Source: Chryseobacterium sp. SNU WT5
GTDB lineage: Bacteria; Bacteroidota; Bacteroidia; Flavobacteriales; Weeksellaceae
Direction of reading: 5' to 3'
Assembly (NCBI RefSeq): GCF_007362475.1
Contig: NZ_CP041687.1
Span: 930,001-994,000, forward strand
Length of the DNA stretch: 64,000 bases
Part shown: positions 1 through 64,000 of the stretch, piece after piece
Layout of the letters: each line of letters begins with the position of its first letter
Position numbering within the stretch: the stretch's first letter is position 1
Notes under the pieces: model-generated
The model's input: only the letters and a program-made list of their open reading frames with translations
What the model was told of the DNA's origin: nothing
Database searches by the model: none
Made by a program: the position numbers and the translations under genes

Positions 1-174
1 ATCTCCTTCAGTACACTCATTGTTCTCGTCATGAGCGGTATATTTTTTCGTTTTTAAAACGAACTTACCGTACATTGGGTGCTTTACTCTCGTAGTTTCA
101 CTTACAACAATGGTTTTTTCCATTTTATTGCTAGAAACAATTCCGATTCTTTCTTTTCTTAAATTTCTATCCAT
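1..174 (-). CDS. rpsQ: 30S ribosomal protein S17, partial (3' end outside window)
   Basis: The reverse strand from an ATG at 174 reads [20 protein letters not shown] and continues with a [18 protein letters not shown] segment, which is the typical N-terminal part of bacterial S17, a primary 16S rRNA-binding protein of the small subunit. Only 58 codons lie in the window, so the C-terminal third is missing. It starts 14 bp downstream of the rpmC stop and is the last visible gene of the rplC-rpsQ block, the usual S10-operon order. Confidence 0.95.
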
Positions 175-188
175 GATAAAAGGAAATT

Positions 189-377
189 CTATTGTTGTTT
201 TAGTGTTAATTCAGTCTCCAGACGTGCGATTGTTTTTCTCATGTCTCTGATTTGAATAGGATTTTCAATAGGGCTTACACTATGAGACAATTTCATTTTA
301 TTGAAATCTGCTCTAGCTTCTGCCAATTTGTTTTGAAGATCTCCTGCGCTTAGATTTTTGATGTCAGCTTTTTTCAT
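189..377 (-). CDS. rpmC: 50S ribosomal protein L29
   Basis: A 62-residue basic protein that folds as two antiparallel helices in L29 and binds 23S rRNA near the exit tunnel, where trigger factor and SRP dock. It shows the family pattern: a helix with [17 protein letters not shown] followed by [19 protein letters not shown]. Length is normal. It lies between rplP (11 bp upstream) and rpsQ (14 bp downstream) and is surely cotranscribed with them. Confidence 0.96.
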
Positions 378-388
378 AATAATTCAGA

Positions 389-814
389 TTATTGAGGTTG
401 AACAAAATCGTTCGCCACTACAAATCTTGTAGTTACAGGAAGCTTCTGAGCAGCAAGACGCAATGCTTCTTTTGCTACTTCATAAGGAACACCTCCTACT
501 TCGAACATTATTTTACCAGGTTTCACAACAGATACCCAATATTCCACAGCACCTTTACCTTTCCCCATCCTTACTTCGGCTGGTTTTTTAGTAATAGGCT
601 TATCTGGAAAGATTTTGATCCATAACTGACCTTCTCTTTTCATATATCTAGTTGCAGCAATACGCGCAGCTTCTATTTGTCTTGCAGTGATCCAAGCACC
701 TTCGTTGGCTTTGATCCCGAAAGTTCCGTAAGCAAGTTGACTACCTCTTTGGGCAATCCCCTTCATTTTCATCTTGTGAACTTTACGGAATTTGGTTCTT
801 CTTGGTTGTAACAT
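389..814 (-). CDS. rplP: 50S ribosomal protein L16
   Basis: A 141-residue protein of normal length for L16, which organises the A-site region of the 50S subunit. The N-terminus [19 protein letters not shown] and the [17 protein letters not shown] segment are diagnostic. It is part of the S10-type operon. The spacer to the upstream gene rpsC is unusually long (83 bp) and holds a heptamer tandem repeat, so coupling with rpsC is looser than elsewhere in this operon. Confidence 0.97.
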
Positions 815-825
815 AATTTCTAGGA

Positions 826-852
826 ATTTTAGATTTTAGATTTTAGATTTTA
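826..852. repeat. Heptamer tandem repeat (ATTTTAG, about 3.8 units)
   Basis: Three full ATTTTAG units and a partial fourth lie head to tail in the 83-bp spacer between rpsC and rplP. This is the only long spacer inside the rplC-rpsQ block. It has no hairpin and no promoter-like sequence that I can see; it looks like slipped-strand expansion. Confidence 0.85.
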
Positions 853-897
853 AAAAAGTAACGGTCATTTAAAAAATATCCTCCAAAATTTCATTAA

Positions 898-1644
898 TTA
901 TTTTCTATCTCTTGGTCTACGGTCGTCTCTCTCTCTTCTGTCATTACGATCATTACGATCTCCTCTACCTGCAGGACCTCCTTTTTTCTGTTGTCCTACT
1001 AGTGGGCTAAGGTCTACTTTACCGTAAACTTCTCCTTTCATAATCCAAACTTTCACTCCTAATTTTCCGTACTGAGTAAGTGCTTCACCGATATGGTAAT
1101 CGATATCTGCTCTAAAAGTTGACAATGGGATTCTACCTTCTTTAAAAGATTCGCTTCTTGCCATCTCAGCTCCGTTCAATCTACCAGAGATTTGAACTTT
1201 GATTCCTTCAGCTCCCATTCTCATGGTGCTTTGAATTGCCATTTTCACAGCTCTTCTATAAGAAATTCTATTTTCAATTTGTTTTGCAATACTGTCTGCA
1301 ACTAAAACTGCGTCAAGCTCAGGTCTTTTGATTTCGAAGATATTGATCTGGATATCTTTATCCGTCAATTTTTTTAATTCTTCTTTTAATTTATCAACTT
1401 CCTGACCTCCTTTACCGATGATTAATCCCGGTCTAGCAGTAGTAATTGTTATAGTGACTAATTTCAATGTTCTCTCGATGTAGATTTTTGAAATTCCACC
1501 TTTGGATAATCTAGCCTCAAGGTATCTTCTGATCTTGTAGTCTTCTGCAATTCTGTCTCCATAATCTTTACCACCATACCAGTTTGAATCCCATCCTCTG
1601 ATGATACCTAATCTGTTACCAATTGGATTTGTCTTCTGTCCCAT
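898..1644 (-). CDS. rpsC: 30S ribosomal protein S3
   Basis: A 248-residue S3, located at the mRNA entry channel of the 30S subunit. It contains the KH RNA-binding domain with the [15 protein letters not shown] loop near residues 75-90 and the C-terminal S3 domain ([20 protein letters not shown]). The last 30 or so residues are a low-complexity Arg/Asp-rich tail ([17 protein letters not shown]), an extension seen in several Bacteroidota. It follows rplV after a 7-bp gap in the operon. Confidence 0.97.
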
Positions 1645-1651
1645 ACCTTGA

Positions 1652-2053
1652 TTATTTATTATCTTTAGTTCCTAAAATTAAAGTGATGTGGTTTGATCTT
1701 TTTCTGATTCTATGACCTCTACCTTGTGGTGCTGGTCTTAGTCTCTTCAATTGTCTTGCACTGTCAACCATAATTTCTTTTACGATTAAGTTAGCTTCTT
1801 CGATATCTGCACCCTCATTCTTCAACTGCCAGTTAGCCATTGCAGAAAGAAGTACTTTCTCTAATTTGTTTGAAGCCTCTTTTTTGGAATATTTAAGGAT
1901 TGATAACGCCTTATCTACTTGTACTCCTCTAATGATATCAGCTACTAATCTCATTTTTCTTGGAGAAGAAGGGCAGTCATTATGTAACGCTTTGGCTACA
2001 TCTTGATTTGCTATTTTACGTGCTAGTGCACTTTCTCTTTTTCTTGATCCCAT
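1652..2053 (-). CDS. rplV: 50S ribosomal protein L22
   Basis: A 133-residue L22, which lines the peptide exit tunnel. The conserved core is visible: [20 protein letters not shown] near the N-terminus and the tunnel hairpin [20 protein letters not shown] near the C-terminus. It has a short N-terminal extension before the core. It lies 2 bp after rpsS and 7 bp before rpsC, so translational coupling is likely. Confidence 0.97.
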
Positions 2054-2055
2054 GA

Positions 2056-2334
2056 TTATCTACCTCCTTTATTTTTGTTACCGCCGTGACCTCTAAAAGA
2101 TCTTGTCGGAGAAAATTCGCCTAACTTATGACCTACCATATTTTCAGTTACATAAACCGGGATAAAAGATTTCCCGTTGTGTACTGCGATGGTTTGTCCT
2201 ACGAAGTCTGGAGAGATCATTGATGCTCTAGACCAAGTTTTGATTACTGTCTTCTTACCAGACTCTATATTTGTCTGAACCTTCTTATCTAAAGTGTGAT
2301 GAATGAAAGGTCCTTTTTTAAGTGATCTTGACAT
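2056..2334 (-). CDS. rpsS: 30S ribosomal protein S19
   Basis: A 92-residue S19, a head protein of the 30S subunit that contacts S13. Diagnostic segments are [19 protein letters not shown] at the start and [18 protein letters not shown] at the C-terminus. Length is normal. It is flanked by 2-bp gaps to rplB and rplV, tight packing typical of this operon. Confidence 0.97.
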
Positions 2335-2336
2335 AA

Positions 2337-3158
2337 TTATTTTCGTTTAGATATGATATGACGGTTAGACGCTTTGTTTTTCTTTCTAGTTTTGAAACCT
2401 TTTGCAGGCATACCATTTCTTGATCTTGGGTGACCTCCAGAAGATTTACCTTCACCACCTCCCATTGGGTGATCAACCGGGTTCATTACAACTGGTCTTG
2501 TTCTAGGTCTTCTACCCAACCATCTGCTTCTACCTGCTTTACCTGAAACGGTAAGCATGTGATCGTGGTTAGATATTGATCCGATCATTGCCATACATTC
2601 ACCAAGAACCATTCTAGATTCTCCTGAGGGTAATTTAATGATTACATATTTCTTATCTCTAGAAGTTAACTGTGCCGATGAACCTGCACTTCTTGCCATA
2701 ATTGCACCTTGACCAGGCTTCAATTCGATACAAGAAATAACAGTTCCTAAAGGAATGTTTTTCAACTTCATTGCATTACCAACATTTGGTTCTGCTGCTT
2801 CTGAGGAGATTACTTTCTGGTCTACTTTGATACCGGCTGGAGCGATGATATATCTCTTCTCTCCATCTGCATATTCTAATAAAGCGATGAAAGCGGTTCT
2901 GTTTGGATCATACTCAACAGTTTTTACCGTAGCTTCAACATCAAACTTGTTTCTTTTGAAGTCGATAATTCTGTATTTTTGTTTGTGTCCACCTCCGGTG
3001 TAACGCATGGTCATTTTACCAGTATTGTTACGACCACCTGACTTACTAATACCAACGGTTAGAGATTTCTCTGGTTTGTTGGTAGTAATTTCATCAAAGT
3101 TATTTACAACTCTGAATCTCTGTCCCGGGGTGATAGGTTTTAATTTTCTAACAGACAT
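2337..3158 (-). CDS. rplB: 50S ribosomal protein L2
   Basis: A 273-residue L2, one of the largest and most conserved 50S proteins, needed for subunit association and peptidyl-transferase centre assembly. The conserved C-terminal segment [20 protein letters not shown] contains the key histidine. The central RNA-binding domain ([17 protein letters not shown]) is present. It is 16 bp downstream of rplW and 2 bp upstream of rpsS. Confidence 0.98.
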
Positions 3159-3174
3159 TACTATTATTTATTAA

Positions 3175-3462
3175 TTAATTTGCAAAAATATCAATCACTT
3201 CCCCTTCTGAAAGGGTAACGACTGCTTTTTTCAATTTGTTGGTTTTCCCAACCTGTAATCCTTTTTTAGTGTGTTTCGACGAAACTTTAGGTCCATAAAT
3301 CATGGTTCTAACCTCCGCTACTTTAACACCATAAAGCTCTTCTATTGCTTTTCTAACTTGGATTTTATTCGCTTTAGGATTAACTAAAAATGAATAAGCT
3401 CCTCTTAAATCAGTTAGATAGTTGGCTTTTTCTGAGATAATTGGTTTAATTATAACTGACAT
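3175..3462 (-). CDS. rplW: 50S ribosomal protein L23
   Basis: A 95-residue L23, located at the exit of the polypeptide tunnel as the docking site for trigger factor and SRP. The pattern PIISEKANYL at the start and KANKIQVRKAIEELYGVKV in the middle is typical. It follows rplD after 3 bp and precedes rplB by 16 bp. Confidence 0.97.
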   Translation of the reverse strand: MSVIIKPIISEKANYLTDLRGAYSFLVNPKANKIQVRKAIEELYGVKVAEVRTMIYGPKVSSKHTKKGLQVGKTNKLKKAVVTLSEGEVIDIFAN

Positions 3463-3465
3463 GAT

Positions 3466-4095
3466 TTATTTTCTTAAATTTTCTTGAAATTTTTCTAATG
3501 CACCTTCTAAGAATATAATCTCTCCAGCGTGTACCAAGTCGTAAGAACTAATTTCGTTATAGGTCAAAACTTTGGTTTTAGCCAAGTTTCTTGAAGACAA
3601 GTAAACGTTTTTGTTCGCTTCTGGTAAAATATAAAGAGATTTCTTTCCTTCAAATCCTAACGCATTGTTCAAAGTGATAAATTCTTTAGTTTTTGGAGCA
3701 TCAAAATTGAATGACTCTAAAACTTTAATTGAATTATCTCTCATTTTTTGTGAAAGAACTGATTTTTTAGCTAATCTTTTCAAAGCTTTGTTCAATTTGA
3801 ATCTGTAGTCTCTTGGTTTTGGACCAAACATTCTACCTCCTCCTCTGAAGACTGGATTTTTGATATCTCCATATCTTGCAGAACCTGAACCTTTTTGCTT
3901 TTTCAACTTTTTAGTTGATCCTGCAATTTCGCTTCTTCCTTTTGATGAGTGAGTCCCTTGGCGCTGAGCGGCAAGATATTGTTTCACTTCTAAGTAAACC
4001 GCATGCTGATTTGGCTCTATTCCGAAGATCGCTTCATCTAGAGTTACTTTTCTTCCGGTTTCTTTTCCTGATGTATTAAATACTACTAGTTCCAT
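3466..4095 (-). CDS. rplD: 50S ribosomal protein L4
   Basis: A 209-residue L4, which binds 23S rRNA early in assembly, lines the exit tunnel and in many bacteria represses its own operon. The tunnel loop is visible as [17 protein letters not shown] with [15 protein letters not shown] further on. The start codon overlaps the end of rplC by 10 bp, which suggests translational coupling. Confidence 0.97.
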
Positions 4096-4712
4096 TTTCT
4101 GATAATTACATAAGAATTTTTTGCTCCCGGAACAGCACCTTTTACTACTAAAAGATTTTGTTCGTCATCTACTTTTAACACTTGTAGGTTTTGTACGGTA
4201 ACTTGTTTACCACCCATTCTTCCTGCCATACGCATTCCTTTGAATACTCTGGAAGGATCTGAACCTGCACCGATAGAACCTGGAGCTCTTAATCTGTTGT
4301 GCTGCCCATGAGTTGCCTGCATTACCCCCGCAAAGTTGTGTCTTTTCACAACCCCTTGGAAACCTTTACCTTTTGAAGTTCCAGTTACATCAACATACTC
4401 ACCTTCAGCAAATAAGTTTACTTTCACTTCATCTCCAACGCTTAACTTCTCAACGAATTCATGATAGAATTCTACAAGTTTAGCTTTTGGAGTTGAACCC
4501 GCCTTTTTAAAGTGGCCGGCTAACGCTTTACCAACGTTCTTTTCACTCTTGTCATCGAAACCAAGTTGAGCAGCTTTGTACCCATCCTTTTCAACGGTTC
4601 TGACCTGTAAAACCGAGCAAGGACCTGCTTGAATAACGGTACACGGCATGTTTTTGCCATTTTCGTCAAACAAAGAAGTCATCCCGATCTTTTTACCAAT
4701 AATACCTGACAT
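4086..4712 (-). CDS. rplC: 50S ribosomal protein L3, first gene of the rplC block
   Basis: A 208-residue L3 with [19 protein letters not shown] at the start and the family signature around [20 protein letters not shown] and [10 protein letters not shown]. It binds near the peptidyl-transferase centre. It is the first gene of its transcription unit here: instead of rpsJ upstream there is a 185-bp gap with an excellent promoter and then a divergent lipoprotein gene. The ATG at 4712 gives the usual N-terminus. Confidence 0.97.
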
Positions 4713-4808
4713 TGTTTATATATATCTAATTAAGTTCTCGCTTGCCAATCAAGGGATGGGTGATTTCTATTTTTGAAATAGGCGCACTTCTTCCTTAAAT
4801 TGAGTGTG

Positions 4809-4838
4809 CAAATGTATGAAGAATATTTTAATTGACAA
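4809..4838 (-). promoter_or_regulatory. Promoter of the rplC-rpsQ ribosomal block
   Basis: On the minus strand a -33 TTG (complement of 4836-4838) is followed after exactly 19 nt by TACATTTG (complement of 4809-4816), a full match to the Bacteroidota -7 consensus TAnnTTTG. The predicted start leaves a leader of about 90 nt before rplC. This explains how the block is transcribed although it is detached from rpsJ. Confidence 0.85.
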
Positions 4839-4860
4839 TATAACAGTGTAAAATATTTTG
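4832..4860 (+). promoter_or_regulatory. Possible divergent promoter of the 4898 gene
   Basis: TTG at 4832-4834 followed after 18 nt by ATATTTTG (4853-4860), an imperfect match to TAnnTTTG, 38 bp before the ATG at 4898. The -33 TTG lies back to back with the -33 of the rplC promoter within the 7 bases TTGACAA, so the two polymerases could not easily bind together. Confidence 0.45.
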
Positions 4861-4897
4861 ATTTTTAACATATTACAATTTTTTATAATTTTATCAC

Positions 4898-5866
4898 ATG
4901 AAAACATTCAGTTTCGTTCTTCTTTTTACATTGATGATTTCTTGCGAGAATTCAAAAGAACATGATTATACTTTATATTATTGGCGAACTCACCTTTCTC
5001 TAAATAAGACAGAAAAAGCGGCTCTGAAAAAAGCAACCATTCCATATATATACACTCGATTTTTTGATATAGAAAAAAAAGACGGAAAATTTCAACCTGT
5101 TGCCGTAATTACGAAAGACAATTCTTTTCAAACTGACAAAGAGATTGTTCCGGTCGTATTTATAAAGAACGATGTATTTTACGATATCACTATAGATGAA
5201 GTTAATTTTCTGGTAGAAAACGTATATACTTTAGTCAAAAAAAAACAAAGTGAATTTGGATTTAAAATATCAAAGGAAATTCAGATCGACTGCGACTGGA
5301 CTGCAGGAACGAACAAAGAATACTTTGTCTTTCTTAAAAAGCTAAAAGAACTTTCGGGAAAAGAGATCACCTGCACCCTTCGGCTTCATCAAGTTAAGAA
5401 CAGCAAGCTGTCGGGAATTCCGCCCGTGGAAAAAGTGTATCTGATGTGCTACTCCACTTCTTCACCTTTAGAAAACTCAGATCGAAATTCTATTCTCGAT
5501 ATTCCAACTTTAAAAAACTATCTAAAAAACATCGATCTTTATCCTTTAGCGATAGATATTGCTTTGCCGATTTACTCCTGGGGAATTGTAACCAATCATG
5601 TTGGCAAACATAAGTTAATCAATGCGCTTTCAATTAAAGATTTAGAAAACCCTAACTTTAAAAAAATATCTGAAACGGAAGCTGAAATTATGAAAGACGG
5701 TTTCTACTTCGGAAACTATCTCAATAAAGGCTTTACCATCAAAGCAGAAGAAATTTCCGATCAGCAGTTAACCGAGGTTAAGCGCTATCTGAATAAAAAA
5801 ATACCAGACTATGCTATTGTATATTACCATCTGGATCGTAAATTTACAGAACACCACGAATTTTAG
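4898..5866 (+). CDS. Lipoprotein of unknown function, DUF3142-like
   Basis: A 322-residue protein with a lipoprotein signal peptide (MKTFSFVLLFTLMISC, predicted lipidated Cys16), so it should be anchored to a membrane, probably the outer membrane. The body (YYWRTHLSL near the start, QIDCDWT near residue 130, LYPLAIDIALPIYSWG near residue 220) resembles the DUF3142 family, which I would expect to fold as a TIM barrel related to glycosidases; this rests on memory of the family, not a search. It is the first gene of a two-gene unit: its stop is 2 bp before the ATG of the next gene. No enzymatic activity can be assigned. Confidence 0.85.
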   Translation: MKTFSFVLLFTLMISCENSKEHDYTLYYWRTHLSLNKTEKAALKKATIPYIYTRFFDIEKKDGKFQPVAVITKDNSFQTDKEIVPVVFIKNDVFYDITIDEVNFLVENVYTLVKKKQSEFGFKISKEIQIDCDWTAGTNKEYFVFLKKLKELSGKEITCTLRLHQVKNSKLSGIPPVEKVYLMCYSTSSPLENSDRNSILDIPTLKNYLKNIDLYPLAIDIALPIYSWGIVTNHVGKHKLINALSIKDLENPNFKKISETEAEIMKDGFYFGNYLNKGFTIKAEEISDQQLTEVKRYLNKKIPDYAIVYYHLDRKFTEHHEF

Positions 5867-5868
5867 TT

Positions 5869-8538
5869 ATGAAAAAAGTTATCCTTTCCGTTGCCCTGTT
5901 TTTTATGATGTATTCGAAATCCAATGCCTGTGCCTGGTATGATCCGGATTACGAATATTTCAATCTGTTTACCCAAAGTATCATTAAAGACAAATCCTAT
6001 GTTCCTTTTCTGCACACCTTATCTAACCGGTTCTATGGTCACGAGCATTTTGAGATTCCCGATGAAAATATTGAAAACTGGCAGAAGTATTTCGGAAATT
6101 CACTGAGTTATGTGGAAACTAAAATGCTGGTGGAAAAAATGCCGATGAAGGATTTGAATGATTTTAAAAACGGCAGTGCCGGAAATTCGATTCTTCAAAA
6201 ATTAGGAGGGTATCAAAAATATGAAGAAGGAATTGATTATTTAATTGAGGCAAAATATCTGGAACCTTTCATGCGCATCAATTATGTGGAAAGTCCGGAT
6301 TCTTGGTATAGAAGTTCCGAAGAAGAATCAAAAAACGCAACCGGGCTAGATTATGACAAAACGATCTCGGCTTTAACTTCACTTTACAATGCAGTAAAAA
6401 ATCCTGAGATCAAGTTACGATATGGCTTTCAACTCGTACGGTTTAACCATTACACCAGAAATTATGAGGAGGCGACGAAAGCTTTTATAAAATACATTGA
6501 ACCATTACAGTTAAAATCTGCTCCTTACTTTATGGCGTTGGATCAGTTGGCGGGTGCACAACGGGGTTTGAAAATGTACAGTGATGCAAACTATAATTTC
6601 TTTCAGGTTTTTATGAACAGTAAGAGCCGCAAAGAAAGTGCATTTGTTTCTATGCGTCTGTCTGATTCTGCTTCTTTTGAAAATCTTTTGAAAATAGCGC
6701 AGTCACCACAGGAAAAAAATATGGCGTATTTTCTTTTAGGTTATGAAGATTTTAATGATCCAATTCCTATGATGCAAAAAATGTACGACATTGATCCCAA
6801 CTCTGAGATTCTAAAAGTACTGGCTGCGAGAAGTATTAATGAGCTGGAAAGAAGTTACCTTCCCGTGTATTTCAGTGCCGACACCCAAAAAACAACGAGT
6901 GAACCACCGACGAATAAAACCATGTCTGTAGAAAGGCCATCACCTTCCACAGAAGTGAGTTTTTGGCAAAAAATTAAAAATTTCTTCAGTGGCCTTTTCA
7001 GTTCTGATAAGGTGATTTCACCAACCAAAGGAAATGATCAAAATGAAAAAGAACTGCTCAAAAACCCAAACCGGATTCCGTTCTACAATAAAACGACGAA
7101 TCTTTGGACGGACGAAACCTCAGAGAATTATTTAAACGAATTTGAAAAAATTACTTCAAAAATTAAAGAAAAATCAGATGACGAATTCTGGCAGATCGCA
7201 GATGCATATCTCTCCTTCCTTAAAGCAGATTACGAAAAAAGTGCACAAACTTTAAATAAGATCAAAACCACTAACAACGAATACATTACAGAGATCAGCC
7301 GCATGAAGATGCTAAATGATATTGTATCGCAACCAAAAATTACGGCTGAGTACGAAGACCATTTAATGAAAACCTATCCAGAGCTATTTAGTAGCATGAC
7401 CTCCAAAGAGGAGTTGCCCAGCTACTATGGAGAAGACCGGAATGCAACGCAGGATTTCATCCGGGATATTTTGGCTAACCGATATTTTATTCAAGGCGAA
7501 GAAGGGAAATCGTTTCTAATGAGTAACAGACTTTCTGATCTACAGTATAATCCAAATTCAAACCTTGTTAAAAGTGTAGAAGACTTTTACAAAAAAACCA
7601 ATAAGACGCAACTGGAGCAAATGATCATCGCCAGCAATATCGATGAAGTAGGAAACATAGATGCTTTCTTTAATGTAATTTATGGAGATCGGGAAATGCG
7701 CCTGGCCAATTTTGAAAAAGCGAAGAGTTATTATGACAAAGCACAAAATTTCAGCGGAATTCCAAGAGTGCAATATGACTGGCAGGAAGGAGAAAAACCG
7801 ATCATTAACAAAGTCAAATATAGTGATTCATATAATGGATTCGATCATATTAGTGCATTGATTTTTGGACATCATGTTTTCGAAAGCTTTGAAAGTCCTG
7901 ACACACAAACAATGACTTCAGAGAATTTTGGAAACTTTGATTTCATTAAAGATGAAATGAATAAATCCGAACTTGCAGCTGCTTTGATTGAATTAGAGAA
8001 AACCGGAATGGGAACGGGTGAAAAAGCAGCGAACGCAAATCAACTCATCGGAAATGTTTTGTATAATACTTCAATCCTGGGATATTACCGGCATTTATTT
8101 GTAATGGATGTGGATAATGCCAACAGTCCGAAATTTCATTTTTACAATACGGACCAACCAGTTTTCCAGTACTATTATAAAAACTTCACCTGGACGAGTT
8201 TCATTGAACCGGATAACTTTGACCTTTCTATAAGATATTATAAAAGAGCATTAAAACAAAGCCAGGATGAAGAGCAGAAAGCCAGAATTCTTTTCCAAAT
8301 GGCGAGTGCCGAACAGGGAAAATATTATCAATGGGAACAAAAACAATCTTACGATTTAAAATATGATGATCCTGATTATGACCAAAAGCAGGCAGCATAT
8401 GTTCAAAATTTAGATCTTACTAAAAACCAAAAGTACAGATCATACTTTGCGGAATTGAAAAAGAATTATAGCCACACGCAAACTTCAAAAGACTTGCAGG
8501 GAAGTTGCTCTTACTATGATCATTTTATGAAAAGATAG
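5869..8538 (+). CDS. Large exported protein of unknown function
   Basis: An 889-residue protein with a signal peptide (MKKVILSVALFFMMYSKSNA) followed directly by a CAWYDPDYEYFNLF motif. The rest is rich in helical, TPR-like stretches (for example NYEEATKAFIKYIEPLQLK, FEKAKSYYDKAQNF, and DLSIRYYKRALKQSQDEEQK near the C-terminus) with a low-complexity linker around residues 340-390. It looks like a periplasmic or surface solenoid that binds another protein. It starts 2 bp after the DUF3142-like gene and so is surely cotranscribed and functionally linked with it. I do not recognise a named family and give no function. Confidence 0.85.
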   Translation: MKKVILSVALFFMMYSKSNACAWYDPDYEYFNLFTQSIIKDKSYVPFLHTLSNRFYGHEHFEIPDENIENWQKYFGNSLSYVETKMLVEKMPMKDLNDFKNGSAGNSILQKLGGYQKYEEGIDYLIEAKYLEPFMRINYVESPDSWYRSSEEESKNATGLDYDKTISALTSLYNAVKNPEIKLRYGFQLVRFNHYTRNYEEATKAFIKYIEPLQLKSAPYFMALDQLAGAQRGLKMYSDANYNFFQVFMNSKSRKESAFVSMRLSDSASFENLLKIAQSPQEKNMAYFLLGYEDFNDPIPMMQKMYDIDPNSEILKVLAARSINELERSYLPVYFSADTQKTTSEPPTNKTMSVERPSPSTEVSFWQKIKNFFSGLFSSDKVISPTKGNDQNEKELLKNPNRIPFYNKTTNLWTDETSENYLNEFEKITSKIKEKSDDEFWQIADAYLSFLKADYEKSAQTLNKIKTTNNEYITEISRMKMLNDIVSQPKITAEYEDHLMKTYPELFSSMTSKEELPSYYGEDRNATQDFIRDILANRYFIQGEEGKSFLMSNRLSDLQYNPNSNLVKSVEDFYKKTNKTQLEQMIIASNIDEVGNIDAFFNVIYGDREMRLANFEKAKSYYDKAQNFSGIPRVQYDWQEGEKPIINKVKYSDSYNGFDHISALIFGHHVFESFESPDTQTMTSENFGNFDFIKDEMNKSELAAALIELEKTGMGTGEKAANANQLIGNVLYNTSILGYYRHLFVMDVDNANSPKFHFYNTDQPVFQYYYKNFTWTSFIEPDNFDLSIRYYKRALKQSQDEEQKARILFQMASAEQGKYYQWEQKQSYDLKYDDPDYDQKQAAYVQNLDLTKNQKYRSYFAELKKNYSHTQTSKDLQGSCSYYDHFMKR

Positions 8539-8546
8539 TAATAATG

Positions 8547-8577
8547 AAAAGGGATCAATGTGATTCCTTTTTTTTTA
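8547..8577. terminator. Bidirectional terminator
   Basis: Stem AAAAGGGATCA / TGATTCCTTTT with a 3-nt loop and one wobble pair, followed by a T run on the plus strand and preceded by A residues that serve the minus strand. It lies between the convergent ends of the 889-residue gene (+) and the GLPGLI gene (-). Confidence 0.8.
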
Positions 8578-9399
8578 TTTCGGATAAGGAATGGCTTTAT
8601 CAAGTTCGATGGGGTTGTTTTCCTTGCGCATTTCTTCCTGGGTCATTGCAGTTAATTCTTTGAACTGATCGAGACTCTTTATTTTAACGCCCATCACTGA
8701 AAAAGTGGTGTCTCCATTATTGTTTTTAAAGTCTTCTTTGAAATCCTGCAATGGATCGTTAAATAATTCCATTTGCTTTTTTAATAAAATTTTCTCCGTG
8801 ACTGGAATGGCTTTTTGACCGGCAAACGACTCCAGGAAACCTGTAGTATCGTAAGTCGATTTTAACTGATAACTTTTTACGAGAGTAAAATTAAATTTAT
8901 TTTTATCATCGGCAATCTCAAAAATTAAACCTGGTAAACCACGGAACTTGTATGGACCTTCATTTAACGTAATTTCGGTATTGAACCAAGCAATCCAATT
9001 TCTCCCTCCAAAAGCTGTTGTCGCTTTTTGAAGGTTATAATTGCCGACTTTTTTTGTTTCAGTGGATAATTTCCAATTGATCAAATCTTCGGTCTGAAGA
9101 CTGAAAAGATCATTTAATAATATGTAAGAAGTATTCTTGTTCGCATTTCGATTTCTTTTTAAAACCGGAAGCGCATCATCCCAACTTGAATTTCTATTAT
9201 TAGTCGTTTTATTGATGGAATCGTTTTCAGCAAAAAAGTATGGATAGAATTTCACTTCGTCTGGATTGATATCGAGGATCATATTTTCTTTGGTGAACTC
9301 TTTTGCAAGCGAATCACTTTTGAATTGATATTCATAGATGAAACGGTGGGTTTGTGCAGTTAACAGAAAAGGAACCAGAATCAGGATTAGATACTTCAT
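8575..9399 (-). CDS. GLPGLI family protein
   Basis: A 274-residue exported protein with a short signal peptide (MKYLILILVPFLLTAQT) and the family-naming motif in FRGLPGLIFEIADD at about residues 152-165. GLPGLI proteins are common in Bacteroidota, of unknown function, probably in the cell envelope. The start overlaps the end of the upstream DUF1294 gene by 4 bp, so the two form an operon. Length is normal for the family. Confidence 0.9.
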   Translation of the reverse strand: MKYLILILVPFLLTAQTHRFIYEYQFKSDSLAKEFTKENMILDINPDEVKFYPYFFAENDSINKTTNNRNSSWDDALPVLKRNRNANKNTSYILLNDLFSLQTEDLINWKLSTETKKVGNYNLQKATTAFGGRNWIAWFNTEITLNEGPYKFRGLPGLIFEIADDKNKFNFTLVKSYQLKSTYDTTGFLESFAGQKAIPVTEKILLKKQMELFNDPLQDFKEDFKNNNGDTTFSVMGVKIKSLDQFKELTAMTQEEMRKENNPIELDKAIPYPK

Positions 9400-9668
9400 T
9401 GGTAGTAATTGTAAAACAAATATATTATTAAAATCTGAATCACGATCACCGTCAACATTTTGAAGATGAAACTTTTCTTGTTGGTCTTATGCTTAAAGAT
9501 CAGCATCCCTAAAATGGAGCCGATTGTTCCGCCGAAGAACGTCATGATCAATAATGATGTTTCGGGAATTAGATGTTGGTGTTTTACGGCTTTGCGTTTG
9601 TCAAGGCCGAAATAGATGAAACTGCCGATATTAATAGTGGTAAGAAAAGCGATGGAGAATTCATTCAT
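9396..9668 (-). CDS. DUF1294 family membrane protein
   Basis: A 90-residue membrane protein with about three hydrophobic segments and the DUF1294 pattern (GLDKRKAVKHQHLIPETSLL, then FFGGTIGSILGMLIFKHKTNK). The family is found in many bacteria without a known role. I place the start at the ATG at 9668 (MNEFSIAF) rather than the upstream TTG at 9683, which would add five residues before the natural start of the first helix. It overlaps the GLPGLI gene by 4 bp. Confidence 0.88.
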   Translation of the reverse strand: MNEFSIAFLTTINIGSFIYFGLDKRKAVKHQHLIPETSLLIMTFFGGTIGSILGMLIFKHKTNKKSFIFKMLTVIVIQILIIYLFYNYYQ

Positions 9669-9739
9669 TATACGAAAATACAAAAAAACTCTGCTCGATG
9701 TAAGGTTGAATTCATACCGTTTCAGTTTTTGGAATTTAA

Positions 9740-9774
9740 AAACCCTTTCAACCTTTGGAAGACTGAAAGGGTTT
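9740..9774 (-). terminator. Rho-independent terminator (minus strand)
   Basis: Perfect 11-bp stem AAACCCTTTCA / TGAAAGGGTTT with a 13-nt loop; on the minus strand it is followed by a run of T residues. It lies upstream of the DUF1294 gene and would stop read-through from the rpsL-rpsJ operon. Confidence 0.7.
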
Positions 9775-9846
9775 ATGAAAATTTATCAACTGCTTAATAA
9801 AAGATGTCGCCACATGCTTTTCAGAAATAGAACGGTCTGAAATTTT

Positions 9847-9918
9847 AGCCGCGATTGCAGCGACATCCTTTTGCAGAACGTAGTGGCGCAAAAGATATAG
9901 CGGAAAGCGGGACTGCAC
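9847..9918 (+). repeat. Dispersed intergenic hairpin repeat, copy A
   Basis: Starts AGCCGCGATTGCAGCGACAT, contains the pairing CTTTTGC / GCAAAAG around a loop, and ends ATATAGCGGAAAGCGGGACT. The same end layout is found at 51242-51337 and, reverse complemented, at 31224-31350; related forms are at 24138-24234, 27604-27707 and 48941-49020. The flanks are conserved and the loop differs between copies. Confidence 0.8.
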
Positions 9919-9977
9919 TTGAAGAGAGAAAATAATCCGGATGCTTCTGATTGAGATTTACTTATTAATTATAATGA

Positions 9978-10017
9978 GAGATTACTTCGTCGTCGTTCCT
10001 CCCTTTCGCAATGACGG
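9978..10017. repeat. REP-like fragment (GAGATTACTTCG...CGCAATGACGG)
   Basis: The stretch begins GAGATTACTTCGTCG and ends CGCAATGACGG. Sequences of this type (ATTGCTTCG...CGCAATGACG) are familiar as scattered intergenic repeats in many bacterial genomes. Only one copy is present in this window. It lies between repeat copy A and the rpsJ terminator, in a 410-bp gap (9684-10093) that otherwise shows no gene. Confidence 0.5.
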
Positions 10018-10022
10018 TAAAT

Positions 10023-10069
10023 AAAAAAATCCCTAATCTTCCGATAGTTATCGGAACGAAAAGGGATTT
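10023..10069 (-). terminator. Terminator of the rpsL-rpsG-fusA-rpsJ operon
   Basis: On the minus strand AAATCCCT pairs with AGGGATTT and is followed by TTTTTA; an inner hairpin TTCCGAT / ATCGGAA (10039-10056) sits in its loop. It is 24 bp after the rpsJ stop and shows that the operon ends here rather than continuing into rplC. Confidence 0.85.
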
Positions 10070-10093
10070 ATATAAGAACGATAATTTAAATTA

Positions 10094-10399
10094 TCACACT
10101 TTAATTTCTACGTCAACTCCTGAAGGTAACTCTAATTTCATTAGGGCATCTACAGTTTTAGAAGAAGAAGAATAGATGTCCATCAATCTTTTGTGTGCAG
10201 ATAGTTGGAACTGTTCTCTTGCTTTTTTGTTTACGTGAGGAGATCTCAACACGGTGAAGATTCTCTTATTCGTTGGCAAAGGAATCGGACCGTTTACAAC
10301 AGCACCGGTAGCTTTTACCGTTTTTACGATTTTCTCAGCAGATTTGTCTACCAAATTGTAATCGTAAGATTTTAATTTTATTCTGATTCTTTGTGACAT
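10094..10399 (-). CDS. rpsJ: 30S ribosomal protein S10
   Basis: A 101-residue S10 (also NusE, the antitermination partner of NusB). It contains the conserved core [21 protein letters not shown] and [25 protein letters not shown] (shown here in pieces). Length is normal. It is the last gene of the str-type operon and is followed by a clear terminator, whereas in most bacteria rplC follows it directly. Confidence 0.97.
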
Positions 10400-10417
10400 T
10401 TTGATCTAATTTAAATA

Positions 10418-12535
10418 TTAACCTCTTGCTTTTTCGATTACAGATTCAGCTACGTTAGACGGTGCTGCTTCGTATTTTTCGAATTCCATAGAAGATGTAG
10501 CTCTACCTGAAGACAGGGTTCTAAGCGTTGTTACATAACCGAACATTTCAGAAAGCGGAACGAATCCTCTGATTACTTTCGCATTGTTACGGTCATCCAT
10601 ACCATTTACAGTACCTCTTCTTTTGTTAAGGTCACCTACGATATCACCCATGTATTCTTCCGGAGTTACCACTTCAATTTTCATGATTGGTTCCATGATT
10701 ACAGGTTTAGCTTTTTTACCAGCTTCTTTGAAGCCCATCTTAGCAGCTAATTCGAAAGATAATGCATCTGAATCCACCGGGTGGAAAGATCCGTCTTTCA
10801 AAGTTACTTTAATGCCTTCGATTTCGAAACCAGCTAAAGGACCATTTTTCATTGCTTCTCTGAAACCTTTTTCAACAGATGGGATATATTCTTTTGGAAC
10901 GTTACCACCTTTGATTTCATTGATGAATTCCAGGCCTGGTTTGTTGTCATCAGCCGGAGCCAATTCAAACACGATATCTGCAAATTTACCACGACCACCA
11001 GATTGTTTTTTGTAAACTTCTCTGTGATTAGCCGACATTGTAAGATTTTCTTTATATTCTACTTGAGGTTGACCTTGGTTAACTTCAACTTTGAATTCTC
11101 TTCTCATACGGTCAACAATAATATCCAAGTGAAGCTCACCCATTCCGGAAATAATTGTTTGTCCTGAAGCTTCGTCAGTTTTAACCTGGAAAGTTGGATC
11201 TTCTTCAGCTAATTTAGCTAAAGCGTTCCCCATTTTATCCTGGTCAGCTTTCGTTTTAGGTTCTACCGCGATACCAATTACCGGATCTGGGAAGTCCATA
11301 GATTCAAGAACGATAGGATTTTTCTCATCGCAAAGAGTATCTCCTGTTTTGATGGATTTGAATCCTACTGCTGCACCAATATCTCCTGCCTCAATATAGT
11401 CTATTGGCTCTTGTTTGTTGGCATGCATTTGGAAAATACGAGAGATTCTCTCTTTGTTACCAGATCTTGTGTTCAAAACATAAGAACCAGCATCTAATCT
11501 ACCAGAATAAGCTCTGAAGAATGCAAGTCTACCTACGAAAGGATCGGTTGCGATCTTAAATGCCAATGCTGCAAAAGGTTCAGTTACTGACGGCTTTCTG
11601 ATAATAGGTTCCTCTGTTCTTGGATCTATACCATCAATTGCCTCCTTATCCATTGGTGAAGGAAGGTATCTACATACAGAATCCAGCATGAACTGAACTC
11701 CTTTATTTTTGAAGGAAGAACCACATGTCATTGGAATGATGCTCATATCCAAAGTTGCAGCTCTAAGTGCAGCATGAACTTCTTCTTCGGTAATGGAATT
11801 TTCGTCTTCCATAAATTTTTCCAGAAGGTTTTCGTCATACGCAGCGATCTCTTCAATCAACTGTGCTCTGTACTTTTTTACTTCATCAGCCATTTCAGCT
11901 GGAATCTCTACAATATCAAAAGTAGAACCATGGTTTTCATCGTGCCATACAATTGCACGGTTTTTAACTAAGTCTACCACTCCTTTAAAGTCAGCTTCGT
12001 CACCGATCGGCAATACAATTGGAACCGCATTGGAACCAAGCATTTCCTTTACCTGCTTACAAACATTAAGAAAGTCAGCACCTTGTCTGTCCATTTTATT
12101 TACGAATCCCATACGTGCAACTTTATAGTTGTCCGCAAGTCTCCAGTTGGTTTCAGACTGAGGCTCTACACCATCAACGGCTGAAAAAAGGAATACTAAA
12201 CCATCAAGTACTCTGAGAGAACGGTTTACCTCAACGGTAAAATCAACGTGTCCTGGGGTATCAATAATGTTAAAGTGGTAATCCTTTGCTTCCGGAAGAG
12301 CTTTTCCTTGTTCGGTTGGGAACTTCCAGTCTACAGTTACAGCCGCAGAAGTAATAGTAATACCTCTCTCTGCTTCCTGCTCCATCCAGTCAGTTGTAGC
12401 GCCACCTTCATGAGTTTCCCCAATTTTGTGATTCTTTCCTGAATAAAACAATATTCTTTCTGTCGTGGTCGTTTTCCCTGCGTCAATATGCGCAGCGATA
12501 CCAATGTTTCTTGTTAATTTAAGATCTCTTGCCAT
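10418..12535 (-). CDS. fusA: Elongation factor G
   Basis: A 705-residue translational GTPase that drives translocation. All G motifs are visible: [14 protein letters not shown] (G1, near residue 17), DTPGHVDF (G3, near residue 92) and NKMDR (G4, near residue 146), followed by domains II-V with the [18 protein letters not shown] segment. Length is normal for bacterial EF-G. It lies 6 bp after rpsG and 18 bp before rpsJ in one operon. Confidence 0.98.
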
Positions 12536-12541
12536 TTCAGA

Positions 12542-13018
12542 TTAGAATTTAAAGTGTGAAAATGCTTTGTTCGCTTCAGCCATTCTGTGAGTGTCTGTTT
12601 TCTTTTTGTACGCAGCACCTTCTTCTTTAGCAGCAGCAATAACTTCAGTAGCTAATTTCTGAGCCATTGATTTATCATTTCTTGCTTTAGAATATTTAAT
12701 TAACCATTTCATCGCCATAGAAATTTTTCTATCAGCTCTAATTGGCATTGGGATCTGGAAGTTAGCACCACCAATTCTTCTTGAACGTACTTCTACGTGA
12801 GGCATAACGTTGGTTAAAGCATCTTTCCAAATTTCCAAAGCGGTCTTTTCAGTTTCCCCTTTTTTGTTTTCTACGATTTCTAATGCATCATAGAAGATTT
12901 TGAATGCGATTGACTTTTTACCGTCATACATCAAATTGTTTACAAATCTTGTTACCAGTTGATCATCAAATTTAGGATCCGGTAACAACGCTCTCTTTTT
13001 CGCTTTTGTCTTTCTCAT
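12542..13018 (-). CDS. rpsG: 30S ribosomal protein S7
   Basis: A 158-residue S7, the assembly initiator of the 30S head. Conserved segments are [17 protein letters not shown] at the start, [21 protein letters not shown], and [19 protein letters not shown]. Length is normal. It is 25 bp after rpsL and 6 bp before fusA. Confidence 0.97.
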
Positions 13019-13043
13019 TGTTTCGTTTCTTACTAATTAATGA

Positions 13044-13457
13044 TTACTTTTTCTTACCTTTTGCAGGTGCTGCCGCAGCTTGACCTGGTTTTGGTCTTTT
13101 TGCTCCGTACTTAGATCTTCTCTGGGTTCTCCCAGCTACTCCTGCGGTATCCAAAGCTCCACGAACAATGTGATAACGTACTCCCGGTAGGTCTTTCACC
13201 CTTCCGCCTCTAACCAATACTATCGAGTGCTCTTGTAAATTATGTCCTTCGCCCGGGATATAGGCGTTAACTTCTTTACCGTTTGAAAGTCTTACCCTTG
13301 CAACTTTTCTAAGTGCAGAGTTAGGTTTCTTAGGTGTGGTAGTATATACTCTTGTACATACACCTCGTCTTTGTGGACAAGATTCAAGGGCAGCCGATTT
13401 GCTCTTCTTGGCAAGCGAGACTCTTCCTTTTCTTACTAATTGTTGAATAGTAGGCAT
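13044..13457 (-). CDS. rpsL: 30S ribosomal protein S12
   Basis: A 137-residue S12, part of the decoding centre. It has [20 protein letters not shown] at the start and the decoding loop [20 protein letters not shown] with the lysine whose changes give streptomycin resistance; the sequence shows the ordinary Lys. The C-terminal tail is extended by a short Ala/Lys stretch. It is the first gene of the rpsL-rpsG-fusA-rpsJ operon with a consensus promoter 23 bp upstream of the ATG. Confidence 0.97.
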
Positions 13458-13480
13458 TTATTGCTTTTTATTTTAGGGTG

Positions 13481-13510
13481 CAAAATTAAGAAAATATTTT
13501 CAATTGACAA
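13481..13510 (-). promoter_or_regulatory. Promoter of the rpsL operon
   Basis: On the minus strand TTG (complement of 13508-13510) is followed after 19 nt by TAATTTTG (complement of 13481-13488), a full match to the Bacteroidota consensus TAnnTTTG. It is 23 bp upstream of the rpsL start codon. Spacing is identical to the rplC and rpmE2 promoters. Confidence 0.85.
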
Positions 13511-13867
13511 TTGTGAATTGAAAATTATTTAAAAAATAGAGGGTAGTGTATTATATAAAAGGAGCACAAAGCTTATCAACTACCGTTTTTTAACGAGTCG
13601 TTTGAATATGGGAGGATTTTTTCTGTCTTTATATATTAGTAAAAACTCAAGATATTTTTTTAATATCGCGGAATCTATTTTATTATAATACATCCTTTAA
13701 AAGAACCTATCGCAATACAGCCAATATTTAAGACAGACATTAACACCAAATAAATTGCATCTAAAATGGCTTCATACTTCTCTTTTCTATAAAAGTATCA
13801 CAAAAATAGCTCTATTCAACTCCTGGTTAATAATCAATAATGCTACATGCTCTCTCTCATTTTCATC
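13511..13867. other. Intergenic region without recognised gene
   Basis: This AT-rich gap lies between the divergent rpsL promoter and the leucine-rich-repeat gene. It begins with a CAATTGACAATTGTGAATTG-type run of short inverted units that overlaps the rpsL -33 element. I see no convincing ORF, tRNA or structured RNA in the rest. Confidence 0.6.
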
Positions 13868-13875
13868 TATATTTG
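13868..13875 (+). promoter_or_regulatory. Probable -7 element of the LRR gene
   Basis: TATATTTG, a full match to TAnnTTTG, lies 20 bp before the GTG start at 13895. No TTG is seen at the usual -33 distance, so only the -7 box supports the call. Confidence 0.5.
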
Positions 13876-13894
13876 CAAACTTTAAAAATAATAG

Positions 13895-15526
13895 GTGAAA
13901 AAAACGCTACTCTTTATTCTTATATCAACCTTATGTTTTGGACAAAAATGGAGTATTTCTTTCGCAGAGAGATCGTCTCTGGTAAATTTCTACCAAGCAA
14001 CAAATGGCGATCACTGGAGTATAAAATGGGACTTCGAAAAAGATCCCAAGTATTGGTATGGGATTAAAATAAACAAAGGAAGTGTAATTGAAATCAATTT
14101 GAGGGGTAATGGCTTGAAAGGAGATTTCCCGAACACTATTTCTGGTTTTGATAAATTAGAAAGATTAGACTTAAGCTCCAATCAATTGGGAGGAGAATTG
14201 TCAAATTCTATCGCTGGCCTCCGTCATCTGAGTCAATTGGATCTAAGCAACAATAGATTTACTGCTGACCCCAGCTTTTCTCTTGAATCTCTTTCAACAT
14301 TACAAGAACTTTCTCTTGGGAATAATAATTTCAGCTTTGGTGACATCGATGGATTTCTCCAAAATTTTCCAGATTTAAAAGTTTTGGATCTAGCACATGC
14401 AGGAATCATTGCGGTCCCACAAAAAATCTCTACTTTAACTAAACTTGAAACATTAGATTTAAGCAATAATCTGATATCGAAAAACTTTAGCAATCTTTCT
14501 ACATTATTGATTTTAAAAGAATTGAATCTCTCGGGAAATCAATTAACCAAAGTGCCTAGCGAACTTACGACACTTACTCAACTTAAAATTCTCAATTTAA
14601 GTCGTAATGCAATTTCACAAAATTTCACCACTGCACTTTCTTCATTAAAAAATCTAGAATGGCTTTCCTTTCAAGATAATAACATGACTGGTTTCCCACC
14701 GGAACTCCCTCAATTAAAAAAACTGATCCATCTGAACTTTTCACACAACAAAATCTCCAGCGGATTTGAAACTCTTATTTCATTACAGAATTTGGAGCAA
14801 ATTTATTTTGATAAAAACTTAATTTCCGGAGTCTTCCCATCTTCATTTCTTCAATTAAAAAAATTGCAGATGCTGTCATTAAATGGCAATCAACTTTCCG
14901 GCGACATTCCAGAAAACATTCCACCACTAACCTTTTTAGACAATAATAGGTTTACAAAAAATAATATTAAAACATTCTTATTAAAAGAAAAAGCTCTTGT
15001 TGACTTTACCTACTCTCCACAAAGATATGATGAACAAAAAACGATCGTTGCAAGTTTGGGGAGCTATACAAAATTACCCCAATCAATAGACGGATCAGAT
15101 TTTCAGTTTACGTGGTTTAAAAATTTAGACCACAATACCTCTTTGCATACGGAGCAATACTCAATAAACGATGTAAAAGAAGATGATTTCACAGATTACA
15201 CCTGTGAAGCCTATTATTTTGAAGTTTTGCACGCTGATTTAATGGAAGTATCCTTCTTCCGCGAACCTGTCACGTTATCGAAAGGCTTAGGAACAAATGA
15301 GGTAAAAAGCGACTTAGTGGTATATCCTAACCCAGCTAAGGATTTAATTAATATTAAAACGACACAACTGAAGATTGAGGAAGTTTATATTTTTGACTTA
15401 AGTGGAAAACTCATCCTTACAACAAAAAACAAAAACATTAAAATTAATGACTTACCCTCAGCTATTTATATTATTTCCATTAAAACTGACGAAGGAATAA
15501 GATCTGTTAAATTCATTAAAGAATAA
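13895..15526 (+). CDS. Leucine-rich-repeat protein with T9SS C-terminal sorting domain
   Basis: A 543-residue secreted protein. It has a signal peptide (MKKTLLFILISTLCFGQ), then about twelve leucine-rich repeats of the LxxLDLSNN / LxxLNLSGNQLT type at roughly residues 65-345, a region with Ig-like character, and a C-terminal sorting domain from VYPNPAKDLINIKTT to the VKFIKE end, the kind recognised by the type IX secretion system. It is likely carried to the surface or medium and binds other proteins or glycans. The start is GTG at 13895, which gives the natural signal peptide. The partner is unknown. Confidence 0.9.
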   Translation: MKKTLLFILISTLCFGQKWSISFAERSSLVNFYQATNGDHWSIKWDFEKDPKYWYGIKINKGSVIEINLRGNGLKGDFPNTISGFDKLERLDLSSNQLGGELSNSIAGLRHLSQLDLSNNRFTADPSFSLESLSTLQELSLGNNNFSFGDIDGFLQNFPDLKVLDLAHAGIIAVPQKISTLTKLETLDLSNNLISKNFSNLSTLLILKELNLSGNQLTKVPSELTTLTQLKILNLSRNAISQNFTTALSSLKNLEWLSFQDNNMTGFPPELPQLKKLIHLNFSHNKISSGFETLISLQNLEQIYFDKNLISGVFPSSFLQLKKLQMLSLNGNQLSGDIPENIPPLTFLDNNRFTKNNIKTFLLKEKALVDFTYSPQRYDEQKTIVASLGSYTKLPQSIDGSDFQFTWFKNLDHNTSLHTEQYSINDVKEDDFTDYTCEAYYFEVLHADLMEVSFFREPVTLSKGLGTNEVKSDLVVYPNPAKDLINIKTTQLKIEEVYIFDLSGKLILTTKNKNIKINDLPSAIYIISIKTDEGIRSVKFIKE

Positions 15527-15603
15527 TCGTTTTCGTTTATTGAAGCAATCATATTGATAGGCTTCATCAATTGACATACCTCTATAACCCGCACCCGATT
15601 TAG

Positions 15604-15611
15604 TATCTTTG
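15604..15611 (+). promoter_or_regulatory. Probable -7 element of dps
   Basis: TATCTTTG matches TAnnTTTG and lies 18 bp before the ATG at 15630. It decides the start of dps: a possible TTG start at 15609 would lie inside the promoter. No well-spaced -33 TTG is seen. Confidence 0.5.
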
Positions 15612-15629
15612 CTACTAAATAACAAGGTA

Positions 15630-16106
15630 ATGAACAATTCGAAAATTATCGGTTTAAACGAAACCGACTGTCAAAAAATTTCAGAAAAATTAAATATTTT
15701 ATTAGCAAACTATTCAATTTTCTATCAAAATATAAGAGGCGCACATTGGAACATCAAAGGAGATCAATTTTTTACCCTTCATCCCAAATTTGAAGAACTG
15801 TATAATAACCTGGTTTTAAAAATTGATGAGCTTGCAGAAAGAGTTTTAACGCTGGGTTCCACTCCCAACCATAATTATTCTGATTACTTAACCCTTTCTA
15901 CCATTAAAGAAAGTAAAGAAAATTCTGATGGGACAAAATGTGTTGAAAATATTCTGGCCTCTTTTAAAATCGTGATCGATCTACAGAGAGAATTGCTTGA
16001 TATCACTGACCAAGCGGGAGATGAAGGTACCAATTCCCAAATGAGTGATTATATTACGGAACAGGAAAAAGAGGTTTGGATGTACAATTCTTACTTGGGA
16101 AAATAA
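15630..16106 (+). CDS. dps: Dps-family DNA-binding ferritin-like protein
   Basis: A 158-residue protein of the Dps family, which forms dodecamers that oxidise and store iron and shield DNA. The ferroxidase pattern is visible: YQNIRGAHWNIKGDQFFTLH followed by HPKFEELYNNLVLKIDELAER, with His, Asp and Glu at the expected places, and a late EQEKEVWMYNSYLG helix. I use the ATG at 15630 because the longer reading starts inside the -7 promoter box. A strong terminator follows at 16126. Confidence 0.92.
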   Translation: MNNSKIIGLNETDCQKISEKLNILLANYSIFYQNIRGAHWNIKGDQFFTLHPKFEELYNNLVLKIDELAERVLTLGSTPNHNYSDYLTLSTIKESKENSDGTKCVENILASFKIVIDLQRELLDITDQAGDEGTNSQMSDYITEQEKEVWMYNSYLGK

Positions 16107-16125
16107 AAAAAAATTTAAATTTATC

Positions 16126-16157
16126 AAAAATCGCCTTTCGTAGGCGATTTTTGTTTT
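16126..16157 (+). terminator. Rho-independent terminator after dps
   Basis: Perfect 11-bp stem AAAAATCGCCT / AGGCGATTTTT with a 5-nt loop, followed by GTTTTT. It lies 19 bp after the dps stop. Confidence 0.9.
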
Positions 16158-16164
16158 TAATTTT

Positions 16165-16172
16165 TACATTTG
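16165..16172 (+). promoter_or_regulatory. Probable -7 element of pncB
   Basis: TACATTTG, a full match to TAnnTTTG, is 17 bp before the ATG at 16190 and directly after the dps terminator. No TTG is at the usual distance. Confidence 0.5.
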
Positions 16173-16189
16173 TTCAAAGATTATAATTT

Positions 16190-17371
16190 ATGCCTGAAGT
16201 TCGCCTAAGATCAATTCTCGATAATGATTTCTATAAAATAACGATGCAAAATGCGGTTATCAAACTTTTTCCTAACGAGAAAGTAAAATACCAATTTATC
16301 AATCGGGGAAAACATCAATTTCCACCAGGATTTGCCGAGGAACTCAGAAATTCGGTCAACGCGATGGCAGAATTGAAATTGACTAAAGATGAGAAACAGT
16401 TCCTTCGCGAAACCTGCCCTTATTTAGATTTACCATATTTGGATTTTTTAGGAGGCTATCATTATGATCCAACTGAAGTTCATATCACACAAACAGAAGA
16501 TTCTCTGGAAGTTACCGTAGAAGGTGAATGGTACCGAACTATCTTATGGGAAGTGCCAATTTTAGCCTTAATTTCGGAACTGCATTATGAAATGAAGCAT
16601 CTTGGACGAGATTCTAATGCAGATGTAATTCAGAAAACACTGGAGAAGGCAGATCAGCTGAATCATCTTGGCGTCACCTTCGCAGAATTTGGAACCAGAA
16701 GGAGACATTCTTACAAAGTACACGATCTGGTTGTTGATTCACTGGTGAAAAATAATAGCTTGGGAAACTTCATAGGAAGTTCTAATGTTCATTTCGCAAT
16801 GAAATATGGTATAAAACCAATTGGTACTCATGCTCACGAATGGTTTATGTTTCATGCTGCAGAATATGGATTTAAAATGTCGAACGCTCTTTCTCTAGAA
16901 CACTGGGTAGATGTTTACCGAGGAGATTTAGGAGTTGCTCTTTCTGACACTTATACGACAGAAGTTTTCTTCCAGCAGTTTGATAAAAAATTCGCAAAAT
17001 TGTTCGATGGTGTTCGTCATGACAGCGGGGATCCTATTGAGTTTGCGAACAAGACCATTGAACATTATAAAAAAAATGGTATCAATCCATTATTTAAATA
17101 CATTATTTTCTCTGACGGTTTGAATCTTGAAAAAGTAGAAGAAATCACCAAAGCCTGTGAAGGCAGAATTGGAATTTCATTTGGTATAGGAACCAACTTA
17201 ACGAATGATGTTGGCTTAAAACCCATGAACATTGTAATGAAACTAATTGCGGCACAATCCATTAACGGCGACTGGATTCCAACGGTTAAACTTTCAGATG
17301 AACACGGTAAATATACAGGTGATCCTAAAATGATTGAGCTTGCGAAAGAGTTTTTACGCATCCAGGATTAA
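16190..17371 (+). CDS. pncB: Nicotinate phosphoribosyltransferase
   Basis: A 393-residue enzyme that makes nicotinate mononucleotide from nicotinate, PRPP and ATP in NAD salvage. The start SILDNDFYKITMQNAVIKLF and the FAEFGTRRRHSYKVHDLV segment (with the histidine phosphorylated during catalysis in this family) are diagnostic, as are GTHAHEWFMFHAAEYG and VRHDSGDPIEFANKTI. Length is normal for PncB. It stands alone between the dps terminator and rmuC. Confidence 0.95.
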   Translation: MPEVRLRSILDNDFYKITMQNAVIKLFPNEKVKYQFINRGKHQFPPGFAEELRNSVNAMAELKLTKDEKQFLRETCPYLDLPYLDFLGGYHYDPTEVHITQTEDSLEVTVEGEWYRTILWEVPILALISELHYEMKHLGRDSNADVIQKTLEKADQLNHLGVTFAEFGTRRRHSYKVHDLVVDSLVKNNSLGNFIGSSNVHFAMKYGIKPIGTHAHEWFMFHAAEYGFKMSNALSLEHWVDVYRGDLGVALSDTYTTEVFFQQFDKKFAKLFDGVRHDSGDPIEFANKTIEHYKKNGINPLFKYIIFSDGLNLEKVEEITKACEGRIGISFGIGTNLTNDVGLKPMNIVMKLIAAQSINGDWIPTVKLSDEHGKYTGDPKMIELAKEFLRIQD

Positions 17372-17426
17372 CGCTTCCGCTATTTTTCCACTAATTAAAA
17401 TCGATTATCTTTCGTATTTTTGAACA

Positions 17427-18920
17427 ATGGACTTGATTTCTATTTTAATCGGTGTAATGATCGGTGCAGGTATTATCTATTTTATTCTAAAATCTTCCCA
17501 CCTTCCGCGTAAAGCTTTCGATGAGTTGAATGAGAAATTTATTAAGACGAATTCAAATCTTGAAAATTCAGTAGGTAGATTTGAAGAATTACAGCTGGAT
17601 TTTACAAAAGAAAAAGAAACCAATCAACTTCAGCAAGAATACATCAGCCAACTCAAAAATGAAGTTGCAACGATCTCCGCAGAACACTCTTCTTTAAATA
17701 TGCGTATTCAGCAACATTACGAAGCAAATTTGAAGCAGGAGGAAAGAGTAGAAGAACTGAACTTTGAAAAACAAATTATTTTTGCAAAAAATTCTGAACT
17801 CTCCGCAATTAATGATTCGTTAAAGAACTCTCTGGAAAATCAGAAGGAAGAAATTACTAAAATGCAGGAATTAGCTAAAAATGAATTTCAAAATTTAGCG
17901 AATAAAATCTTAGAGGAAAAATCCGAAAAATTTACAGCTTTAAATCAAAATAACCTCAAAACCATTCTGGAACCCTTTCAGGAAAAAATCACTGAGCTAC
18001 GTAATAAAGTTGGTGAAACATATGATAAAGAATCAAAAGAAAGATTTTCTCTCGGTGAGAAAGTTAGAGAACTTGCCCAACTAAACCAGCAAATATCTGA
18101 AGATGCTAAGAAACTCACACGCGCACTGAAGGGGGAAAGCAAAACCCAGGGAAACTGGGGCGAAATGATCCTAGAAAATATTTTAGAAAAATCCGGTTTG
18201 GTGAAAGGTCGTGAATATTTTCTGGAGCACGAACTTAGAGACGAAGACAATAAAGCGTTATCTTCCGAATTTTCAGGGAAGAAAATGCGTCCCGATGCCG
18301 TAGTCAAATATCCCGATGAAAGGAACGTAATAATTGACTCCAAAGTTTCTTTAACAGCTTTTGTTGAACTTGTAGATGAATCCGATCAAGATATTTATCA
18401 GTTAAAACTTAACCAGCATCTGAATTCAATAAAGAACCACATCAAACAATTAAGCGACAAAGCTTATGATGATTATGACAAGTCGCTTGATTTCGTAATG
18501 ATGTTTATTCCAAGTGAATCCGCGTATATAGCAGCAATGCAGGCAGACCCCAATCTTTGGAACTTTGCTTACGACAAAAGAATTCTGTTGTTGAATCCAA
18601 GTAATTTAATCACCTCATTGAAACTGGTTTCTGACTTATGGAAAAGAGAATATCAAAATAAAAACGCCGCAGAAATTGCAGAGCGGGGAGCGAAATTGTA
18701 CGATAAGTTCGTAGGATTCGTCGAAAATCTGGAAAAAGTCGGAAAAAACATCGATCAGGCAAAGAATGTTTATAATGATGCTTTCAAACAATTATCAACC
18801 GGAAATGATAATTTAATCAACCAGACAAATAAATTAAAAGCCCTCGGAATTAAAAACAAAAAGAATATCCCGCAAAGTTTAGAAGAATCTGCAGAACAGT
18901 GGTTAGATTACAATGAATAG
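17427..18920 (+). CDS. rmuC: DNA recombination protein RmuC
   Basis: A 497-residue protein with one N-terminal membrane segment (residues 3-20), a long coiled coil (about 30-220) and the C-terminal RmuC domain with a PD-(D/E)xK-like core (QGNWGEMILENILEKSGL, RPDAVVKYPDERNVIIDSK). RmuC limits inversions at short repeats in E. coli and is probably a nuclease. The gene has a TATTTTTG box only 4 bp before the ATG, so the message may have almost no leader. The next gene may overlap its end by 8 bp depending on the start used. Confidence 0.92.
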   Translation: MDLISILIGVMIGAGIIYFILKSSHLPRKAFDELNEKFIKTNSNLENSVGRFEELQLDFTKEKETNQLQQEYISQLKNEVATISAEHSSLNMRIQQHYEANLKQEERVEELNFEKQIIFAKNSELSAINDSLKNSLENQKEEITKMQELAKNEFQNLANKILEEKSEKFTALNQNNLKTILEPFQEKITELRNKVGETYDKESKERFSLGEKVRELAQLNQQISEDAKKLTRALKGESKTQGNWGEMILENILEKSGLVKGREYFLEHELRDEDNKALSSEFSGKKMRPDAVVKYPDERNVIIDSKVSLTAFVELVDESDQDIYQLKLNQHLNSIKNHIKQLSDKAYDDYDKSLDFVMMFIPSESAYIAAMQADPNLWNFAYDKRILLLNPSNLITSLKLVSDLWKREYQNKNAAEIAERGAKLYDKFVGFVENLEKVGKNIDQAKNVYNDAFKQLSTGNDNLINQTNKLKALGIKNKKNIPQSLEESAEQWLDYNE

Positions 18921-18963
18921 CAAATTATTCCATTATCTCAAAAAAAAATATCTTAAAAATCAT

Positions 18964-19731
18964 ATGTTAATCGAAAGCTTACAAAACGAAAAAATTAAAT
19001 ACGTAACGCGACTTATCACAGATAATCGCTTTCGAAAGAGAGAACATGTATTTGTTGTGGAAGGAAAGCAGGAAAATGAACGCGCCCTAAGATTTGGATT
19101 TGAGCCTGTGGAATATTTTATTGAAGAAGAAATTTTTAATGATAAGCAGCCGAATGGAAAAGTTCACTTTGTATCAGCAAAAGTATACGACAAATTAGCT
19201 TATCGGGGTTCTTCTGAAGGAATTATAGCAATTTACAAAACTAAATTTAATGATTTAAAAGATTTTGAGCCAACAAAGAATTCTTCAATCATAATTTTAG
19301 AAGGTGTTGAAAAGCCGGGTAATTTGGGAGCGATATTAAGAAGTTGCGAAGCTTTTGGAATTGAAGCACTTATTGTAACAGACAGCAAAGTTGATTTCTT
19401 TAATCCAAATGTTATTCGCTCCAGTGTAGGTTGCCTGTTTGGGATGAATATCTTCATATCTGATAATCCTGAGATTTATAAATTCTTACAACAACACAAT
19501 TTCCATATCTACACTACCATTATGGACAAAGGTTCAGTTGATATTCAATCTCAAAATCTTACGGAAAAAAGTGCAGTTCTATTTGGCACCGAACATTCCG
19601 GCTTAACAGATTACTGGGTTGGTAAAGGTAAGAATACCCTGATCCCAATGGCGGGAAGTATTGATTCTTTAAATTTGAGTAATGCGGTTGCTATTAGCTG
19701 TTACGAAATGCTTCGTCAAAAAATGGCATAA
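18964..19731 (+). CDS. TrmH/SpoU-family RNA methyltransferase
   Basis: A 255-residue SPOUT methyltransferase. The N-terminal RNA-binding domain (FVVEGKQENERALRFG) is followed by the three SPOUT motifs: EGVEKPGNLGAILRSCEAFG, FGTEHSGLTDYW and IPMAGSIDSLNLSNAVAIS. It methylates a ribose 2'-OH in rRNA or tRNA using SAM; the target cannot be told. I use the ATG at 18964 (MLIESLQNEKIKYV), the usual N-terminus; a start at 18913 would overlap rmuC and add a Lys-rich extension not typical of the family. Confidence 0.9.
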   Translation: MLIESLQNEKIKYVTRLITDNRFRKREHVFVVEGKQENERALRFGFEPVEYFIEEEIFNDKQPNGKVHFVSAKVYDKLAYRGSSEGIIAIYKTKFNDLKDFEPTKNSSIIILEGVEKPGNLGAILRSCEAFGIEALIVTDSKVDFFNPNVIRSSVGCLFGMNIFISDNPEIYKFLQQHNFHIYTTIMDKGSVDIQSQNLTEKSAVLFGTEHSGLTDYWVGKGKNTLIPMAGSIDSLNLSNAVAISCYEMLRQKMA

Positions 19732-19734
19732 AAA

Positions 19735-19761
19735 AAACCGCTTCTCTAAGAGAAACGGTTT
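19735..19761. terminator. Bidirectional terminator
   Basis: Stem AAACCG-C-TTCTC / GAGAA-A-CGGTTT with a 3-nt loop. On the minus strand a T run follows. It lies between the convergent ends of the RNA methyltransferase (+) and the Ala-rich lipoprotein (-). Confidence 0.85.
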
Positions 19762-19782
19762 AATTGTATTAGACTTTGCTAA

Positions 19783-20124
19783 TTATTTTTTAACAGCGTC
19801 TTTTACTGCATCTTTAGCGTCAGCAGCAGCACCTTTAGCAGCATCAGCAGCACCAGTTGCAGCATCAGCAGCACCTTTAGCAGCATCTTTAGCCATATCA
19901 GCACCAGCAGCAGTAGTAGCAGAAGCAGCATCTTTAGCAGCATCAACAGTTACGTTAGCAGCAGAATCAATAACAGTTGCAGCAGAATCAGCGATCACAG
20001 CAGCAGAATCAGACATAGCAACAGCAGCAGAATCATCAGCGTTAGCAGTTTCTACAGTTTCAGTTTTGTTACAAGCTACTAATGCGATTGCAGCGAATGC
20101 AGCTAAAAAAAATGACTTTTTCAT
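19783..20124 (-). CDS. Small Ala-rich lipoprotein
   Basis: A 113-residue protein with a lipoprotein signal (MKKSFFLAAFAAIALVAC, Cys18) and a body composed almost wholly of Ala, Asp, Lys, Ser and Thr in imperfect repeats (DSAAVIADSAATVIDSAANV, then AAKGAADAATGAADAAKGAA). The composition suggests long amphipathic helices, perhaps an envelope spacer like Lpp or LEA-type proteins; the function is unknown. The opposite strand also has an open frame but it is a shadow of the repeats. Confidence 0.85.
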   Translation of the reverse strand: MKKSFFLAAFAAIALVACNKTETVETANADDSAAVAMSDSAAVIADSAATVIDSAANVTVDAAKDAASATTAAGADMAKDAAKGAADAATGAADAAKGAAADAKDAVKDAVKK

Positions 20125-20180
20125 AATAATTAAATTTAATTGTTTGTTTTAAATTGAAGCGTTCGTTTATTTGAACAGGA

Positions 20181-20188
20181 CAAAGATA
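20181..20188 (-). promoter_or_regulatory. Probable -7 element of the Ala-rich lipoprotein gene
   Basis: On the minus strand TATCTTTG matches TAnnTTTG, 56 bp before the ATG at 20124. No TTG is seen at the usual distance. Confidence 0.45.
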
Positions 20189-20204
20189 TAGTGAGAATTA
20201 AATT

Positions 20205-20234
20205 TGTTTTGGAAAATTAATTGTAATATATTTG
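20205..20234 (+). promoter_or_regulatory. Promoter of the 20293 gene
   Basis: TTG at 20205-20207, 19-nt spacer, TATATTTG at 20227-20234: a full match to the Bacteroidota consensus. The predicted transcription start falls at about 20240, inside a perfect inverted repeat. Confidence 0.8.
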
Positions 20235-20250
20235 TAAAATCGTTTTACAA
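20232..20250. promoter_or_regulatory. Inverted repeat, likely operator
   Basis: TTGTAAAA TCG TTTTACAA is a perfect 8-bp inverted repeat with a 3-bp centre. It overlaps the last three bases of the -7 box and covers the predicted start of transcription, where a dimeric repressor would block initiation. It is followed by no T run, so a terminator is unlikely. The protein that would bind it is not known. Confidence 0.6.
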
Positions 20251-20292
20251 AATAAAGCATCTGAAAATCAATAAATTACATATAATTAGCAA

Positions 20293-21462
20293 TTGAGCGA
20301 TTTAGATTTATTACACTTCGAACAACTAAAAAATGAGGTTCAAACTCAATATTTAGAGAATCACACCCCCTCCTTTGAAGATATTTCAAAATGGAAAGGG
20401 ATTGATATCATTTATTTCCAGGAAGACCTGCGAAAAATTGCCAAAGGAAATATAAGCGAAAAATCATTTTATACTTACTTTAAAAACTCTCCTGTCACTA
20501 AACTTCCACGTATTGATATGCTAAATATTCTCTCTATTTATGCGGGATATATTTCGTGGTATGACTTTAAAAAGAATCATCTCTTTGCAGAAGAATTGCT
20601 TAAAGAATTTGAAGAGGAAGATGAAACTCTAGCTGAACAATTAGAACAGTCTGTTCAGAATACAGAACTATTTGACAATAATCAAGCGCCTTCAGTAAAA
20701 TCAGCTCAAAAAGAGCAAAATAATCCAATCCAACTATCCGATAAAAGAGATTTACAAAAATCTACCACTGAGAACCAACTGGTTAACATAAAAAACTCTA
20801 ATTTAGAAACGGACGCCACTGCTGGCCAAGAATCTCCAATTTCAGTGGTGAAAAAATATTTATGGTTAGGGATTTCTACTATTTTAGCAATAGCAGTTGG
20901 ACTATTAGGTTTTAAAGATGAAATTTTCAGTAAAAAATTCTATTATAGTTTTGTTGATGCCGACCGGAATTCAAAAATAAATGCAGAATTGCAAGTCCAG
21001 ATTCTAAAGGAAAATGAATCTCCTATATTCTATTCCGCAAAACCTAATGAAGCATTTGTATATACAACCAAATCAAAAGACCTTACGATGGTTGTTTCAT
21101 CTCCTTACTATCGAACAGATACGATCAAACGAAATCTAGAAAACGCACCAGAAGCTGAGACATTTGAGTTAAAGCCAAATGATTATGCAATTATGCTTTT
21201 CTATTATTCAAAATCTATTAAAGAGCTTAAAATCAAAAGAGAAACCCTTAATTATCTGATTAGTGACAACGCTCTTATTTATCAGGTTTATGACAACGAG
21301 ACTTACGGAGTAGAAACCATGGACAAACAGCGGTATATCAACTTAGTCACTTTACCATCTACCTCTCTGGAAAATTTAGAAGTCATCGATACCAAAAATG
21401 ACAAAAACAATAAGATTATCATGATTAAATTTAAAATTGCCACCAATGAAAAATCTAAATAA
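20293..21462 (+). CDS. Membrane protein of unknown function with possible N-terminal DNA-binding-like domain
   Basis: A 389-residue protein starting at TTG (20293). The first 100 residues are soluble and helical (IDIIYFQEDLRKIAKGNISE, then LPRIDMLNILSIYAGYISWY), followed by an acidic linker, one membrane segment near residues 192-206 (YLWLGISTILAIAVGLLGF) and a C-terminal domain of mostly beta character that should be periplasmic. The layout resembles a one-component membrane sensor, but no helix-turn-helix is certain. The 194-residue lipoprotein gene overlaps its end by 17 bp, so they form an operon under the operator-bearing promoter. Confidence 0.75.
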   Translation: MSDLDLLHFEQLKNEVQTQYLENHTPSFEDISKWKGIDIIYFQEDLRKIAKGNISEKSFYTYFKNSPVTKLPRIDMLNILSIYAGYISWYDFKKNHLFAEELLKEFEEEDETLAEQLEQSVQNTELFDNNQAPSVKSAQKEQNNPIQLSDKRDLQKSTTENQLVNIKNSNLETDATAGQESPISVVKKYLWLGISTILAIAVGLLGFKDEIFSKKFYYSFVDADRNSKINAELQVQILKENESPIFYSAKPNEAFVYTTKSKDLTMVVSSPYYRTDTIKRNLENAPEAETFELKPNDYAIMLFYYSKSIKELKIKRETLNYLISDNALIYQVYDNETYGVETMDKQRYINLVTLPSTSLENLEVIDTKNDKNNKIIMIKFKIATNEKSK

Positions 21463-22030
21463 TATTTTTCTTTTCATCTTTTCCATCTCAGTAATCCTCA
21501 GCGCTTGCAATAAAGATACAGCTAAAAGATCTGACCTTGACATTGTTAGAACTAACAATAATAAAATAACATATCCTGTCACTTCCATGGATAGCGCTCA
21601 GGCAATATCTTCGATTACTAAACAAAAAATTCAGGAATTATTCGATCTATCTACCCTTTACACTTCGGGGAATAGGGACACTGAGATTGACTCAGTAATT
21701 TATGCACAAATGAAAAGCTATTTCTCCGAAAAGGATTCTTCTAAACTTAGTCCGTTGCTGTATCAACTGGATAGCCTTAAAGTTCAGACTGCAAAAGTAG
21801 GAGATATTTCTGTGTCAAAAAAAATCCGAGGAAAAGACACTTTAGATTTTGCCAAGTTTTCTGTTGAGTACTTTGATGCGAGAAGCCGCCCGGTCGGGAA
21901 ATTCGAAAAAAACGCTCAATATATACTAAAAACTTCTCCCGTCAACTTTAAAAAAGAATTTAAGTTTTATTTCGTAGAATTTGACCCAATATTTCCAAAA
22001 GACAGTACTTCAACAGGAGTTACCAAATAA
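21446..22030 (+). CDS. Lipoprotein of unknown function
   Basis: A 194-residue protein with a lipoprotein signal (MKNLNNIFLFIFSISVILSAC, given here only to the Cys at residue 21). The rest shows no known motif. I use the ATG at 21446 because the upstream TTG would only add MPP. It overlaps the membrane protein gene by 17 bp at its start, and at its end it overlaps the convergent 5-formyl-THF cyclo-ligase gene by 64 bp. It may be the external partner of the upstream membrane protein; that is inference from position. Confidence 0.78.
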   Translation: MKNLNNIFLFIFSISVILSACNKDTAKRSDLDIVRTNNNKITYPVTSMDSAQAISSITKQKIQELFDLSTLYTSGNRDTEIDSVIYAQMKSYFSEKDSSKLSPLLYQLDSLKVQTAKVGDISVSKKIRGKDTLDFAKFSVEYFDARSRPVGKFEKNAQYILKTSPVNFKKEFKFYFVEFDPIFPKDSTSTGVTK

Positions 22031-22554
22031 TTCAGAGGAATATCAAAAGAAGATGCGTCATCCACTTTTTCAACTGGCGAAAAAAAACTGACTCCAACTT
22101 TCAGCGTTGCTGGCTCAATTTCTGAAAAAAATCGGTCATAAAATCCTTTTCCATACCCCACTCTATTTCCAGATCCATCGGAATATAAAAGTGGTGTTAT
22201 CACACAATCATAATCCTTCACACCGCAATCTTTATTTCCAGCTGGCTCTTTAATTCCCCAAGCATTTTCTATTAGATGTGTTTCTCTATCTATTTCGAGC
22301 GAAATTAATTTTCCTTTTACAATTTTTGGAACAAAAACACGGATTTTATTCTCAAAGAAATAATTTAAAAATGAGGAAGTATCAACTTCGCATTTTTCTC
22401 GAATTGATAAAAAGCAATGAACTTTCTGATTCCCTACTAATTCAAATTTAGAGATGAAATTTATGAATATTTTTTCAGATAAGGAATCAACTTCTTGTCC
22501 TGCTAACGCTTCTTTTCTTCCTAAATAAAGTTTTCTGATTTCAGCTTTTTTCAT
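21967..22554 (-). CDS. 5-formyltetrahydrofolate cyclo-ligase
   Basis: A 195-residue enzyme that converts 5-formyl-THF and ATP to 5,10-methenyl-THF. The C-terminal motif RVGYGKGFYDRFF is diagnostic, and the N-terminal MKKAEIRKLYLGRKEAL has the basic ATP-binding residues. I use the ATG at 22554; a TTG at 22593 would add 13 residues not typical of the family. Its last 64 bp overlap tail to tail with the lipoprotein gene on the other strand. Confidence 0.92.
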   Translation of the reverse strand: MKKAEIRKLYLGRKEALAGQEVDSLSEKIFINFISKFELVGNQKVHCFLSIREKCEVDTSSFLNYFFENKIRVFVPKIVKGKLISLEIDRETHLIENAWGIKEPAGNKDCGVKDYDCVITPLLYSDGSGNRVGYGKGFYDRFFSEIEPATLKVGVSFFSPVEKVDDASSFDIPLNYLVTPVEVLSFGNIGSNSTK

Positions 22555-22657
22555 CTTCAAATATAAATTAAATTGCGCCTTTGTGAAACGCAATTTATAA
22601 TTTGAGCTGAATATTTTAAATCATATTTCAACTCTCGCTTATTTATCTGCTAAATTT

Positions 22658-24013
22658 CTACGATAAAATTTTATAGAGCTTATCAGATAAACGAATTCTA
22701 AATGGAGTTTCAAAAGTAATTTGATCTCCACCTTTTGCAGTTTCACAAGGACCTCCATTTGCGAAAAGTTCCGTAATCATAAATTCTTGTTCACCAGTTG
22801 TTGGACCAGAGATCAAAACTTTATCACCAATTGAAAGTGCATTATTTTCAACAAAAAACTGAGCGATTTTTGATTTTGTATAATAATGTTCTGCTTTTCC
22901 AACGAAAACTTTCTTGGTGGTAATTTTTTGACGGATATTCTTAGTTTCAGCTTTCGCTAAGGCTTTTTTTGGTAAATTGCCGGAGTTCTTAAATTTCAAA
23001 GCTTCAGATTTTCCTTTTCGAAAAACCTTATTTCCAACCTGGATTCCTCTTCTTAATTTCACCTGCTCAGCTAAAGGCAGATGAATGGTTTCCAAACATT
23101 CTGTAGAACAGCAGTTTTCCATGGCAGCTTTACAATCATCACATTGAATAAACAATAAATGACAACCATCATTCGCGCAATTCGTGTGGTTATCGCATGG
23201 TTTGCCACATTGGTGACACTGCGAAACGATATCATCGGTAATTCTTTCCCCTAACCGATGATCAAACACGAAGTTTTTACCAATGAATTTACTTTCAATA
23301 TCTTCTTCTTTGATCTGTCGGGTATATTCGATAATTCCTCCTTCTAACTGATATACATTTTTAAAACCCTGATGTTTAAAGTAAGCGCTGGCTTTTTCAC
23401 ATCGGATTCCACCGGTACAATACATGAGCAGGTTTTTATCTTCTTTAAAATCCTGTAACTGTTCGTTGATGATCGGTAAACTTTCTCTGAAAGTCTCTAC
23501 ATCCGGTGTAATAGCGCCTTCGAAATGACCAACTTCACTTTCATAATGATTTCTAAAATCCACAACGATCGTATTTGGATCTTCCAGTAAATTATTAAAT
23601 TCCTGCGCTTTGAGGTGAATTCCTTTATTGGTAACATCAAAAGTATCGTCATTCAAACCATCGGCTACAATTTTATGTCGAACTTTGATGGTCAATTTTA
23701 AAAAAGAATGATCATCTTGATCAATCGCTACATTCAAGCGAATTCCTTTCATGAAATCATAAGCTTCCAGCGTATCGCGAAAAGCATCTATATTATCAGC
23801 AGGAATACTCATTTGAGCATTAATTCCTTCATGGGCGACATAAATACGGCCGAGTGCATCAAGTGCATTCCAGGCTATAAATAATTCGTCGCGAAATTGT
23901 TTGGGATCTGGGATTTTGGCGTACGCATAGAAAGACAAGGTAAGACGTTGCTTACCAGCTTCATCAATAAGTTGAGCTCTTTCTTCTGCGCTTAAGGTGT
24001 TATACAGTTGCAT
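22658..24013 (-). CDS. trhO: tRNA uridine(34) hydroxylase TrhO with extra U32-type C-terminal domain
   Basis: A 451-residue protein. Residues 1-125 match the N-terminal domain of TrhO/YceA, residues 130-235 are a rhodanese domain with the active-site loop CTGGIRCEK (Cys199), and residues 266-306 hold a cluster of about twelve cysteines that probably bind metal. TrhO uses O2 to hydroxylate U34 in some tRNAs on the way to cmo5U/mo5U. E. coli TrhO is about 350 residues; here residues 368-451 (VFVGKAEHYYTKSKIAQFFV, SIGDKVLISGPTTGEQEFM) resemble the C-terminal beta-barrel of U32 peptidase-like proteins, a family that includes TrhP, the O2-independent partner enzyme. The latter match is from pattern memory. 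Confidence 0.9.
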   Translation of the reverse strand: MQLYNTLSAEERAQLIDEAGKQRLTLSFYAYAKIPDPKQFRDELFIAWNALDALGRIYVAHEGINAQMSIPADNIDAFRDTLEAYDFMKGIRLNVAIDQDDHSFLKLTIKVRHKIVADGLNDDTFDVTNKGIHLKAQEFNNLLEDPNTIVVDFRNHYESEVGHFEGAITPDVETFRESLPIINEQLQDFKEDKNLLMYCTGGIRCEKASAYFKHQGFKNVYQLEGGIIEYTRQIKEEDIESKFIGKNFVFDHRLGERITDDIVSQCHQCGKPCDNHTNCANDGCHLLFIQCDDCKAAMENCCSTECLETIHLPLAEQVKLRRGIQVGNKVFRKGKSEALKFKNSGNLPKKALAKAETKNIRQKITTKKVFVGKAEHYYTKSKIAQFFVENNALSIGDKVLISGPTTGEQEFMITELFANGGPCETAKGGDQITFETPFRIRLSDKLYKILS

Positions 24014-24047
24014 GCTATAAACGGTTTAAGTGAGAAAATAATTTCGA

Positions 24048-24055
24048 CAAAGATA
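24048..24055 (-). promoter_or_regulatory. Probable -7 element of trhO
   Basis: TATCTTTG on the minus strand matches TAnnTTTG, 34 bp before the ATG. No TTG at the usual distance. Confidence 0.45.
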
Positions 24056-24137
24056 AGGAATTCAGACTTGACCTTAAAATTTATGTTGCTTTGGGGCAGC
24101 TTTTTGACTACGTCGAATATCTATTTGTGATTTTTTT

Positions 24138-24234
24138 GGCAGACATTTCCATCCTCCGTTCCCGCTTTTTTTACTGTGATCTTCGCCTTCGCTCGGATAA
24201 CAATAAAAAAGAGCTCCACTCAGGCTGGGCTGCA
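24138..24234 (-). repeat. Dispersed intergenic hairpin repeat, copy C
   Basis: On the minus strand it starts TGCAGCCCAGCCTGAGTGGA, has TCTTTTTT pairing with AAAAAAAG around a 40-nt loop, and ends in GGGAACGGAGGATGGAAATG and TCTGCC. The arms are nearly identical to copy D (48941-49020) while the loops are unrelated. It lies downstream of the GlmU-like gene on the same strand. Confidence 0.85.
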
Positions 24235-24252
24235 GATCATGTTAAGGTGAAA

Positions 24253-25413
24253 TTAAGAGTTTTCGTAAATATGTTTCAGAATATTTTGATCTTCTTCCGT
24301 AAAAGGAACCTTTCTTCTTGCCATCGCTAATTCTGCAACTTCGTATGCTTTTTCCAGTTTGAATTTTTCATCACCTTTCATCCCGCCCCAAGAAAAACTC
24401 TCTATTAAGTTTGGAGGAAATCCACTTTTGAAGATGTTAGCTGCAACACCAACAACAGTTCCTGTGTTAAACTGGGAATTAATGGCAGATTTTGAATGAT
24501 CACCCATAATTAAACCCGCAAACTGAAGGCCTGTGTTCACAAATTTTTTGGCCTTATAATTCCATAATTTCACGATGGCGTAATTATTCTTTAGATTAGA
24601 AGAGTTCGTGTCAGCACCGAGATTACACCATTCGCCAATCACAGAATTTCCCAAAAATCCATCATGACCTTTATTGGTATATCCGAAAATTACAATATTA
24701 TTGACTTCACCACCAACTTTACAATGCGGACCAACAGTCGTTGCACCATAAATTTTTGCACCTAGATTAAATTTAGAATCATTACAAAGCGCAATCGGAC
24801 CTCGAAGATTACAGCCTTCCATCACTTCGGCATTTTTTCCGATATAGATTTTCCCTGTTTTGGTATTTAAAGTTGAAAATTCGATCTCTGCTCCTTCTTC
24901 AATAAATAAATCACCTACATTCCCCAGAAATCCATTGGTTGCAGAAAGCACAGCGGAACCCCTTCCTTTGGTAAGCAATTCAAAATCAAAATTGATTGCC
25001 TCTTCGTTATAGGTGAACAAATCTGTTGGCTGCTTAAAAAACAAAACATCTTCTTCGATATCAGTCATCTTATCAATGTGACTCAAAGAAAAATTCTCCA
25101 TATTGATTCTTACTGCAAGCAATTCGTCTCTATAGACCAATGCCTCTCCAAGTTTTAATTCTTTAATTTGATTTACTAGTGTTTCATTCGGCAGAAAGTT
25201 AGGTACGATAAGTAAACTTTCTTTAAGTTCATAAGTTTTAAATTTATCCTGTAAATAATCTTCGGTTAGATAGGTGACTTCTGAAGTATCTAACAACTTT
25301 TGCCATCTTTCTGAAAATGTAAGAATACCGCAACGCATTTCTGCAACGGGTCTGGTAAAAGTAAGTGGTAAGAAGTCTTCCCAAAACTGGGCGTCGGAAA
25401 ATACAAGTTGCAT
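24253..25413 (-). CDS. GlmU-like sugar nucleotidyltransferase family protein
   Basis: A 386-residue protein with an N-terminal part resembling a nucleotidyltransferase (VFSDAQFWEDFLPLTFTRPV, FTRPVAEMRCGI) and a left-handed beta-helix from about residue 160 on (VGDLFIEEGAEIEFSTLNTK, IYGATTVGPHCKVGGEVNNI, GDHSKSAINSQFNTGTVVG). This is the layout of the GlmU family of uridylyl/thymidylyl and acyl transferases. The canonical N-terminal pyrophosphorylase loop of GlmU (LAAGxGTRM) is absent, so the substrate is uncertain. Length fits the Bacteroidota family annotated as GlmU family protein. Confidence 0.85.
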   Translation of the reverse strand: MQLVFSDAQFWEDFLPLTFTRPVAEMRCGILTFSERWQKLLDTSEVTYLTEDYLQDKFKTYELKESLLIVPNFLPNETLVNQIKELKLGEALVYRDELLAVRINMENFSLSHIDKMTDIEEDVLFFKQPTDLFTYNEEAINFDFELLTKGRGSAVLSATNGFLGNVGDLFIEEGAEIEFSTLNTKTGKIYIGKNAEVMEGCNLRGPIALCNDSKFNLGAKIYGATTVGPHCKVGGEVNNIVIFGYTNKGHDGFLGNSVIGEWCNLGADTNSSNLKNNYAIVKLWNYKAKKFVNTGLQFAGLIMGDHSKSAINSQFNTGTVVGVAANIFKSGFPPNLIESFSWGGMKGDEKFKLEKAYEVAELAMARRKVPFTEEDQNILKHIYENS

Positions 25414-25480
25414 AGGTTATAATTGATGATTGATAAATAATATATTTTAAATGTACGACATGAACCACTTATTTTTTTCA

Positions 25481-25623
25481 ACCACAAAGTCACAAAAGAG
25501 TGCATTATAGATGAATTAATAAAAGTTCACAAAATGAAAATCTATAGATTTTCAAAACTTTGTTATCTTGCAAAAGATGAGATTTTAGACTTTTCATCAT
25601 TTTAACCTTTGTGACTTTGTGGT
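25481..25623. mobile_element. MITE-like element without gene (143 bp)
   Basis: Its ends are inverted repeats: ACCACAAAGTCACAAAAG at 25481-25498 and the reverse complement of ACCACAAAGTCACAAAGG at 25606-25623 (17 of 18 match). In the centre is the perfect palindrome GAAAATCTATAGATTTTC (25536-25553). There is no ORF. The ends resemble those of the nuclease cassette at 42552-43141 (about 17 of 19 positions with one gap). It occupies most of the 319-bp gap 25414-25732 between rpmE2 and the GlmU-like gene; the rest of that gap holds only the rpmE2 terminator. Confidence 0.6.
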
Positions 25624-25680
25624 TTAAAATTCCTGATACTTAATCGCTTTCGGCATGCATCAAACAAATTTACACTAAAA

Positions 25681-25709
25681 AAAGTCTTTCAAAAAACTTG
25701 AAAGACTTT
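25681..25709 (-). terminator. Terminator of rpmE2
   Basis: Perfect 12-bp stem AAAGTCTTTCAA / TTGAAAGACTTT with a 5-nt loop, followed by a T run on the minus strand, 23 bp after the rpmE2 stop. Confidence 0.9.
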
Positions 25710-25732
25710 AATTATCGTTAAAATTCAAAAAA

Positions 25733-25984
25733 TTACTTTGAGAATTTCTTGTACTTGTTCATGAATTTATCAACTCTACCTGCGGTATCGATCAATTTCA
25801 CTTTTCCTGTGTAAAAAGGGTGCGACGATGAAGAGATCTCCATCTTTACCAATGGGTAAGTTGCTCCTTCATATTCAATAGTGTCTTTGGTATCTGCGGT
25901 AGATTTGCAAAGAAACACCTCGTCGTTACTCATGTCTTTGAAAACAACAAGTCTATAATTTTCTGGGTGGATTCCGTTTTTCAT
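25733..25984 (-). CDS. rpmE2: 50S ribosomal protein L31 type B
   Basis: An 83-residue L31 of type B. The start [19 protein letters not shown] and [20 protein letters not shown] are typical. It lacks the four zinc-binding cysteines of type A (only one Cys is present), so it works without zinc; in many bacteria such paralogues replace the zinc form under zinc shortage, but in Bacteroidota it is usually the only L31. It has its own consensus promoter and terminator. Confidence 0.95.
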
Positions 25985-26059
25985 AACTAAATTTATTATT
26001 AATAATTAAAGTTTTGCTGTCGAAATAGTAATGGTATTTCTCTGCTAAATTTTAGACCG

Positions 26060-26089
26060 CAAAAGTACAAATAATTTTCTAATGTGCAA
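26060..26089 (-). promoter_or_regulatory. Promoter of rpmE2
   Basis: On the minus strand TTG (complement of 26087-26089), 19-nt spacer, TACTTTTG (complement of 26060-26067): a full consensus match, 75 bp before the ATG of rpmE2. Confidence 0.85.
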
Positions 26090-26168
26090 GCACTCCTACA
26101 ATTTTATTTATAATTTTTCCGTTCAACATTTTTAATTAAATTTGAAAACTGTACCTACTTCTTACTCA

Positions 26169-27554
26169 ATGAATAAATTTAAAGTTATAACTGCATTCTC
26201 ATTCTGGGCTCTAATAACCGCAATTAGCTGTACCAGAGATGATCTCAATTTTGAAAGTCCATCCAAAGTGTTGCGGCTATCACAAGACACCGTTTTCTGC
26301 GATACGGTTTACAACCAGGTGCGCTCGGAAACTTATGCTGTTAAAATTTACAATGAGGAAGATAAGGATATTCTGATTCCCAAAATAGCTCTTGAAAATG
26401 GAGCTGGCTCTCTATACCGAATTAACGTGGACGGGAAAGCCGGTACAGACTTTAATAATGTTCCGTTAAGAAAGAATGACAGTATCTACATCTTCGTAGA
26501 GATTGCACCTATTGCAAACGCTCCTGAGGCCATTGCAGAGGATCGAATCAACATCCAAACTCCAGCAGGAAATCAACATGTGACCCTATTCTCCGTAATG
26601 CAAGATGCAGAATTTTACATTCAAAACAGCAACAACCCTAACATACTGGCTTCAAATACAATTTGGACCAACAATAAAGCAAAAATTATTTTTGGTAACC
26701 TAACGCTTGCCTCCGGGAAAACACTTGATATTCAGCAGGGAACAAAGGTCTATTTCCATAAAAATAGTGGCCTGAAAATTTCAAAAAATTCCAATCTGAA
26801 TATTAATGGAGATCTAGGAAACGAGGTTATTTTCCGGGGAGACCGTAATGACACCAAATATGACACGCTTCCTAAAAACTGGAACGGAATTGAAATGGAC
26901 ACCAACTCAACTTTAAATATGAATTATGCAAAAGTTTTTGGTGGAACCAGAGGTTTAGAAATGAACCAAACGACTGCCAACATTACCAATTCAATTTTTC
27001 ATACCCATCAAGAGTACGGGATTTATGCAATAAATTCTGTAGTGACTGCGAATAATTTAGTGATGAATAATTCTGGTAACGCCAATTTTGCGATCTACAA
27101 AGGTGGAACATATAACATTACCCACTCTACTTTGGCTAATTACTGGAATTTAAATTATGTGCTTCCAGGGTTTGGGTTATATGCTACGAATGAATACGAC
27201 AACGGAACATCAATAGAACAAGGAGCCCTAACTTTAAACATAAAAAATTCTATTATTTATTCTGATAAGGAAAATGCAGTTCTTTTTAAGCCAACTTCAG
27301 GGCAAACTTTCAATTATAGTTTTCAAAATTCATTATTGAAATACGGAAGCACAGCCAACTACGCAATTGATCCTGCATCGATTAAAAATCAAGATCCAAA
27401 ATTTCAGAATTATTTCATTCATAAAATGAATTTGAGAGTGAAAGCTGATTCTCCAGCAAAAGGAAAAGGAAATACTGGAACTGCAGCAACTGTTCCTTTT
27501 GATATTACGAAAGTTTCCAGAACGGTGACGCCAAGTATGGGAGCGTATCAGTAA
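26169..27554 (+). CDS. Lipoprotein with predicted right-handed beta-helix
   Basis: A 461-residue protein with a lipoprotein signal (MNKFKVITAFSFWALITAI followed by SC, Cys21). Residues 45-150 look like an immunoglobulin-type domain; residues 165-430 show repeated short beta turns (LDIQQGTKVYFHKNSGLKI, NLNINGDLGNEVIFRGDR, LEMNQTTANITNSIFHTH) of a parallel beta-helix, as in polysaccharide-binding or degrading proteins. I use the ATG at 26169; the TTG at 26142 adds nine residues before the signal. Probably surface-exposed; substrate unknown. Confidence 0.85.
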   Translation: MNKFKVITAFSFWALITAISCTRDDLNFESPSKVLRLSQDTVFCDTVYNQVRSETYAVKIYNEEDKDILIPKIALENGAGSLYRINVDGKAGTDFNNVPLRKNDSIYIFVEIAPIANAPEAIAEDRINIQTPAGNQHVTLFSVMQDAEFYIQNSNNPNILASNTIWTNNKAKIIFGNLTLASGKTLDIQQGTKVYFHKNSGLKISKNSNLNINGDLGNEVIFRGDRNDTKYDTLPKNWNGIEMDTNSTLNMNYAKVFGGTRGLEMNQTTANITNSIFHTHQEYGIYAINSVVTANNLVMNNSGNANFAIYKGGTYNITHSTLANYWNLNYVLPGFGLYATNEYDNGTSIEQGALTLNIKNSIIYSDKENAVLFKPTSGQTFNYSFQNSLLKYGSTANYAIDPASIKNQDPKFQNYFIHKMNLRVKADSPAKGKGNTGTAATVPFDITKVSRTVTPSMGAYQ

Positions 27555-27603
27555 AATGAGGTCTTTCTAATTTGGAAAAAGCTTTTAAAACGTGTCGAAA
27601 GTT

Positions 27604-27707
27604 GCAACCCGACTTGAACGGAAATCCTTTTCCTCACCCTAACCCTCTCCAAAGGAGAGGGAACTATAAGAAAAAAAGATTGAGAGTGAAAGGCGGAATT
27701 GTCTGCC
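27604..27707 (+). repeat. Dispersed intergenic hairpin repeat, copy F
   Basis: Starts GCAACCCGACTTGAACGGAA, ends GTGAAAGGCGGAATTGTCTG plus CC. The left arm matches the reverse complement of copy D (CCCGACTTGA), and the right end matches its GGCGGAAAT...CTGCC end. The loop contains a second, unrelated repeat (27632-27661). A degenerate extra copy of the end (TGTCTGCC) follows at 27743. Confidence 0.7.
27632..27661 (-). repeat. Second repeat family (GGAGAGGGTTAGGGTGAGG), copy 1
   Basis: On the minus strand TCCCTCTCCTTTGGAGAGGG is followed by TTAGGGTGAGG. CCCTCTCC pairs with GGAGAGGG to form a hairpin. It lies inside the loop of repeat copy F. A second copy in the opposite orientation is at 28134-28168. 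Confidence 0.75.
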
Positions 27708-27791
27708 AAAAAAAATAATAAATAGGCTTTCGACAAAATCAAATGTCTGCCAAAATAAGAAGAAACATTTTCACTGACTTAATACTACAAT

Positions 27792-28118
27792 ATGGAAATC
27801 ACAAAACTTCAAAAAGAAGTTGACGAATGGATTAAAAACATAGGCGTTCGTTATTTTAACGAACTTACCAATATGGCAATGCTTACGGAAGAAGTTGGTG
27901 AAGTCGCCCGAATTATTGCCCGCCGTTATGGCGAGCAAAGTGAAAAGGAATCTGATAAAACGAAAGACCTTGGTGAAGAATTAGCCGATGTTTTATTTGT
28001 AACTTTATGTTTGGCCAATCAAACCGGAACCAATTTACAGGAGGCGTTTGACCGGAAAATGAAAGTCAAAACTGATCGCGATAAGGATCGTCATCAAAAT
28101 AACGAGAAATTAAAATAA
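27792..28118 (+). CDS. MazG-like nucleotide pyrophosphohydrolase
   Basis: A 108-residue all-alpha NTP pyrophosphohydrolase of the MazG-like group. The metal-binding pattern EExxE...ExxD is seen as LTEEVGEVARI and DLGEELADVLF. Such enzymes hydrolyse nucleoside triphosphates to monophosphate and pyrophosphate and clean the nucleotide pool. It lies between two repeat elements and upstream of aroA on the same strand. Confidence 0.9.
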   Translation: MEITKLQKEVDEWIKNIGVRYFNELTNMAMLTEEVGEVARIIARRYGEQSEKESDKTKDLGEELADVLFVTLCLANQTGTNLQEAFDRKMKVKTDRDKDRHQNNEKLK

Positions 28119-28133
28119 GAAACGCATTCAAAA

Positions 28134-28168
28134 GTCCCTCTCCTTGGGAGATGGCTTTAGGGTGAAGA
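28134..28168 (+). repeat. Second repeat family, copy 2
   Basis: TCCCTCTCCTTGGGAGATGG followed by CTTTAGGGTGAAGA matches copy 1 at 27632-27661 (reverse complement) with a few changes. It fills the 59-bp gap between the MazG-like gene and aroA. Confidence 0.75.
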
Positions 28169-28177
28169 GAAAAAAAT

Positions 28178-29404
28178 ATGCAATTAAAAAAAGCAAATTT
28201 AAAAGACAATGAAACCATTGAAATTACCGGTTCGAAAAGCATTTCGAATCGTCTTTTGGTTTTAAGTTATCTTTTTGAAAACACCATGATGATTGAGAAT
28301 CTTTCGAACTCGCAAGACACTCAAGTACTAAAAAATGCATTGGAAAGTAAATCGGAGCAGATTGACATTCACCACGCGGGAACAGCCATGCGATTTCTGA
28401 CTTCTTATTTCGCAATTCAAGAAGGCAGAACGACCTTTTTAACGGGTTCTAATAGGATGAAACATAGACCGATTCAGTTTTTGGTTGATGCTTTACGCGA
28501 TTTGGGTGCAGACATTTCTTATGTTGAAAAAGAAGGTTATCCACCCTTAAAAATTGTCGGAAAAAAACTGGTAAAAAGTAAGGTGACTATTCCCGCAAAT
28601 ATTTCCAGTCAATTTATTTCTTCATTAATGCTGATTGGATCGAAATTAGAAAATGGCTTAAAAATTCATTTAGAAGGCCAAATCACCTCTCGTCCCTATT
28701 TGGAAATGACTTTGAAAATCCTGCGAAATATTGGAATTTCCAATGAATGGGAAGGTCAGATCATACAGATATTTCCAAATATACAAAGTGAAAAAAGTTC
28801 ACAAATCATCACCTGCATCAGCGAAAGTGACTGGAGCTCTGCTTCTTACTATTATTCACTAGCTGCAATCGGTAGAAAATGTATTAACTTAAAAAGTTTC
28901 CGTCCTCATTCTCTCCAGGGCGATTCTGTGATCCGAGAAATCTATTGGGATTTCTTCGGCGTCAACACGATTTCTCAAGGTTCTGAAAGTAAAATTTCAT
29001 TATTACCAGAAAGCACTTTCGTGTTTCCAGAACTGATTTCATTGGATATGAACGACTGTCCAGACATTGCGCAAACGCTTTGTGTGACGGCAACCGCTTT
29101 GAATATCCCTTTTGAGATTACCGGTTTATCAACTTTAAAAGTAAAAGAAACCGATCGATTAGTTGCTCTAAAAAACGAACTTTTTAAAATCGGCTGTATT
29201 GCGGAAATTACTGAAGACGCTATCTGGTCAACAAAATTTTTCGAATCGAATGATCACATTTCCATTGAAACGTATGACGATCACCGAATGGCCATGAGTT
29301 TCGCTCCGTTTTGCTTAATTAAAGCGCTAACGATTGAAAACGAACAAGTGGTTGAAAAATCTTATCCACAGTTTTGGGAGGATTTTGCACAATTATTAGA
29401 CTAA
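28178..29404 (+). CDS. aroA: 3-phosphoshikimate 1-carboxyvinyltransferase (EPSP synthase)
   Basis: A 408-residue enzyme of the shikimate pathway that joins PEP and shikimate-3-phosphate. Motifs visible are ITGSKSISNRLLVLS near the start, HAGTAMRFLTSYFA, MNDCPDIAQTLCVTA, KVKETDRLVALKNEL and YDDHRMAMSFAPF. It is slightly shorter than the usual 420-430 residues, as is common in Bacteroidota. It is the target of glyphosate; the GTAMR loop is of the ordinary sensitive-type form GTAxR, though sensitivity cannot be concluded. Confidence 0.95.
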   Translation: MQLKKANLKDNETIEITGSKSISNRLLVLSYLFENTMMIENLSNSQDTQVLKNALESKSEQIDIHHAGTAMRFLTSYFAIQEGRTTFLTGSNRMKHRPIQFLVDALRDLGADISYVEKEGYPPLKIVGKKLVKSKVTIPANISSQFISSLMLIGSKLENGLKIHLEGQITSRPYLEMTLKILRNIGISNEWEGQIIQIFPNIQSEKSSQIITCISESDWSSASYYYSLAAIGRKCINLKSFRPHSLQGDSVIREIYWDFFGVNTISQGSESKISLLPESTFVFPELISLDMNDCPDIAQTLCVTATALNIPFEITGLSTLKVKETDRLVALKNELFKIGCIAEITEDAIWSTKFFESNDHISIETYDDHRMAMSFAPFCLIKALTIENEQVVEKSYPQFWEDFAQLLD

Positions 29405-29418
29405 ACTTAAATAAGAAA

Positions 29419-30210
29419 ATGACAATACTCATCACCGGAACTTCTGCCGGAATAGGATTTACCCTGGCCGAATATCTCGGAAAAAAGGGACATACCGTGT
29501 TCGGATTAAGCAGAAAAAATATAGAATCGGATTACTTTAAAACGATTCCGACCGATATTACCGATAACCTTCAAGTTCAAAATGCAATTGCTGAAGTTTT
29601 GAAAACCGAGACCAGAATTGATGTCCTTATCAATAACGCCGGAATGGGCATGGTTGGTGCCGTAGAAGATTCTTCACAAGACGAGATTCTGAAATTATTC
29701 AGTTTGAATTTAGTTGGTTCTGTGCAAATGATGACCGCAGTTTTACCAAAAATGCGCGAACAGAAAGCAGGAAAAATCATCAATGTTTCCAGTATCGGAA
29801 GTGAAATGGGTCTTCCGTTTCGTGGATTTTATTCAGCCTCAAAAGCTGCTGTAGATAAAGTCACAGAAGCCATTCGGTACGAAGTTTCCCCCTGGAATAT
29901 TCAAGTTTGTGCGTTGCATTTAGGCGACATTAAAACAAATATTGCAGAAAACAGAGTTAAAACTAAAGTTTCAGAACCTTATCAAAAAACTTTTAATAAA
30001 GTTTATGGGTTGATGAATTCCCATGTGGACGAAGGAACTGAACCACTCGAAGTTGCAGAATATATTGAAAAGCTACTAGAGAAAAAAACCTGGAAAGCCC
30101 ATTTTTATTTTGCAAAATTCGGACAGCGAATTGGTGTTCCATTAAAATGGATGTTGCCCCAAAATTTTTACGAAAATTTAATGCGGAAATATAACAAACT
30201 GGATGCGTAA
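29419..30210 (+). CDS. SDR-family oxidoreductase
   Basis: A 263-residue short-chain dehydrogenase/reductase with the NAD(P)-binding TGTSAGIGF, the NNAG motif (INNAGMG), catalytic Ser in NVSSIGSEMG and the YSASKAA catalytic Tyr-Lys pair. The substrate cannot be read. I use the ATG at 29419 (MTILITGTSAGIG); an upstream start at 29374 would overlap aroA by 31 bp. The gene converges with metF, 14 bp apart. Confidence 0.9.
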   Translation: MTILITGTSAGIGFTLAEYLGKKGHTVFGLSRKNIESDYFKTIPTDITDNLQVQNAIAEVLKTETRIDVLINNAGMGMVGAVEDSSQDEILKLFSLNLVGSVQMMTAVLPKMREQKAGKIINVSSIGSEMGLPFRGFYSASKAAVDKVTEAIRYEVSPWNIQVCALHLGDIKTNIAENRVKTKVSEPYQKTFNKVYGLMNSHVDEGTEPLEVAEYIEKLLEKKTWKAHFYFAKFGQRIGVPLKWMLPQNFYENLMRKYNKLDA

Positions 30211-30224
30211 TATTTCTCCCGGCT

Positions 30225-31181
30225 TTAAAATAATTCCCTTGCGATTTTTTTAATATTATCACTTTTACCCATCGAATAAAAGTGCAAAACCGGTACACCA
30301 AAATCGAGTAATTCTCGGCATTGGTTGATTGCCCATTCCACTCCGATTTGTTTTACGGCCGCATTATCTTTCGCATTTTCAACGGCCGAAATTAAATCTT
30401 CTGGTAAATCAATTTTAAAAACTTGCGGTAAAAGTTGCAATTGCTTTTTCGTAGCAATGGGTTTAATTCCTGGAATAATTGGAACTGTAATTCCTATTTC
30501 TCTGGCGCTTTTTACAAATTCAACAAACTTTTTGTTCTCGAAAAACATCTGCGTCACAATATAATCCGCACCGTTATCTACTTTTTCTTTCAGCCATTTT
30601 AAATCGTAATTCATAGATGGTGCTTCAATATGTTTTTCTGGATAACCGGCGACACCAATACAAAACTTGTTATATTCGTCACAATCTTTCTCTTCATGTA
30701 AATACTTTCCTCGACCTAAATCATTGATTTGATGAACCAGATCCATTGCATTTTTATGTCCGCCTTCAGTCGCTTCAAAATACTGCTGTCCTTTCATCGC
30801 ATCACCTCGTAAAGCCATAATATTCTCAATTCCCAGATACATACAATCTACCAAAAGATACTCGGTTTCTTCTTTTGTAAAACCTCCACAAAGCACGTGC
30901 GGAACTGTATCTACATTATATTTATGCTGAATCGCTGCACAAATCCCCAAAGTTCCCGGACGCATTCTGGTCGTTTTTCGCTCCATCAAACCGTTGCCTT
31001 TATCCAAATAAATAAATTCTTCCCGCGAAGTCGTTACGTCAATAAAAGGTGGTTTAAATTCCATTAAAGGATCAATATTTTTATACAGATCCTCGATTCC
31101 CGTTCCCTTCGTTGGCGGAACAATTTCTATAGAGAACAACGTTTTTCCGTTGGCATTAATAATATGATCAGTAATTTTCAT
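30225..31181 (-). CDS. metF: Methylenetetrahydrofolate reductase
   Basis: A 318-residue FAD enzyme that reduces 5,10-methylene-THF to 5-methyl-THF, the methyl donor of MetH. Visible features: FSIEIVPPTKG with the active Glu near the start, HVLCGGFTKEE, NIMALRGD, and GADYIVTQMFFENKKF. It is the last gene of the methionine operon, 170 bp after the MetH gene; that spacer holds a repeat element. Length is normal. Confidence 0.95.
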   Translation of the reverse strand: MKITDHIINANGKTLFSIEIVPPTKGTGIEDLYKNIDPLMEFKPPFIDVTTSREEFIYLDKGNGLMERKTTRMRPGTLGICAAIQHKYNVDTVPHVLCGGFTKEETEYLLVDCMYLGIENIMALRGDAMKGQQYFEATEGGHKNAMDLVHQINDLGRGKYLHEEKDCDEYNKFCIGVAGYPEKHIEAPSMNYDLKWLKEKVDNGADYIVTQMFFENKKFVEFVKSAREIGITVPIIPGIKPIATKKQLQLLPQVFKIDLPEDLISAVENAKDNAAVKQIGVEWAINQCRELLDFGVPVLHFYSMGKSDNIKKIARELF

Positions 31182-31223
31182 TTGATTAGTTTAAAGTCTA
31201 AAATTCAATATTCAAAGTTTCTT

Positions 31224-31350
31224 TTGGGCGTGTCCCTCGCCAACGCTTTTCCCACAACTCGGGTCGCGCTGTCCGCTACAATTCCTCGCGCCATCGCTTT
31301 CTCCCACGCTTACTCCGGGATTTCCACTACCATCGCTCACGCAGTTCTCG
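31224..31350 (-). repeat. Dispersed intergenic hairpin repeat, copy E
   Basis: On the minus strand it has GATGGTAGTGGAAATCC at the left and TTGTAGCGGACAGCGCGACC further on, matching copies A and B (GATTGCAGCGACATCC; ATATAGCGGAAAGCGGGACT). It has a long GC-richer loop. It lies between the MetH gene and metF. Confidence 0.7.
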
Positions 31351-31351
31351 C

Positions 31352-34012
31352 TTAATCTGCCAGGTTCGGACTCAACCATTTTCGGGCAAAGTCTACATCA
31401 ACTCCTTTTCTTTCAGCGTAATCTTTCAATTGATCTTCAGAAATTTTTCCAACCCCAAAATACTTCGATTTTGGATTTCCAAAATAATATCCCGAGACTG
31501 CTGCAGTTGGAAACATGGCTAAACTTTCTGTCAATTCTAAACCGATATTTTCTTTTACTTTTAGCAAATCCCAAATCGTTGTTTTTTCCAAATGATCTGG
31601 ACAAGCAGGATAGCCAGGAGCAGGTCGAATTCCTAAATATTTCTCCGCGATTAAATCTTCGTTTTCTAAAGTTTCATCTGCCGCATAACCCCAGAATTCT
31701 GTTCGAACTTTATGATGTAAAAATTCGGCAAACGCTTCTGCTAAACGGTCCGCTAACGCTTTCACAATAATTGCATTGTAATCATCGCCGTCATCATAAT
31801 AGGTTTGAGCCAATTCCTCCGTTCCAAAGCCAGTTGTCACGGCAAACGCTCCAACATAATCTTGTTTACCTGAACTTTCAGGAGCGATAAAATCACTCAA
31901 GGCGTGATATTCTTTTCCTGCAGATTTCTTCAGTTGCTGTCTTAGCGTATGGAATTTCGCCAGTTCATTTTTCTGTTCATCATAGACCAGAATATCATCT
32001 TGTTCATTAGCATTTGCTGGGAAAATTCCAAATATTCCTTTGGCTGTAAATAGTTTTTCATTCAGAATTTTATCTAATATTACTTTTGCTTCTTTGAACA
32101 ATTCAGTGGCTTGCTCACCAACAACCTCATCTGTTAGAATCTGCGGATATTTTCCATGCAATTCCCAACTTCTGAAAAAAGGAGTCCAGTCCATAAAGTC
32201 AAGCAATTCTATTAAGTCTTGATTTTCAATAATATGAATTCCTAAATTTTTAGGTTTCGTTATTTCTTCATTTTCCCAGTCTATGGTGAAGTTTTGTTTT
32301 CTCGCTTTTTCGATTGTGACATATTCTTTATCAATTTGTCGGTTTAAAAATTTAACCCGGAAATCTTCGTAATCGATCTTCAAATCCGCTTTATACTGCA
32401 CATTATTATGATCCAAAAGCTGCGAAACCACGCCAACTGCCCTTGAAGCATCATTCACATGAACGACGGTATTTCCATACTTAGGGAATATTTTTACCGC
32501 GGTATGCGCTTTAGAAGTTGTGGCTCCACCGATCAATAAAGGGAAATGCAAGTTCTTTCTTTGCAATTCATCGGCGACGTGCACCATTTCATCTAAACTT
32601 GGTGTAATCAGTCCACTCAATCCAATCACATCAACTTGGTGATCGATCGCTGCCTGAATAATTTTATCCGCCGGAACCATCACACCCAAGTCGATGATTT
32701 CATAATTGTTACAACCTAAAACTACGCTCACAATATTTTTACCGATATCGTGGACATCGCCTTTTACGGTCGCCATCAGAATTTTTCCGTTTGGTTTTTG
32801 CTTCTCATCTTTTTCTGCTTCGATAAAAGGCTGCAAGTACGCCACAGCTTTTTTCATCACTCTTGCTGATTTTACAACCTGCGGTAAAAACATTTTTCCA
32901 CTTCCAAATAAATCACCGACAACGCCCATTCCGGTCATCAAATTAATTTCAATAACATCCAAAGGTCTTTTAGCAACTGTTCTTGCTTCTTCTACATCTT
33001 TAATAATAAATCGGTCGATTCCTTTTACTAAAGCGTGTGTAATTCGATCTTGTAATGGTTCTTTCCGCCATTCTAATTCTTCTACGAATTCTTTTCTAGT
33101 GGATTTTACTCTTTCAGAATAATCAAGTAATCTTTCTGTGGAATCTTCTCTTCGATCGAGCATTACATCTTCAACTAATTCTAATAGTTCTTTTGGAATT
33201 TCATCATAAACTTCTAACATTGATGGATTCACGATTCCCATATTCATTCCCGCTTTGATCGCGTGATACAGAAAAACCGAATGCATCGCTTCCCGAACAT
33301 TATCATTTCCTCTAAACGAAAACGAAACATTAGAAACTCCGCCACTCACCGAAACATTCGGTAAATTTTCACGAACCCATTTTGTGGCTTCAATAAAGTC
33401 CAGAGCATTTCTACAATGTTCATCCATTCCTGTCGCAACAGGGAAAATATTCAAATCGAAAATAATATTTTCGGATGCAAAGCCAACTTGGTTGACCAAA
33501 ATATCATAAGACCGCTTACAGATTTCTATTCTTCGGTCGTAATTATCTGCTTGTCCGTTTTCATCAAAGGCCATTACAATCACTGCAGCTCCATATCTTT
33601 TAATCGTTTTTGCGTGATGAATAAATTCTGCTTCACCTTCTTTCAAACTGATCGAATTCACTACACATTTTCCCTGAACAACCTGTAATCCAGCTTCCAA
33701 AATCTCCCATTTCGAAGAATCAATCATAATTGGAATTCGAGAAATGTCGGGTTCAGATGCAATCAGATTTAGGAATTTCACCATGGCATATTTTCCGTCA
33801 AGCAATCCATCATCAAAATTGACGTCCAGGATTTGCGCACCGCCATCAACCTGATCACGTGCAATATCAAGTGCTTCAGAATATTTTTCTTCTTTTATTA
33901 ATCGCAGAAACTTTTTAGAACCCGCGACATTTGTTCTTTCTCCAACATTAATAAAGTTGGATTCAGGCGTTATAATTAAAGGTTCGAGACCTGAGAGTTT
34001 TAAATATTTCAT
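31352..34012 (-). CDS. metH: Methionine synthase, folate/cobalamin/activation domains (split MetH, part 2)
   Basis: An 886-residue protein with the methyl-THF (pterin) binding domain at 1-290 ([20 protein letters not shown]), the cobalamin cap ([20 protein letters not shown], 361-380), the cobalamin-binding domain with [10 protein letters not shown] (His421 ligand to cobalt) and the C-terminal SAM-binding activation domain from about 560 ([19 protein letters not shown] near the end). The homocysteine-binding domain is absent and is encoded by the separate upstream gene. Together the two equal a full 1,200-residue MetH. Confidence 0.95.
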
Positions 34013-34029
34013 TTTTTTATTCTTTTATA

Positions 34030-34124
34030 AAGCCGCGAAGTGGCGTAATCATTAACATTGGGTATAGCCCAATGAAAAATATAAAGTGTGAATCAATGCT
34101 TTTAATTGCGTCACTTCGTGGATT
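34030..34124. repeat. Inverted-repeat element between the two metH genes
   Basis: The ends AAGCCGCGAAGTGGCGTAAT (34030-34049) and the reverse complement of AATCCACGAAGTGACGCAAT (34105-34124) match in 16 of 20 positions. A nested perfect hairpin CATTGGG / CCCAATG lies at 34056-34074. The 159-bp spacer 34013-34171 holds little else. It could form a hairpin in the mRNA between the two metH cistrons. Confidence 0.65.
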
Positions 34125-34171
34125 TATTGCTTTATTGCTTTACTGCTTTACGAAATTCAATATTTATTGAT

Positions 34172-35182
34172 CTACGATTCAACACTAATTTTCCTAGGTT
34201 CATAATCCTTCACCAAATCGGCAATTGCTTTAATGTGTGGTGGCGTCGTTCCACAGCAACCACCAATAATATTGATGAGTCCTTTTTCTGCATACTCACG
34301 AACTTGTTCTGCCATAAATTCTGGGGTTTCATCGTATTGTCCAAAAGCATTTGGTAATCCAGCGTTCGGATATGCAGAAATAAAGAAATCTGAATTCTTG
34401 GATAAAGTTTCTAAATACGGCGTTAATTGTTTTGCTCCTAAAGCGCAGTTTAAGCCGACACTTAATAAATTCAAATGTGAAATAGAAATTAGAAATGCTT
34501 CAGCGGTTTGTCCGCTCAGGGTTCGTCCCGATGCGTCGGTAATCGTTCCTGAAACCATAATTGGAATTTTAATATTTCTTTCCTCCTGAATTTCATCTAT
34601 GGCAAAAAGTGCGGCTTTCGCATTTAAAGTATCGAAAATTGTTTCGACCAAAAGGATATCTGAACCTCCGTCTAACAATGCTTCTGCTTGTAATTTGTAT
34701 GCAATTCGCAATTCATCAAAAGTAATTGCGCGATAACCTGGATCGTTAACATCCGGACTTAAACTCGCAGTCTTATTTGTTGGCCCCATCGAACCAGCAA
34801 CGAATCGTGGTTTGTCAGGATTTTGAAGTGTGAATTCATCGCATACCTTTCTCGCAATTTTTGCAGATTCGTAGTTGAGTTCATAAACCAAATCTTCCAT
34901 GTGATAATCAGCCATGGCGATTGTGGTTCCAGAAAAAGTATTGGTTTCGATAATATCGGCGTCGGCTTCTAAATACTTTCGGTGAACTTCTTCAATCGCT
35001 TGTGGCTGCGTGAGTGAAAGCAAATCGTTATTTCCTTTTAAAGAATATTCCCAATCTTTAAATCTTTCGCCTCGGTAATCTTCTTCCGTGAATCTGTAGC
35101 GTTGCAGCATTGTTCCCATCGCACCATCGAGGACTAGGATTCTTTTATTTAATGCTTTATAAAGTGTCTCTGTATTTTCCAT
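34172..35182 (-). CDS. Homocysteine-binding domain of methionine synthase (split MetH, part 1)
   Basis: A 336-residue homocysteine S-methyltransferase domain. It shows [14 protein letters not shown] at the start, the metal ligands in [12 protein letters not shown] (first Cys) and [15 protein letters not shown] (Cys pair), which bind zinc and activate homocysteine. It equals residues 1-330 of E. coli MetH. It lies 27 bp after the homoserine dehydrogenase gene and 159 bp before the rest of MetH, so the enzyme works as two chains. A similar split is known in other Bacteroidota. Confidence 0.93.
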
Positions 35183-35209
35183 TTGTTTTAAATAAAATTA
35201 AAAAGACAA

Positions 35210-36748
35210 TTATTTGTTTTCGGACAATCTTAAAATATCTCCGAATACTCCTCTGGCAGTTACTTTTGCTCCGGCTCCAGCACCCATAATTACGATCGGA
35301 TTCTCACCATAACTTTCAGTGTAAATTTCAAATATAGAATCTGAACCTTTCAATTGTCCAAGAGCCGAATTGGCCGGAACAGAAATTAATTGAACATCGA
35401 GCTCTCCTTTTTCCTGTTGTAAATCGCCATGTAAATCTCCAACCAAACGTAAAACATGATTTTCTTTTTGATTCTCTTTTACTTCTTCAAAATGAGCATC
35501 TAAATCATCTAAATTATCGAGGAAATCGTTTTTATCAAGATGTGCTAACTGATTCGGAATTAAACTTTCGATATTGATATCTGTAAATTCATTACTCAAA
35601 TCCAACTCTCTTGCTAAGATTAATAATTTTCGGGCAACATCATTTCCAGACAAATCCTCACGTGGATCGGGCTCCGTAAATCCTTGCTCCATTGCTTCTT
35701 TCAAAATGGTTGAAAACTTCTCCACCCGCACCGAAAAATTATTAAAAATATAACTGAGTGATCCAGAGAAAACTCCCTTGATTCTCGTAATATTCTCTCC
35801 TGACAAATGCAATAATTTAATGGTATCAATTAAGGGTAAACCTGCACCGACATTCGTTTCGTACAAATATTTTTTGTTTTTTTTATTTAAAACATGACGG
35901 AAATCCCGGTATTCAGAAATGGATAACGTATTGAAAATCTTATTGGAAGAGACCAAATCAAATCCACTCTCTGCCAAAAGCGTATATTTCTTAACAAAAT
36001 CTGTACTTGCCGTATTATCAACTACGATTAGATTTTCTAACTGATTAACTTGTGAAAACTTAATTAACGAATCCATATTAGAAACATTTTCTGCGACTAA
36101 AAGATCATCTGACCAGCTTTCATCAAATCCGTATTTATTGAAAACCATTTTTCTGGAATTCGCGACGGCTACGATTTTTAAGTCAATTTTTTTACGGTTT
36201 CTGATTACTTCAGCGCTTTTTAACACCTGATCAATGAGAACTGAACCTACTTTTCCATGTCCAATCATCGCCAAGTGAACCGTTTTAGGCTTCGCAAAAA
36301 TCTCAGCTTCAATAATGTTTTTGGCTTTCTGATCTTGTGAAGAAGTCACTACAATATTGACTTTGTTCTCTGAGGCAACTTGATTTAAAATCAGAGGAAA
36401 AATATTATTTCTTGCTAATTCGGATAAAATCTTATTAAAATCTTTGGCAACAAAGCCTAAGACTGAAACATTGTTAACACTAAAAATCTGGTTTACCTTT
36501 CCTGACTTTCTCTCGTTTTCAAATTCGTTAATTAAACAATTTACTGCTTTTTCAGAATCGCTTTCGTTCACCAAAACAGAAAGACCATTTTCTGCTGATT
36601 GTTGTGAAATCACGCCTACGCTTATTCTGGCGTAAGTCAATGCTTTAAAGATTCTGCCGTCTATCCCAACTTCTCCTAAGAAATCTTTTCCTTCGAACTT
36701 GATGATGGACTTATGTTTTAAAATCTTTATTTCGTTATTATTTTTCAT
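35210..36748 (-). CDS. Homoserine dehydrogenase with ThrA-type ACT domains, no kinase
   Basis: A 512-residue protein. Residues 12-147 match the two ACT-type interface domains of bifunctional ThrA (ISVGVISQQSAENGLSVLV, NEFENERKSGKV), then comes the Rossmann motif IGHGKVGSVLIDQVL (163-168 core) and the homoserine dehydrogenase domain with ETNVGAGLPLIDTIK, GVFSGSLSYIFNNF and SGNDVARKLLILARE. It reduces aspartate semialdehyde to homoserine. No aspartokinase catalytic domain is present, so kinase activity must come from another gene. Its start overlaps metX by 11 bp, in the methionine operon. Confidence 0.92.
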   Translation of the reverse strand: MKNNNEIKILKHKSIIKFEGKDFLGEVGIDGRIFKALTYARISVGVISQQSAENGLSVLVNESDSEKAVNCLINEFENERKSGKVNQIFSVNNVSVLGFVAKDFNKILSELARNNIFPLILNQVASENKVNIVVTSSQDQKAKNIIEAEIFAKPKTVHLAMIGHGKVGSVLIDQVLKSAEVIRNRKKIDLKIVAVANSRKMVFNKYGFDESWSDDLLVAENVSNMDSLIKFSQVNQLENLIVVDNTASTDFVKKYTLLAESGFDLVSSNKIFNTLSISEYRDFRHVLNKKNKKYLYETNVGAGLPLIDTIKLLHLSGENITRIKGVFSGSLSYIFNNFSVRVEKFSTILKEAMEQGFTEPDPREDLSGNDVARKLLILARELDLSNEFTDINIESLIPNQLAHLDKNDFLDNLDDLDAHFEEVKENQKENHVLRLVGDLHGDLQQEKGELDVQLISVPANSALGQLKGSDSIFEIYTESYGENPIVIMGAGAGAKVTARGVFGDILRLSENK

Positions 36749-37688
36749 GAATGATCGTATTTAAAATTTGATTGAGTTGTTCGTATTCCATTAAAAAAGC
36801 ATCGTGGCCATGAATGGATTTTATTTCGTGATAGAAAGTGTTTGATTTTGTTGGCATTAAAGAATCTCGACACCTGTGCATTTCAAAAGCTGGAAAAAAC
36901 AAATCAGAATCGACGCCGATGAGATGAATGTCTGCTTTGATCTCCTTCAGTTTTTCGTCATCAACATGAATGGTCATCAGCAAATGATTCATCAATTGAT
37001 ATGCGCTTAAACTAAATCGTTCATTTAATTTTTCGCCGTGATAATTGAGCCAGTCGTGTGATTTTAAGATTTGTTTTTCAGGATGAATTTCATTCTTAAA
37101 TCTATCATTTAAAGATGCTGGAGTGCGGTAACATAACATCGCGTGTACTCTGGCTTTTTGCAAAGGTTGATCTGGTTGATTCAATAAAAACTGCTGAACC
37201 ACACATTGCGCATGCAACCAATCTGAAGTTTTATAATCGCACGCAATCGGAATGAAATATTCTGCTAAATCAGGATTTATCGCTAACATTTCCCATCCAA
37301 TCGCCCCGCCCAATGAACCGCCAATTAAAGTATGAAGTTTGGTCATATTCAAAAAATTTAAGCCCGAAAGAAAAACATTTGCAACGTCTTTCGAAGTAAA
37401 ATCGTGATAGTTTTCGATTAAATTTCCATCGAAACCGTTTCCGGGAATATTAAAACAAACGACCGTATAAATGGCAGTATCAATGATTTTGTTATCACCG
37501 ATCAAAGAATTCCACCAGCCGTTTTCACCGGTAACAATTGAATTTCCGGTCAAGGCGTGATTAACTAAAATGATTGGTGCAGAATGTAAATCCTGACCAA
37601 ATAGTTGATACGATAAATCAATATCAAGGATTTTTCCTGATACTAATGGATGATTTTTGAGTTTGATATGTTGTAGCGAATTTTCCAA
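36738..37688 (-). CDS. metX: Homoserine O-acetyltransferase (MetX-type alpha/beta hydrolase)
   Basis: A 316-residue enzyme of the MetX family that acylates homoserine. It shows the oxyanion region NHALTGNS, the nucleophile elbow GGSLGGAIGWEML (Ser125), the acid in LIGVDSDLFFP and the histidine in IHGHDAFLMEY. It starts at TTG (37686-37688); the frame upstream has a stop before any ATG. The start lies in a predicted hairpin 37681-37713 and is preceded by a SAM-I riboswitch, so expression falls when SAM is abundant. It is the first gene of the methionine operon. Confidence 0.92.
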   Translation of the reverse strand: MENSLQHIKLKNHPLVSGKILDIDLSYQLFGQDLHSAPIILVNHALTGNSIVTGENGWWNSLIGDNKIIDTAIYTVVCFNIPGNGFDGNLIENYHDFTSKDVANVFLSGLNFLNMTKLHTLIGGSLGGAIGWEMLAINPDLAEYFIPIACDYKTSDWLHAQCVVQQFLLNQPDQPLQKARVHAMLCYRTPASLNDRFKNEIHPEKQILKSHDWLNYHGEKLNERFSLSAYQLMNHLLMTIHVDDEKLKEIKADIHLIGVDSDLFFPAFEMHRCRDSLMPTKSNTFYHEIKSIHGHDAFLMEYEQLNQILNTIIHEK

Positions 37689-37713
37689 TTTTATATAAAA
37701 TTAAAATTGAAAA
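37681..37713 (-). promoter_or_regulatory. Hairpin covering the metX start (riboswitch expression platform)
   Basis: On the minus strand TTTTCAATTTT (37703-37713) pairs with AAAATTGGAAAA (37681-37692) with one bulge, and the TTG start codon of metX lies in the second arm. No T run follows, so control of translation start is more likely than transcription termination. The GTAGCA at 37714-37719 next to it can pair with the aptamer. Confidence 0.5.
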
Positions 37714-37742
37714 TGCTACCGAAGAATGGTAATAAAAGTTTC

Positions 37743-37844
37743 TGTTATCTCTTCCCAAATTGGGATAGAATGTAGCACCTTCTTCGTTTCCGAAGGGTTG
37801 CCAAGGTTTCATTGAGTCTAATCTCTCCACCTTTCTTAATAACA
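37743..37844 (-). ncRNA. SAM-I (S-box) riboswitch
   Basis: The minus strand reads, in order, P1 5' strand TGTTAT, AAGAAAGGTGGAGAGATTAG, then AATGAAACCTTGGCAACC, a variable CCTTCGGAAACGAAG hairpin, AAGGTGCTACATTCTATCCC, and the P1 3' strand ATAACA (37743-37748). This is the conserved SAM-I layout (GGTGGAG, GATGAAACC-GGCAACC, GGTGCTAATTCC). It controls the metX-HSD-metH-metF operon. Within the aptamer TGCTAC (37772-37777) is exactly complementary to GTAGCA (37714-37719) downstream, a possible switch pairing. Confidence 0.93.
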
Positions 37845-37875
37845 TTTTCAATATGTAAATGAACTTATTTCGTTG

Positions 37876-37907
37876 CAAAGGAAAGCATTAAAATGAAACC
37901 TCACAAA
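37876..37907 (-). promoter_or_regulatory. Probable promoter of the methionine operon
   Basis: On the minus strand TTTG (complement of 37904-37907; TTG at 37904-37906) is followed after 20 nt by TTCCTTTG (complement of 37876-37883), one change from TAnnTTTG. The start of transcription would fall about 25 nt before the riboswitch P1. Confidence 0.5.
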
Positions 37908-37958
37908 CATTGTTAAATTTTTTTATTCGCTAATTTAGTCGCAGAAATTTTGATAATG

Positions 37959-40580
37959 ATGACCGAGAAAGATAGAATGCGTGATGAAAACTGGAGAACA
38001 TGGGGCCCTTATGTGAGTAACAGACAATGGGGAACGGTTCGCGAAGACTACAGTGCCACCGGAAATGCGTGGGGATTCACGACTTATAGGGAAGCATGCA
38101 GCAGAGCATATCGATGGAGTGAAGATGGAATTGCGGGAATTTGTGATAGTAAACAACGTATTTGTTTTGGTCTATCATTTTGGAATCGTAAAGATAAAAT
38201 GTTAAAAGAGCGATTTTTCGGCTTAAGTAATCACGAGGGAAATCACGGTGAAGATGTAAAAGAAATGTATTACTATTTGGATAATACACCTACCCATTCT
38301 TACATGAAAATGGTATATAAATATCCGATTACTGAATTTCCTTATGATGATTTAATCGCGGAAAATGGGAGAAGAACAAAAGATGAACCCGAATATGAAC
38401 TTGTTGACACCCAGGTTTTTGCCAACGATAATTACTTTGACATTTTCATTGAATACGCCAAAATAAACCACGATGATTTTCTCATTCGTGTAACCGTTGT
38501 CAACCGAAGTAAGGAAAAAGCACCAATAGTCGTTTTGCCCACTGTTTGGTTCAGAAATAACTGGACTTGGGGATATGGATCTTATAAACCACAACTAAAA
38601 TCGGAGCAACACGGAATCATTGAAATCAATCACGAATCTCTTCCCTTAAAAAAATTATATGCTAGAAATCCTAAGACTAAAGCTGTTTTTTGTGATAACG
38701 AAAGTAATCCAAATATAGTCGCCGGCACTAAAAATAGCGCTCACTTTTTCAAAGATGGTATCAATAATTTCCTCGTTAATGGAGATGACACTGCAATTAA
38801 TCCAGAAGGATTTGGAACTAAAGCAAGTTTTCTTATCGAGGAAGAAGTTGAAGCAGGTGAAACAAAAATATTTGACTTTAGACTCAGTCCGCATGACATG
38901 GAAAATGCGTTTTTTGACTTCGACGAAGTATTTAGTTTAAGAAAACAAGAAACCGCAGATTTCTATGGCGAAATCCAAAGTGAGATTAAAAACGAAGAGG
39001 AGAGAAACGTTCAGCGACAGGCATTTGCGGGTCTTTTATGGAATAAGCAATTTTACCATTACAATGTTTCAAAATGGCTGAATGGCGATCCTAATTTGGA
39101 AGCTCCCCGACAATTTGATCACTTCGTGAGAAACACAGAGTGGGAGCATATGCAGAATAAAGATATTATTTCTATGCCAGACAAATGGGAATACCCATGG
39201 TTTGCAACCTGGGATTTGGCCTTCCACTGTGTTCCTTTTGCAATCCTTGATTCTACCTTTGCAAAAAGCCAGTTGAAACTGCTAACAAAAGAGTGGTATA
39301 TTCATCCTAATGGTCAACTTCCTGCATACGAATGGGACTTCAGCGACGTAAATCCTCCTGTTCATGCATGGTCTACTTTCCGCGTTTTTAAAATCGATGA
39401 GCATACGAATGGCAAACCAGACATTCCCTTCCTGGAAAGTGTTTTTCAAAAGTTATTACTCAATTTTACCTGGTGGGTCAACCGAAAAGATAAAAATGGT
39501 AATAACGTCTTCGGTGGTGGATTTCTGGGCCTTGATAATATTGGCGCCTTCGACCGAAACATGGAATTTAAAAACGGGGATCATCTGGAACAAGCAGATG
39601 GAACAAGCTGGATGGCGATGTTTGCTTTGAATATGATGCGAATATCAATGGAGTTAGCGCTTTACAATCCAATTTATGAGGATATGGCGATTAAATTCTT
39701 TGAGCACTACTTATATATAGCTGAAGCAATGGAAAATATTGGACAGCTTAAAAATGGATTATGGAATGAGGAAGATGGATTTTTCTATGACCTTTTACAA
39801 TTAAACAACGGGGATTCTATTCCGCTTAAATTAAGAAGTATTGTTGGTTTGATTCCTTTGTTTGCTGTGGAAATTGTTGAACATGATCTATTAGAAAAAC
39901 TTCCTAACTTCAGGGAAAGAATGGAATGGATTCTTAAAAACAAACCGAAACTTGCAGATTTAGTTTCGCATTGGGAAGTAGAAGGAAAAGGAGGAAAACA
40001 CTTAATGAGTATCTTAAGAAAAACAAGATTAAAAAGAGTTTTAAGCCGAATGGTAGATGAAAAAGAATTTTTATCTGATTATGGAATTCGATCTCTGTCG
40101 AAAGTATACGAAGAAAACCCTTTCACTTTTTCCGTAGATGGCAAACAATTCAATGTTAAATATACGCCTGCCGAAAGTGACAGCAGTATGTTTGGAGGCA
40201 ACAGTAACTGGCGTGGGCCGATCTGGTTCCCCATTAATTTTCTGATTGTGGAAAGTCTACAGCGTTTTCATTACTATTATGAAGATAATTTTCAAATCGA
40301 ATATCCTGCTAACAGTAATGAAATGCGAAATTTAGATTTTGTGGCAAATGATTTAAGCAAACGCCTCTACTCTATTTTCAGCAAAGATGAACACGGAAAC
40401 AGACCGTTCAATGGTGGAAATGATCTATTGAATCACAATGAATTCTTCAAAAACTATATTATGTTTCACGAATATTTCAACGGTGATACCGGTGAAGGAA
40501 TCGGCGCTTCTCACCAAACCGGCTGGACGGCTACCATTGCCAAATTAATTCAGCCGAGAATGGGATCGAGACCGCAATAG
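37959..40580 (+). CDS. GH63-like glycosidase (MGH1-type)
   Basis: An 873-residue cytoplasmic protein without a signal peptide. The N-terminal beta domain (RTWGPYVSNRQWGTVREDYS) is followed by an alpha/alpha-barrel with HLEQADGTSWMAMFALNMMR, AYEWDFSDVNPPVHAWSTF and GASHQTGWTATIAKLI, the layout of GH63 / mannosylglycerate-hydrolase-like glycosidases. It probably hydrolyses an alpha-glucoside or mannosylglycerate-type compatible solute; the substrate is uncertain. Two adjacent ATGs (37956, 37959) and a TTG (37950) are possible starts. The gene is divergent from the metX riboswitch, with close promoters. Confidence 0.85.
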   Translation: MTEKDRMRDENWRTWGPYVSNRQWGTVREDYSATGNAWGFTTYREACSRAYRWSEDGIAGICDSKQRICFGLSFWNRKDKMLKERFFGLSNHEGNHGEDVKEMYYYLDNTPTHSYMKMVYKYPITEFPYDDLIAENGRRTKDEPEYELVDTQVFANDNYFDIFIEYAKINHDDFLIRVTVVNRSKEKAPIVVLPTVWFRNNWTWGYGSYKPQLKSEQHGIIEINHESLPLKKLYARNPKTKAVFCDNESNPNIVAGTKNSAHFFKDGINNFLVNGDDTAINPEGFGTKASFLIEEEVEAGETKIFDFRLSPHDMENAFFDFDEVFSLRKQETADFYGEIQSEIKNEEERNVQRQAFAGLLWNKQFYHYNVSKWLNGDPNLEAPRQFDHFVRNTEWEHMQNKDIISMPDKWEYPWFATWDLAFHCVPFAILDSTFAKSQLKLLTKEWYIHPNGQLPAYEWDFSDVNPPVHAWSTFRVFKIDEHTNGKPDIPFLESVFQKLLLNFTWWVNRKDKNGNNVFGGGFLGLDNIGAFDRNMEFKNGDHLEQADGTSWMAMFALNMMRISMELALYNPIYEDMAIKFFEHYLYIAEAMENIGQLKNGLWNEEDGFFYDLLQLNNGDSIPLKLRSIVGLIPLFAVEIVEHDLLEKLPNFRERMEWILKNKPKLADLVSHWEVEGKGGKHLMSILRKTRLKRVLSRMVDEKEFLSDYGIRSLSKVYEENPFTFSVDGKQFNVKYTPAESDSSMFGGNSNWRGPIWFPINFLIVESLQRFHYYYEDNFQIEYPANSNEMRNLDFVANDLSKRLYSIFSKDEHGNRPFNGGNDLLNHNEFFKNYIMFHEYFNGDTGEGIGASHQTGWTATIAKLIQPRMGSRPQ

Positions 40581-40643
40581 ATTTTAGACCTAAAAAGTTT
40601 TTACCGCAAAAGCACAACGGAATATATTAAATTTTAAATTATA

Positions 40644-40689
40644 CAAAAGTTTGTAAAAGTGAAACAAATTTCATTTTTGCAAACTTTTG
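40644..40689. terminator. Long hairpin between convergent genes
   Basis: Arms of 21 nt (CAAAAGTTTG at the outer end, GTGAAA / TTTCAT at the inner end) match in 19 positions around a 4-nt loop. It lies between the ends of the glycosidase (+) and OsmC (-) genes and could end transcription from both sides. It is nested within imperfect ACCGCAAAAGCACAACGG (40607-40624) / CTTTTGTACCTTTTGTGGCT (40714-40733) ends similar to the mobile cassette. Confidence 0.6.
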
Positions 40690-40739
40690 ATTTCCGATCT
40701 TTTCTGAATTACTCTTTTGTACCTTTTGTGGCTAAAGGA

Positions 40740-41168
40740 TTATATTCCCACTTTCTCGCCATTCACAAAAACCTCATAATTCACCGTTACATTCGGCTCC
40801 ATGGTTTTTGAAACAGAACAATATTTTTCGAATGAAAGTGCCGCAGCTCGTTCTGCTTTTGTACGATCGATATTTCCTTCGACAAAAAACTTCACGATAA
40901 TGGTTTTAAATGGTTTGGCTTCGTCAACCTGAATTCTTTCGCCTTCTACTTCTGCTTTGAATCCCGTGATTTCCTGTCTTTGCTTTTTTAGGATTGAAAC
41001 CATGTCGATTCCACTGCAACCTGCTACGGCCATTAAAATAGTTTCCATCGGAGAAACACCTTCTTTACTTTCTGATTGCGAAGTATTGTTTAAAAGTATT
41101 TTGTTGCCCAACGAATTGGTGCATTCAAATAAATAATCGTCGTTGATTCTATTAAGGGTAATTTTCAT
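40740..41168 (-). CDS. OsmC family protein
   Basis: A 142-residue protein of the OsmC/Ohr superfamily, thiol peroxidases that detoxify organic hydroperoxides. Both reactive cysteines are present: VAGCSGIDMVSILKKQRQ near residue 51 and FEKYCSVSKTMEPNV near residue 118. The family contains OsmC, Ohr and YhfA-like members; this looks most like the YhfA-like branch, so a peroxidase role is likely but unproven. Confidence 0.9.
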   Translation of the reverse strand: MKITLNRINDDYLFECTNSLGNKILLNNTSQSESKEGVSPMETILMAVAGCSGIDMVSILKKQRQEITGFKAEVEGERIQVDEAKPFKTIIVKFFVEGNIDRTKAERAAALSFEKYCSVSKTMEPNVTVNYEVFVNGEKVGI

Positions 41169-41212
41169 AATAATGATTGTTTAAATTGGATAAGTAAAAA
41201 TTGAGATTTTAA

Positions 41213-42535
41213 TTACAAAATCCCTCTTGCTTTAATTTCCAAATATTTATTAATGACTTCAATATTCAAATTTTCAGGCAAAGTATAAACGGTGTAAATT
41301 CCAAACTTTCGAAGTTCCTGAATAATTAATTTTTTTTCGTACTCGAACTTCTCGGCGATGATCTCATCATACACTTCCTGAATGTTTTCCGGATTAGAGT
41401 TGATTACACTTTGAAGTTCCGCATTTTTAAAGAAAATAATCACCAACAAATGGTTTTTCGCAATTCCACGCAAATATTTCATTTGTCGATTTACGGCATC
41501 CAAAGTTTCGAAATTGGTAAAAAGTAAAATCAAACTTCTTTGTCCAATCGTATATTTTACATCCTGATATAATCGACTAAAGTCACTTTCGTATGAGTTG
41601 GTTTGAATATTATAAAGTGCTTCAGAGATCTTTCTCAACTGTCCCGATTTATTATCCGCAGCCACTTTGTGCTCTGTCTTCTTGGAGAACGTCATCATTC
41701 CGGCGCGGTCATTTTTTTTGAGAATAATGTGACTTAGAGCCATTGTAGCATTAATGGAATAATCGAGTAAACTCAATCCATTGAAAGGCATTTGCATCGT
41801 TCTGCCGTTATCAATCAACATAAAGATTCGTTGTGATTTCTCATCCTGAAACTGATTCACCATCAACTGATTTCGTTTCGAAGTCGCTTTCCAGTTAATG
41901 GTTCGCACGTCATCTCCGGGCACATATTCTTTGATCTGCTCAAACTCCATCGTGTGACCGAGTTTGCGGATCTTTTTAATTCCACCTAAAAGAAATTCGT
42001 TTTGGAGCGCCATCAATTCATATTTTCTTAAATGAATAAACGACGGATAGCTCGGCAAAATCGCTTCTTTCTGAAAAGTAAATCTCTTAGAAACCAATCC
42101 TAAAGGTGACTGCGCAAATACATTAAGGTTCCCAAAACTGTATTCACCGCGTTCTTTCGGTTCTAAAATATACTCAAAAAGGATATTTTTATTTTTATCA
42201 ATGGTTCTTTCAATATTAAAATCGCGCTTTTGAAACTGAAACGGAATTTCGTCAATAACCTTTGTTTTAATGGTAAAAGGATAATTGTTTTTTAGATCAA
42301 TTTTTATAGAATTCTGATCGCCATTTGATAATTTTTCCGGTAAAATTCTTTGTGCCTGCACCGCATTTTTTTGATTAAATAAAAGCATGAAATCCACAAT
42401 AAAAGCAATCACCACCAAAATCAATAAACCATGCGCAGCCCACATCAATACTGGAAAGAAAAAAGCCAGCACATAGATAAATCCCACGCCAAAAAGCGTG
42501 AAGAAAAAACGGTTATTGATGTATAGGTTTTTCAT
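41213..42535 (-). CDS. DUF58 domain-containing protein (MoxR partner)
   Basis: A 440-residue membrane-anchored protein. Two hydrophobic segments lie near the N-terminus (FFFTLFGVGFIYVLAFFFPV region), followed by a beta-rich domain and the DUF58 motif VPGDDVRTINWKATSKRNQ and a vWA-like fold (IFMLIDNGRTM). DUF58 proteins are encoded next to MoxR ATPases, which act as chaperones for vWA proteins. I use the ATG at 42535 (MKNLYINNRFFF); the GTG at 42565 lies in the repeat end. It is the last gene of the cluster, separated from moxR by the nuclease cassette. Confidence 0.9.
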   Translation of the reverse strand: MKNLYINNRFFFTLFGVGFIYVLAFFFPVLMWAAHGLLILVVIAFIVDFMLLFNQKNAVQAQRILPEKLSNGDQNSIKIDLKNNYPFTIKTKVIDEIPFQFQKRDFNIERTIDKNKNILFEYILEPKERGEYSFGNLNVFAQSPLGLVSKRFTFQKEAILPSYPSFIHLRKYELMALQNEFLLGGIKKIRKLGHTMEFEQIKEYVPGDDVRTINWKATSKRNQLMVNQFQDEKSQRIFMLIDNGRTMQMPFNGLSLLDYSINATMALSHIILKKNDRAGMMTFSKKTEHKVAADNKSGQLRKISEALYNIQTNSYESDFSRLYQDVKYTIGQRSLILLFTNFETLDAVNRQMKYLRGIAKNHLLVIIFFKNAELQSVINSNPENIQEVYDEIIAEKFEYEKKLIIQELRKFGIYTVYTLPENLNIEVINKYLEIKARGIL

Positions 42536-42551
42536 TTCTTTTAAAATTTTC

Positions 42552-43141
42552 ACCACAAAAGGCACAAAAGTTCTCAGCTATTAAAGTTGATTTTTTTTCC
42601 CTTTAAAGGAATAAATAAGATTTGCGTTTACATTAACATTTCATAATATTTATTTACTAAGGTTTCTTGTCCTTCGTGATAAAGGTTGATGACATTGAAA
42701 TTTAACAATATTCCCTTTGGAACTTTTAATAAATTCATGTAATTTAGTAACTGTGCTCTATGGATATCACTTACTGTCGAAACTGATTTTATTTCTACAA
42801 CAATTAGATTTTCAACTAAAAAATCACATCTTAAATCACAATTTAAACTTTTACCTTTATAAATAATAGGGACCACAACTTCACTTTTAAAATTAATATT
42901 TCTTAAGGTAAATTCTTCAATCAAGCATTTATGATAAACCATTTCAAGCAGTCCGGGACCTAAATTCTTGTGAACTTCAATTGCGGCACCATTAATTTTG
43001 TAAGTCAAATCTGTTAAAAAACTTTGTGTAATCATAACTTTGTTTTTTGATGAATGTTTACAGCATAGATCCTCCTCTTTTTTCTTCCTTTTAAAAGAAA
43101 TATTAAGTCTTTTAGACGAAAACTTTTGTGCCTTTTGTGGT
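42552..43141. mobile_element. Putative 590-bp cassette: nuclease gene between inverted repeats
   Basis: ACCACAAAAGGCACAAAAG plus TTCTC (42552-42575) and the reverse complement of the same 19-mer plus TTTTC (43118-43141) form 24-bp terminal inverted repeats with a single mismatch. Between them is only the GxxExxY gene. The cassette sits between moxR and the DUF58 gene, neighbours that are normally adjacent. I see no clear target-site duplication, and no transposase. Confidence 0.6.
42628..43035 (-). CDS. GxxExxY family protein (PD-(D/E)xK nuclease-like)
   Basis: A 135-residue protein with the name-giving motif at GLLEMVY (Gly28, Glu31, Tyr34) in NLGPGLLEMVYHKCLIEEF, and the nuclease-like pattern of Asp71 (LRCDFLVENL) followed by VVEIKSV (Glu81, Lys83), matching PD-(D/E)xK enzymes (Pfam PDDEXK_3). 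Its role is unknown, although such genes are often present in several copies in Bacteroidota. It is on the same strand as the flanking moxR and DUF58 genes and is the only gene in a cassette with 24-bp inverted-repeat ends. Confidence 0.9.
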   Translation of the reverse strand: MITQSFLTDLTYKINGAAIEVHKNLGPGLLEMVYHKCLIEEFTLRNINFKSEVVVPIIYKGKSLNCDLRCDFLVENLIVVEIKSVSTVSDIHRAQLLNYMNLLKVPKGILLNFNVINLYHEGQETLVNKYYEMLM

Positions 43142-43152
43142 TATATAATTTA

Positions 43153-44160
43153 CTATCTCGGAATTTCAATTGCTTCCAGAATCTGACGAATAATTTCATC
43201 GGCAGTTAAACCCTCCATTTCATGTTCGGGGGAAACCATTACGCGATGGCGCAGAACGGCGTAACTTGCCTCTTTGATATCTTCTGGTGTTACGAAATCT
43301 CTTCCACGAACGGCGGCAAAAGATTTGGACGCCGTCAATAAAGCCAGACTTGCTCTCGGTGAAGCACCTAAATAGAGGAATTGATTCTCTCTCGTGTTCA
43401 CTATAATTTTTGCGATATATTCTAACAAATGAGTTTCCACGACCACATCTTTTACAAGATTCTGATACATTTTCAACTGCGCTCCGGAAATCACTTTCTG
43501 AACGGCATCGGTTTTATCTTCTAATCTATTTTCATGTTGGTTTTTAATGATTTGTACTTCTTGCGAAAGATTCGGATAACCGACATTTATTTTGAAAAGA
43601 AAACGGTCGAGTTGGGCTTCCGGAAGTCGATACGTTCCTTCGTGCTCAATTGGATTTTGAGTAGCAACAACGAGGAAAGGTTCCTGCATTTCGTACTGTT
43701 TTCCATCTATGGTGATTTGGCGTTCTTCCATGACTTCAAACAAAGCAGCTTGCGTTTTTGCTGGTGAACGGTTGATCTCATCAATCAAAATAAAACTGGA
43801 AAATATGGGTCCTTTTTTAAATTCAAACTCAGAATTTTTAACGTTAAAAATAGAAGTTCCCAAAATATCTGACGGCATTAAATCTGGTGTAAACTGAATT
43901 CTACTGAAACCAACATCGATCGTTTTTGCCAATAATTTTGCCGTAATGGTTTTCGCCACGCCCGGCACACCTTCTATCAAAACGTGTCCATTGGATAAAA
44001 GCGCGACCAATAAATGTTCAATCATCGATTCTTGCCCGATAATTACTTTTCCAATTTCGGCTTTTACCAATTCCAGACTTTGTTGAAGTTCGGTCATATC
44101 CAATCGGGAATGAAATTCTGTATTTGTATTTTCTTGATTTTGATTTTCAAAATTTTCCAT
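43153..44160 (-). CDS. MoxR-family AAA+ ATPase
   Basis: A 335-residue AAA+ ATPase. Walker A is GVPGVAKT (64-71), Walker B FILIDE (123-128), and sensor and lid regions follow (ATQNPIEHEGTYRLPEAQLD, LGASPRASLALLTASKS). MoxR proteins act as chaperones for vWA and DUF58 proteins and are linked to stress resistance. The gene is part of the membrane cluster and starts 50 bp after the DUF4350 gene. Confidence 0.95.
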   Translation of the reverse strand: MENFENQNQENTNTEFHSRLDMTELQQSLELVKAEIGKVIIGQESMIEHLLVALLSNGHVLIEGVPGVAKTITAKLLAKTIDVGFSRIQFTPDLMPSDILGTSIFNVKNSEFEFKKGPIFSSFILIDEINRSPAKTQAALFEVMEERQITIDGKQYEMQEPFLVVATQNPIEHEGTYRLPEAQLDRFLFKINVGYPNLSQEVQIIKNQHENRLEDKTDAVQKVISGAQLKMYQNLVKDVVVETHLLEYIAKIIVNTRENQFLYLGASPRASLALLTASKSFAAVRGRDFVTPEDIKEASYAVLRHRVMVSPEHEMEGLTADEIIRQILEAIEIPR

Positions 44161-44210
44161 AATTATATTGGGTTCAATGGTATTCTATTTTAATTTAAAT
44201 TGCTGTGATT

Positions 44211-45368
44211 TTAAAGTAAAATCTCGTCTAACAACTTATTCATTTTCATTAAATCTGCCTGCATCACGCTTGCATAAGGATCCTGTCCTTTTTTTATCAA
44301 TTCGGTGGCTTCTTTAATTTTCTCCACACTTTTTCCTGTTTTCAAATGGAGAAGGTTGATAAATTTCTCATCTAAATCTTTGGTATCAATCATTAAATCC
44401 ATTCTCACCCGATTCAGAAAGTATTGCGCTTTCTTGGCCATCATATCGTGAAAATCTCCTTCCTGTAAATATAAATTCCCGATGCTTTTTACAAATTCAA
44501 CCGATTTATTTTTCTTGGCTTCAATAATGGGAACAATTCTCTGTTTGCGTTTTGCATTAAAAATGATAAACAGTAAAAGTCCGCCTAATAATAACCACCA
44601 AGCATAACGCAAACCAGGACTGGCTAAAATAAATCGCAACGGCGAACGAGATTCTGCTACATTTTTATTATCACCTGAAAACCAAACTGTTTCACGATTA
44701 GGTAGATAAGAAAATACATCTTGAACATATTTCTCGTTTCCGGGTTTTAGTAAATAGTAATTGGTCAATATCAAAGGTTCTGAATGTAAATAAAGATGAC
44801 CTTTCCCGTGATTAATCTTTATAAAATTTGCAATTTTAGTTTCACTTTCTTCTATTCCTAAAATTTCATGTTTTTCGATAATCAGTTCAAATACTTTTCC
44901 TGAGGGTAGCTTATCTAACAGTAATGAATCCTTCGAAAATTTATGATCAGTTAATGTTAACAAATAACGGTCTTCATAATTGACCTTGGACACAAAGAAT
45001 CCAAGAGAATCTGCTATCTTTCGACTAAAGGAACCGGTTAGTACCATTGCGTCTGAACCTTTTTTTACGTTCTGAAGAATTTTGTTCCAGGATTCCGAAT
45101 CTATTTCTGACTCGATTATTAAGATGTTATGCGGTTTTAATTTTTGAGTTTTGTAGAAGTCATAAGGTGAAAAATTGGTTCGTTTTACTTTATCATTCAA
45201 CAGTTGATCAACTTCTTTAGAAAAAATAAAAAGTCCGAAAGGTGATTTTTCATTAACGTCGAAATTTTTACGCCAATCGGTAACGGCGGATTTGCTCAAT
45301 TCCAGCAACGCCAAAACCACCATCACGATGATGAAAATTAAACCATATAATTTGAACGTCTTATTCAT
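44211..45368 (-). CDS. DUF4350 domain-containing membrane protein
   Basis: A 385-residue protein with an N-terminal membrane segment (LIFIIVMVVLALLEL, residues 10-24), an outer domain with the DUF4350 pattern (SPFGLFIFSKEVDQLL, NILIIESEI, DAMVLTGSFSRK), a second membrane segment near residue 255 (YAWWLLLGGLLLFIIF) and a cytoplasmic tail with helices. The family occurs in MoxR/DUF58/DUF4129 clusters of Bacteroidota and Actinobacteria. The gene lies 27 bp after the DUF4129 gene. Function unknown. Confidence 0.88.
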   Translation of the reverse strand: MNKTFKLYGLIFIIVMVVLALLELSKSAVTDWRKNFDVNEKSPFGLFIFSKEVDQLLNDKVKRTNFSPYDFYKTQKLKPHNILIIESEIDSESWNKILQNVKKGSDAMVLTGSFSRKIADSLGFFVSKVNYEDRYLLTLTDHKFSKDSLLLDKLPSGKVFELIIEKHEILGIEESETKIANFIKINHGKGHLYLHSEPLILTNYYLLKPGNEKYVQDVFSYLPNRETVWFSGDNKNVAESRSPLRFILASPGLRYAWWLLLGGLLLFIIFNAKRKQRIVPIIEAKKNKSVEFVKSIGNLYLQEGDFHDMMAKKAQYFLNRVRMDLMIDTKDLDEKFINLLHLKTGKSVEKIKEATELIKKGQDPYASVMQADLMKMNKLLDEILL

Positions 45369-45395
45369 ATTTATTAAAACCTCAACAAGGTTTCT

Positions 45396-46184
45396 TTATA
45401 TCTTAAAATTTAAAAACTTCTGTTTGAAGGTATTATAATTCTCTTCATTCACCTCAAATTCACCATACCAAACATAATCGAAAATATAAGCCAGTTCTTT
45501 GAAACCCATTTTTAATTCTTTGGTTTTTAACTCTGACAAATAATCCTTATTGGTTTTTTCGGCATTCCAGGTAATGAGCTTTTTATCAGCCAATTTCTTT
45601 AAGACTAATAAAAATTGATAGCGAACTGCAGAACGGTAATCTTTCTGTCGTTCAAATTTTTTAATGCTTTCGCTGAAATTAATTTCGTGGATATTCTCGT
45701 GAAGATCCTGATCGGCAATTTTGAATTTTTTATTTTTCTTGCTGAAAAAGAAATTTCCGTCTTTGCCCAATAAAAATTTTATTAAAAAGTAAAGGACAAA
45801 CCCGATAACGATTATCGCAAAAATTCGCATAATATTCTCAGCATATTTTTCCGTTTTGTTTGGGTCAACTTTGCCAAAAATCGATTCCAGAATTTTGCGA
45901 ATTCTTTTCTGAATTTTTTGCCAAAGCGATTCTCTTGGTTTTATAGTCGTGTAATCGTAATCTGAACCTTTGTATTTGGATTGAAATTTCTCTTCAAAAC
46001 TTTTTGAAAAAACAATATTATCGGTCGTCGGTTTTTCAAGCAAAAGAGAATCGGTATAATACTGCCCGTTTTTAGAAATTTGCACAGAATCTTTATAACC
46101 GGACATCGGTGGTGGCGGAAGTTCCTGAGAACTTCCGGATATAAATTGTAATAGAGAAATGAAGATGACTATCCTAAATTTCAT
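45396..46184 (-). CDS. DUF4129-type membrane protein
   Basis: A 262-residue protein with a signal peptide (MKFRIVIFISLLQFISGSSQ), a periplasmic stretch, one membrane segment near residue 135 (IFAIIVIGFVLYFLIKFLL) and a cytoplasmic DUF4129-like domain (YRSAVRYQFLLVLKKLADKK, YIFDYVWYGEFEV). I use the ATG at 46184, which gives a proper signal peptide; a start at 46202 is possible. It overlaps the upstream membrane protein gene by 11 bp. Such domains accompany MoxR and transglutaminase genes. Confidence 0.85.
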   Translation of the reverse strand: MKFRIVIFISLLQFISGSSQELPPPPMSGYKDSVQISKNGQYYTDSLLLEKPTTDNIVFSKSFEEKFQSKYKGSDYDYTTIKPRESLWQKIQKRIRKILESIFGKVDPNKTEKYAENIMRIFAIIVIGFVLYFLIKFLLGKDGNFFFSKKNKKFKIADQDLHENIHEINFSESIKKFERQKDYRSAVRYQFLLVLKKLADKKLITWNAEKTNKDYLSELKTKELKMGFKELAYIFDYVWYGEFEVNEENYNTFKQKFLNFKI

Positions 46185-47142
46185 GGGTGCCAATCGTATC
46201 AATTTCTGATAAGTCTACGTTTCTGTGAAGGTCTGTTCGGCTGTCGTAATACTGCAAACCGGAGTTGACGAAAATAACGTTCATCATTAAAAATGAAAAT
46301 AGAAGCGATACGCCATACAAGATAAAAATGAAAATTCCCATCGGACCTTCAAAAGGATTTTGTTGTAATTCGCCAGTTTCCGGAATCGTCATCATTCCAC
46401 CAAAAATGAACATCATTGGGATCATAGTGAAAATAGAAGATACCGTTTGAATAATAAAATACATGACAATGGTCGAACCCCAATATTTCCAAAATGGAGA
46501 TTTTTCTCTTCCATTTTTATAGGAGAATTGCGCTCTTACGGCATAACTTAAAGATTCAAAAAATCCTTTTCTCGTATTGAAATAATCGAACATTAAAAAA
46601 TTCACGACGTTCATCAAGGCTGGTCCCAATAATATCAGTAAAAAGAATCCGATAAGGATAAACATTAAAACCACCGTTAACCCGAAAACGATCATTGCTA
46701 ATGGAGTTACAATAAAAAACAATCCGAGAAATAATTTAAAAAACCGCCCGACATTATTTTTCAAATCGTTTAAAATCTCATCGGCTTTAATGTTCTTATT
46801 TCCAGTTTCTGTTAATCTTTTCAGATATAAAATCGGATAAGAATACGAAACCATGGTCACTGCCAGAAATAGAATAAATACAATGGTGGATACTAAAATC
46901 AGCACCGCTTGATTCTCTTGAAAATAGGCTTCAAAATAATAATTCTGTCCGCTGGTATTCGAGCCCAACATTTGCGAAAATAACTCCCGATAACCCAAGA
47001 CAAAAATAATCACCATCAGAATTAATAAAATCCCATTGATTAAAAGATAATTTTTGAAATAGTTTTTCCCGTGCTCTTTAAAAAAAGCAAACGTGTCGCT
47101 AATGAACGTTCCGAAGTCTCTCTTCTGATAAAATTGAATCAT
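46174..47142 (-). CDS. Polytopic membrane protein of the MoxR cluster
   Basis: A 322-residue protein with about six membrane helices (for example LINGILLILMVIIFVLG, LTVVLMFILIGFFLLILLG, FIFILYGVSLLFSFLMM). It has no clear family name for me; similar proteins of unknown function (DUF4013-like in layout) sit between the SpoIIM and DUF4129 genes in flavobacteria. It overlaps the SpoIIM gene by 44 bp at its start and the DUF4129 gene by 11 bp at its end, so production of the three proteins is coupled. Confidence 0.8.
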   Translation of the reverse strand: MIQFYQKRDFGTFISDTFAFFKEHGKNYFKNYLLINGILLILMVIIFVLGYRELFSQMLGSNTSGQNYYFEAYFQENQAVLILVSTIVFILFLAVTMVSYSYPILYLKRLTETGNKNIKADEILNDLKNNVGRFFKLFLGLFFIVTPLAMIVFGLTVVLMFILIGFFLLILLGPALMNVVNFLMFDYFNTRKGFFESLSYAVRAQFSYKNGREKSPFWKYWGSTIVMYFIIQTVSSIFTMIPMMFIFGGMMTIPETGELQQNPFEGPMGIFIFILYGVSLLFSFLMMNVIFVNSGLQYYDSRTDLHRNVDLSEIDTIGTHEI

Positions 47143-48103
47143 GTAATTGTGTTTTTTTTGCTACTAAATATGGATATATAAAATAATAGTAGCCGATTAA
47201 CGAAAGCGTCCCAAATATTAGCAGAACATTAATAAATCCAGGCATTACCAAAGCGTATCTGGTAACATAACCTTCAATAAATCCTGCGACAATCGTAAAT
47301 GGAACCGTACTTAAAAATATTTTAAAAGCATCTTTAAAACCTAATTTAAAGGAATTAAATCGCGAATAAGTTTTCGGAAAAAGAATTGAGGCTCCTAAAA
47401 TTAATCCAGCCATCGCTTCCACAACCATGCTGAAAATTTCGAATACTCCATGAAGCCAAATCCCACTGGCACTTTCTTTTAACGCCCCATGTTCATGGAA
47501 AAAGTATTGAAATGAACCGAGCATAATGCTATTTTGCAGTAACGCATATAAAGTTCCTACTCCACCGAAAACGCCGTAAATAAAGAGAATAGCACCAACT
47601 TTAAGATTATTAAAAATAATAGCAATCGAACTTCCCCAGTTTGAACCTTGCTGATAAACGCCAACCGCATTTCCTTTTTCAATATTCTCAATGGTTTTGT
47701 TCACATATTCATCTCCCAAAATAATCCGTACAAAATCTTTGTCGTAATACGCTGAAATAAAACCAATTAAAGTAAAAAGAATAAAGAAGCCGAACGCATA
47801 AAATAAATACCTACGATAGTGATGAACCAAAAGTGGAACTTCAGTTTTAAAAAACTCCAACAATCGATTTTGTTCTGACCGTTTGGTTTTATAAATTCGC
47901 TGGAAAATAAGCGAGGAAAGATTGTTGAGATAAATCGTGGTTTTGCTTTTGGGATAATAAGTTTGTGCAAACGATAAGTCATTTACCAAATTAATGTACA
48001 GCGACGAGAGATCATCTGGATTTTTTTTAATTTTTCCAGCGATAACCTGCTCGATTCCCAACCATTTTTCTTTATTTTGTTTGATAAACGCAACCTCTCT
48101 CAT
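47099..48103 (-). CDS. Stage II sporulation protein M (SpoIIM)-family membrane protein
   Basis: A 334-residue integral membrane protein of the SpoIIM/DUF95 family. The soluble N-terminal helices (NKEKWLGIEQVIAGKIKK) are followed by about five membrane segments and the family signature around FGGVGTLYALLQNSIMLG and HGVFEIFSMVVEAMAGLILG. In sporulators SpoIIM is a part of the DMP peptidoglycan machine; here, in a non-sporulating group, the role is unknown. It is the first gene of the minus-strand cluster, with its ATG only 22 bp from the divergent RDD gene. Confidence 0.9.
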   Translation of the reverse strand: MREVAFIKQNKEKWLGIEQVIAGKIKKNPDDLSSLYINLVNDLSFAQTYYPKSKTTIYLNNLSSLIFQRIYKTKRSEQNRLLEFFKTEVPLLVHHYRRYLFYAFGFFILFTLIGFISAYYDKDFVRIILGDEYVNKTIENIEKGNAVGVYQQGSNWGSSIAIIFNNLKVGAILFIYGVFGGVGTLYALLQNSIMLGSFQYFFHEHGALKESASGIWLHGVFEIFSMVVEAMAGLILGASILFPKTYSRFNSFKLGFKDAFKIFLSTVPFTIVAGFIEGYVTRYALVMPGFINVLLIFGTLSLIGYYYFIYPYLVAKKTQLHDSILSEERLRNVH

Positions 48104-48125
48104 TCGATGCTAAAATAATAAAAAT

Positions 48126-48878
48126 ATGTCGCTCATTGCCATAAATACTTCACAAAATGTAAATATAAATTTCAATACTGCGAGTATTGGTGAGCGCATT
48201 TTGGCCTTCATTATAGATCTTCTCATTAAAGGAGCCTATGTTCTGATTCTTTTCTGGATTCTTTTCAAAGTGTTTAATTTCGCATCGTATATCAACGGTC
48301 TTGATAATTGGTCGCAAATGGCCGTATATATTATCCTTACGGTTCCGATTCACATTTACACTTTGGTTAGTGAAAGTCTAATGGAAGGACAGACTTTTGG
48401 CAAGAAACTTCTCAAAATAAAAGTGGTGAAAATCGATGGATTCCAAGCGAGTTTCGGAGACTATTTGATGCGGTGGTTCTTTCGATTGATTGATGTTTTC
48501 TCCAATTCAGGCGTGGTCGGTTTAGTCAGCATGATCGTTTCTAAACACAACCAAAGACTGGGTGGAATTGCTTCCGGCACCGCAGTTATTTCATTAAAAA
48601 ACCGCGTCAATATTTCACATACCATTTTAGAAAACCTAAAAGAAGATTATATTCCTCTTTTCCCGCAAGTGATCGCCTTAACTGATAACGACGTAAGAAT
48701 CATTAAAGAAAATTATCAAAAAGCACTGAAAATTGATGATCGCCAGGTCGTTTCAAAACTGTCAACTAAAATCAAAGAGATTCTGAAACTGGAAATTGAT
48801 CCCACCAAAATGACGGAGCGACAATTCATCAACGTCGTCATTAAAGACTATAATTTCTACACGGGAAAGGATCTGTAA
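48126..48878 (+). CDS. RDD family membrane protein
   Basis: A 250-residue protein with an RDD domain: IGERILAFIIDLLIKGAYVL (first helix with the conserved Arg and Asp), a second helix, and GQTFGKKLLKIKVVK followed by a third helix. The C-terminal 90 residues are soluble and helical. RDD proteins are often found beside SpoIIM, MoxR and DUF58 genes. It is divergent from the SpoIIM gene with only 22 bp between the start codons, so both may be controlled from one site. Confidence 0.9.
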   Translation: MSLIAINTSQNVNINFNTASIGERILAFIIDLLIKGAYVLILFWILFKVFNFASYINGLDNWSQMAVYIILTVPIHIYTLVSESLMEGQTFGKKLLKIKVVKIDGFQASFGDYLMRWFFRLIDVFSNSGVVGLVSMIVSKHNQRLGGIASGTAVISLKNRVNISHTILENLKEDYIPLFPQVIALTDNDVRIIKENYQKALKIDDRQVVSKLSTKIKEILKLEIDPTKMTERQFINVVIKDYNFYTGKDL

Positions 48879-48940
48879 ATGATGATTTGGGCAGACATTT
48901 GGCAAAGCCGAACCTTTTTTAATTTATTATTGTTTTTTAT

Positions 48941-49020
48941 GGCAGCGATTTCCGCCTTCCGTTCCCGCTTTTTTATTCCACTTCGTTTCATAAAAAGAGC
49001 TCCACTCAAGTCGGGCTGCA
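48941..49020 (-). repeat. Dispersed intergenic hairpin repeat, copy D
   Basis: On the minus strand TGCAGCCCGACTTGAGTGGA then GCTCTTTTT, a short loop, AAAAAAGCGGGAACGGAAGG and CGGAAATCGCTGCC. Arms are nearly identical to copy C (24138-24234). A partial extra end (GGCAGACATTTGGC) lies just before it at 48890. It occupies the gap between the RDD and GNAT genes. Confidence 0.85.
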
Positions 49021-49075
49021 ATGATCGCATCCGAACGAGGTCAGTCATAATTAGAGAATCTTTCTTCCATTTATT

Positions 49076-49093
49076 TTCCTTAAATTTAAGGAA
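49076..49093. promoter_or_regulatory. Perfect palindrome upstream of the GNAT gene
   Basis: TTCCTTAAATTTAAGGAA is an 18-bp perfect palindrome ending 15 bp before the ATG at 49109. TAAATTTA in its centre resembles a weak -7 box. It may be an operator; no regulator is known. Confidence 0.4.
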
Positions 49094-49108
49094 CTAAAAA
49101 AGATTACA

Positions 49109-49399
49109 ATGAAATACGAAAATAACAGATCAGGAAACGGTGGCGTTTTAACTTTGAGTAAGGAAGAGGACGAAGTAGGCAGATTGACCTACACCATTTT
49201 CCCGGACGAAAATAAATTAGTTATTTCGTACGTCTTGGTTCATTCAAAATTCGAAGGAAAAGGAATGGGGAAATATTTAGTCGAAGAAGGCATCAAATTC
49301 GCCCGCGAAAATAGCTGGAAAGTTTATCCACATTGTTCTTACGCACGTTCGGTCATGAACAGAATGAAAGATGTTGATGATATTTTATTAGAAAGATAA
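49109..49399 (+). CDS. GNAT-family N-acetyltransferase, YjdJ-like
   Basis: A 96-residue protein of the small COG2388-type GNAT group. The acetyl-CoA binding motif is seen as VHSKFEGKGMGKYLVEEGIKFAREN (given here across two pieces: SKFEGKGMGKYLVE and EGIKFAREN), and the end has PHCSYARSVM. Such short proteins are about 90-100 residues long. The substrate is unknown. A strong terminator follows immediately. Confidence 0.88.
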   Translation: MKYENNRSGNGGVLTLSKEEDEVGRLTYTIFPDENKLVISYVLVHSKFEGKGMGKYLVEEGIKFARENSWKVYPHCSYARSVMNRMKDVDDILLER

Positions 49400-49404
49400 A
49401 AAAG

Positions 49405-49433
49405 CAAAACCCATAGAAATTCTATGGGTTTTG
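49405..49433 (+). terminator. Terminator after the GNAT gene
   Basis: Perfect 13-bp stem CAAAACCCATAGA / TCTATGGGTTTTG with a 3-nt loop. It also lies 20 bp after the end of the convergent agmatinase gene and can serve both. Confidence 0.9.
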
Positions 49434-49453
49434 TATTTAATAAAATCTAACTT

Positions 49454-50308
49454 TTAATTGTTATTGATGTGGTAATACGCCAACATCTTATAATACAGTT
49501 TCGCTGCTAAGAAAGCAGTCGGTTTCGGCATTGGAGAATCCATTAATTCAACAATATCAAAAGCAACCACATTGCATTTTTCAAACACCTTTCTCAACAA
49601 TTCCAAAGTTGGATACCATTGTAAACCACCTGGTTCCGGAGTTCCCGTTGAGGGAGCGATCGATGGATCGAAAGCATCCAAATCAATCGTGATATAAACG
49701 TTTCCGGAAACTTTCTCTAACACATCATTGATCCAGTTTTCATTATTGGCAATTTGGTGCGCCCAGAAACACTGTTCCTTATTCACATATTCTATTTCCC
49801 CAATATCGCAAGAACGGATTCCTACCTGAACCAAATTATGTTTTTGGCTCGCTTCATAAACCGCACAGGCATGATTAGAAGTTGAACCATGAAAGTCAGG
49901 ACGCAAATCGGTGTGTGCATCTAATTGCAAAACCGTTAGATTTTCATATTTCTCACCAACCGCACGTATCGATCCAATAGATACGGAATGTTCACCACCA
50001 AAAAGAGTAAATAACTTTCCGTCATTAGCAAGGAGTTCCTTTGTTTTGTTGTAAACCGCTTCTGTCATGGCTTCAGGAGAAGATTTCTCTGTGATATCTC
50101 CCGCAAGATAAACGCCTTCCAAATAAGGTTCTGTACTGGTTTCGATATCGTACAATTCCATATTTTCGGAAGCATCTAAAAAAAGTTCCGGGCCTTTATC
50201 CGCGCCTTTTCCCCAAGTAGAAGTTCCATCATAAGGAACGGTTATCAACATTACTTTAGAGGTTTCTAGCTGACCAAATTCTTCCGGAATATCTGCGTAT
50301 GTTTTCAT
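49454..50308 (-). CDS. speB: Agmatinase
   Basis: A 284-residue ureohydrolase that hydrolyses agmatine to putrescine and urea. All Mn-binding motifs are present: FGGEHSVSIG, QLDAHTDLRPDF and TIDLDAFDPSIAPSTGTPEP. Together with the arginine decarboxylase at 51377 it makes putrescine from arginine. The HAD gene lies between the two but on the other strand. Confidence 0.92.
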   Translation of the reverse strand: MKTYADIPEEFGQLETSKVMLITVPYDGTSTWGKGADKGPELFLDASENMELYDIETSTEPYLEGVYLAGDITEKSSPEAMTEAVYNKTKELLANDGKLFTLFGGEHSVSIGSIRAVGEKYENLTVLQLDAHTDLRPDFHGSTSNHACAVYEASQKHNLVQVGIRSCDIGEIEYVNKEQCFWAHQIANNENWINDVLEKVSGNVYITIDLDAFDPSIAPSTGTPEPGGLQWYPTLELLRKVFEKCNVVAFDIVELMDSPMPKPTAFLAAKLYYKMLAYYHINNN

Positions 50309-50355
50309 AATTATTCGTTTTTAAATATTTTCTCAAAAACTGAGAATTCGATTTT

Positions 50356-50363
50356 CAAAGATA
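50356..50363 (-). promoter_or_regulatory. Probable -7 element of speB
   Basis: TATCTTTG on the minus strand matches TAnnTTTG, 47 bp before the ATG. No well-spaced TTG. Confidence 0.4.
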
Positions 50364-50459
50364 AGAAAATGTAGGGATTTTATTTATTGAAGTTTCCGAT
50401 TTTCCCCAAATTAATCTTATATATTATTCAAAATTTTTTAATTTTACAAAAACCAATCA

Positions 50460-51119
50460 ATGCCATTAAAAGCTGTTTTATTCGATATGGATGGAGTGAT
50501 CGTTGACACCGAACCACTCCATAGAAGAGCATATTTTCAAATGTTTAAAGATTTAAATATTGAGGTTTCCGAAGAATTATACACTTCTTTTACGGGAGCT
50601 TCAACCAAAAAAGTTTGTAATACCGTGATTGAAAAATTTCAGTTACAAAAATCACATGAAGAGCTAGCATTTATAAAAAGAAAATATTTCAAGGACTATT
50701 TTTATAACGATGCAGACTTTCATCTAATTACAGGAGTTAGAAATTTGATTGAAAATTATTTTGCAAACGGAATTAAACTCTTGCTCGCGTCTTCTGCAAG
50801 TATGACGACGATCAATATGGTTTTTGAAAAATTCGAACTGGAAAAATATTTCATTGGAAAAATAAGTGGTGCCGATTTGAAAGAATCGAAACCTCATCCG
50901 GAAATTTTTCTTCTTGCATCGGAAATTGCTGACGAACCCAAAGAAAACTGCATGATTATCGAAGATTCTACGAATGGAATTATCGCTGCTCATTCTGCTG
51001 GAATTTTCTGTACGGCGTATAAAAGTGAACATTCTGTTGGTCAGAATTATGAGAAAGCAAACTTGGTGATTTCAGACTTTTCGGAGATTGAGGTTGAGAA
51101 AATGAAGAACTGTTTTTAA
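50460..51119 (+). CDS. HAD-family hydrolase, beta-phosphoglucomutase-like
   Basis: A 219-residue HAD phosphatase. Motif I is LFDMDGVIVDTEPLHRRAY (Asp nucleophile and DxD pattern), motif II LLASSASMTTI, and motif III/IV ESKPHPEIF plus MIIEDSTNGIIAAHSAG. The alpha-helical cap between residues 15 and 80 is of the C1 type found in beta-phosphoglucomutase and phosphonatase. The substrate is likely a sugar phosphate but cannot be told. Confidence 0.9.
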   Translation: MPLKAVLFDMDGVIVDTEPLHRRAYFQMFKDLNIEVSEELYTSFTGASTKKVCNTVIEKFQLQKSHEELAFIKRKYFKDYFYNDADFHLITGVRNLIENYFANGIKLLLASSASMTTINMVFEKFELEKYFIGKISGADLKESKPHPEIFLLASEIADEPKENCMIIEDSTNGIIAAHSAGIFCTAYKSEHSVGQNYEKANLVISDFSEIEVEKMKNCF

Positions 51120-51140
51120 GGTTCTGATAACAAAATTTCA

Positions 51141-51157
51141 ACCACATAAGCACTTAG
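51141..51157 (+). repeat. Single end-like sequence of the ACCACAAAG family
   Basis: ACCACATAAGCACTTAG resembles the ends of the cassette at 42552 and of the 25481 element, but no inverted partner is found nearby, so it may be a remnant. Confidence 0.4.
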
Positions 51158-51241
51158 ATGTCACATTAATTTTAGTGAAATGCACAGCTCACAGAAGATT
51201 TGCAGCGATCATCTTTGAAAAGAAATCCTGAAAGTTGTTTT

Positions 51242-51337
51242 AGCCTAGATGGAAATCTCGTCTAAAAACGAGATAAACTGGCATCCTTTATTGAGGAGGA
51301 ACGACGAAAGAAAGATATAGTGGACAGCTGGACTGCA
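51242..51337 (+). repeat. Dispersed intergenic hairpin repeat, copy B
   Basis: Starts AGCCTAGATGGAAATC, has an added hairpin ATCTCGT / ACGAGAT, then CTGGCATCCTTTATTG and ends AAAGATATAGTGGACAGCTGG and ACTGCA (together 27 nt, shared with copy A at 22 or more positions). It lies downstream of the HAD gene on the same strand. Confidence 0.8.
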
Positions 51338-51340
51338 AAT

Positions 51341-51369
51341 AAAAAGGAGCGACAATGATGTTGCTCCTT
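51341..51369 (-). terminator. Terminator of speA
   Basis: AAGGAGC / GCTCCTT with a loop containing further weak pairs; on the minus strand a T run follows. It is 8 bp after the arginine decarboxylase stop. Confidence 0.8.
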
Positions 51370-51376
51370 CAATTTT

Positions 51377-52768
51377 TTAATATCCCAATAATTTCAAGAC
51401 ATCTTCCGGTTTCTGCTCTTCGCGGAAAACGGAATAAGTAAAGTTGCCTTCTTCGTCTTTATCGATCAAAATATGTTTCGGCTGAGGCATCAAACAGTGA
51501 TGAACACCGCCATAACCACCGATGGTCTCCTGATAAGCACCTGTATTAAAAAAACCGATGTACAAAGGTCTTATATCGCTAAAGGTTGGTAAATAAATCG
51601 CATTCGTATGTTGTTCAGAATTATAGTAATCATCTGAATCACAAGTGAGTCCACCCAGAAATACCCGTTCGTAAGTATCTTCCCAACGGTTGATTGGAAG
51701 CATGATAAACTTTCTGGAAATCGCCCAAGTATCTGGCAAAGTCGTCATGAAAGAAGAATCGATCATGTTCCACTTTTCACGGTCATTCTGGCGTTTTTGA
51801 GAGATTATTTTATAAAGATGTCCACCACTTTCGCCAACGGTAAAACTACCGAATTCGGTATAAATATTTGGTTCTTCTACACCTTCTTCTAAGCAGAATT
51901 TTTTGATTTGAGATACAATCTCGTTGACCATATACTGGTAATCGTAATCGAAATTTAATGAAGTTTTAATTGGAAATCCACCACCAATATTGAGGGAATC
52001 AACTTCGGGAGCGATCTTTTTCAAACGAGCGTAAACGCGTAAACATTTATATAATTCGTTCCAGTAATAAGCAGTGTCCTTGATTCCGGTGTTGATGAAA
52101 AAGTGCAACATTTTCAATCGCGCATTCGGATGGTCTGCAATTTTTTGGCTGTAATAAGGAATAATGTCTTTATAACCAATTCCCAATCTTGAAGTATAAA
52201 ATTCGAATTTCGGCTCCTCTTCCGAGGCAATTCTTATCCCGATATTAAATTTGCAGTCAATGCTTTCTGTCAGTTTATCTAACTCTCTGTAATTATCTAA
52301 AATAGGCGTAATATTTTCAAACCCTTTATTGATAAGATCAGAGATTTTTGCTAAATAATCATCGGTTTTGAAACCGTTGCAAATAACTTCAACGTTTTTG
52401 TCGAACTTCCCTTTTTCATATAGAGAATTAACGATGTCGATATCATACGCGGAAGAGGTTTCCAAAGAAATATCGTTTTTCAAGGCTTCTTCCAAAACGA
52501 AAGCAAAATGACTGGACTTGGTGCAGTAGCAATAACGATAGCTCTTCTTGTAATCATTGATTTCAAATGCTTCTTTGAACCATGCTTTTGCACGTTGAAT
52601 ATTCATTGAAATTTTCGGCAGATAATTAAATTTCAAAGGGGTACCAAACTTCTCTATCACTTCCATCAAAGGGATATCGTGAAATTGAAGCGTATTATCC
52701 GCGACGTTAAATTCTTCCGTCGGGAAATACAGAGTTTGGTCAATAAGTTCTGAATATTTAATTTTCAT
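51377..52768 (-). CDS. speA: Arginine decarboxylase (type III PLP fold)
   Basis: A 463-residue PLP enzyme with alanine-racemase-like fold. The PLP lysine lies in YCYCTKSSHFAFVLEEALK, the phosphate-binding loop in LNIGGGFPIKTS, and the active-site Cys in LGGLTCDSDDYYN. It decarboxylates arginine to agmatine; agmatinase (49454) then makes putrescine. It is shorter than E. coli SpeA (about 650 residues) but has the length common in flavobacteria. Specificity for arginine rather than a related diamino acid is inferred from the nearby agmatinase gene. Confidence 0.88.
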   Translation of the reverse strand: MKIKYSELIDQTLYFPTEEFNVADNTLQFHDIPLMEVIEKFGTPLKFNYLPKISMNIQRAKAWFKEAFEINDYKKSYRYCYCTKSSHFAFVLEEALKNDISLETSSAYDIDIVNSLYEKGKFDKNVEVICNGFKTDDYLAKISDLINKGFENITPILDNYRELDKLTESIDCKFNIGIRIASEEEPKFEFYTSRLGIGYKDIIPYYSQKIADHPNARLKMLHFFINTGIKDTAYYWNELYKCLRVYARLKKIAPEVDSLNIGGGFPIKTSLNFDYDYQYMVNEIVSQIKKFCLEEGVEEPNIYTEFGSFTVGESGGHLYKIISQKRQNDREKWNMIDSSFMTTLPDTWAISRKFIMLPINRWEDTYERVFLGGLTCDSDDYYNSEQHTNAIYLPTFSDIRPLYIGFFNTGAYQETIGGYGGVHHCLMPQPKHILIDKDEEGNFTYSVFREEQKPEDVLKLLGY

Positions 52769-52842
52769 ATTGTTGCTGAAATTTTACCGTTTTAGAAATG
52801 CAAAGTTGAGAAAAAAAGTTGGGTTTTTATTTTAAAATTCCG

Positions 52843-53481
52843 TTAAAATTGATGAACTCCCTTATTTCCTAAAAAGACAATTAAATTACCATTTTCAAAT
52901 TCTATATTCACCTCATCTTCTTTCGCGAAGTTACGAGTTCCAATTTTGCTGGTAATATCTAAATTTTCTTGATTTAAAGGCCAGTTCAAGCCTCGAGTTG
53001 TGACATTTTCTGCAGTTGGAAAGGGATACAAGGAAATCAATTGATCTTTAACATTCTTTAAAACTAATTTACCCGGTGAAAAGAAATAAGTGGAAAAATC
53101 ATCGAAAAAAGTAATTTTTAAATCCTCTTTAAATCTAAAAGCTACGGTTAAATTCCCAAGAAAATGATCCATCTCGCCGCCACTTCCGCCATACACATCG
53201 ATGGTCTTAAATCCTCTTTCCTTGATAATTTCTAAAGATTTCTCAAAATCGGTTTTATCTTGATCTGGAGTATAAATGAATTTTTCCTGATAGATATTTT
53301 CATCTTTTCCTGAATGAGAATCGAAATCTCCAGAAATAAAATCGAGTTTCTCCAGTGCAAAACCTTTGTCTTTTAAATAATTAAAAGCACCATCAGAACA
53401 GGCAATCAAAGAATAATCTTTTGTTTCAGGAAGATTATTCGGTGGAACTCCGTTAATGAAAAGAAGCGCTTTACCGGTCAT
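52843..53481 (-). CDS. Thiamine pyrophosphokinase
   Basis: A 212-residue enzyme that transfers pyrophosphate from ATP to thiamine. It shows ISGDFDSHSG, TPDQDKTDFEKSLEII and YGGSGGEMDHFLGNL, all typical. I use the ATG at 53481 (MTGKALLFING); the upstream GTG at 53511 would lie further inside the adenosyltransferase gene. Even so it overlaps that gene by 11 bp, so the two are cotranscribed. Confidence 0.92.
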   Translation of the reverse strand: MTGKALLFINGVPPNNLPETKDYSLIACSDGAFNYLKDKGFALEKLDFISGDFDSHSGKDENIYQEKFIYTPDQDKTDFEKSLEIIKERGFKTIDVYGGSGGEMDHFLGNLTVAFRFKEDLKITFFDDFSTYFFSPGKLVLKNVKDQLISLYPFPTAENVTTRGLNWPLNQENLDITSKIGTRNFAKEDEVNIEFENGNLIVFLGNKGVHQF

Positions 53482-54040
53482 TTGGGTTCCAGTATTCTTC
53501 GGTTTCACCATTTATTTTGGACACATAACGTGCTAAAACGAATAAGTAATCGGAAAGTCGATTCAAGTATTTTATCAATTCTGGACGAACTTCTTCAGAT
53601 TCATTTAGGGACACCAAACTTCTTTCTGCTCGTCGACAAACGGTTCTGCAAACATGCAAAGACGTCGCAGATCTACCACCTCCAGGAAGAATAAAGTATT
53701 GCAAGGGCGCTAATTCTTTTTCAAAAGCATCCATCCAATTTTCCAACTCTTCAATCTCTTTATCGGTGATCATTAAAGCCAAGCGGGATTTTCCGTTAGC
53801 CAAAGTCAATTTATCAGTTGGAGTTGCCGATTCTGAACCCAATGTAAATAAATCAAACTGAATTTTCTTCAATTGATTAATCACTTGCTCGTCTTTAACT
53901 TCACTTTTTGCAACACCAATAAAAGAATTCAGTTCATCGATAGTTCCGTAGGATTCAACTCTCGCTGATGCTTTAGAAACACGGGTTCCACCGTAGAGTG
54001 CGGTTTGTCCTTTGTCGCCGGTTTTGGTATATATTTTCAT
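53471..54040 (-). CDS. Cob(I)yrinic acid a,c-diamide adenosyltransferase, PduO type
   Basis: A 189-residue enzyme that adds the adenosyl group to cobalamin. The ATP-binding start KIYTKTGDKGQTALYGGTRV and the later PGGGRSATSLHVCRTVCRRA are diagnostic of PduO-type enzymes. It would supply adenosylcobalamin, relevant to a genome that also has cobalamin-dependent MetH, though MetH uses methylcobalamin. The downstream thiamine pyrophosphokinase gene overlaps its end. Confidence 0.93.
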   Translation of the reverse strand: MKIYTKTGDKGQTALYGGTRVSKASARVESYGTIDELNSFIGVAKSEVKDEQVINQLKKIQFDLFTLGSESATPTDKLTLANGKSRLALMITDKEIEELENWMDAFEKELAPLQYFILPGGGRSATSLHVCRTVCRRAERSLVSLNESEEVRPELIKYLNRLSDYLFVLARYVSKINGETEEYWNPNDR

Positions 54041-54224
54041 TGAATTTTCTTTGACGTAAATTTAATGATTTTAAAATACACTCGAGTTTTTTTATTAATT
54101 TCTGTAATAATTTCAGAATATTGATATCCAATGTATAGAAACCAGAAAATCTGATTCATTCATTACAAAAATAAGAATATGAGAAATTTTAATCTAAAAC
54201 TAACTTTCACAAAACATTTAGTAG

Positions 54225-54710
54225 ATGGTTTACGATTTTGATTTGCTTTACAAAGAATATTCAGCGAGAATCTACAAATTATGTCTGAGCTATTCGGGAG
54301 ATCGCTTTTTTGCAGACGATCTTCATCAGGAAACCTGGATCGCTGTCTGGAACAGCTTACCAAAGTTCCGCAACGAAAGCAAAATAAGCACCTGGATTTA
54401 CAGAATCGCCATCAACACCTGTCTGGTAGGACTTAAAAAAGAAAAAAACAAAGCAGAAAATTCTGAAGTCATCCTATCCAAACTTGTTCATGAGGAAACG
54501 TATGATAACTCCAAAGAAATCAACCGTTTGTACGAATGCATCAGTAAACTAAAAGAAAGTGAGCGGATTATCATCACCTTGGTTTTGGAAGAAAAACCAT
54601 ATGAAGAAATAGCAGAGATCACAGGTATTACCGAAAATAATCTGCGTGTAAAAATTCATAGAATAAAAAAAGAACTTCAGCAAATATATAAGCATTATGG
54701 AAGAATTTAA
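54225..54710 (+). CDS. ECF-type RNA polymerase sigma factor
   Basis: A 161-residue sigma-70 family factor. Region 2 is seen as LYKEYSARIYKLCLSYSGDR and DDLHQETWIAVWNSLPKFR, region 4 as LKESERIIITLVLEEKPYEE and IAEITGITENNLRVKIHRIK. It lacks the extra regions of housekeeping factors, as in the ECF group. The next gene overlaps it by 14 bp and encodes a membrane protein, which may control it. Confidence 0.92.
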   Translation: MVYDFDLLYKEYSARIYKLCLSYSGDRFFADDLHQETWIAVWNSLPKFRNESKISTWIYRIAINTCLVGLKKEKNKAENSEVILSKLVHEETYDNSKEINRLYECISKLKESERIIITLVLEEKPYEEIAEITGITENNLRVKIHRIKKELQQIYKHYGRI

Positions 54711-55290
54711 AGAACTGGAAAACCTTTGGAAACAATCTGAAACCAAGGTCCCTACAAAAAACATCGATATTTCAAAAATAAAAAATAACCGTATGAAACT
54801 CAAAAACACTTACATAAGAGGAGCAATACTGCTAATGCTTACAGGAATTTTCATCTTGGTTTTAATGTCTTTTTTAGACTCCAAATTAAAAACCATTCCT
54901 ATTATTTCATCAATGGTCATTATTTCTATAATCTGTTTTATGCAAGCAATTTTAATGCTTTTCACCGCAAACAAAATCAGTAAAATTGATGAAACTCAAA
55001 CACCAAGTTTTCATTTGAAACAATGGCAGAATTTTAGGAAATTTCAGAAAAAACAAAGACATTGGAATATGCCTGTTTATTATATTTTGTTAGGTTCTGC
55101 TCTTGGAGTGTACTTTTACGAATTACTAAAAAACATCGATTTATGGAAGATGATTCTTGCTTATGTCATCACCTATTCCTGGATGCTTTTCGCGTATTTT
55201 TATCTCGGTAAAAATGAAGTGAAAAAACAGGATGCAAAATTAGACAATATCATTTCGGAGCTAGAAAATCTGGAAAATCAATTTCAATAA
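54697..55290 (+). CDS. Membrane protein of unknown function, possible regulator of the sigma factor
   Basis: A 197-residue protein with a soluble N-terminus (EEFKELENLWKQSETKVPTK) followed by four membrane helices (from GAILLMLTGIFILVLMSFL to AYVITYSWMLFAYFYLG) and a coiled tail. Its start overlaps the ECF sigma gene by 14 bp, the usual position of an anti-sigma factor gene, but no known anti-sigma domain is visible. Followed by a strong terminator. Confidence 0.75.
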   Translation: MEEFKELENLWKQSETKVPTKNIDISKIKNNRMKLKNTYIRGAILLMLTGIFILVLMSFLDSKLKTIPIISSMVIISIICFMQAILMLFTANKISKIDETQTPSFHLKQWQNFRKFQKKQRHWNMPVYYILLGSALGVYFYELLKNIDLWKMILAYVITYSWMLFAYFYLGKNEVKKQDAKLDNIISELENLENQFQ

Positions 55291-55297
55291 TTTAAAG

Positions 55298-55331
55298 AAT
55301 CTGGAAACTGAAAACTTCCAGATTTTTTTTT
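55298..55331 (+). terminator. Terminator of the ECF sigma operon
   Basis: Perfect 9-bp stem AATCTGGAA / TTCCAGATT with a 9-nt loop, followed by seven T residues. The convergent alpha/beta hydrolase gene ends within it. Confidence 0.9.
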
Positions 55332-56169
55332 AAAGTTGATTTAACACAATCTTCCAAAGGTTTTTATTATAACTTCTAAAAAAGTTGACATGCCCGATTT
55401 CACCTTTTGGTGATTCTGAAATTTTAATCTCTCTGTGTTCAGTTTTTAAATTCGGATAAACGTTTTTAAGTAGATTGCTCATTCCCTTTTGAGTTAACCA
55501 GGTGTCGTCTTCTGCATGAATGATAAATACTTTCTGATTTAATTGTTCGGCATAATTCCCCTCAATTTTCTCATAAAGTCGGCTCGTCGATTTTTTATTT
55601 AAAATTAACGTTTGCCAATCAAACGCAACACCTTTCGGTAAAGATTCGCCCAAACCAAAACGGTGCGCTGGGAAATAACCAAAAAAATTCGTCATTACTG
55701 GAAGCGCGATTCCAAAGCCGAGTAAAGCAGTAACTGCAACTTCAAATGTTAAGTTTCCAATATATGCATCTTGTGTTCCCACAAAAATAAATTTTGCAAA
55801 ATTCTTTGAATAATCATTCATCCCAAGAATTAAAGCTCCCACGGAATGACCCAAACAAAATTTGGTATAACTCAGATATTGTTCTTGAATAAAATCTGTT
55901 ATTGTTTTAAAATCGATCGTTCCCCAAATGCGCATACTTGCGTGGAAACTTCTCATTTTCTCAGGTTTAGACTCGCCTATCCCACGATAATCGTAAGTAA
56001 GAACGATGAATCCGTTTGCAGCTAAAAACTTTGCAAATGAAAAATAAATTTGTTGTTTAACTCCAGTAGCAGAATTGATAAGTACAAGTTTCCCATTAGA
56101 ATTTTGAGGCTCGAAAATTTTGACAGAAAGCTGAATTTGATCAGCTGTTTTAAGGAGAAGTTCTTTCAT
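55330..56169 (-). CDS. Alpha/beta hydrolase (serine aminopeptidase S33-like)
   Basis: A 279-residue alpha/beta-hydrolase. The nucleophile elbow is CLGHSVGALILGM (Ser near residue 103), the oxyanion region lies near YDYRGIGESKPEKM, and the acid/base pair is suggested by IIHAEDDTW and EIGHVNFF. It is of the COG4757-like type and soluble. The substrate cannot be told. Confidence 0.85.
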   Translation of the reverse strand: MKELLLKTADQIQLSVKIFEPQNSNGKLVLINSATGVKQQIYFSFAKFLAANGFIVLTYDYRGIGESKPEKMRSFHASMRIWGTIDFKTITDFIQEQYLSYTKFCLGHSVGALILGMNDYSKNFAKFIFVGTQDAYIGNLTFEVAVTALLGFGIALPVMTNFFGYFPAHRFGLGESLPKGVAFDWQTLILNKKSTSRLYEKIEGNYAEQLNQKVFIIHAEDDTWLTQKGMSNLLKNVYPNLKTEHREIKISESPKGEIGHVNFFRSYNKNLWKIVLNQL

Positions 56170-56274
56170 TCTTACAGAAATTCCACCTGATAATAAGTGG
56201 AATTTATATTAAAAGTATTAATTTAAAGTGTAATAAAAAAGACAAAGAAATATGCTTCAAATAATATCTTATTC

Positions 56275-57162
56275 CTATTCAATATCTTTCAGATAAGGAA
56301 GTCCTCTTTGAGAACCTCTGTTTTTAGTTACTTTTAAAGATACATCATTCCCAAATTTCACGCAATCATCAATATCGTTTTTATGACAAAGAGCGACTGC
56401 AAATCCTGCGGTAAATGCATCTCCCATCCCCATTTTATGCAAAACAGAATCGTGATCATTACGATAATATTTCATTTCTGTACCATTGAAATAAGTGGTA
56501 GAATTGGTATCATCACGTACAAATAATTTATTGGGGTATTTTCTTAAAATTTGTTCTCTGGGTTCATCTCCAAAAATAATTGATAACTCATTACTTTTTG
56601 CCACTATAAAAGTTGCGTTTTCGATAATCTCTGTTGATAGTTTTTTTGCCGGAGAGGCGTAGATTCCCAGTTTCTTATTATTATTCTTTGCTATTTTGGA
56701 AGTATATTCAATAACATCCATTGGAATCTCCAATTGAACTAAAATCAAATCAGCAGAAGGGAAAATTTTCTCAGCTTCGGCAACATGCTGCGGTTTTAAG
56801 CAGAAATTAGAAGCAGGGACTACCACAATAGAGTTAACTCCTTTTGCAGCAATAACATACGCTGTACCTGTAGCAACATCCTCAACTTCAACCACATAAC
56901 CTACGTTCACGTCTTCTTCTACCAAATTTCTCAAAATTTGCTGGCCTTTAGGGTCCATTCCTACGGCTCCTATAAAATAAACGCTTGCGCCTAATCGAGA
57001 AGTAGCAACTGCCTGGTTTGCACCTTTACCTCCAAAAAAACTCTCTGATTTCTCCGCCATCACCGTTTCATTTGGTTGCGGAGGGTTTTCCGTATTTAAA
57101 ACAAGATCAATAGATGAACTGCCAACTACAATTATTTTAGGTTGCTCGGTCGTTATTTTCAT
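56275..57162 (-). CDS. rbsK: Ribokinase
   Basis: A 295-residue PfkB-family sugar kinase. The substrate-binding FFGGKGANQAVATSRLGASV and the signature HKMGMGDAFTAGFAVALCH are clear. The oxyanion hole reads GMGD where ribokinase usually has GAGD. No ribose transporter lies nearby. Ribose is the most likely substrate, but another nucleoside or sugar is possible. Confidence 0.88.
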   Translation of the reverse strand: MKITTEQPKIIVVGSSSIDLVLNTENPPQPNETVMAEKSESFFGGKGANQAVATSRLGASVYFIGAVGMDPKGQQILRNLVEEDVNVGYVVEVEDVATGTAYVIAAKGVNSIVVVPASNFCLKPQHVAEAEKIFPSADLILVQLEIPMDVIEYTSKIAKNNNKKLGIYASPAKKLSTEIIENATFIVAKSNELSIIFGDEPREQILRKYPNKLFVRDDTNSTTYFNGTEMKYYRNDHDSVLHKMGMGDAFTAGFAVALCHKNDIDDCVKFGNDVSLKVTKNRGSQRGLPYLKDIE

Positions 57163-57183
57163 TTTTCTTTAAAGCTTTACGTT

Positions 57184-57191
57184 CAAATATA
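57184..57191 (-). promoter_or_regulatory. Probable -7 element of rbsK
   Basis: TATATTTG on the minus strand matches TAnnTTTG, 21 bp before the ATG at 57162. Confidence 0.45.
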
Positions 57192-57223
57192 GTTAAAATA
57201 AGAATTGAAATGGAAAAATTCCA

Positions 57224-57859
57224 CTAAATAATCTCTATCAATTCAGAAACTAATTTCACAGGCTTCTCATTTTGGTCAAATCCAATATAACTCGCATAAA
57301 AACCTTCACCGTATCCCGTTTCGAAAGCAAATATAGTCCCTTCTTTTTCTTCATCAGGTTTCAGAATGGCAAATTGATTAATGGCACCATCTTGCTGATA
57401 AAAATGCTCATGAAAGAATTCTTCATAGATTCCCATAAAATCCTCTCCTTTCCTATCAAACAATTTCTTTTCTAAATGATTTAAACCCTGTTGAGTTTCG
57501 TAATCCATAAAACAACCCATCCCACTTTCCACAGGGTATCCGTAGATTTCCTCACCTTCTAAATCCTTCACCGTTTGACCGTCAGAAACTGCGAGTTCCC
57601 ATTTTGTGATTTTTGAGTTGCTAAAAACGAGTTCAACATAAGCAATACAGTTACTTTCTCTTTCCTTATGAACCAAAATCTGAAATTCACCAATAGGAAA
57701 AAGGGTAGAGAAAACTGGCATATCACTCGTGATCAAAGGATCGCAAACTACTAACCTGCCTGAAGAAACATTTATTTTTCCTGCGTCAAAAGTTTCTATT
57801 AGCGGATTCTCAATAAAATCTTTGGTAAAAAGCTTACTTATATTTTCAATGTGGATCAT
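57224..57859 (-). CDS. DUF4241 domain-containing protein
   Basis: A 211-residue protein with the DUF4241 pattern: SSGRLVVCDPLITSDMPVFS near residues 32-51, FPIGEFQILVHKE, YPVESGMGCFMDYE, and FETGYGEGFYASYIGFD near the C-terminus. No function is known for the family, which occurs in immunity-gene-like contexts in some bacteria. Its ATG overlaps the valS stop (ATGA), so it is translated in coupling with valS. No toxin gene is seen nearby. Confidence 0.85.
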   Translation of the reverse strand: MIHIENISKLFTKDFIENPLIETFDAGKINVSSGRLVVCDPLITSDMPVFSTLFPIGEFQILVHKERESNCIAYVELVFSNSKITKWELAVSDGQTVKDLEGEEIYGYPVESGMGCFMDYETQQGLNHLEKKLFDRKGEDFMGIYEEFFHEHFYQQDGAINQFAILKPDEEKEGTIFAFETGYGEGFYASYIGFDQNEKPVKLVSELIEII

Positions 57860-60477
57860 GATAAATTTTTTAATTTTTCCTCCAATATAACTAATTTATC
57901 CTGCGCATCTTTTTTCTTTTTCAATTCATTATCAACTACTTGTTGGGGCGCTCCTGCCATAAATTTTTCGTTTGATAATTTTTTATCAACTGACATCATG
58001 AAACCTTTCAAATATTTAATTTCTTCTTCTGTTTTCGTTTTCTCTTCGCCGAGATCTAGGTTTTCACTTAGTGGAATTGAAACTTCCATTCCTCCAATTA
58101 AAAATGAGAATGTTGGTTTATCGGTTTTTTCCGAAAAATTAATTTGAGAAATATTTGCTAACTTTTTCACTAGATCCTCATTATCAAAAGCAGTAGTATT
58201 GGTAAAGATCTCTACACTTTCACGTGGTGAAATACCTTTGCTCTGTCGGTAATTTCGAATTCCAGAAATGATCTCTTTTGAAACATCGAATTTTTTAATT
58301 AATTCTTTATCAAAGCTTTGAGGTTGCTTTTGTTGAGATATGACTAATGCGCTTTCAACCGTTCTTTCCGATATATTCTGCCAAAGTTCTTCCGATAAAA
58401 ATGGCATAAATGGATGCAGTAGTTTCATTAGTTCTTCAAAATAATGAATCGTTTTATCGTGTACTTCGGCAGAAATTGGCTCACCAAAATTTGGTTTAAT
58501 TGCCTCCAAATACCAAGAACAGAAATCGTCCCATATCAATTTATATAAAAGATGTAATGCATCAGAAATACGGAATTTCTCGAATTGATCTGCAATTTCA
58601 GCAATGGTTTTGTCCATTTGATTTCCGAACCAAGCGATTGCCTGTTGGTCTGCCTCATTGGATTTTATCGAATCGTCTTTTTTCCAACCTTGAATTAATT
58701 TATTGGAGTTCCATATCTTGGTTGCGAAATTTCGTCCCTGTAACATTAACTCTTCATCGAAGAGTAAATCATTTCCGGCAGCAGAACTCAATAAGATACC
58801 GACCCGAACGCCATCTGCTCCATATTTCTCTATCAATTCAATTGGATCTGGAGAATTTCCAAGTGATTTCGACATTTTTCGTCTTTGCTTATCCCGTACA
58901 ATTCCAGTGAAATAAACATTTTTAAAAGGAACTTCTTTTCTGTATTCAATTCCTGCCATGATCATTCTCGCTACCCAGAAAAAGATAATATCTGGACCGG
59001 TAACCAAATCAGAAGTGGGGTAATAATAATTAATATCTTTATTCTCGGGATCATTAAGTCCATCGAAAACTGACATTGGCCACAACCAAGAAGAAAACCA
59101 TGTATCGAGCGCATCTTCATCCTGCTTTAAGTCGTCGGTTGTCAGTTGTTGGTTGTTGGATTTTTCTTTTGCTAAAGTCAAGGCTTCTTCAATAGTTCCT
59201 GTTACGACGAAATCATCTTGTCCTTCACCATAAAAATAAGCCGGGATTTGTTGTCCCCACCAAAGTTGACGTGAAATATTCCAGTCACGAATGTTTTCCA
59301 TCCAGTGTTTGTAGGTGTTCTTGAATTTTTCTGGGTGAAATTTCACCTCATCATTCATCACGACATCCAAAGCTGGCTTAGCTATTTCTGACATTTTTAA
59401 AAACCATTGAACAGAAACTTTAGGTTCGATTACCGCTCCTGTTCTTTCAGAGGTTCCTACCTTATTTACGTAATCTTCTGCTTTTAACAAAAGATCATTT
59501 TGCTCTAATTCTTTAACAATTTCTTTACGAACGATAAACCGATTTTTTCCTGCGTAATGTAAACCGTGATCATTTAAATTGGCATCATCATCCAAAGAAT
59601 CAATCATTGGTAAACCATGACGTTTTCCAATTTCATAATCATTGGTATCATGTGCAGGTGTAATTTTCAACGCTCCGGTTCCGAATTCGATATCTACATA
59701 ATCATCTTCAATAATTGGAATCGCGCGATTGACGATGGGAACAATAACATTTTTCCCTCTTAAATGCATATAACGTTTATCTTCAGGATTGATACAAACG
59801 GCAGTATCACCAAAAATCGTTTCTGGTCGAGTTGTGGCGACTGAAAGAAACTCTTCAGTTCCTTCTATTTTATATTTTAAATAATACAGTTTTCCATTTT
59901 GTTCTTTGAAAATAACTTCTTCATCAGAAATATTGGTTTTGGCTTCCGGATCCCAGTTTAGCATTCGGTACCCTCTGTAAATCAAACCCTTATTATATAG
60001 ATCGATAAACGATTTTACCACTTGCTGTGAAAGTTTTGGTTCCATTGTGAAACGCGTACGCTCCCAATCGCAAGAACAACCTAATTTCTTTAGTTGCTCC
60101 AGGATTGTACCTCCATATTTATCCGTCCAATCCCATGCATGTTTCAAAAATTCCTCACGGGTAATATCCGATTTATTAATACCTTCTTCCTTCAACTTAG
60201 CAACCACTTTTGCCTCCGTAGCAATCGATGCGTGATCTGTTCCTGGTACCCAACACGCATTGAAACCTTGCATTCTTGCTCTACGAACCAAGATATCCTG
60301 AATCGTATTATTCAGCATATGTCCCATGTGAAGAATTCCAGTTACGTTTGGTGGTGGAATTACGATCGTATAAGGCGGTTTTTCGTTTGGTTCGGAATGA
60401 AAATAATTATTGTCGAGCCAGTATTGATACCATTTCTGTTCGGTTTCTTGAGGCGTATATTTTTCTGAAATCTGCAT
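57856..60477 (-). CDS. valS: Valine-tRNA ligase
   Basis: An 873-residue class I synthetase. HIGH-type motif PPPNVTGILHMGHML (HMGH, residues 50-53), editing domain with TTRPETIFGDTAV, and the KMSKS motif in DKQRRKMSKSLGNSPDP. The C-terminus ends with the coiled coil typical of ValRS (KKKDAQDKLVILEEKLKNL). Normal length. The DUF4241 gene overlaps its stop. Confidence 0.98.
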   Translation of the reverse strand: MQISEKYTPQETEQKWYQYWLDNNYFHSEPNEKPPYTIVIPPPNVTGILHMGHMLNNTIQDILVRRARMQGFNACWVPGTDHASIATEAKVVAKLKEEGINKSDITREEFLKHAWDWTDKYGGTILEQLKKLGCSCDWERTRFTMEPKLSQQVVKSFIDLYNKGLIYRGYRMLNWDPEAKTNISDEEVIFKEQNGKLYYLKYKIEGTEEFLSVATTRPETIFGDTAVCINPEDKRYMHLRGKNVIVPIVNRAIPIIEDDYVDIEFGTGALKITPAHDTNDYEIGKRHGLPMIDSLDDDANLNDHGLHYAGKNRFIVRKEIVKELEQNDLLLKAEDYVNKVGTSERTGAVIEPKVSVQWFLKMSEIAKPALDVVMNDEVKFHPEKFKNTYKHWMENIRDWNISRQLWWGQQIPAYFYGEGQDDFVVTGTIEEALTLAKEKSNNQQLTTDDLKQDEDALDTWFSSWLWPMSVFDGLNDPENKDINYYYPTSDLVTGPDIIFFWVARMIMAGIEYRKEVPFKNVYFTGIVRDKQRRKMSKSLGNSPDPIELIEKYGADGVRVGILLSSAAGNDLLFDEELMLQGRNFATKIWNSNKLIQGWKKDDSIKSNEADQQAIAWFGNQMDKTIAEIADQFEKFRISDALHLLYKLIWDDFCSWYLEAIKPNFGEPISAEVHDKTIHYFEELMKLLHPFMPFLSEELWQNISERTVESALVISQQKQPQSFDKELIKKFDVSKEIISGIRNYRQSKGISPRESVEIFTNTTAFDNEDLVKKLANISQINFSEKTDKPTFSFLIGGMEVSIPLSENLDLGEEKTKTEEEIKYLKGFMMSVDKKLSNEKFMAGAPQQVVDNELKKKKDAQDKLVILEEKLKNLS

Positions 60478-60503
60478 AAGTTTTTTCTTGGGCTTAATAG
60501 TTG

Positions 60504-60511
60504 CAAAAATA
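60504..60511 (-). promoter_or_regulatory. Probable -7 element of valS
   Basis: TATTTTTG on the minus strand matches TAnnTTTG, 26 bp before the valS ATG. No TTG at the usual distance. Confidence 0.45.
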
Positions 60512-60532
60512 GGGAAATAAAAAAATATGAGC

Positions 60533-60559
60533 TTGCTATAAAAAATATTTTTAACTTTG
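60533..60559 (+). promoter_or_regulatory. Probable promoter of the DUF1573 gene
   Basis: TTG (60533-60535) and TAACTTTG (60552-60559), with a 16-nt spacer that is shorter than usual. It lies 42 bp before the ATG at 60602. Confidence 0.5.
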
Positions 60560-60601
60560 TGAGTTCTTTTTACTCAAACAAGGAACTATAAAATTAAAAA
60601 T

Positions 60602-61063
60602 ATGAAAAAGATTTTTGCAAGTTTATTTTTGGCGGGAACTTTTGTACTTGCTTCAGCACAAACAATTTCCTTTGATAAAACAACTTTAGATTACGGAACG
60701 GTAAAAGTAGGTGCAGATGGACATCGACTTTTTACAGTAAAAAACACAGGTGATAAACCTTTGATTATTTCCAAAGTACAAGCATCTTGTGGTTGTACAA
60801 CACCTGAATGGAGTCAAGATCCAATTATGCCAGGGAAAACTGCTCCTTTAAAAGTTGGTTATAACACGACGATCGTAGGTCCATTTACCAAGATCATTGA
60901 AGTTTATACGAATGATCCTGAAAACAGCAGATCCGTAATTACTATTAAAGGGAATATAGATGCAGGAGTAACCGTTGTACAAGATCCTGTTGTAGCTAAG
61001 AGTGAAGTTGTAGCACCGGCTAAAAAAGTTAAAATTACTGGTAGAAAAACATCCGGTAAATAA
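60602..61063 (+). CDS. DUF1573 domain-containing exported protein
   Basis: A 153-residue protein with a signal peptide (MKKIFASLFLAGTFVLASAQ) and the DUF1573 domain, an Ig-like fold with LDYGTVKVGADGHRLFTVKN, NTGDKPLIISKVQASCGCTT and TIIGPF-like pattern (TTIVGPFTKIIEVYTND). It ends in a basic Lys-rich tail. The family is common in Bacteroidota and is probably periplasmic or at the outer membrane; function unknown. Confidence 0.9.
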   Translation: MKKIFASLFLAGTFVLASAQTISFDKTTLDYGTVKVGADGHRLFTVKNTGDKPLIISKVQASCGCTTPEWSQDPIMPGKTAPLKVGYNTTIVGPFTKIIEVYTNDPENSRSVITIKGNIDAGVTVVQDPVVAKSEVVAPAKKVKITGRKTSGK

Positions 61064-61150
61064 ATAGCAAATAAATTATTCTGCGTATTTAAACTTAAAA
61101 TCATTTCAATATTGAAATGATTTTTTTAATTTAGTAGAAATATTACAGTT

Positions 61151-62020
61151 ATGGATTTAGATTTCAGCGACAATTTCATCGTGAAAGGAAAGTTTTCAAT
61201 GAAAAAAGCCGATACAGAATACCAAGGTAAGTTGAAAAAGAAAGAAGGTCAAAAAATGTTAGCCCTGGAACAAGGGAAACTTCGGGATCTACAGGAAAAA
61301 TTATACGCAGACGGTAGCAAATCTGTACTGATCGTTCTGCAGGCAATGGATGCCGCTGGAAAAGACTCTTTAATTAAACATGTTTTTGGTGGGGTAAACC
61401 CTCAAGGTTGCATTGTGCACAGCTTTAAAACTCCTACCGACAAAGAATATGATCATGATTTCTTATGGCGCCACTATATTGCACTGCCGGCAAAAGGAAA
61501 AATAGGAATTTTTAATCGAAGTCATTACGAGAGCGTCTTGGTCTGCAAAGTTCATCCTGAATATAATCTAAATGAAAAAGTATGGGATTCCGTAAAGGAT
61601 TTTGATGGTGATTTTTGGGATGATCGATATGAAAGCATCCGGAATTTTGAAAAGCACCTTGCTGATAATGGAACTACCATTGTGAAAATTTTTCTAAATG
61701 TTTCGCAAAAAGAACAGAAAAAAAGATTCCTGGATCGAATCAATGAACCTGACAAAAACTGGAAATTTTCTTCAGGCGATTTACCGGAACGTGCATTGTG
61801 GGATGAATACATGAACGCGTACGAAAAAGCAATTAACGAAACTTCAAAAGACTGTGCCCCTTGGTACGTTATACCAGCAGATCATAAATGGTTTTCCCGA
61901 GTAGCAGCTATTCAAATTATTATTGATGCGATGGAGAAAATGGATCTAAAATTTCCAACACTCTCGGAAAAAGAGACCGCTGCTTTAAATGATGCGAAAA
62001 CACAACTGGAAAACGATTAA
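61151..62020 (+). CDS. Polyphosphate kinase 2 family protein
   Basis: A 289-residue P-loop kinase of the PPK2 family. Walker A is QAMDAAGKDS (64-73), Walker B and lid residues follow in GKIGIFNRSHYESVLVCKVH and FLDRINEPDKNWKFSSGDL. PPK2 enzymes phosphorylate nucleotides with polyphosphate; single-domain members like this are class I or III, acting on nucleoside mono- or diphosphates. The class cannot be settled here. Confidence 0.92.
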   Translation: MDLDFSDNFIVKGKFSMKKADTEYQGKLKKKEGQKMLALEQGKLRDLQEKLYADGSKSVLIVLQAMDAAGKDSLIKHVFGGVNPQGCIVHSFKTPTDKEYDHDFLWRHYIALPAKGKIGIFNRSHYESVLVCKVHPEYNLNEKVWDSVKDFDGDFWDDRYESIRNFEKHLADNGTTIVKIFLNVSQKEQKKRFLDRINEPDKNWKFSSGDLPERALWDEYMNAYEKAINETSKDCAPWYVIPADHKWFSRVAAIQIIIDAMEKMDLKFPTLSEKETAALNDAKTQLEND

Positions 62021-62026
62021 AGTTAA

Positions 62027-62051
62027 AAAGCAGAAATTAAATTTCTGCTTT
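62027..62051. terminator. Bidirectional terminator between PPK2 and rnpB
   Basis: Perfect 11-bp stem AAAGCAGAAAT / ATTTCTGCTTT with a 3-nt loop, then ATTTTTT on the plus strand. It is 6 bp after the PPK2 stop and 14 bp after the 3' end of the convergent RNase P RNA. Confidence 0.88.
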
Positions 62052-62064
62052 ATTTTTTAAAAAC

Positions 62065-62395
62065 CCACAAGAGAAACTGTAAGCCGGATTCTGTAAATTG
62101 GTCGAAACCAAAATGCCTGTTATTTATCTACGATTTACATTGCTGCAAAACTTTAGCTGTTTACCCCTCGGTTTTTGGAACGAGCCACTCCTATTTTCAT
62201 TGCTGAAAAAATCCGATATACTTAACATTGCACCGCAAAGAGTTTACCTGGTTTCACTATAAATTAATATACATACTTTCTGTTGCACTTGTCCTGATCT
62301 CACGACCGACGGATGTTATCCGCTTTGCTGCTCTACGGTGTCCGGACTTTCCTACCCCAAACGAATTTGGAATCAACAGGACGTTTTTCTTGTGG
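62065..62395 (-). ncRNA. rnpB: RNase P RNA (bacterial type A)
   Basis: The catalytic RNA that trims tRNA 5' ends. On the minus strand the 5' part has TAGGAAAGTCCGGACACCG and TAGAGCAGC (P4 5' region), and the 3' end has AGAATCCGGCTTACAGTTTC. P1 is formed by CCACAAGAAAAAC (62383-62395) and GTTTCTCTTGTGG (62065-62077). The ends are placed from P1. Length about 331 nt fits a type A RNA. A -7 box lies directly upstream; a terminator follows. An open frame over it at 62228-62479 is spurious. Confidence 0.93.
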
Positions 62396-62399
62396 ATGG

Positions 62400-62407
62400 C
62401 AAAGATA
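62400..62407 (-). promoter_or_regulatory. -7 element of rnpB
   Basis: TATCTTTG on the minus strand matches TAnnTTTG; its end is 4 bp from the P1 start of the RNA, as expected for the start of transcription. The sequence 19 nt further up reads TGG rather than TTG. Confidence 0.65.
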
Positions 62408-62491
62408 CATAATATTGAAAATTTAGCCAGGTTTATTTTTTGGAAAGAATTTTGCTATGAAGAGAACTTAATTTATTGATATATTTGACTT

Positions 62492-63346
62492 ATGAACTAT
62501 TACGAAACGATAATGAGTGTCCTGAACAAGTGGTACAGGGGTTTTGCGGAGGCAACTCCGAGACTTGCCGTGGGGATCTTGGTCTTCCTTCTTTTTTTAA
62601 CGCTAAGTAGTTTTCTGAGCAAAATCTCCGTAAAAATCTGGCATCGCTTTTTCCCGAAAAGTAAAAACACCTCTGTTGTTACTTTAATCAAAGTTTTTAA
62701 ATTCCTGATTATTCTTTCTGGAGCCTTTATTTCTCTCGAAATTATGGGAATGGGTAGCTTTGTTATAAAATTTATCGGAAGTCTGGGAGTTGCTGGGGTG
62801 ATCGCCGGGGTTGCATTAAAAGATCTGGTCTCCTCCATGTTTTCCGGAGCATTGATCAGTGTAGATAAAGCTTTTGCCGTGGGTGATTATATTACCATTA
62901 GAGATGTATCAGGAACTGTCGAAAGCATTGATTTTCTTACCACTAAAATAATTACCGATGAAGGTAAAAAAGTACACGTTCCCAATCAATTGGTTTTCAG
63001 TGCGCCATTTACCAATTATTCTGCGTCCGGACAGCGAAAGGTATTTCTGGATATTCAAATTTCAAATAATCAGGATTTAGAAAAAGTAAGTGACTTGATT
63101 TTGAGTGAAATTAAAACTTTTGATTTTGCGGATCATGTTGATGATGCTCAAGTATTTATTCAAAAACAGTCATTTGGCATTTTTTATATGCAGGCTAGAT
63201 TTTTCATGAAAAGTGGCGCCAGTATTAACAAGGTGAAAACAGATGCACTCATGAGATTAAAAAGCAAACTGGAAAGTGAAGGCGTGCAACTGGCAACACA
63301 GGCTGACCTTGCTCCTCAAGTCATGAATAAAGTGGGCGCAGAATAA
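62492..63346 (+). CDS. Small-conductance mechanosensitive channel (MscS family)
   Basis: A 284-residue MscS-family channel. Three membrane helices at about residues 23-45, 63-85 and 90-125 (LGVAGVIAGVALKDLVSSMF is the pore-lining TM3 with its Gly/Ala pattern), then the beta domain (AVGDYITIRDVSGTVESIDF) and the C-terminal alpha/beta domain. It opens under membrane tension to release solutes. A TATATTTG box lies only 5 bp before the ATG, so the message may be leaderless or another promoter is used. Confidence 0.93.
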   Translation: MNYYETIMSVLNKWYRGFAEATPRLAVGILVFLLFLTLSSFLSKISVKIWHRFFPKSKNTSVVTLIKVFKFLIILSGAFISLEIMGMGSFVIKFIGSLGVAGVIAGVALKDLVSSMFSGALISVDKAFAVGDYITIRDVSGTVESIDFLTTKIITDEGKKVHVPNQLVFSAPFTNYSASGQRKVFLDIQISNNQDLEKVSDLILSEIKTFDFADHVDDAQVFIQKQSFGIFYMQARFFMKSGASINKVKTDALMRLKSKLESEGVQLATQADLAPQVMNKVGAE

Positions 63347-63410
63347 GAGAATATTTGTGATTAAAAACCCATAAAGAGAAGCTTTTCAATGCATCTCTCC
63401 TTAACAAAAA

Positions 63411-63438
63411 AAACCGTTTCAATTGAATGAAACGGTTT
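63411..63438 (-). terminator. Terminator of sucC
   Basis: Perfect 11-bp stem AAACCGTTTCA / TGAAACGGTTT with a 6-nt loop, followed on the minus strand by a run of T residues; 23 bp after the sucC stop. It can also serve the convergent MscS gene. Confidence 0.9.
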
Positions 63439-63460
63439 CTCTTTTTATATATCTAAGATT

Positions 63461-64000
63461 TTAGTGACCTAAAACTTCTTTTACTTTTTTAGCAGCTTCA
63501 TCCAAAGTAATCACGGAATGAACTGGCAATCCAGAATCATCGATCAATTGTTTCGCTTCAACTGCATTGGTTCCCTGTAATCTCACGATCAACGGAACTG
63601 GAAGACTTCCCATTGCTTTGTAAGCATCTACGATACCTTGAGCGACACGGTCGCAACGTACGATTCCACCGAAGATATTAATTAGAATTGCTTTTACATT
63701 CGGATCTTTCAAGATAATCCCAAAAGCTTTCTGAACTCTTTCTGCATCAGCGGTACCACCAACGTCCAAGAAATTCGCCGGGTTACCACCAGATAATTTA
63801 ATGATATCCATAGTCGCCATTGCAAGACCAGCACCGTTTACCATACAGGCAACGTCACCATCCAACTTCACGAAGTTCAAACCAGCTTCACCAGCTTCAA
63901 CATCGGTAGGATCTTCTTCTCTTGTATCTCTTAATTCTGCCAAATCTTTGTGACGGAATAAAGCGTTGTCATCTAAAGAAACTTTAGCATCAACAGCGAT
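63461..64000 (-). CDS. sucC: Succinyl-CoA ligase beta subunit, partial (5' end outside window)
   Basis: The C-terminal 179 residues of the ADP-forming succinyl-CoA synthetase beta chain of the TCA cycle. Visible are [40 protein letters not shown], and [20 protein letters not shown], then VIVRLQGTN-type pattern ([18 protein letters not shown]). The frame is open to the window edge ([20 protein letters not shown]), so the first internal Met at 63943 is not the start. Confidence 0.95.

Follow-up and report, generated by a model that had tools for sequence, protein, structure and literature searches.

Several groups of described elements resemble parts of the locus analysed here. In RAYT/REP systems, whose enzymes are REP-associated tyrosine transposases related to IS200/IS605, a gene lies between two inverted repeats that change with the encoded protein, the same repeats are dispersed, often as inverted doublets, with REPs in more than 100 copies, and presence of the gene is reported to correlate with the number of its cognate repeats (excerpted text of PMC2817692). 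In the intervening sequences (IVS) of 23S rRNA that carry an S23p ORF, as in cassettes of TIGR02436 four-helix-bundle genes, one small ORF is found between terminal inverted repeats. Cas4 proteins, in turn, are related to the enzyme of the present locus by predicted fold, and share four conserved cysteines (PMC5704561, in the part available).

The locus lies in a stretch of 64,000 nucleotides from Chryseobacterium sp. SNU WT5 (the window), and consists of a GxxExxY gene flanked by inverted repeats, an arrangement that is also found above an arm-matching threshold in 56 of 92 copies from the genus and 32 of 69 copies from a phylum sample. As in RAYT/REPIN systems, the repeats of the cassette are also dispersed as doublets. 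The predicted enzyme, however, is a Cas4-like PD-(D/E)XK protein rather than an IS200-type tyrosine transposase, and the outer ends are direct-repeat pairs rather than short self-palindromes with a GT(A/G)G head (the outer strand of the cassette end terminates in GTGG or GCGG). Compared with RAYT/REPIN, the ends are also fewer (tens per genome or less), the coupling of repeat to protein is uneven and the correlation between gene and repeat is weaker. RAYT/REPIN is the closest working model for the cassette, which is not itself a member, since its nuclease has no relation to the RAYT transposase and its repeats have another construction. The 23S rRNA IVS differs in having an unrelated protein and in its location, the GxxExxY unit being placed in spacers of protein-coding operons (here moxR-DUF58) rather than in rRNA, and the GxxExxY arms show no sign of a pairing constraint at the RNA level. 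The TIGR02436 cassettes of this genus are alike in their sense orientation and in the junctions that they occupy.

Anatomy of the cassette and its gene

The arms of the cassette (42552-42598 and 43095-43141) are inverted repeats with 79% identity across 47 nt, and the ends reported in the preliminary description were recovered with their core coordinates, the 24 outermost bp containing a single mismatch. A 20-bp core, with up to 3 mismatches allowed, has 3 matches in the window, compared with 0.01 expected from shuffled sequence; these are the two arms and positions 40712-40731. As a control, inverted matches of at least 14.5 between flanks were sought for 54 non-overlapping ORFs of the window, and the GxxExxY gene is the one ORF that has them. 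The outer end upstream of the gene (43118-43141, minus strand) contains the type A motif CCACAAAAGGCACAAAAG, and is followed by a subterminal sequence (43036-43117, minus strand) in which the inner end motif is weakly recognisable. On the downstream side, the subterminal sequence (42576-42627, plus strand) includes the inner end motif CCTTTAAAGGAATAAATAAG and is bounded by the inverted copy of the outer end (42552-42575, plus strand). The end sequence common to other elements extends inward to about 65 nt. The end of the window lineage is bipartite, comprising an outer direct-repeat pair, CCACAAAAGNCACAAAAG, and the inner motif, with the two ends inverted.

The interval between the arms holds one gene alone, GxxExxY (42628-43035, minus strand; 135 amino acids), with no transposase beside it. 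It is flanked upstream by the gene for a moxR-type AAA ATPase (43153-44160, minus strand) and downstream by a DUF58 gene (41213-42535, minus strand), all three in the same direction. The DUF58 start is placed at the ATG at 42535, in agreement with relatives, the mechanical ORF start at 42565 falling inside the arm. It is close to certain that the unit is a GxxExxY cassette, that is, one predicted nuclease gene between two inverted bipartite ends. The single-gene, transposase-free unit of the preliminary description, with no clear target-site duplication, was borne out; no such duplication is readable at the moxR-DUF58 junction or at 4 aligned palindrome sites, where the spacers are too diverged for sharp breakpoints. 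The proposal of a mobile cassette held in part: gene and inverted ends form a unit, and the ends recur at different sites, but as lineage-specific versions of a periodic motif, bipartite and also present as gene-less palindromes, rather than as one shared 24-mer. Two such palindromes are found elsewhere in the window, a diverged member of the same superfamily with outer and inner motifs present (40604-40731), and one at 25475-25629 whose ends carry AACCACAAAGTCACAAA, as in a different GxxExxY lineage (L103/L060/L093).

The protein matches TIGR04256, GxxExxY (135.5 bits versus a curated cut-off of 35), and PF13366, PDDEXK_3 (132.3 versus 22). Of the PD-(D/E)xK residues named earlier, Asp 71 is invariant and Glu 81 and Lys 83 are at least 90% conserved when 25 and 47 sequences are aligned. 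The protein is predicted to adopt a Cas4-like PD-(D/E)XK fold: the AlphaFold model (pLDDT 96.8) has as its nearest fold the Cas4 protein SSO0001 (4ic1; Z 9.4, rmsd 4.5 over 102 residues; Foldseek E 3.4e-3), a Cas4 profile matches with E 3.5e-5, Pfam Cas_Cas4 falls just below its cut-off (22.3 versus 22.7 bits), and a sequence search of the PDB returned one weak match, again 4ic1 (E 0.3). Profile, fold and catalytic core thus resemble those of CAS-, solo- and MGE-Cas4 proteins, from which GxxExxY differs in its length of 135 residues and in the lack of any cysteine among the invariant or 90%-conserved columns of the same two alignments. The gene was also considered as a phage or defence gene and rejected as such, PHROGs and PADLOC yielding weak Cas4/CRISPR-type matches only.

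The gene is under purifying selection, with median dN/dS values of 0.03-0.12 in six ortholog groups (63 of 93 pairs usable, with dS near saturation). With one copy per cluster, 68 of 82 clear sites have the cassette in the same direction as both its neighbours, 5 have it opposite to both and 9 are mixed; the corresponding numbers for 48 ordinary window genes are 25, 4 and 19. GxxExxY genes were found in 73 of 148 genomes sampled from the phylum (E <= 1e-20), and the literature searched, to which subscription papers did not belong, yielded no account of their role or of their ends.

Copies, ends and palindromes in related genomes

The junction was surveyed in 36 genomes of the genus, requiring a MoxR match at E <= 1e-120. 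Such a match was obtained in 21, and DUF58 adjoins in all 21, in keeping with the earlier statement that the two genes are normally adjacent. The window genome alone among these carries a GxxExxY gene at the junction, and the same gene at the same place without repeats was not found in any of them. In G035, the junction holds a short palindrome that lacks a gene and is bounded by type A-like ends; two genomes (G017 and G008) have TTTTGTGGT beside DUF58, identical to the outermost 9 bp of the right end in the window; G006 has one type B end, and G029 and G004 have apparently decayed ends. In G001, a four-helix-bundle gene (TIGR02436, 138.8 bits) lies between periodic inverted repeats, and the spacers of the remaining junctions are short or unrelated. 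Another periodic repeat, of the AATGAGCAATAAGTAATTGGTAATGAG kind, was also seen, whole or in part, in the moxR-DUF58 spacer of G003, G030, G007, G010 and G006 (L068-L070, L074, L076). Given the palindrome and end remnants at the junctions of relatives, the ends may be older or longer-lived than the gene at this position, and the earlier inference that the unit inserted as a block is not demonstrated, since some relatives have such sequences there and most copies of the genus are inherited in place.

Elsewhere in the genus, GxxExxY matches occur in 33 of 36 genomes, with up to 11 per genome, some of them broken (6 of the 92 copies examined have an internal stop codon). Own arms score a median of 16.25, compared with 9.5 between arms of different copies, under a strict, ungapped scheme in which the threshold of 14.5 is the 95th percentile of the cross scores. 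Below this threshold are 36 of the 92 genus copies and 37 of the 69 phylum copies, and for 19 of 92 genus copies the own score is at or above the 99th cross-score percentile; flanks displaced outward as a control reach 14.5 in 1 of 92 genus and 0 of 67 phylum copies. Clear arms are mostly made of short periodic motifs (CACAAAAG, CGCAAAG, CACAGAG, CACAGAT, CACGAAT and others), the version varying with the gene lineage. Inverted ends thus accompany many GxxExxY genes at other loci, and in the clade of the window the same ends and gene recur at different sites.

Grouped by site, the 92 genus copies form 14 clusters with more than one copy, of which one is a pair within one genome and two hold copies of different lineages, and 12 singletons. 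Recent transposition of every copy is ruled out by this distribution; because most genus copies share sites, recent movement is rare, and vertical inheritance explains much of the distribution. One chromosomal site is occupied by two GxxExxY lineages according to species (L060/L093/L103/L106 versus L065/L131/L137/L142/L143/L146), the former with CCACAAAGTCACAAAG-type arms in three of four cases and the latter mostly with AACACATTAGT-type arms.

The ends also occur without a gene. The pattern CCRCAAAAGNNRCAAAAG is present in 28 of the 36 genus genomes at 0 to 87 copies per genome, while a reversed control pattern has a single match overall, and a good part of the copies listed are opposite-strand pairs bounding palindromes of about 130 bp that contain no gene. 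Each end is bipartite and about 65 nt long, in palindromes and cassettes alike. An inner-end profile built from gene-bearing type A elements scores on average 7.2 bits on gene-less type A palindromes (16 halves) and 0.6 bits on type B (14 halves), and the type B profile gives 10.7 bits on B and 0.8 on A. The profiles score type by type; each subfamily of palindromes is thus related to its own cassettes, and it is close to certain that cassettes and palindromes of types A and B have their two-part ends in common. Comparable gene-less intergenic palindromes are known from the ERIC type. MITEs resemble the present palindromes as well, in being gene-less, intergenic and similar at their ends to a gene-bearing element (PMC2817692, in excerpt), and, like insertion sequences, differ in that neither a DDE transposase nor a target-site duplication was found here. 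At four sites compared with relatives, palindromes are situated in spacers close behind or between genes, and at one aligned site the species form three groups, one with a type B palindrome, one with a CACAGATT palindrome and one with no palindrome. A known RNA family was ruled out as their identity by an Rfam search of 18 palindrome loci and window positions 41000-45000, which returned nothing above the gathering score.

Several arrangements of these palindromes and ends were observed. At L180 (G004:C34:12900-14400), seven near-identical type A palindromes form an array with GTTTGAG/GGGTTTT-rich linkers. In the window genome (G000), tandem 137-bp units, of which three were seen, each begin with a type A end (L014-L016; G000:C1:2721637-2721926 onward), and the last end is broken by a CCTGCCTGTCGGCAGACAGG palindrome, perhaps an insertion. 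At L325 (G000:C1:223170-223590), a terminator-like hairpin lies between the arms of a CACAGATT-type palindrome; G010 has a similar hairpin with no arms (L324), which gives the impression that the arms were placed around a sequence already present.

A second small gene family occurs in a similar setting. TIGR02436 is matched in all 36 genus genomes, and its four-helix-bundle genes (L187 in G001, L147, L148, L151, L187-L216) are often flanked by inverted repeats that are likewise periodic but particular to them, TTAGAAGTTAGAGG, GAACAAAGAGAAAAG and GTGAACTTGTGAAC. In G001 (moxR junction) and in G014, G006 and G029 (L102 site), they stand where other genomes have GxxExxY.

Coupling of ends to protein lineage and gene presence

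Because vertical inheritance explains so much, arms were compared between different site clusters only, copies being linked into clusters by flank homology (blastn and tblastx). For the 22,381 pairs so formed by 218 copies from 89 clusters, arm similarity is correlated with protein identity (Pearson coefficient 0.48), at a value that none of 1000 permutations equalled (best 0.08). With a single copy per cluster (n = 89), the coefficient is 0.285 (0 of 2000 permutations), and within the genus alone, where close pairs at different sites are few, it is 0.32 (0 of 2000). Counted by cluster pairs, arms match in 19 and fail in 56 of the 75 pairs whose nearest copies are at least 65% identical, and match in 44 of 411 at 55-65% identity, 18 of 897 at 45-55% and 11 of 2533 below 45%. 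When only directly linked sites are excluded, 65% of pairs match at 65-75% identity and 88% at 75-85%, percentages which the cluster-pair count traces largely to a few big clusters of the clade of the window.

This clade comprises 44 copies at least 68% identical to the window protein, in 4 site clusters; the own arms of 38 of the 44 score over 14.5, and arms match in 409 of 429 pairs from different sites. In records of Chryseobacterium, Epilithonimonas, Elizabethkingia and Kaistella, the clade is again accompanied by type A ends. The named-genome set is weak for a comparison of own with cross scores, most of its members sharing type A ends (cross 95th percentile 25). Outside the clade and its neighbours, close different-site pairs mostly show no arm match, and 51 of the 89 site representatives are below the arm threshold. 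More distant copies in records of Algoriphagus, Ignavibacteria, Spirochaetales and Humisphaera, some of these records being MAGs, have CACATAG, CACAGAT or CACGAAG ends. The coupling of end to protein is real against chance, strong in the clade of the window and weak in others under the strict ungapped score.

The numbers of dispersed ends are suggestive of a further link, in which repeat abundance follows gene presence. Type B outer ends that lie apart from the gene number 4, 27, 12, 14, 0, 12, 3 and 2 in the 8 genomes whose type B gene is intact; of the remaining 28 genomes, 20 have none and the others have 1, 1, 1, 1, 2, 2, 3 and 10 (p = 9e-5, uncorrected for relatedness). For type A, the association of ends with the gene has p = 0.004, with a counterexample in G006, which contains 39 type A ends and no type A gene. 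On a one-gene species tree, 5 independent pairs are available, of which on average 2.8 point in the same direction and about 0 in the opposite one (threshold 2), and the result is not significant.

A working model and its alternatives

The reading preferred here is of a RAYT/REPIN-like system in which an unrelated nuclease acts on its own ends, and a probability of about 0.40 is assigned to it, lowered from 0.45 after the cluster count because the high pair percentages come largely from few big clusters. The Cas4-like nuclease would recognise the ends of its own lineage as DNA and cut or process them, and intergenic spacers would thereby be seeded with palindromes that consist of two abutting ends and no gene. 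Now and then the gene would have moved together with its ends, and between movements purifying selection would hold it in place; its expression would probably come by read-through from the upstream operon. The wider proposition, that GxxExxY proteins are end-specific enzymes of an unrecognised repeat-spreading class extending beyond one genus, with a Cas4-like nuclease in place of the RAYT transposase and with the four-helix (IVS/S23p-type) cassettes as a second branch competing for the same spacers, is doubtful at present.

The strongest objection to the RAYT/REPIN-like reading comes from the four-helix genes, which are not nucleases and have comparable cassettes. Because they share architecture (own arms of at least 14.5 at 14 of 30 loci) and junctions with GxxExxY, there may be another builder of cassettes. 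Either each protein family serves its own repeats, or a common process builds cassettes around small genes. The latter would suit a passive role for the gene, in which periodic repeats are spread by host replication or repair, or by an unknown factor, small genes are caught between them, and the nuclease has some other job, for instance in DNA processing or defence. The abundance of type A ends without the gene in G006, the conservation and stability in place of the GxxExxY gene, and the weak coupling outside the clade of the window all agree with such capture. Random capture does not, however, predict that ends track protein lineage at unrelated sites beyond chance, nor that gene-less palindromes and the cognate cassette share inner ends, and the passive role is on balance rather unlikely.

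Two further explanations were considered. In homing, the gene-less palindromes would be older, the nuclease would cut at the centre of the dyad, and the gene would be copied in with the arms as homology. The resemblance of cassettes to a palindrome with a gene at its centre, the G035 palindrome at the very junction occupied in the window, and the different GxxExxY lineages at one site in two clusters are what homing would leave behind, but a cassette that lost its gene would explain them too, and a gene-less allele of otherwise identical sequence was not found; this origin is considered improbable. Least credible is a hairpin element acting at the RNA level, akin to the intervening sequences of 23S rRNA, with arms that pair in the transcript, a loop that holds the gene, and insertion and excision by way of RNA. 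In the IVS, a comparable hairpin carries S23p, itself a four-helix bundle (PMC4990558, as excerpted), the predicted fold of the cassette RNA has its arms paired (z -5.1 versus shuffles), and sense orientation prevails both among the GxxExxY sites and at 27 of 30 four-helix loci (not site-deduplicated), although it is also expected if the gene needs read-through transcription. Selection for an RNA stem was rejected by a wobble test over 70 site clusters, in which G.U-compatible arm mismatches are not in excess (159 versus 172 of A.C type, every copy of a cluster being counted, which leaves the mismatches non-independent; taken site by site, G.U predominates at 18 and A.C at 26). The lack of a G.U excess is as expected if arm matching is kept at the DNA level, and argues against RNA pairing as its cause.

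If the nuclease does work on the ends of its own lineage, as the RAYT/REPIN-like reading has it, a function would be provided for the GxxExxY family, for which none was found in the literature searched, together with an origin for many intergenic palindromes. Types A and B would then be natural pairs of enzyme and site, and a class of enzymes related to the nucleases of CRISPR adaptation would join those thought to maintain repeat populations in bacteria.
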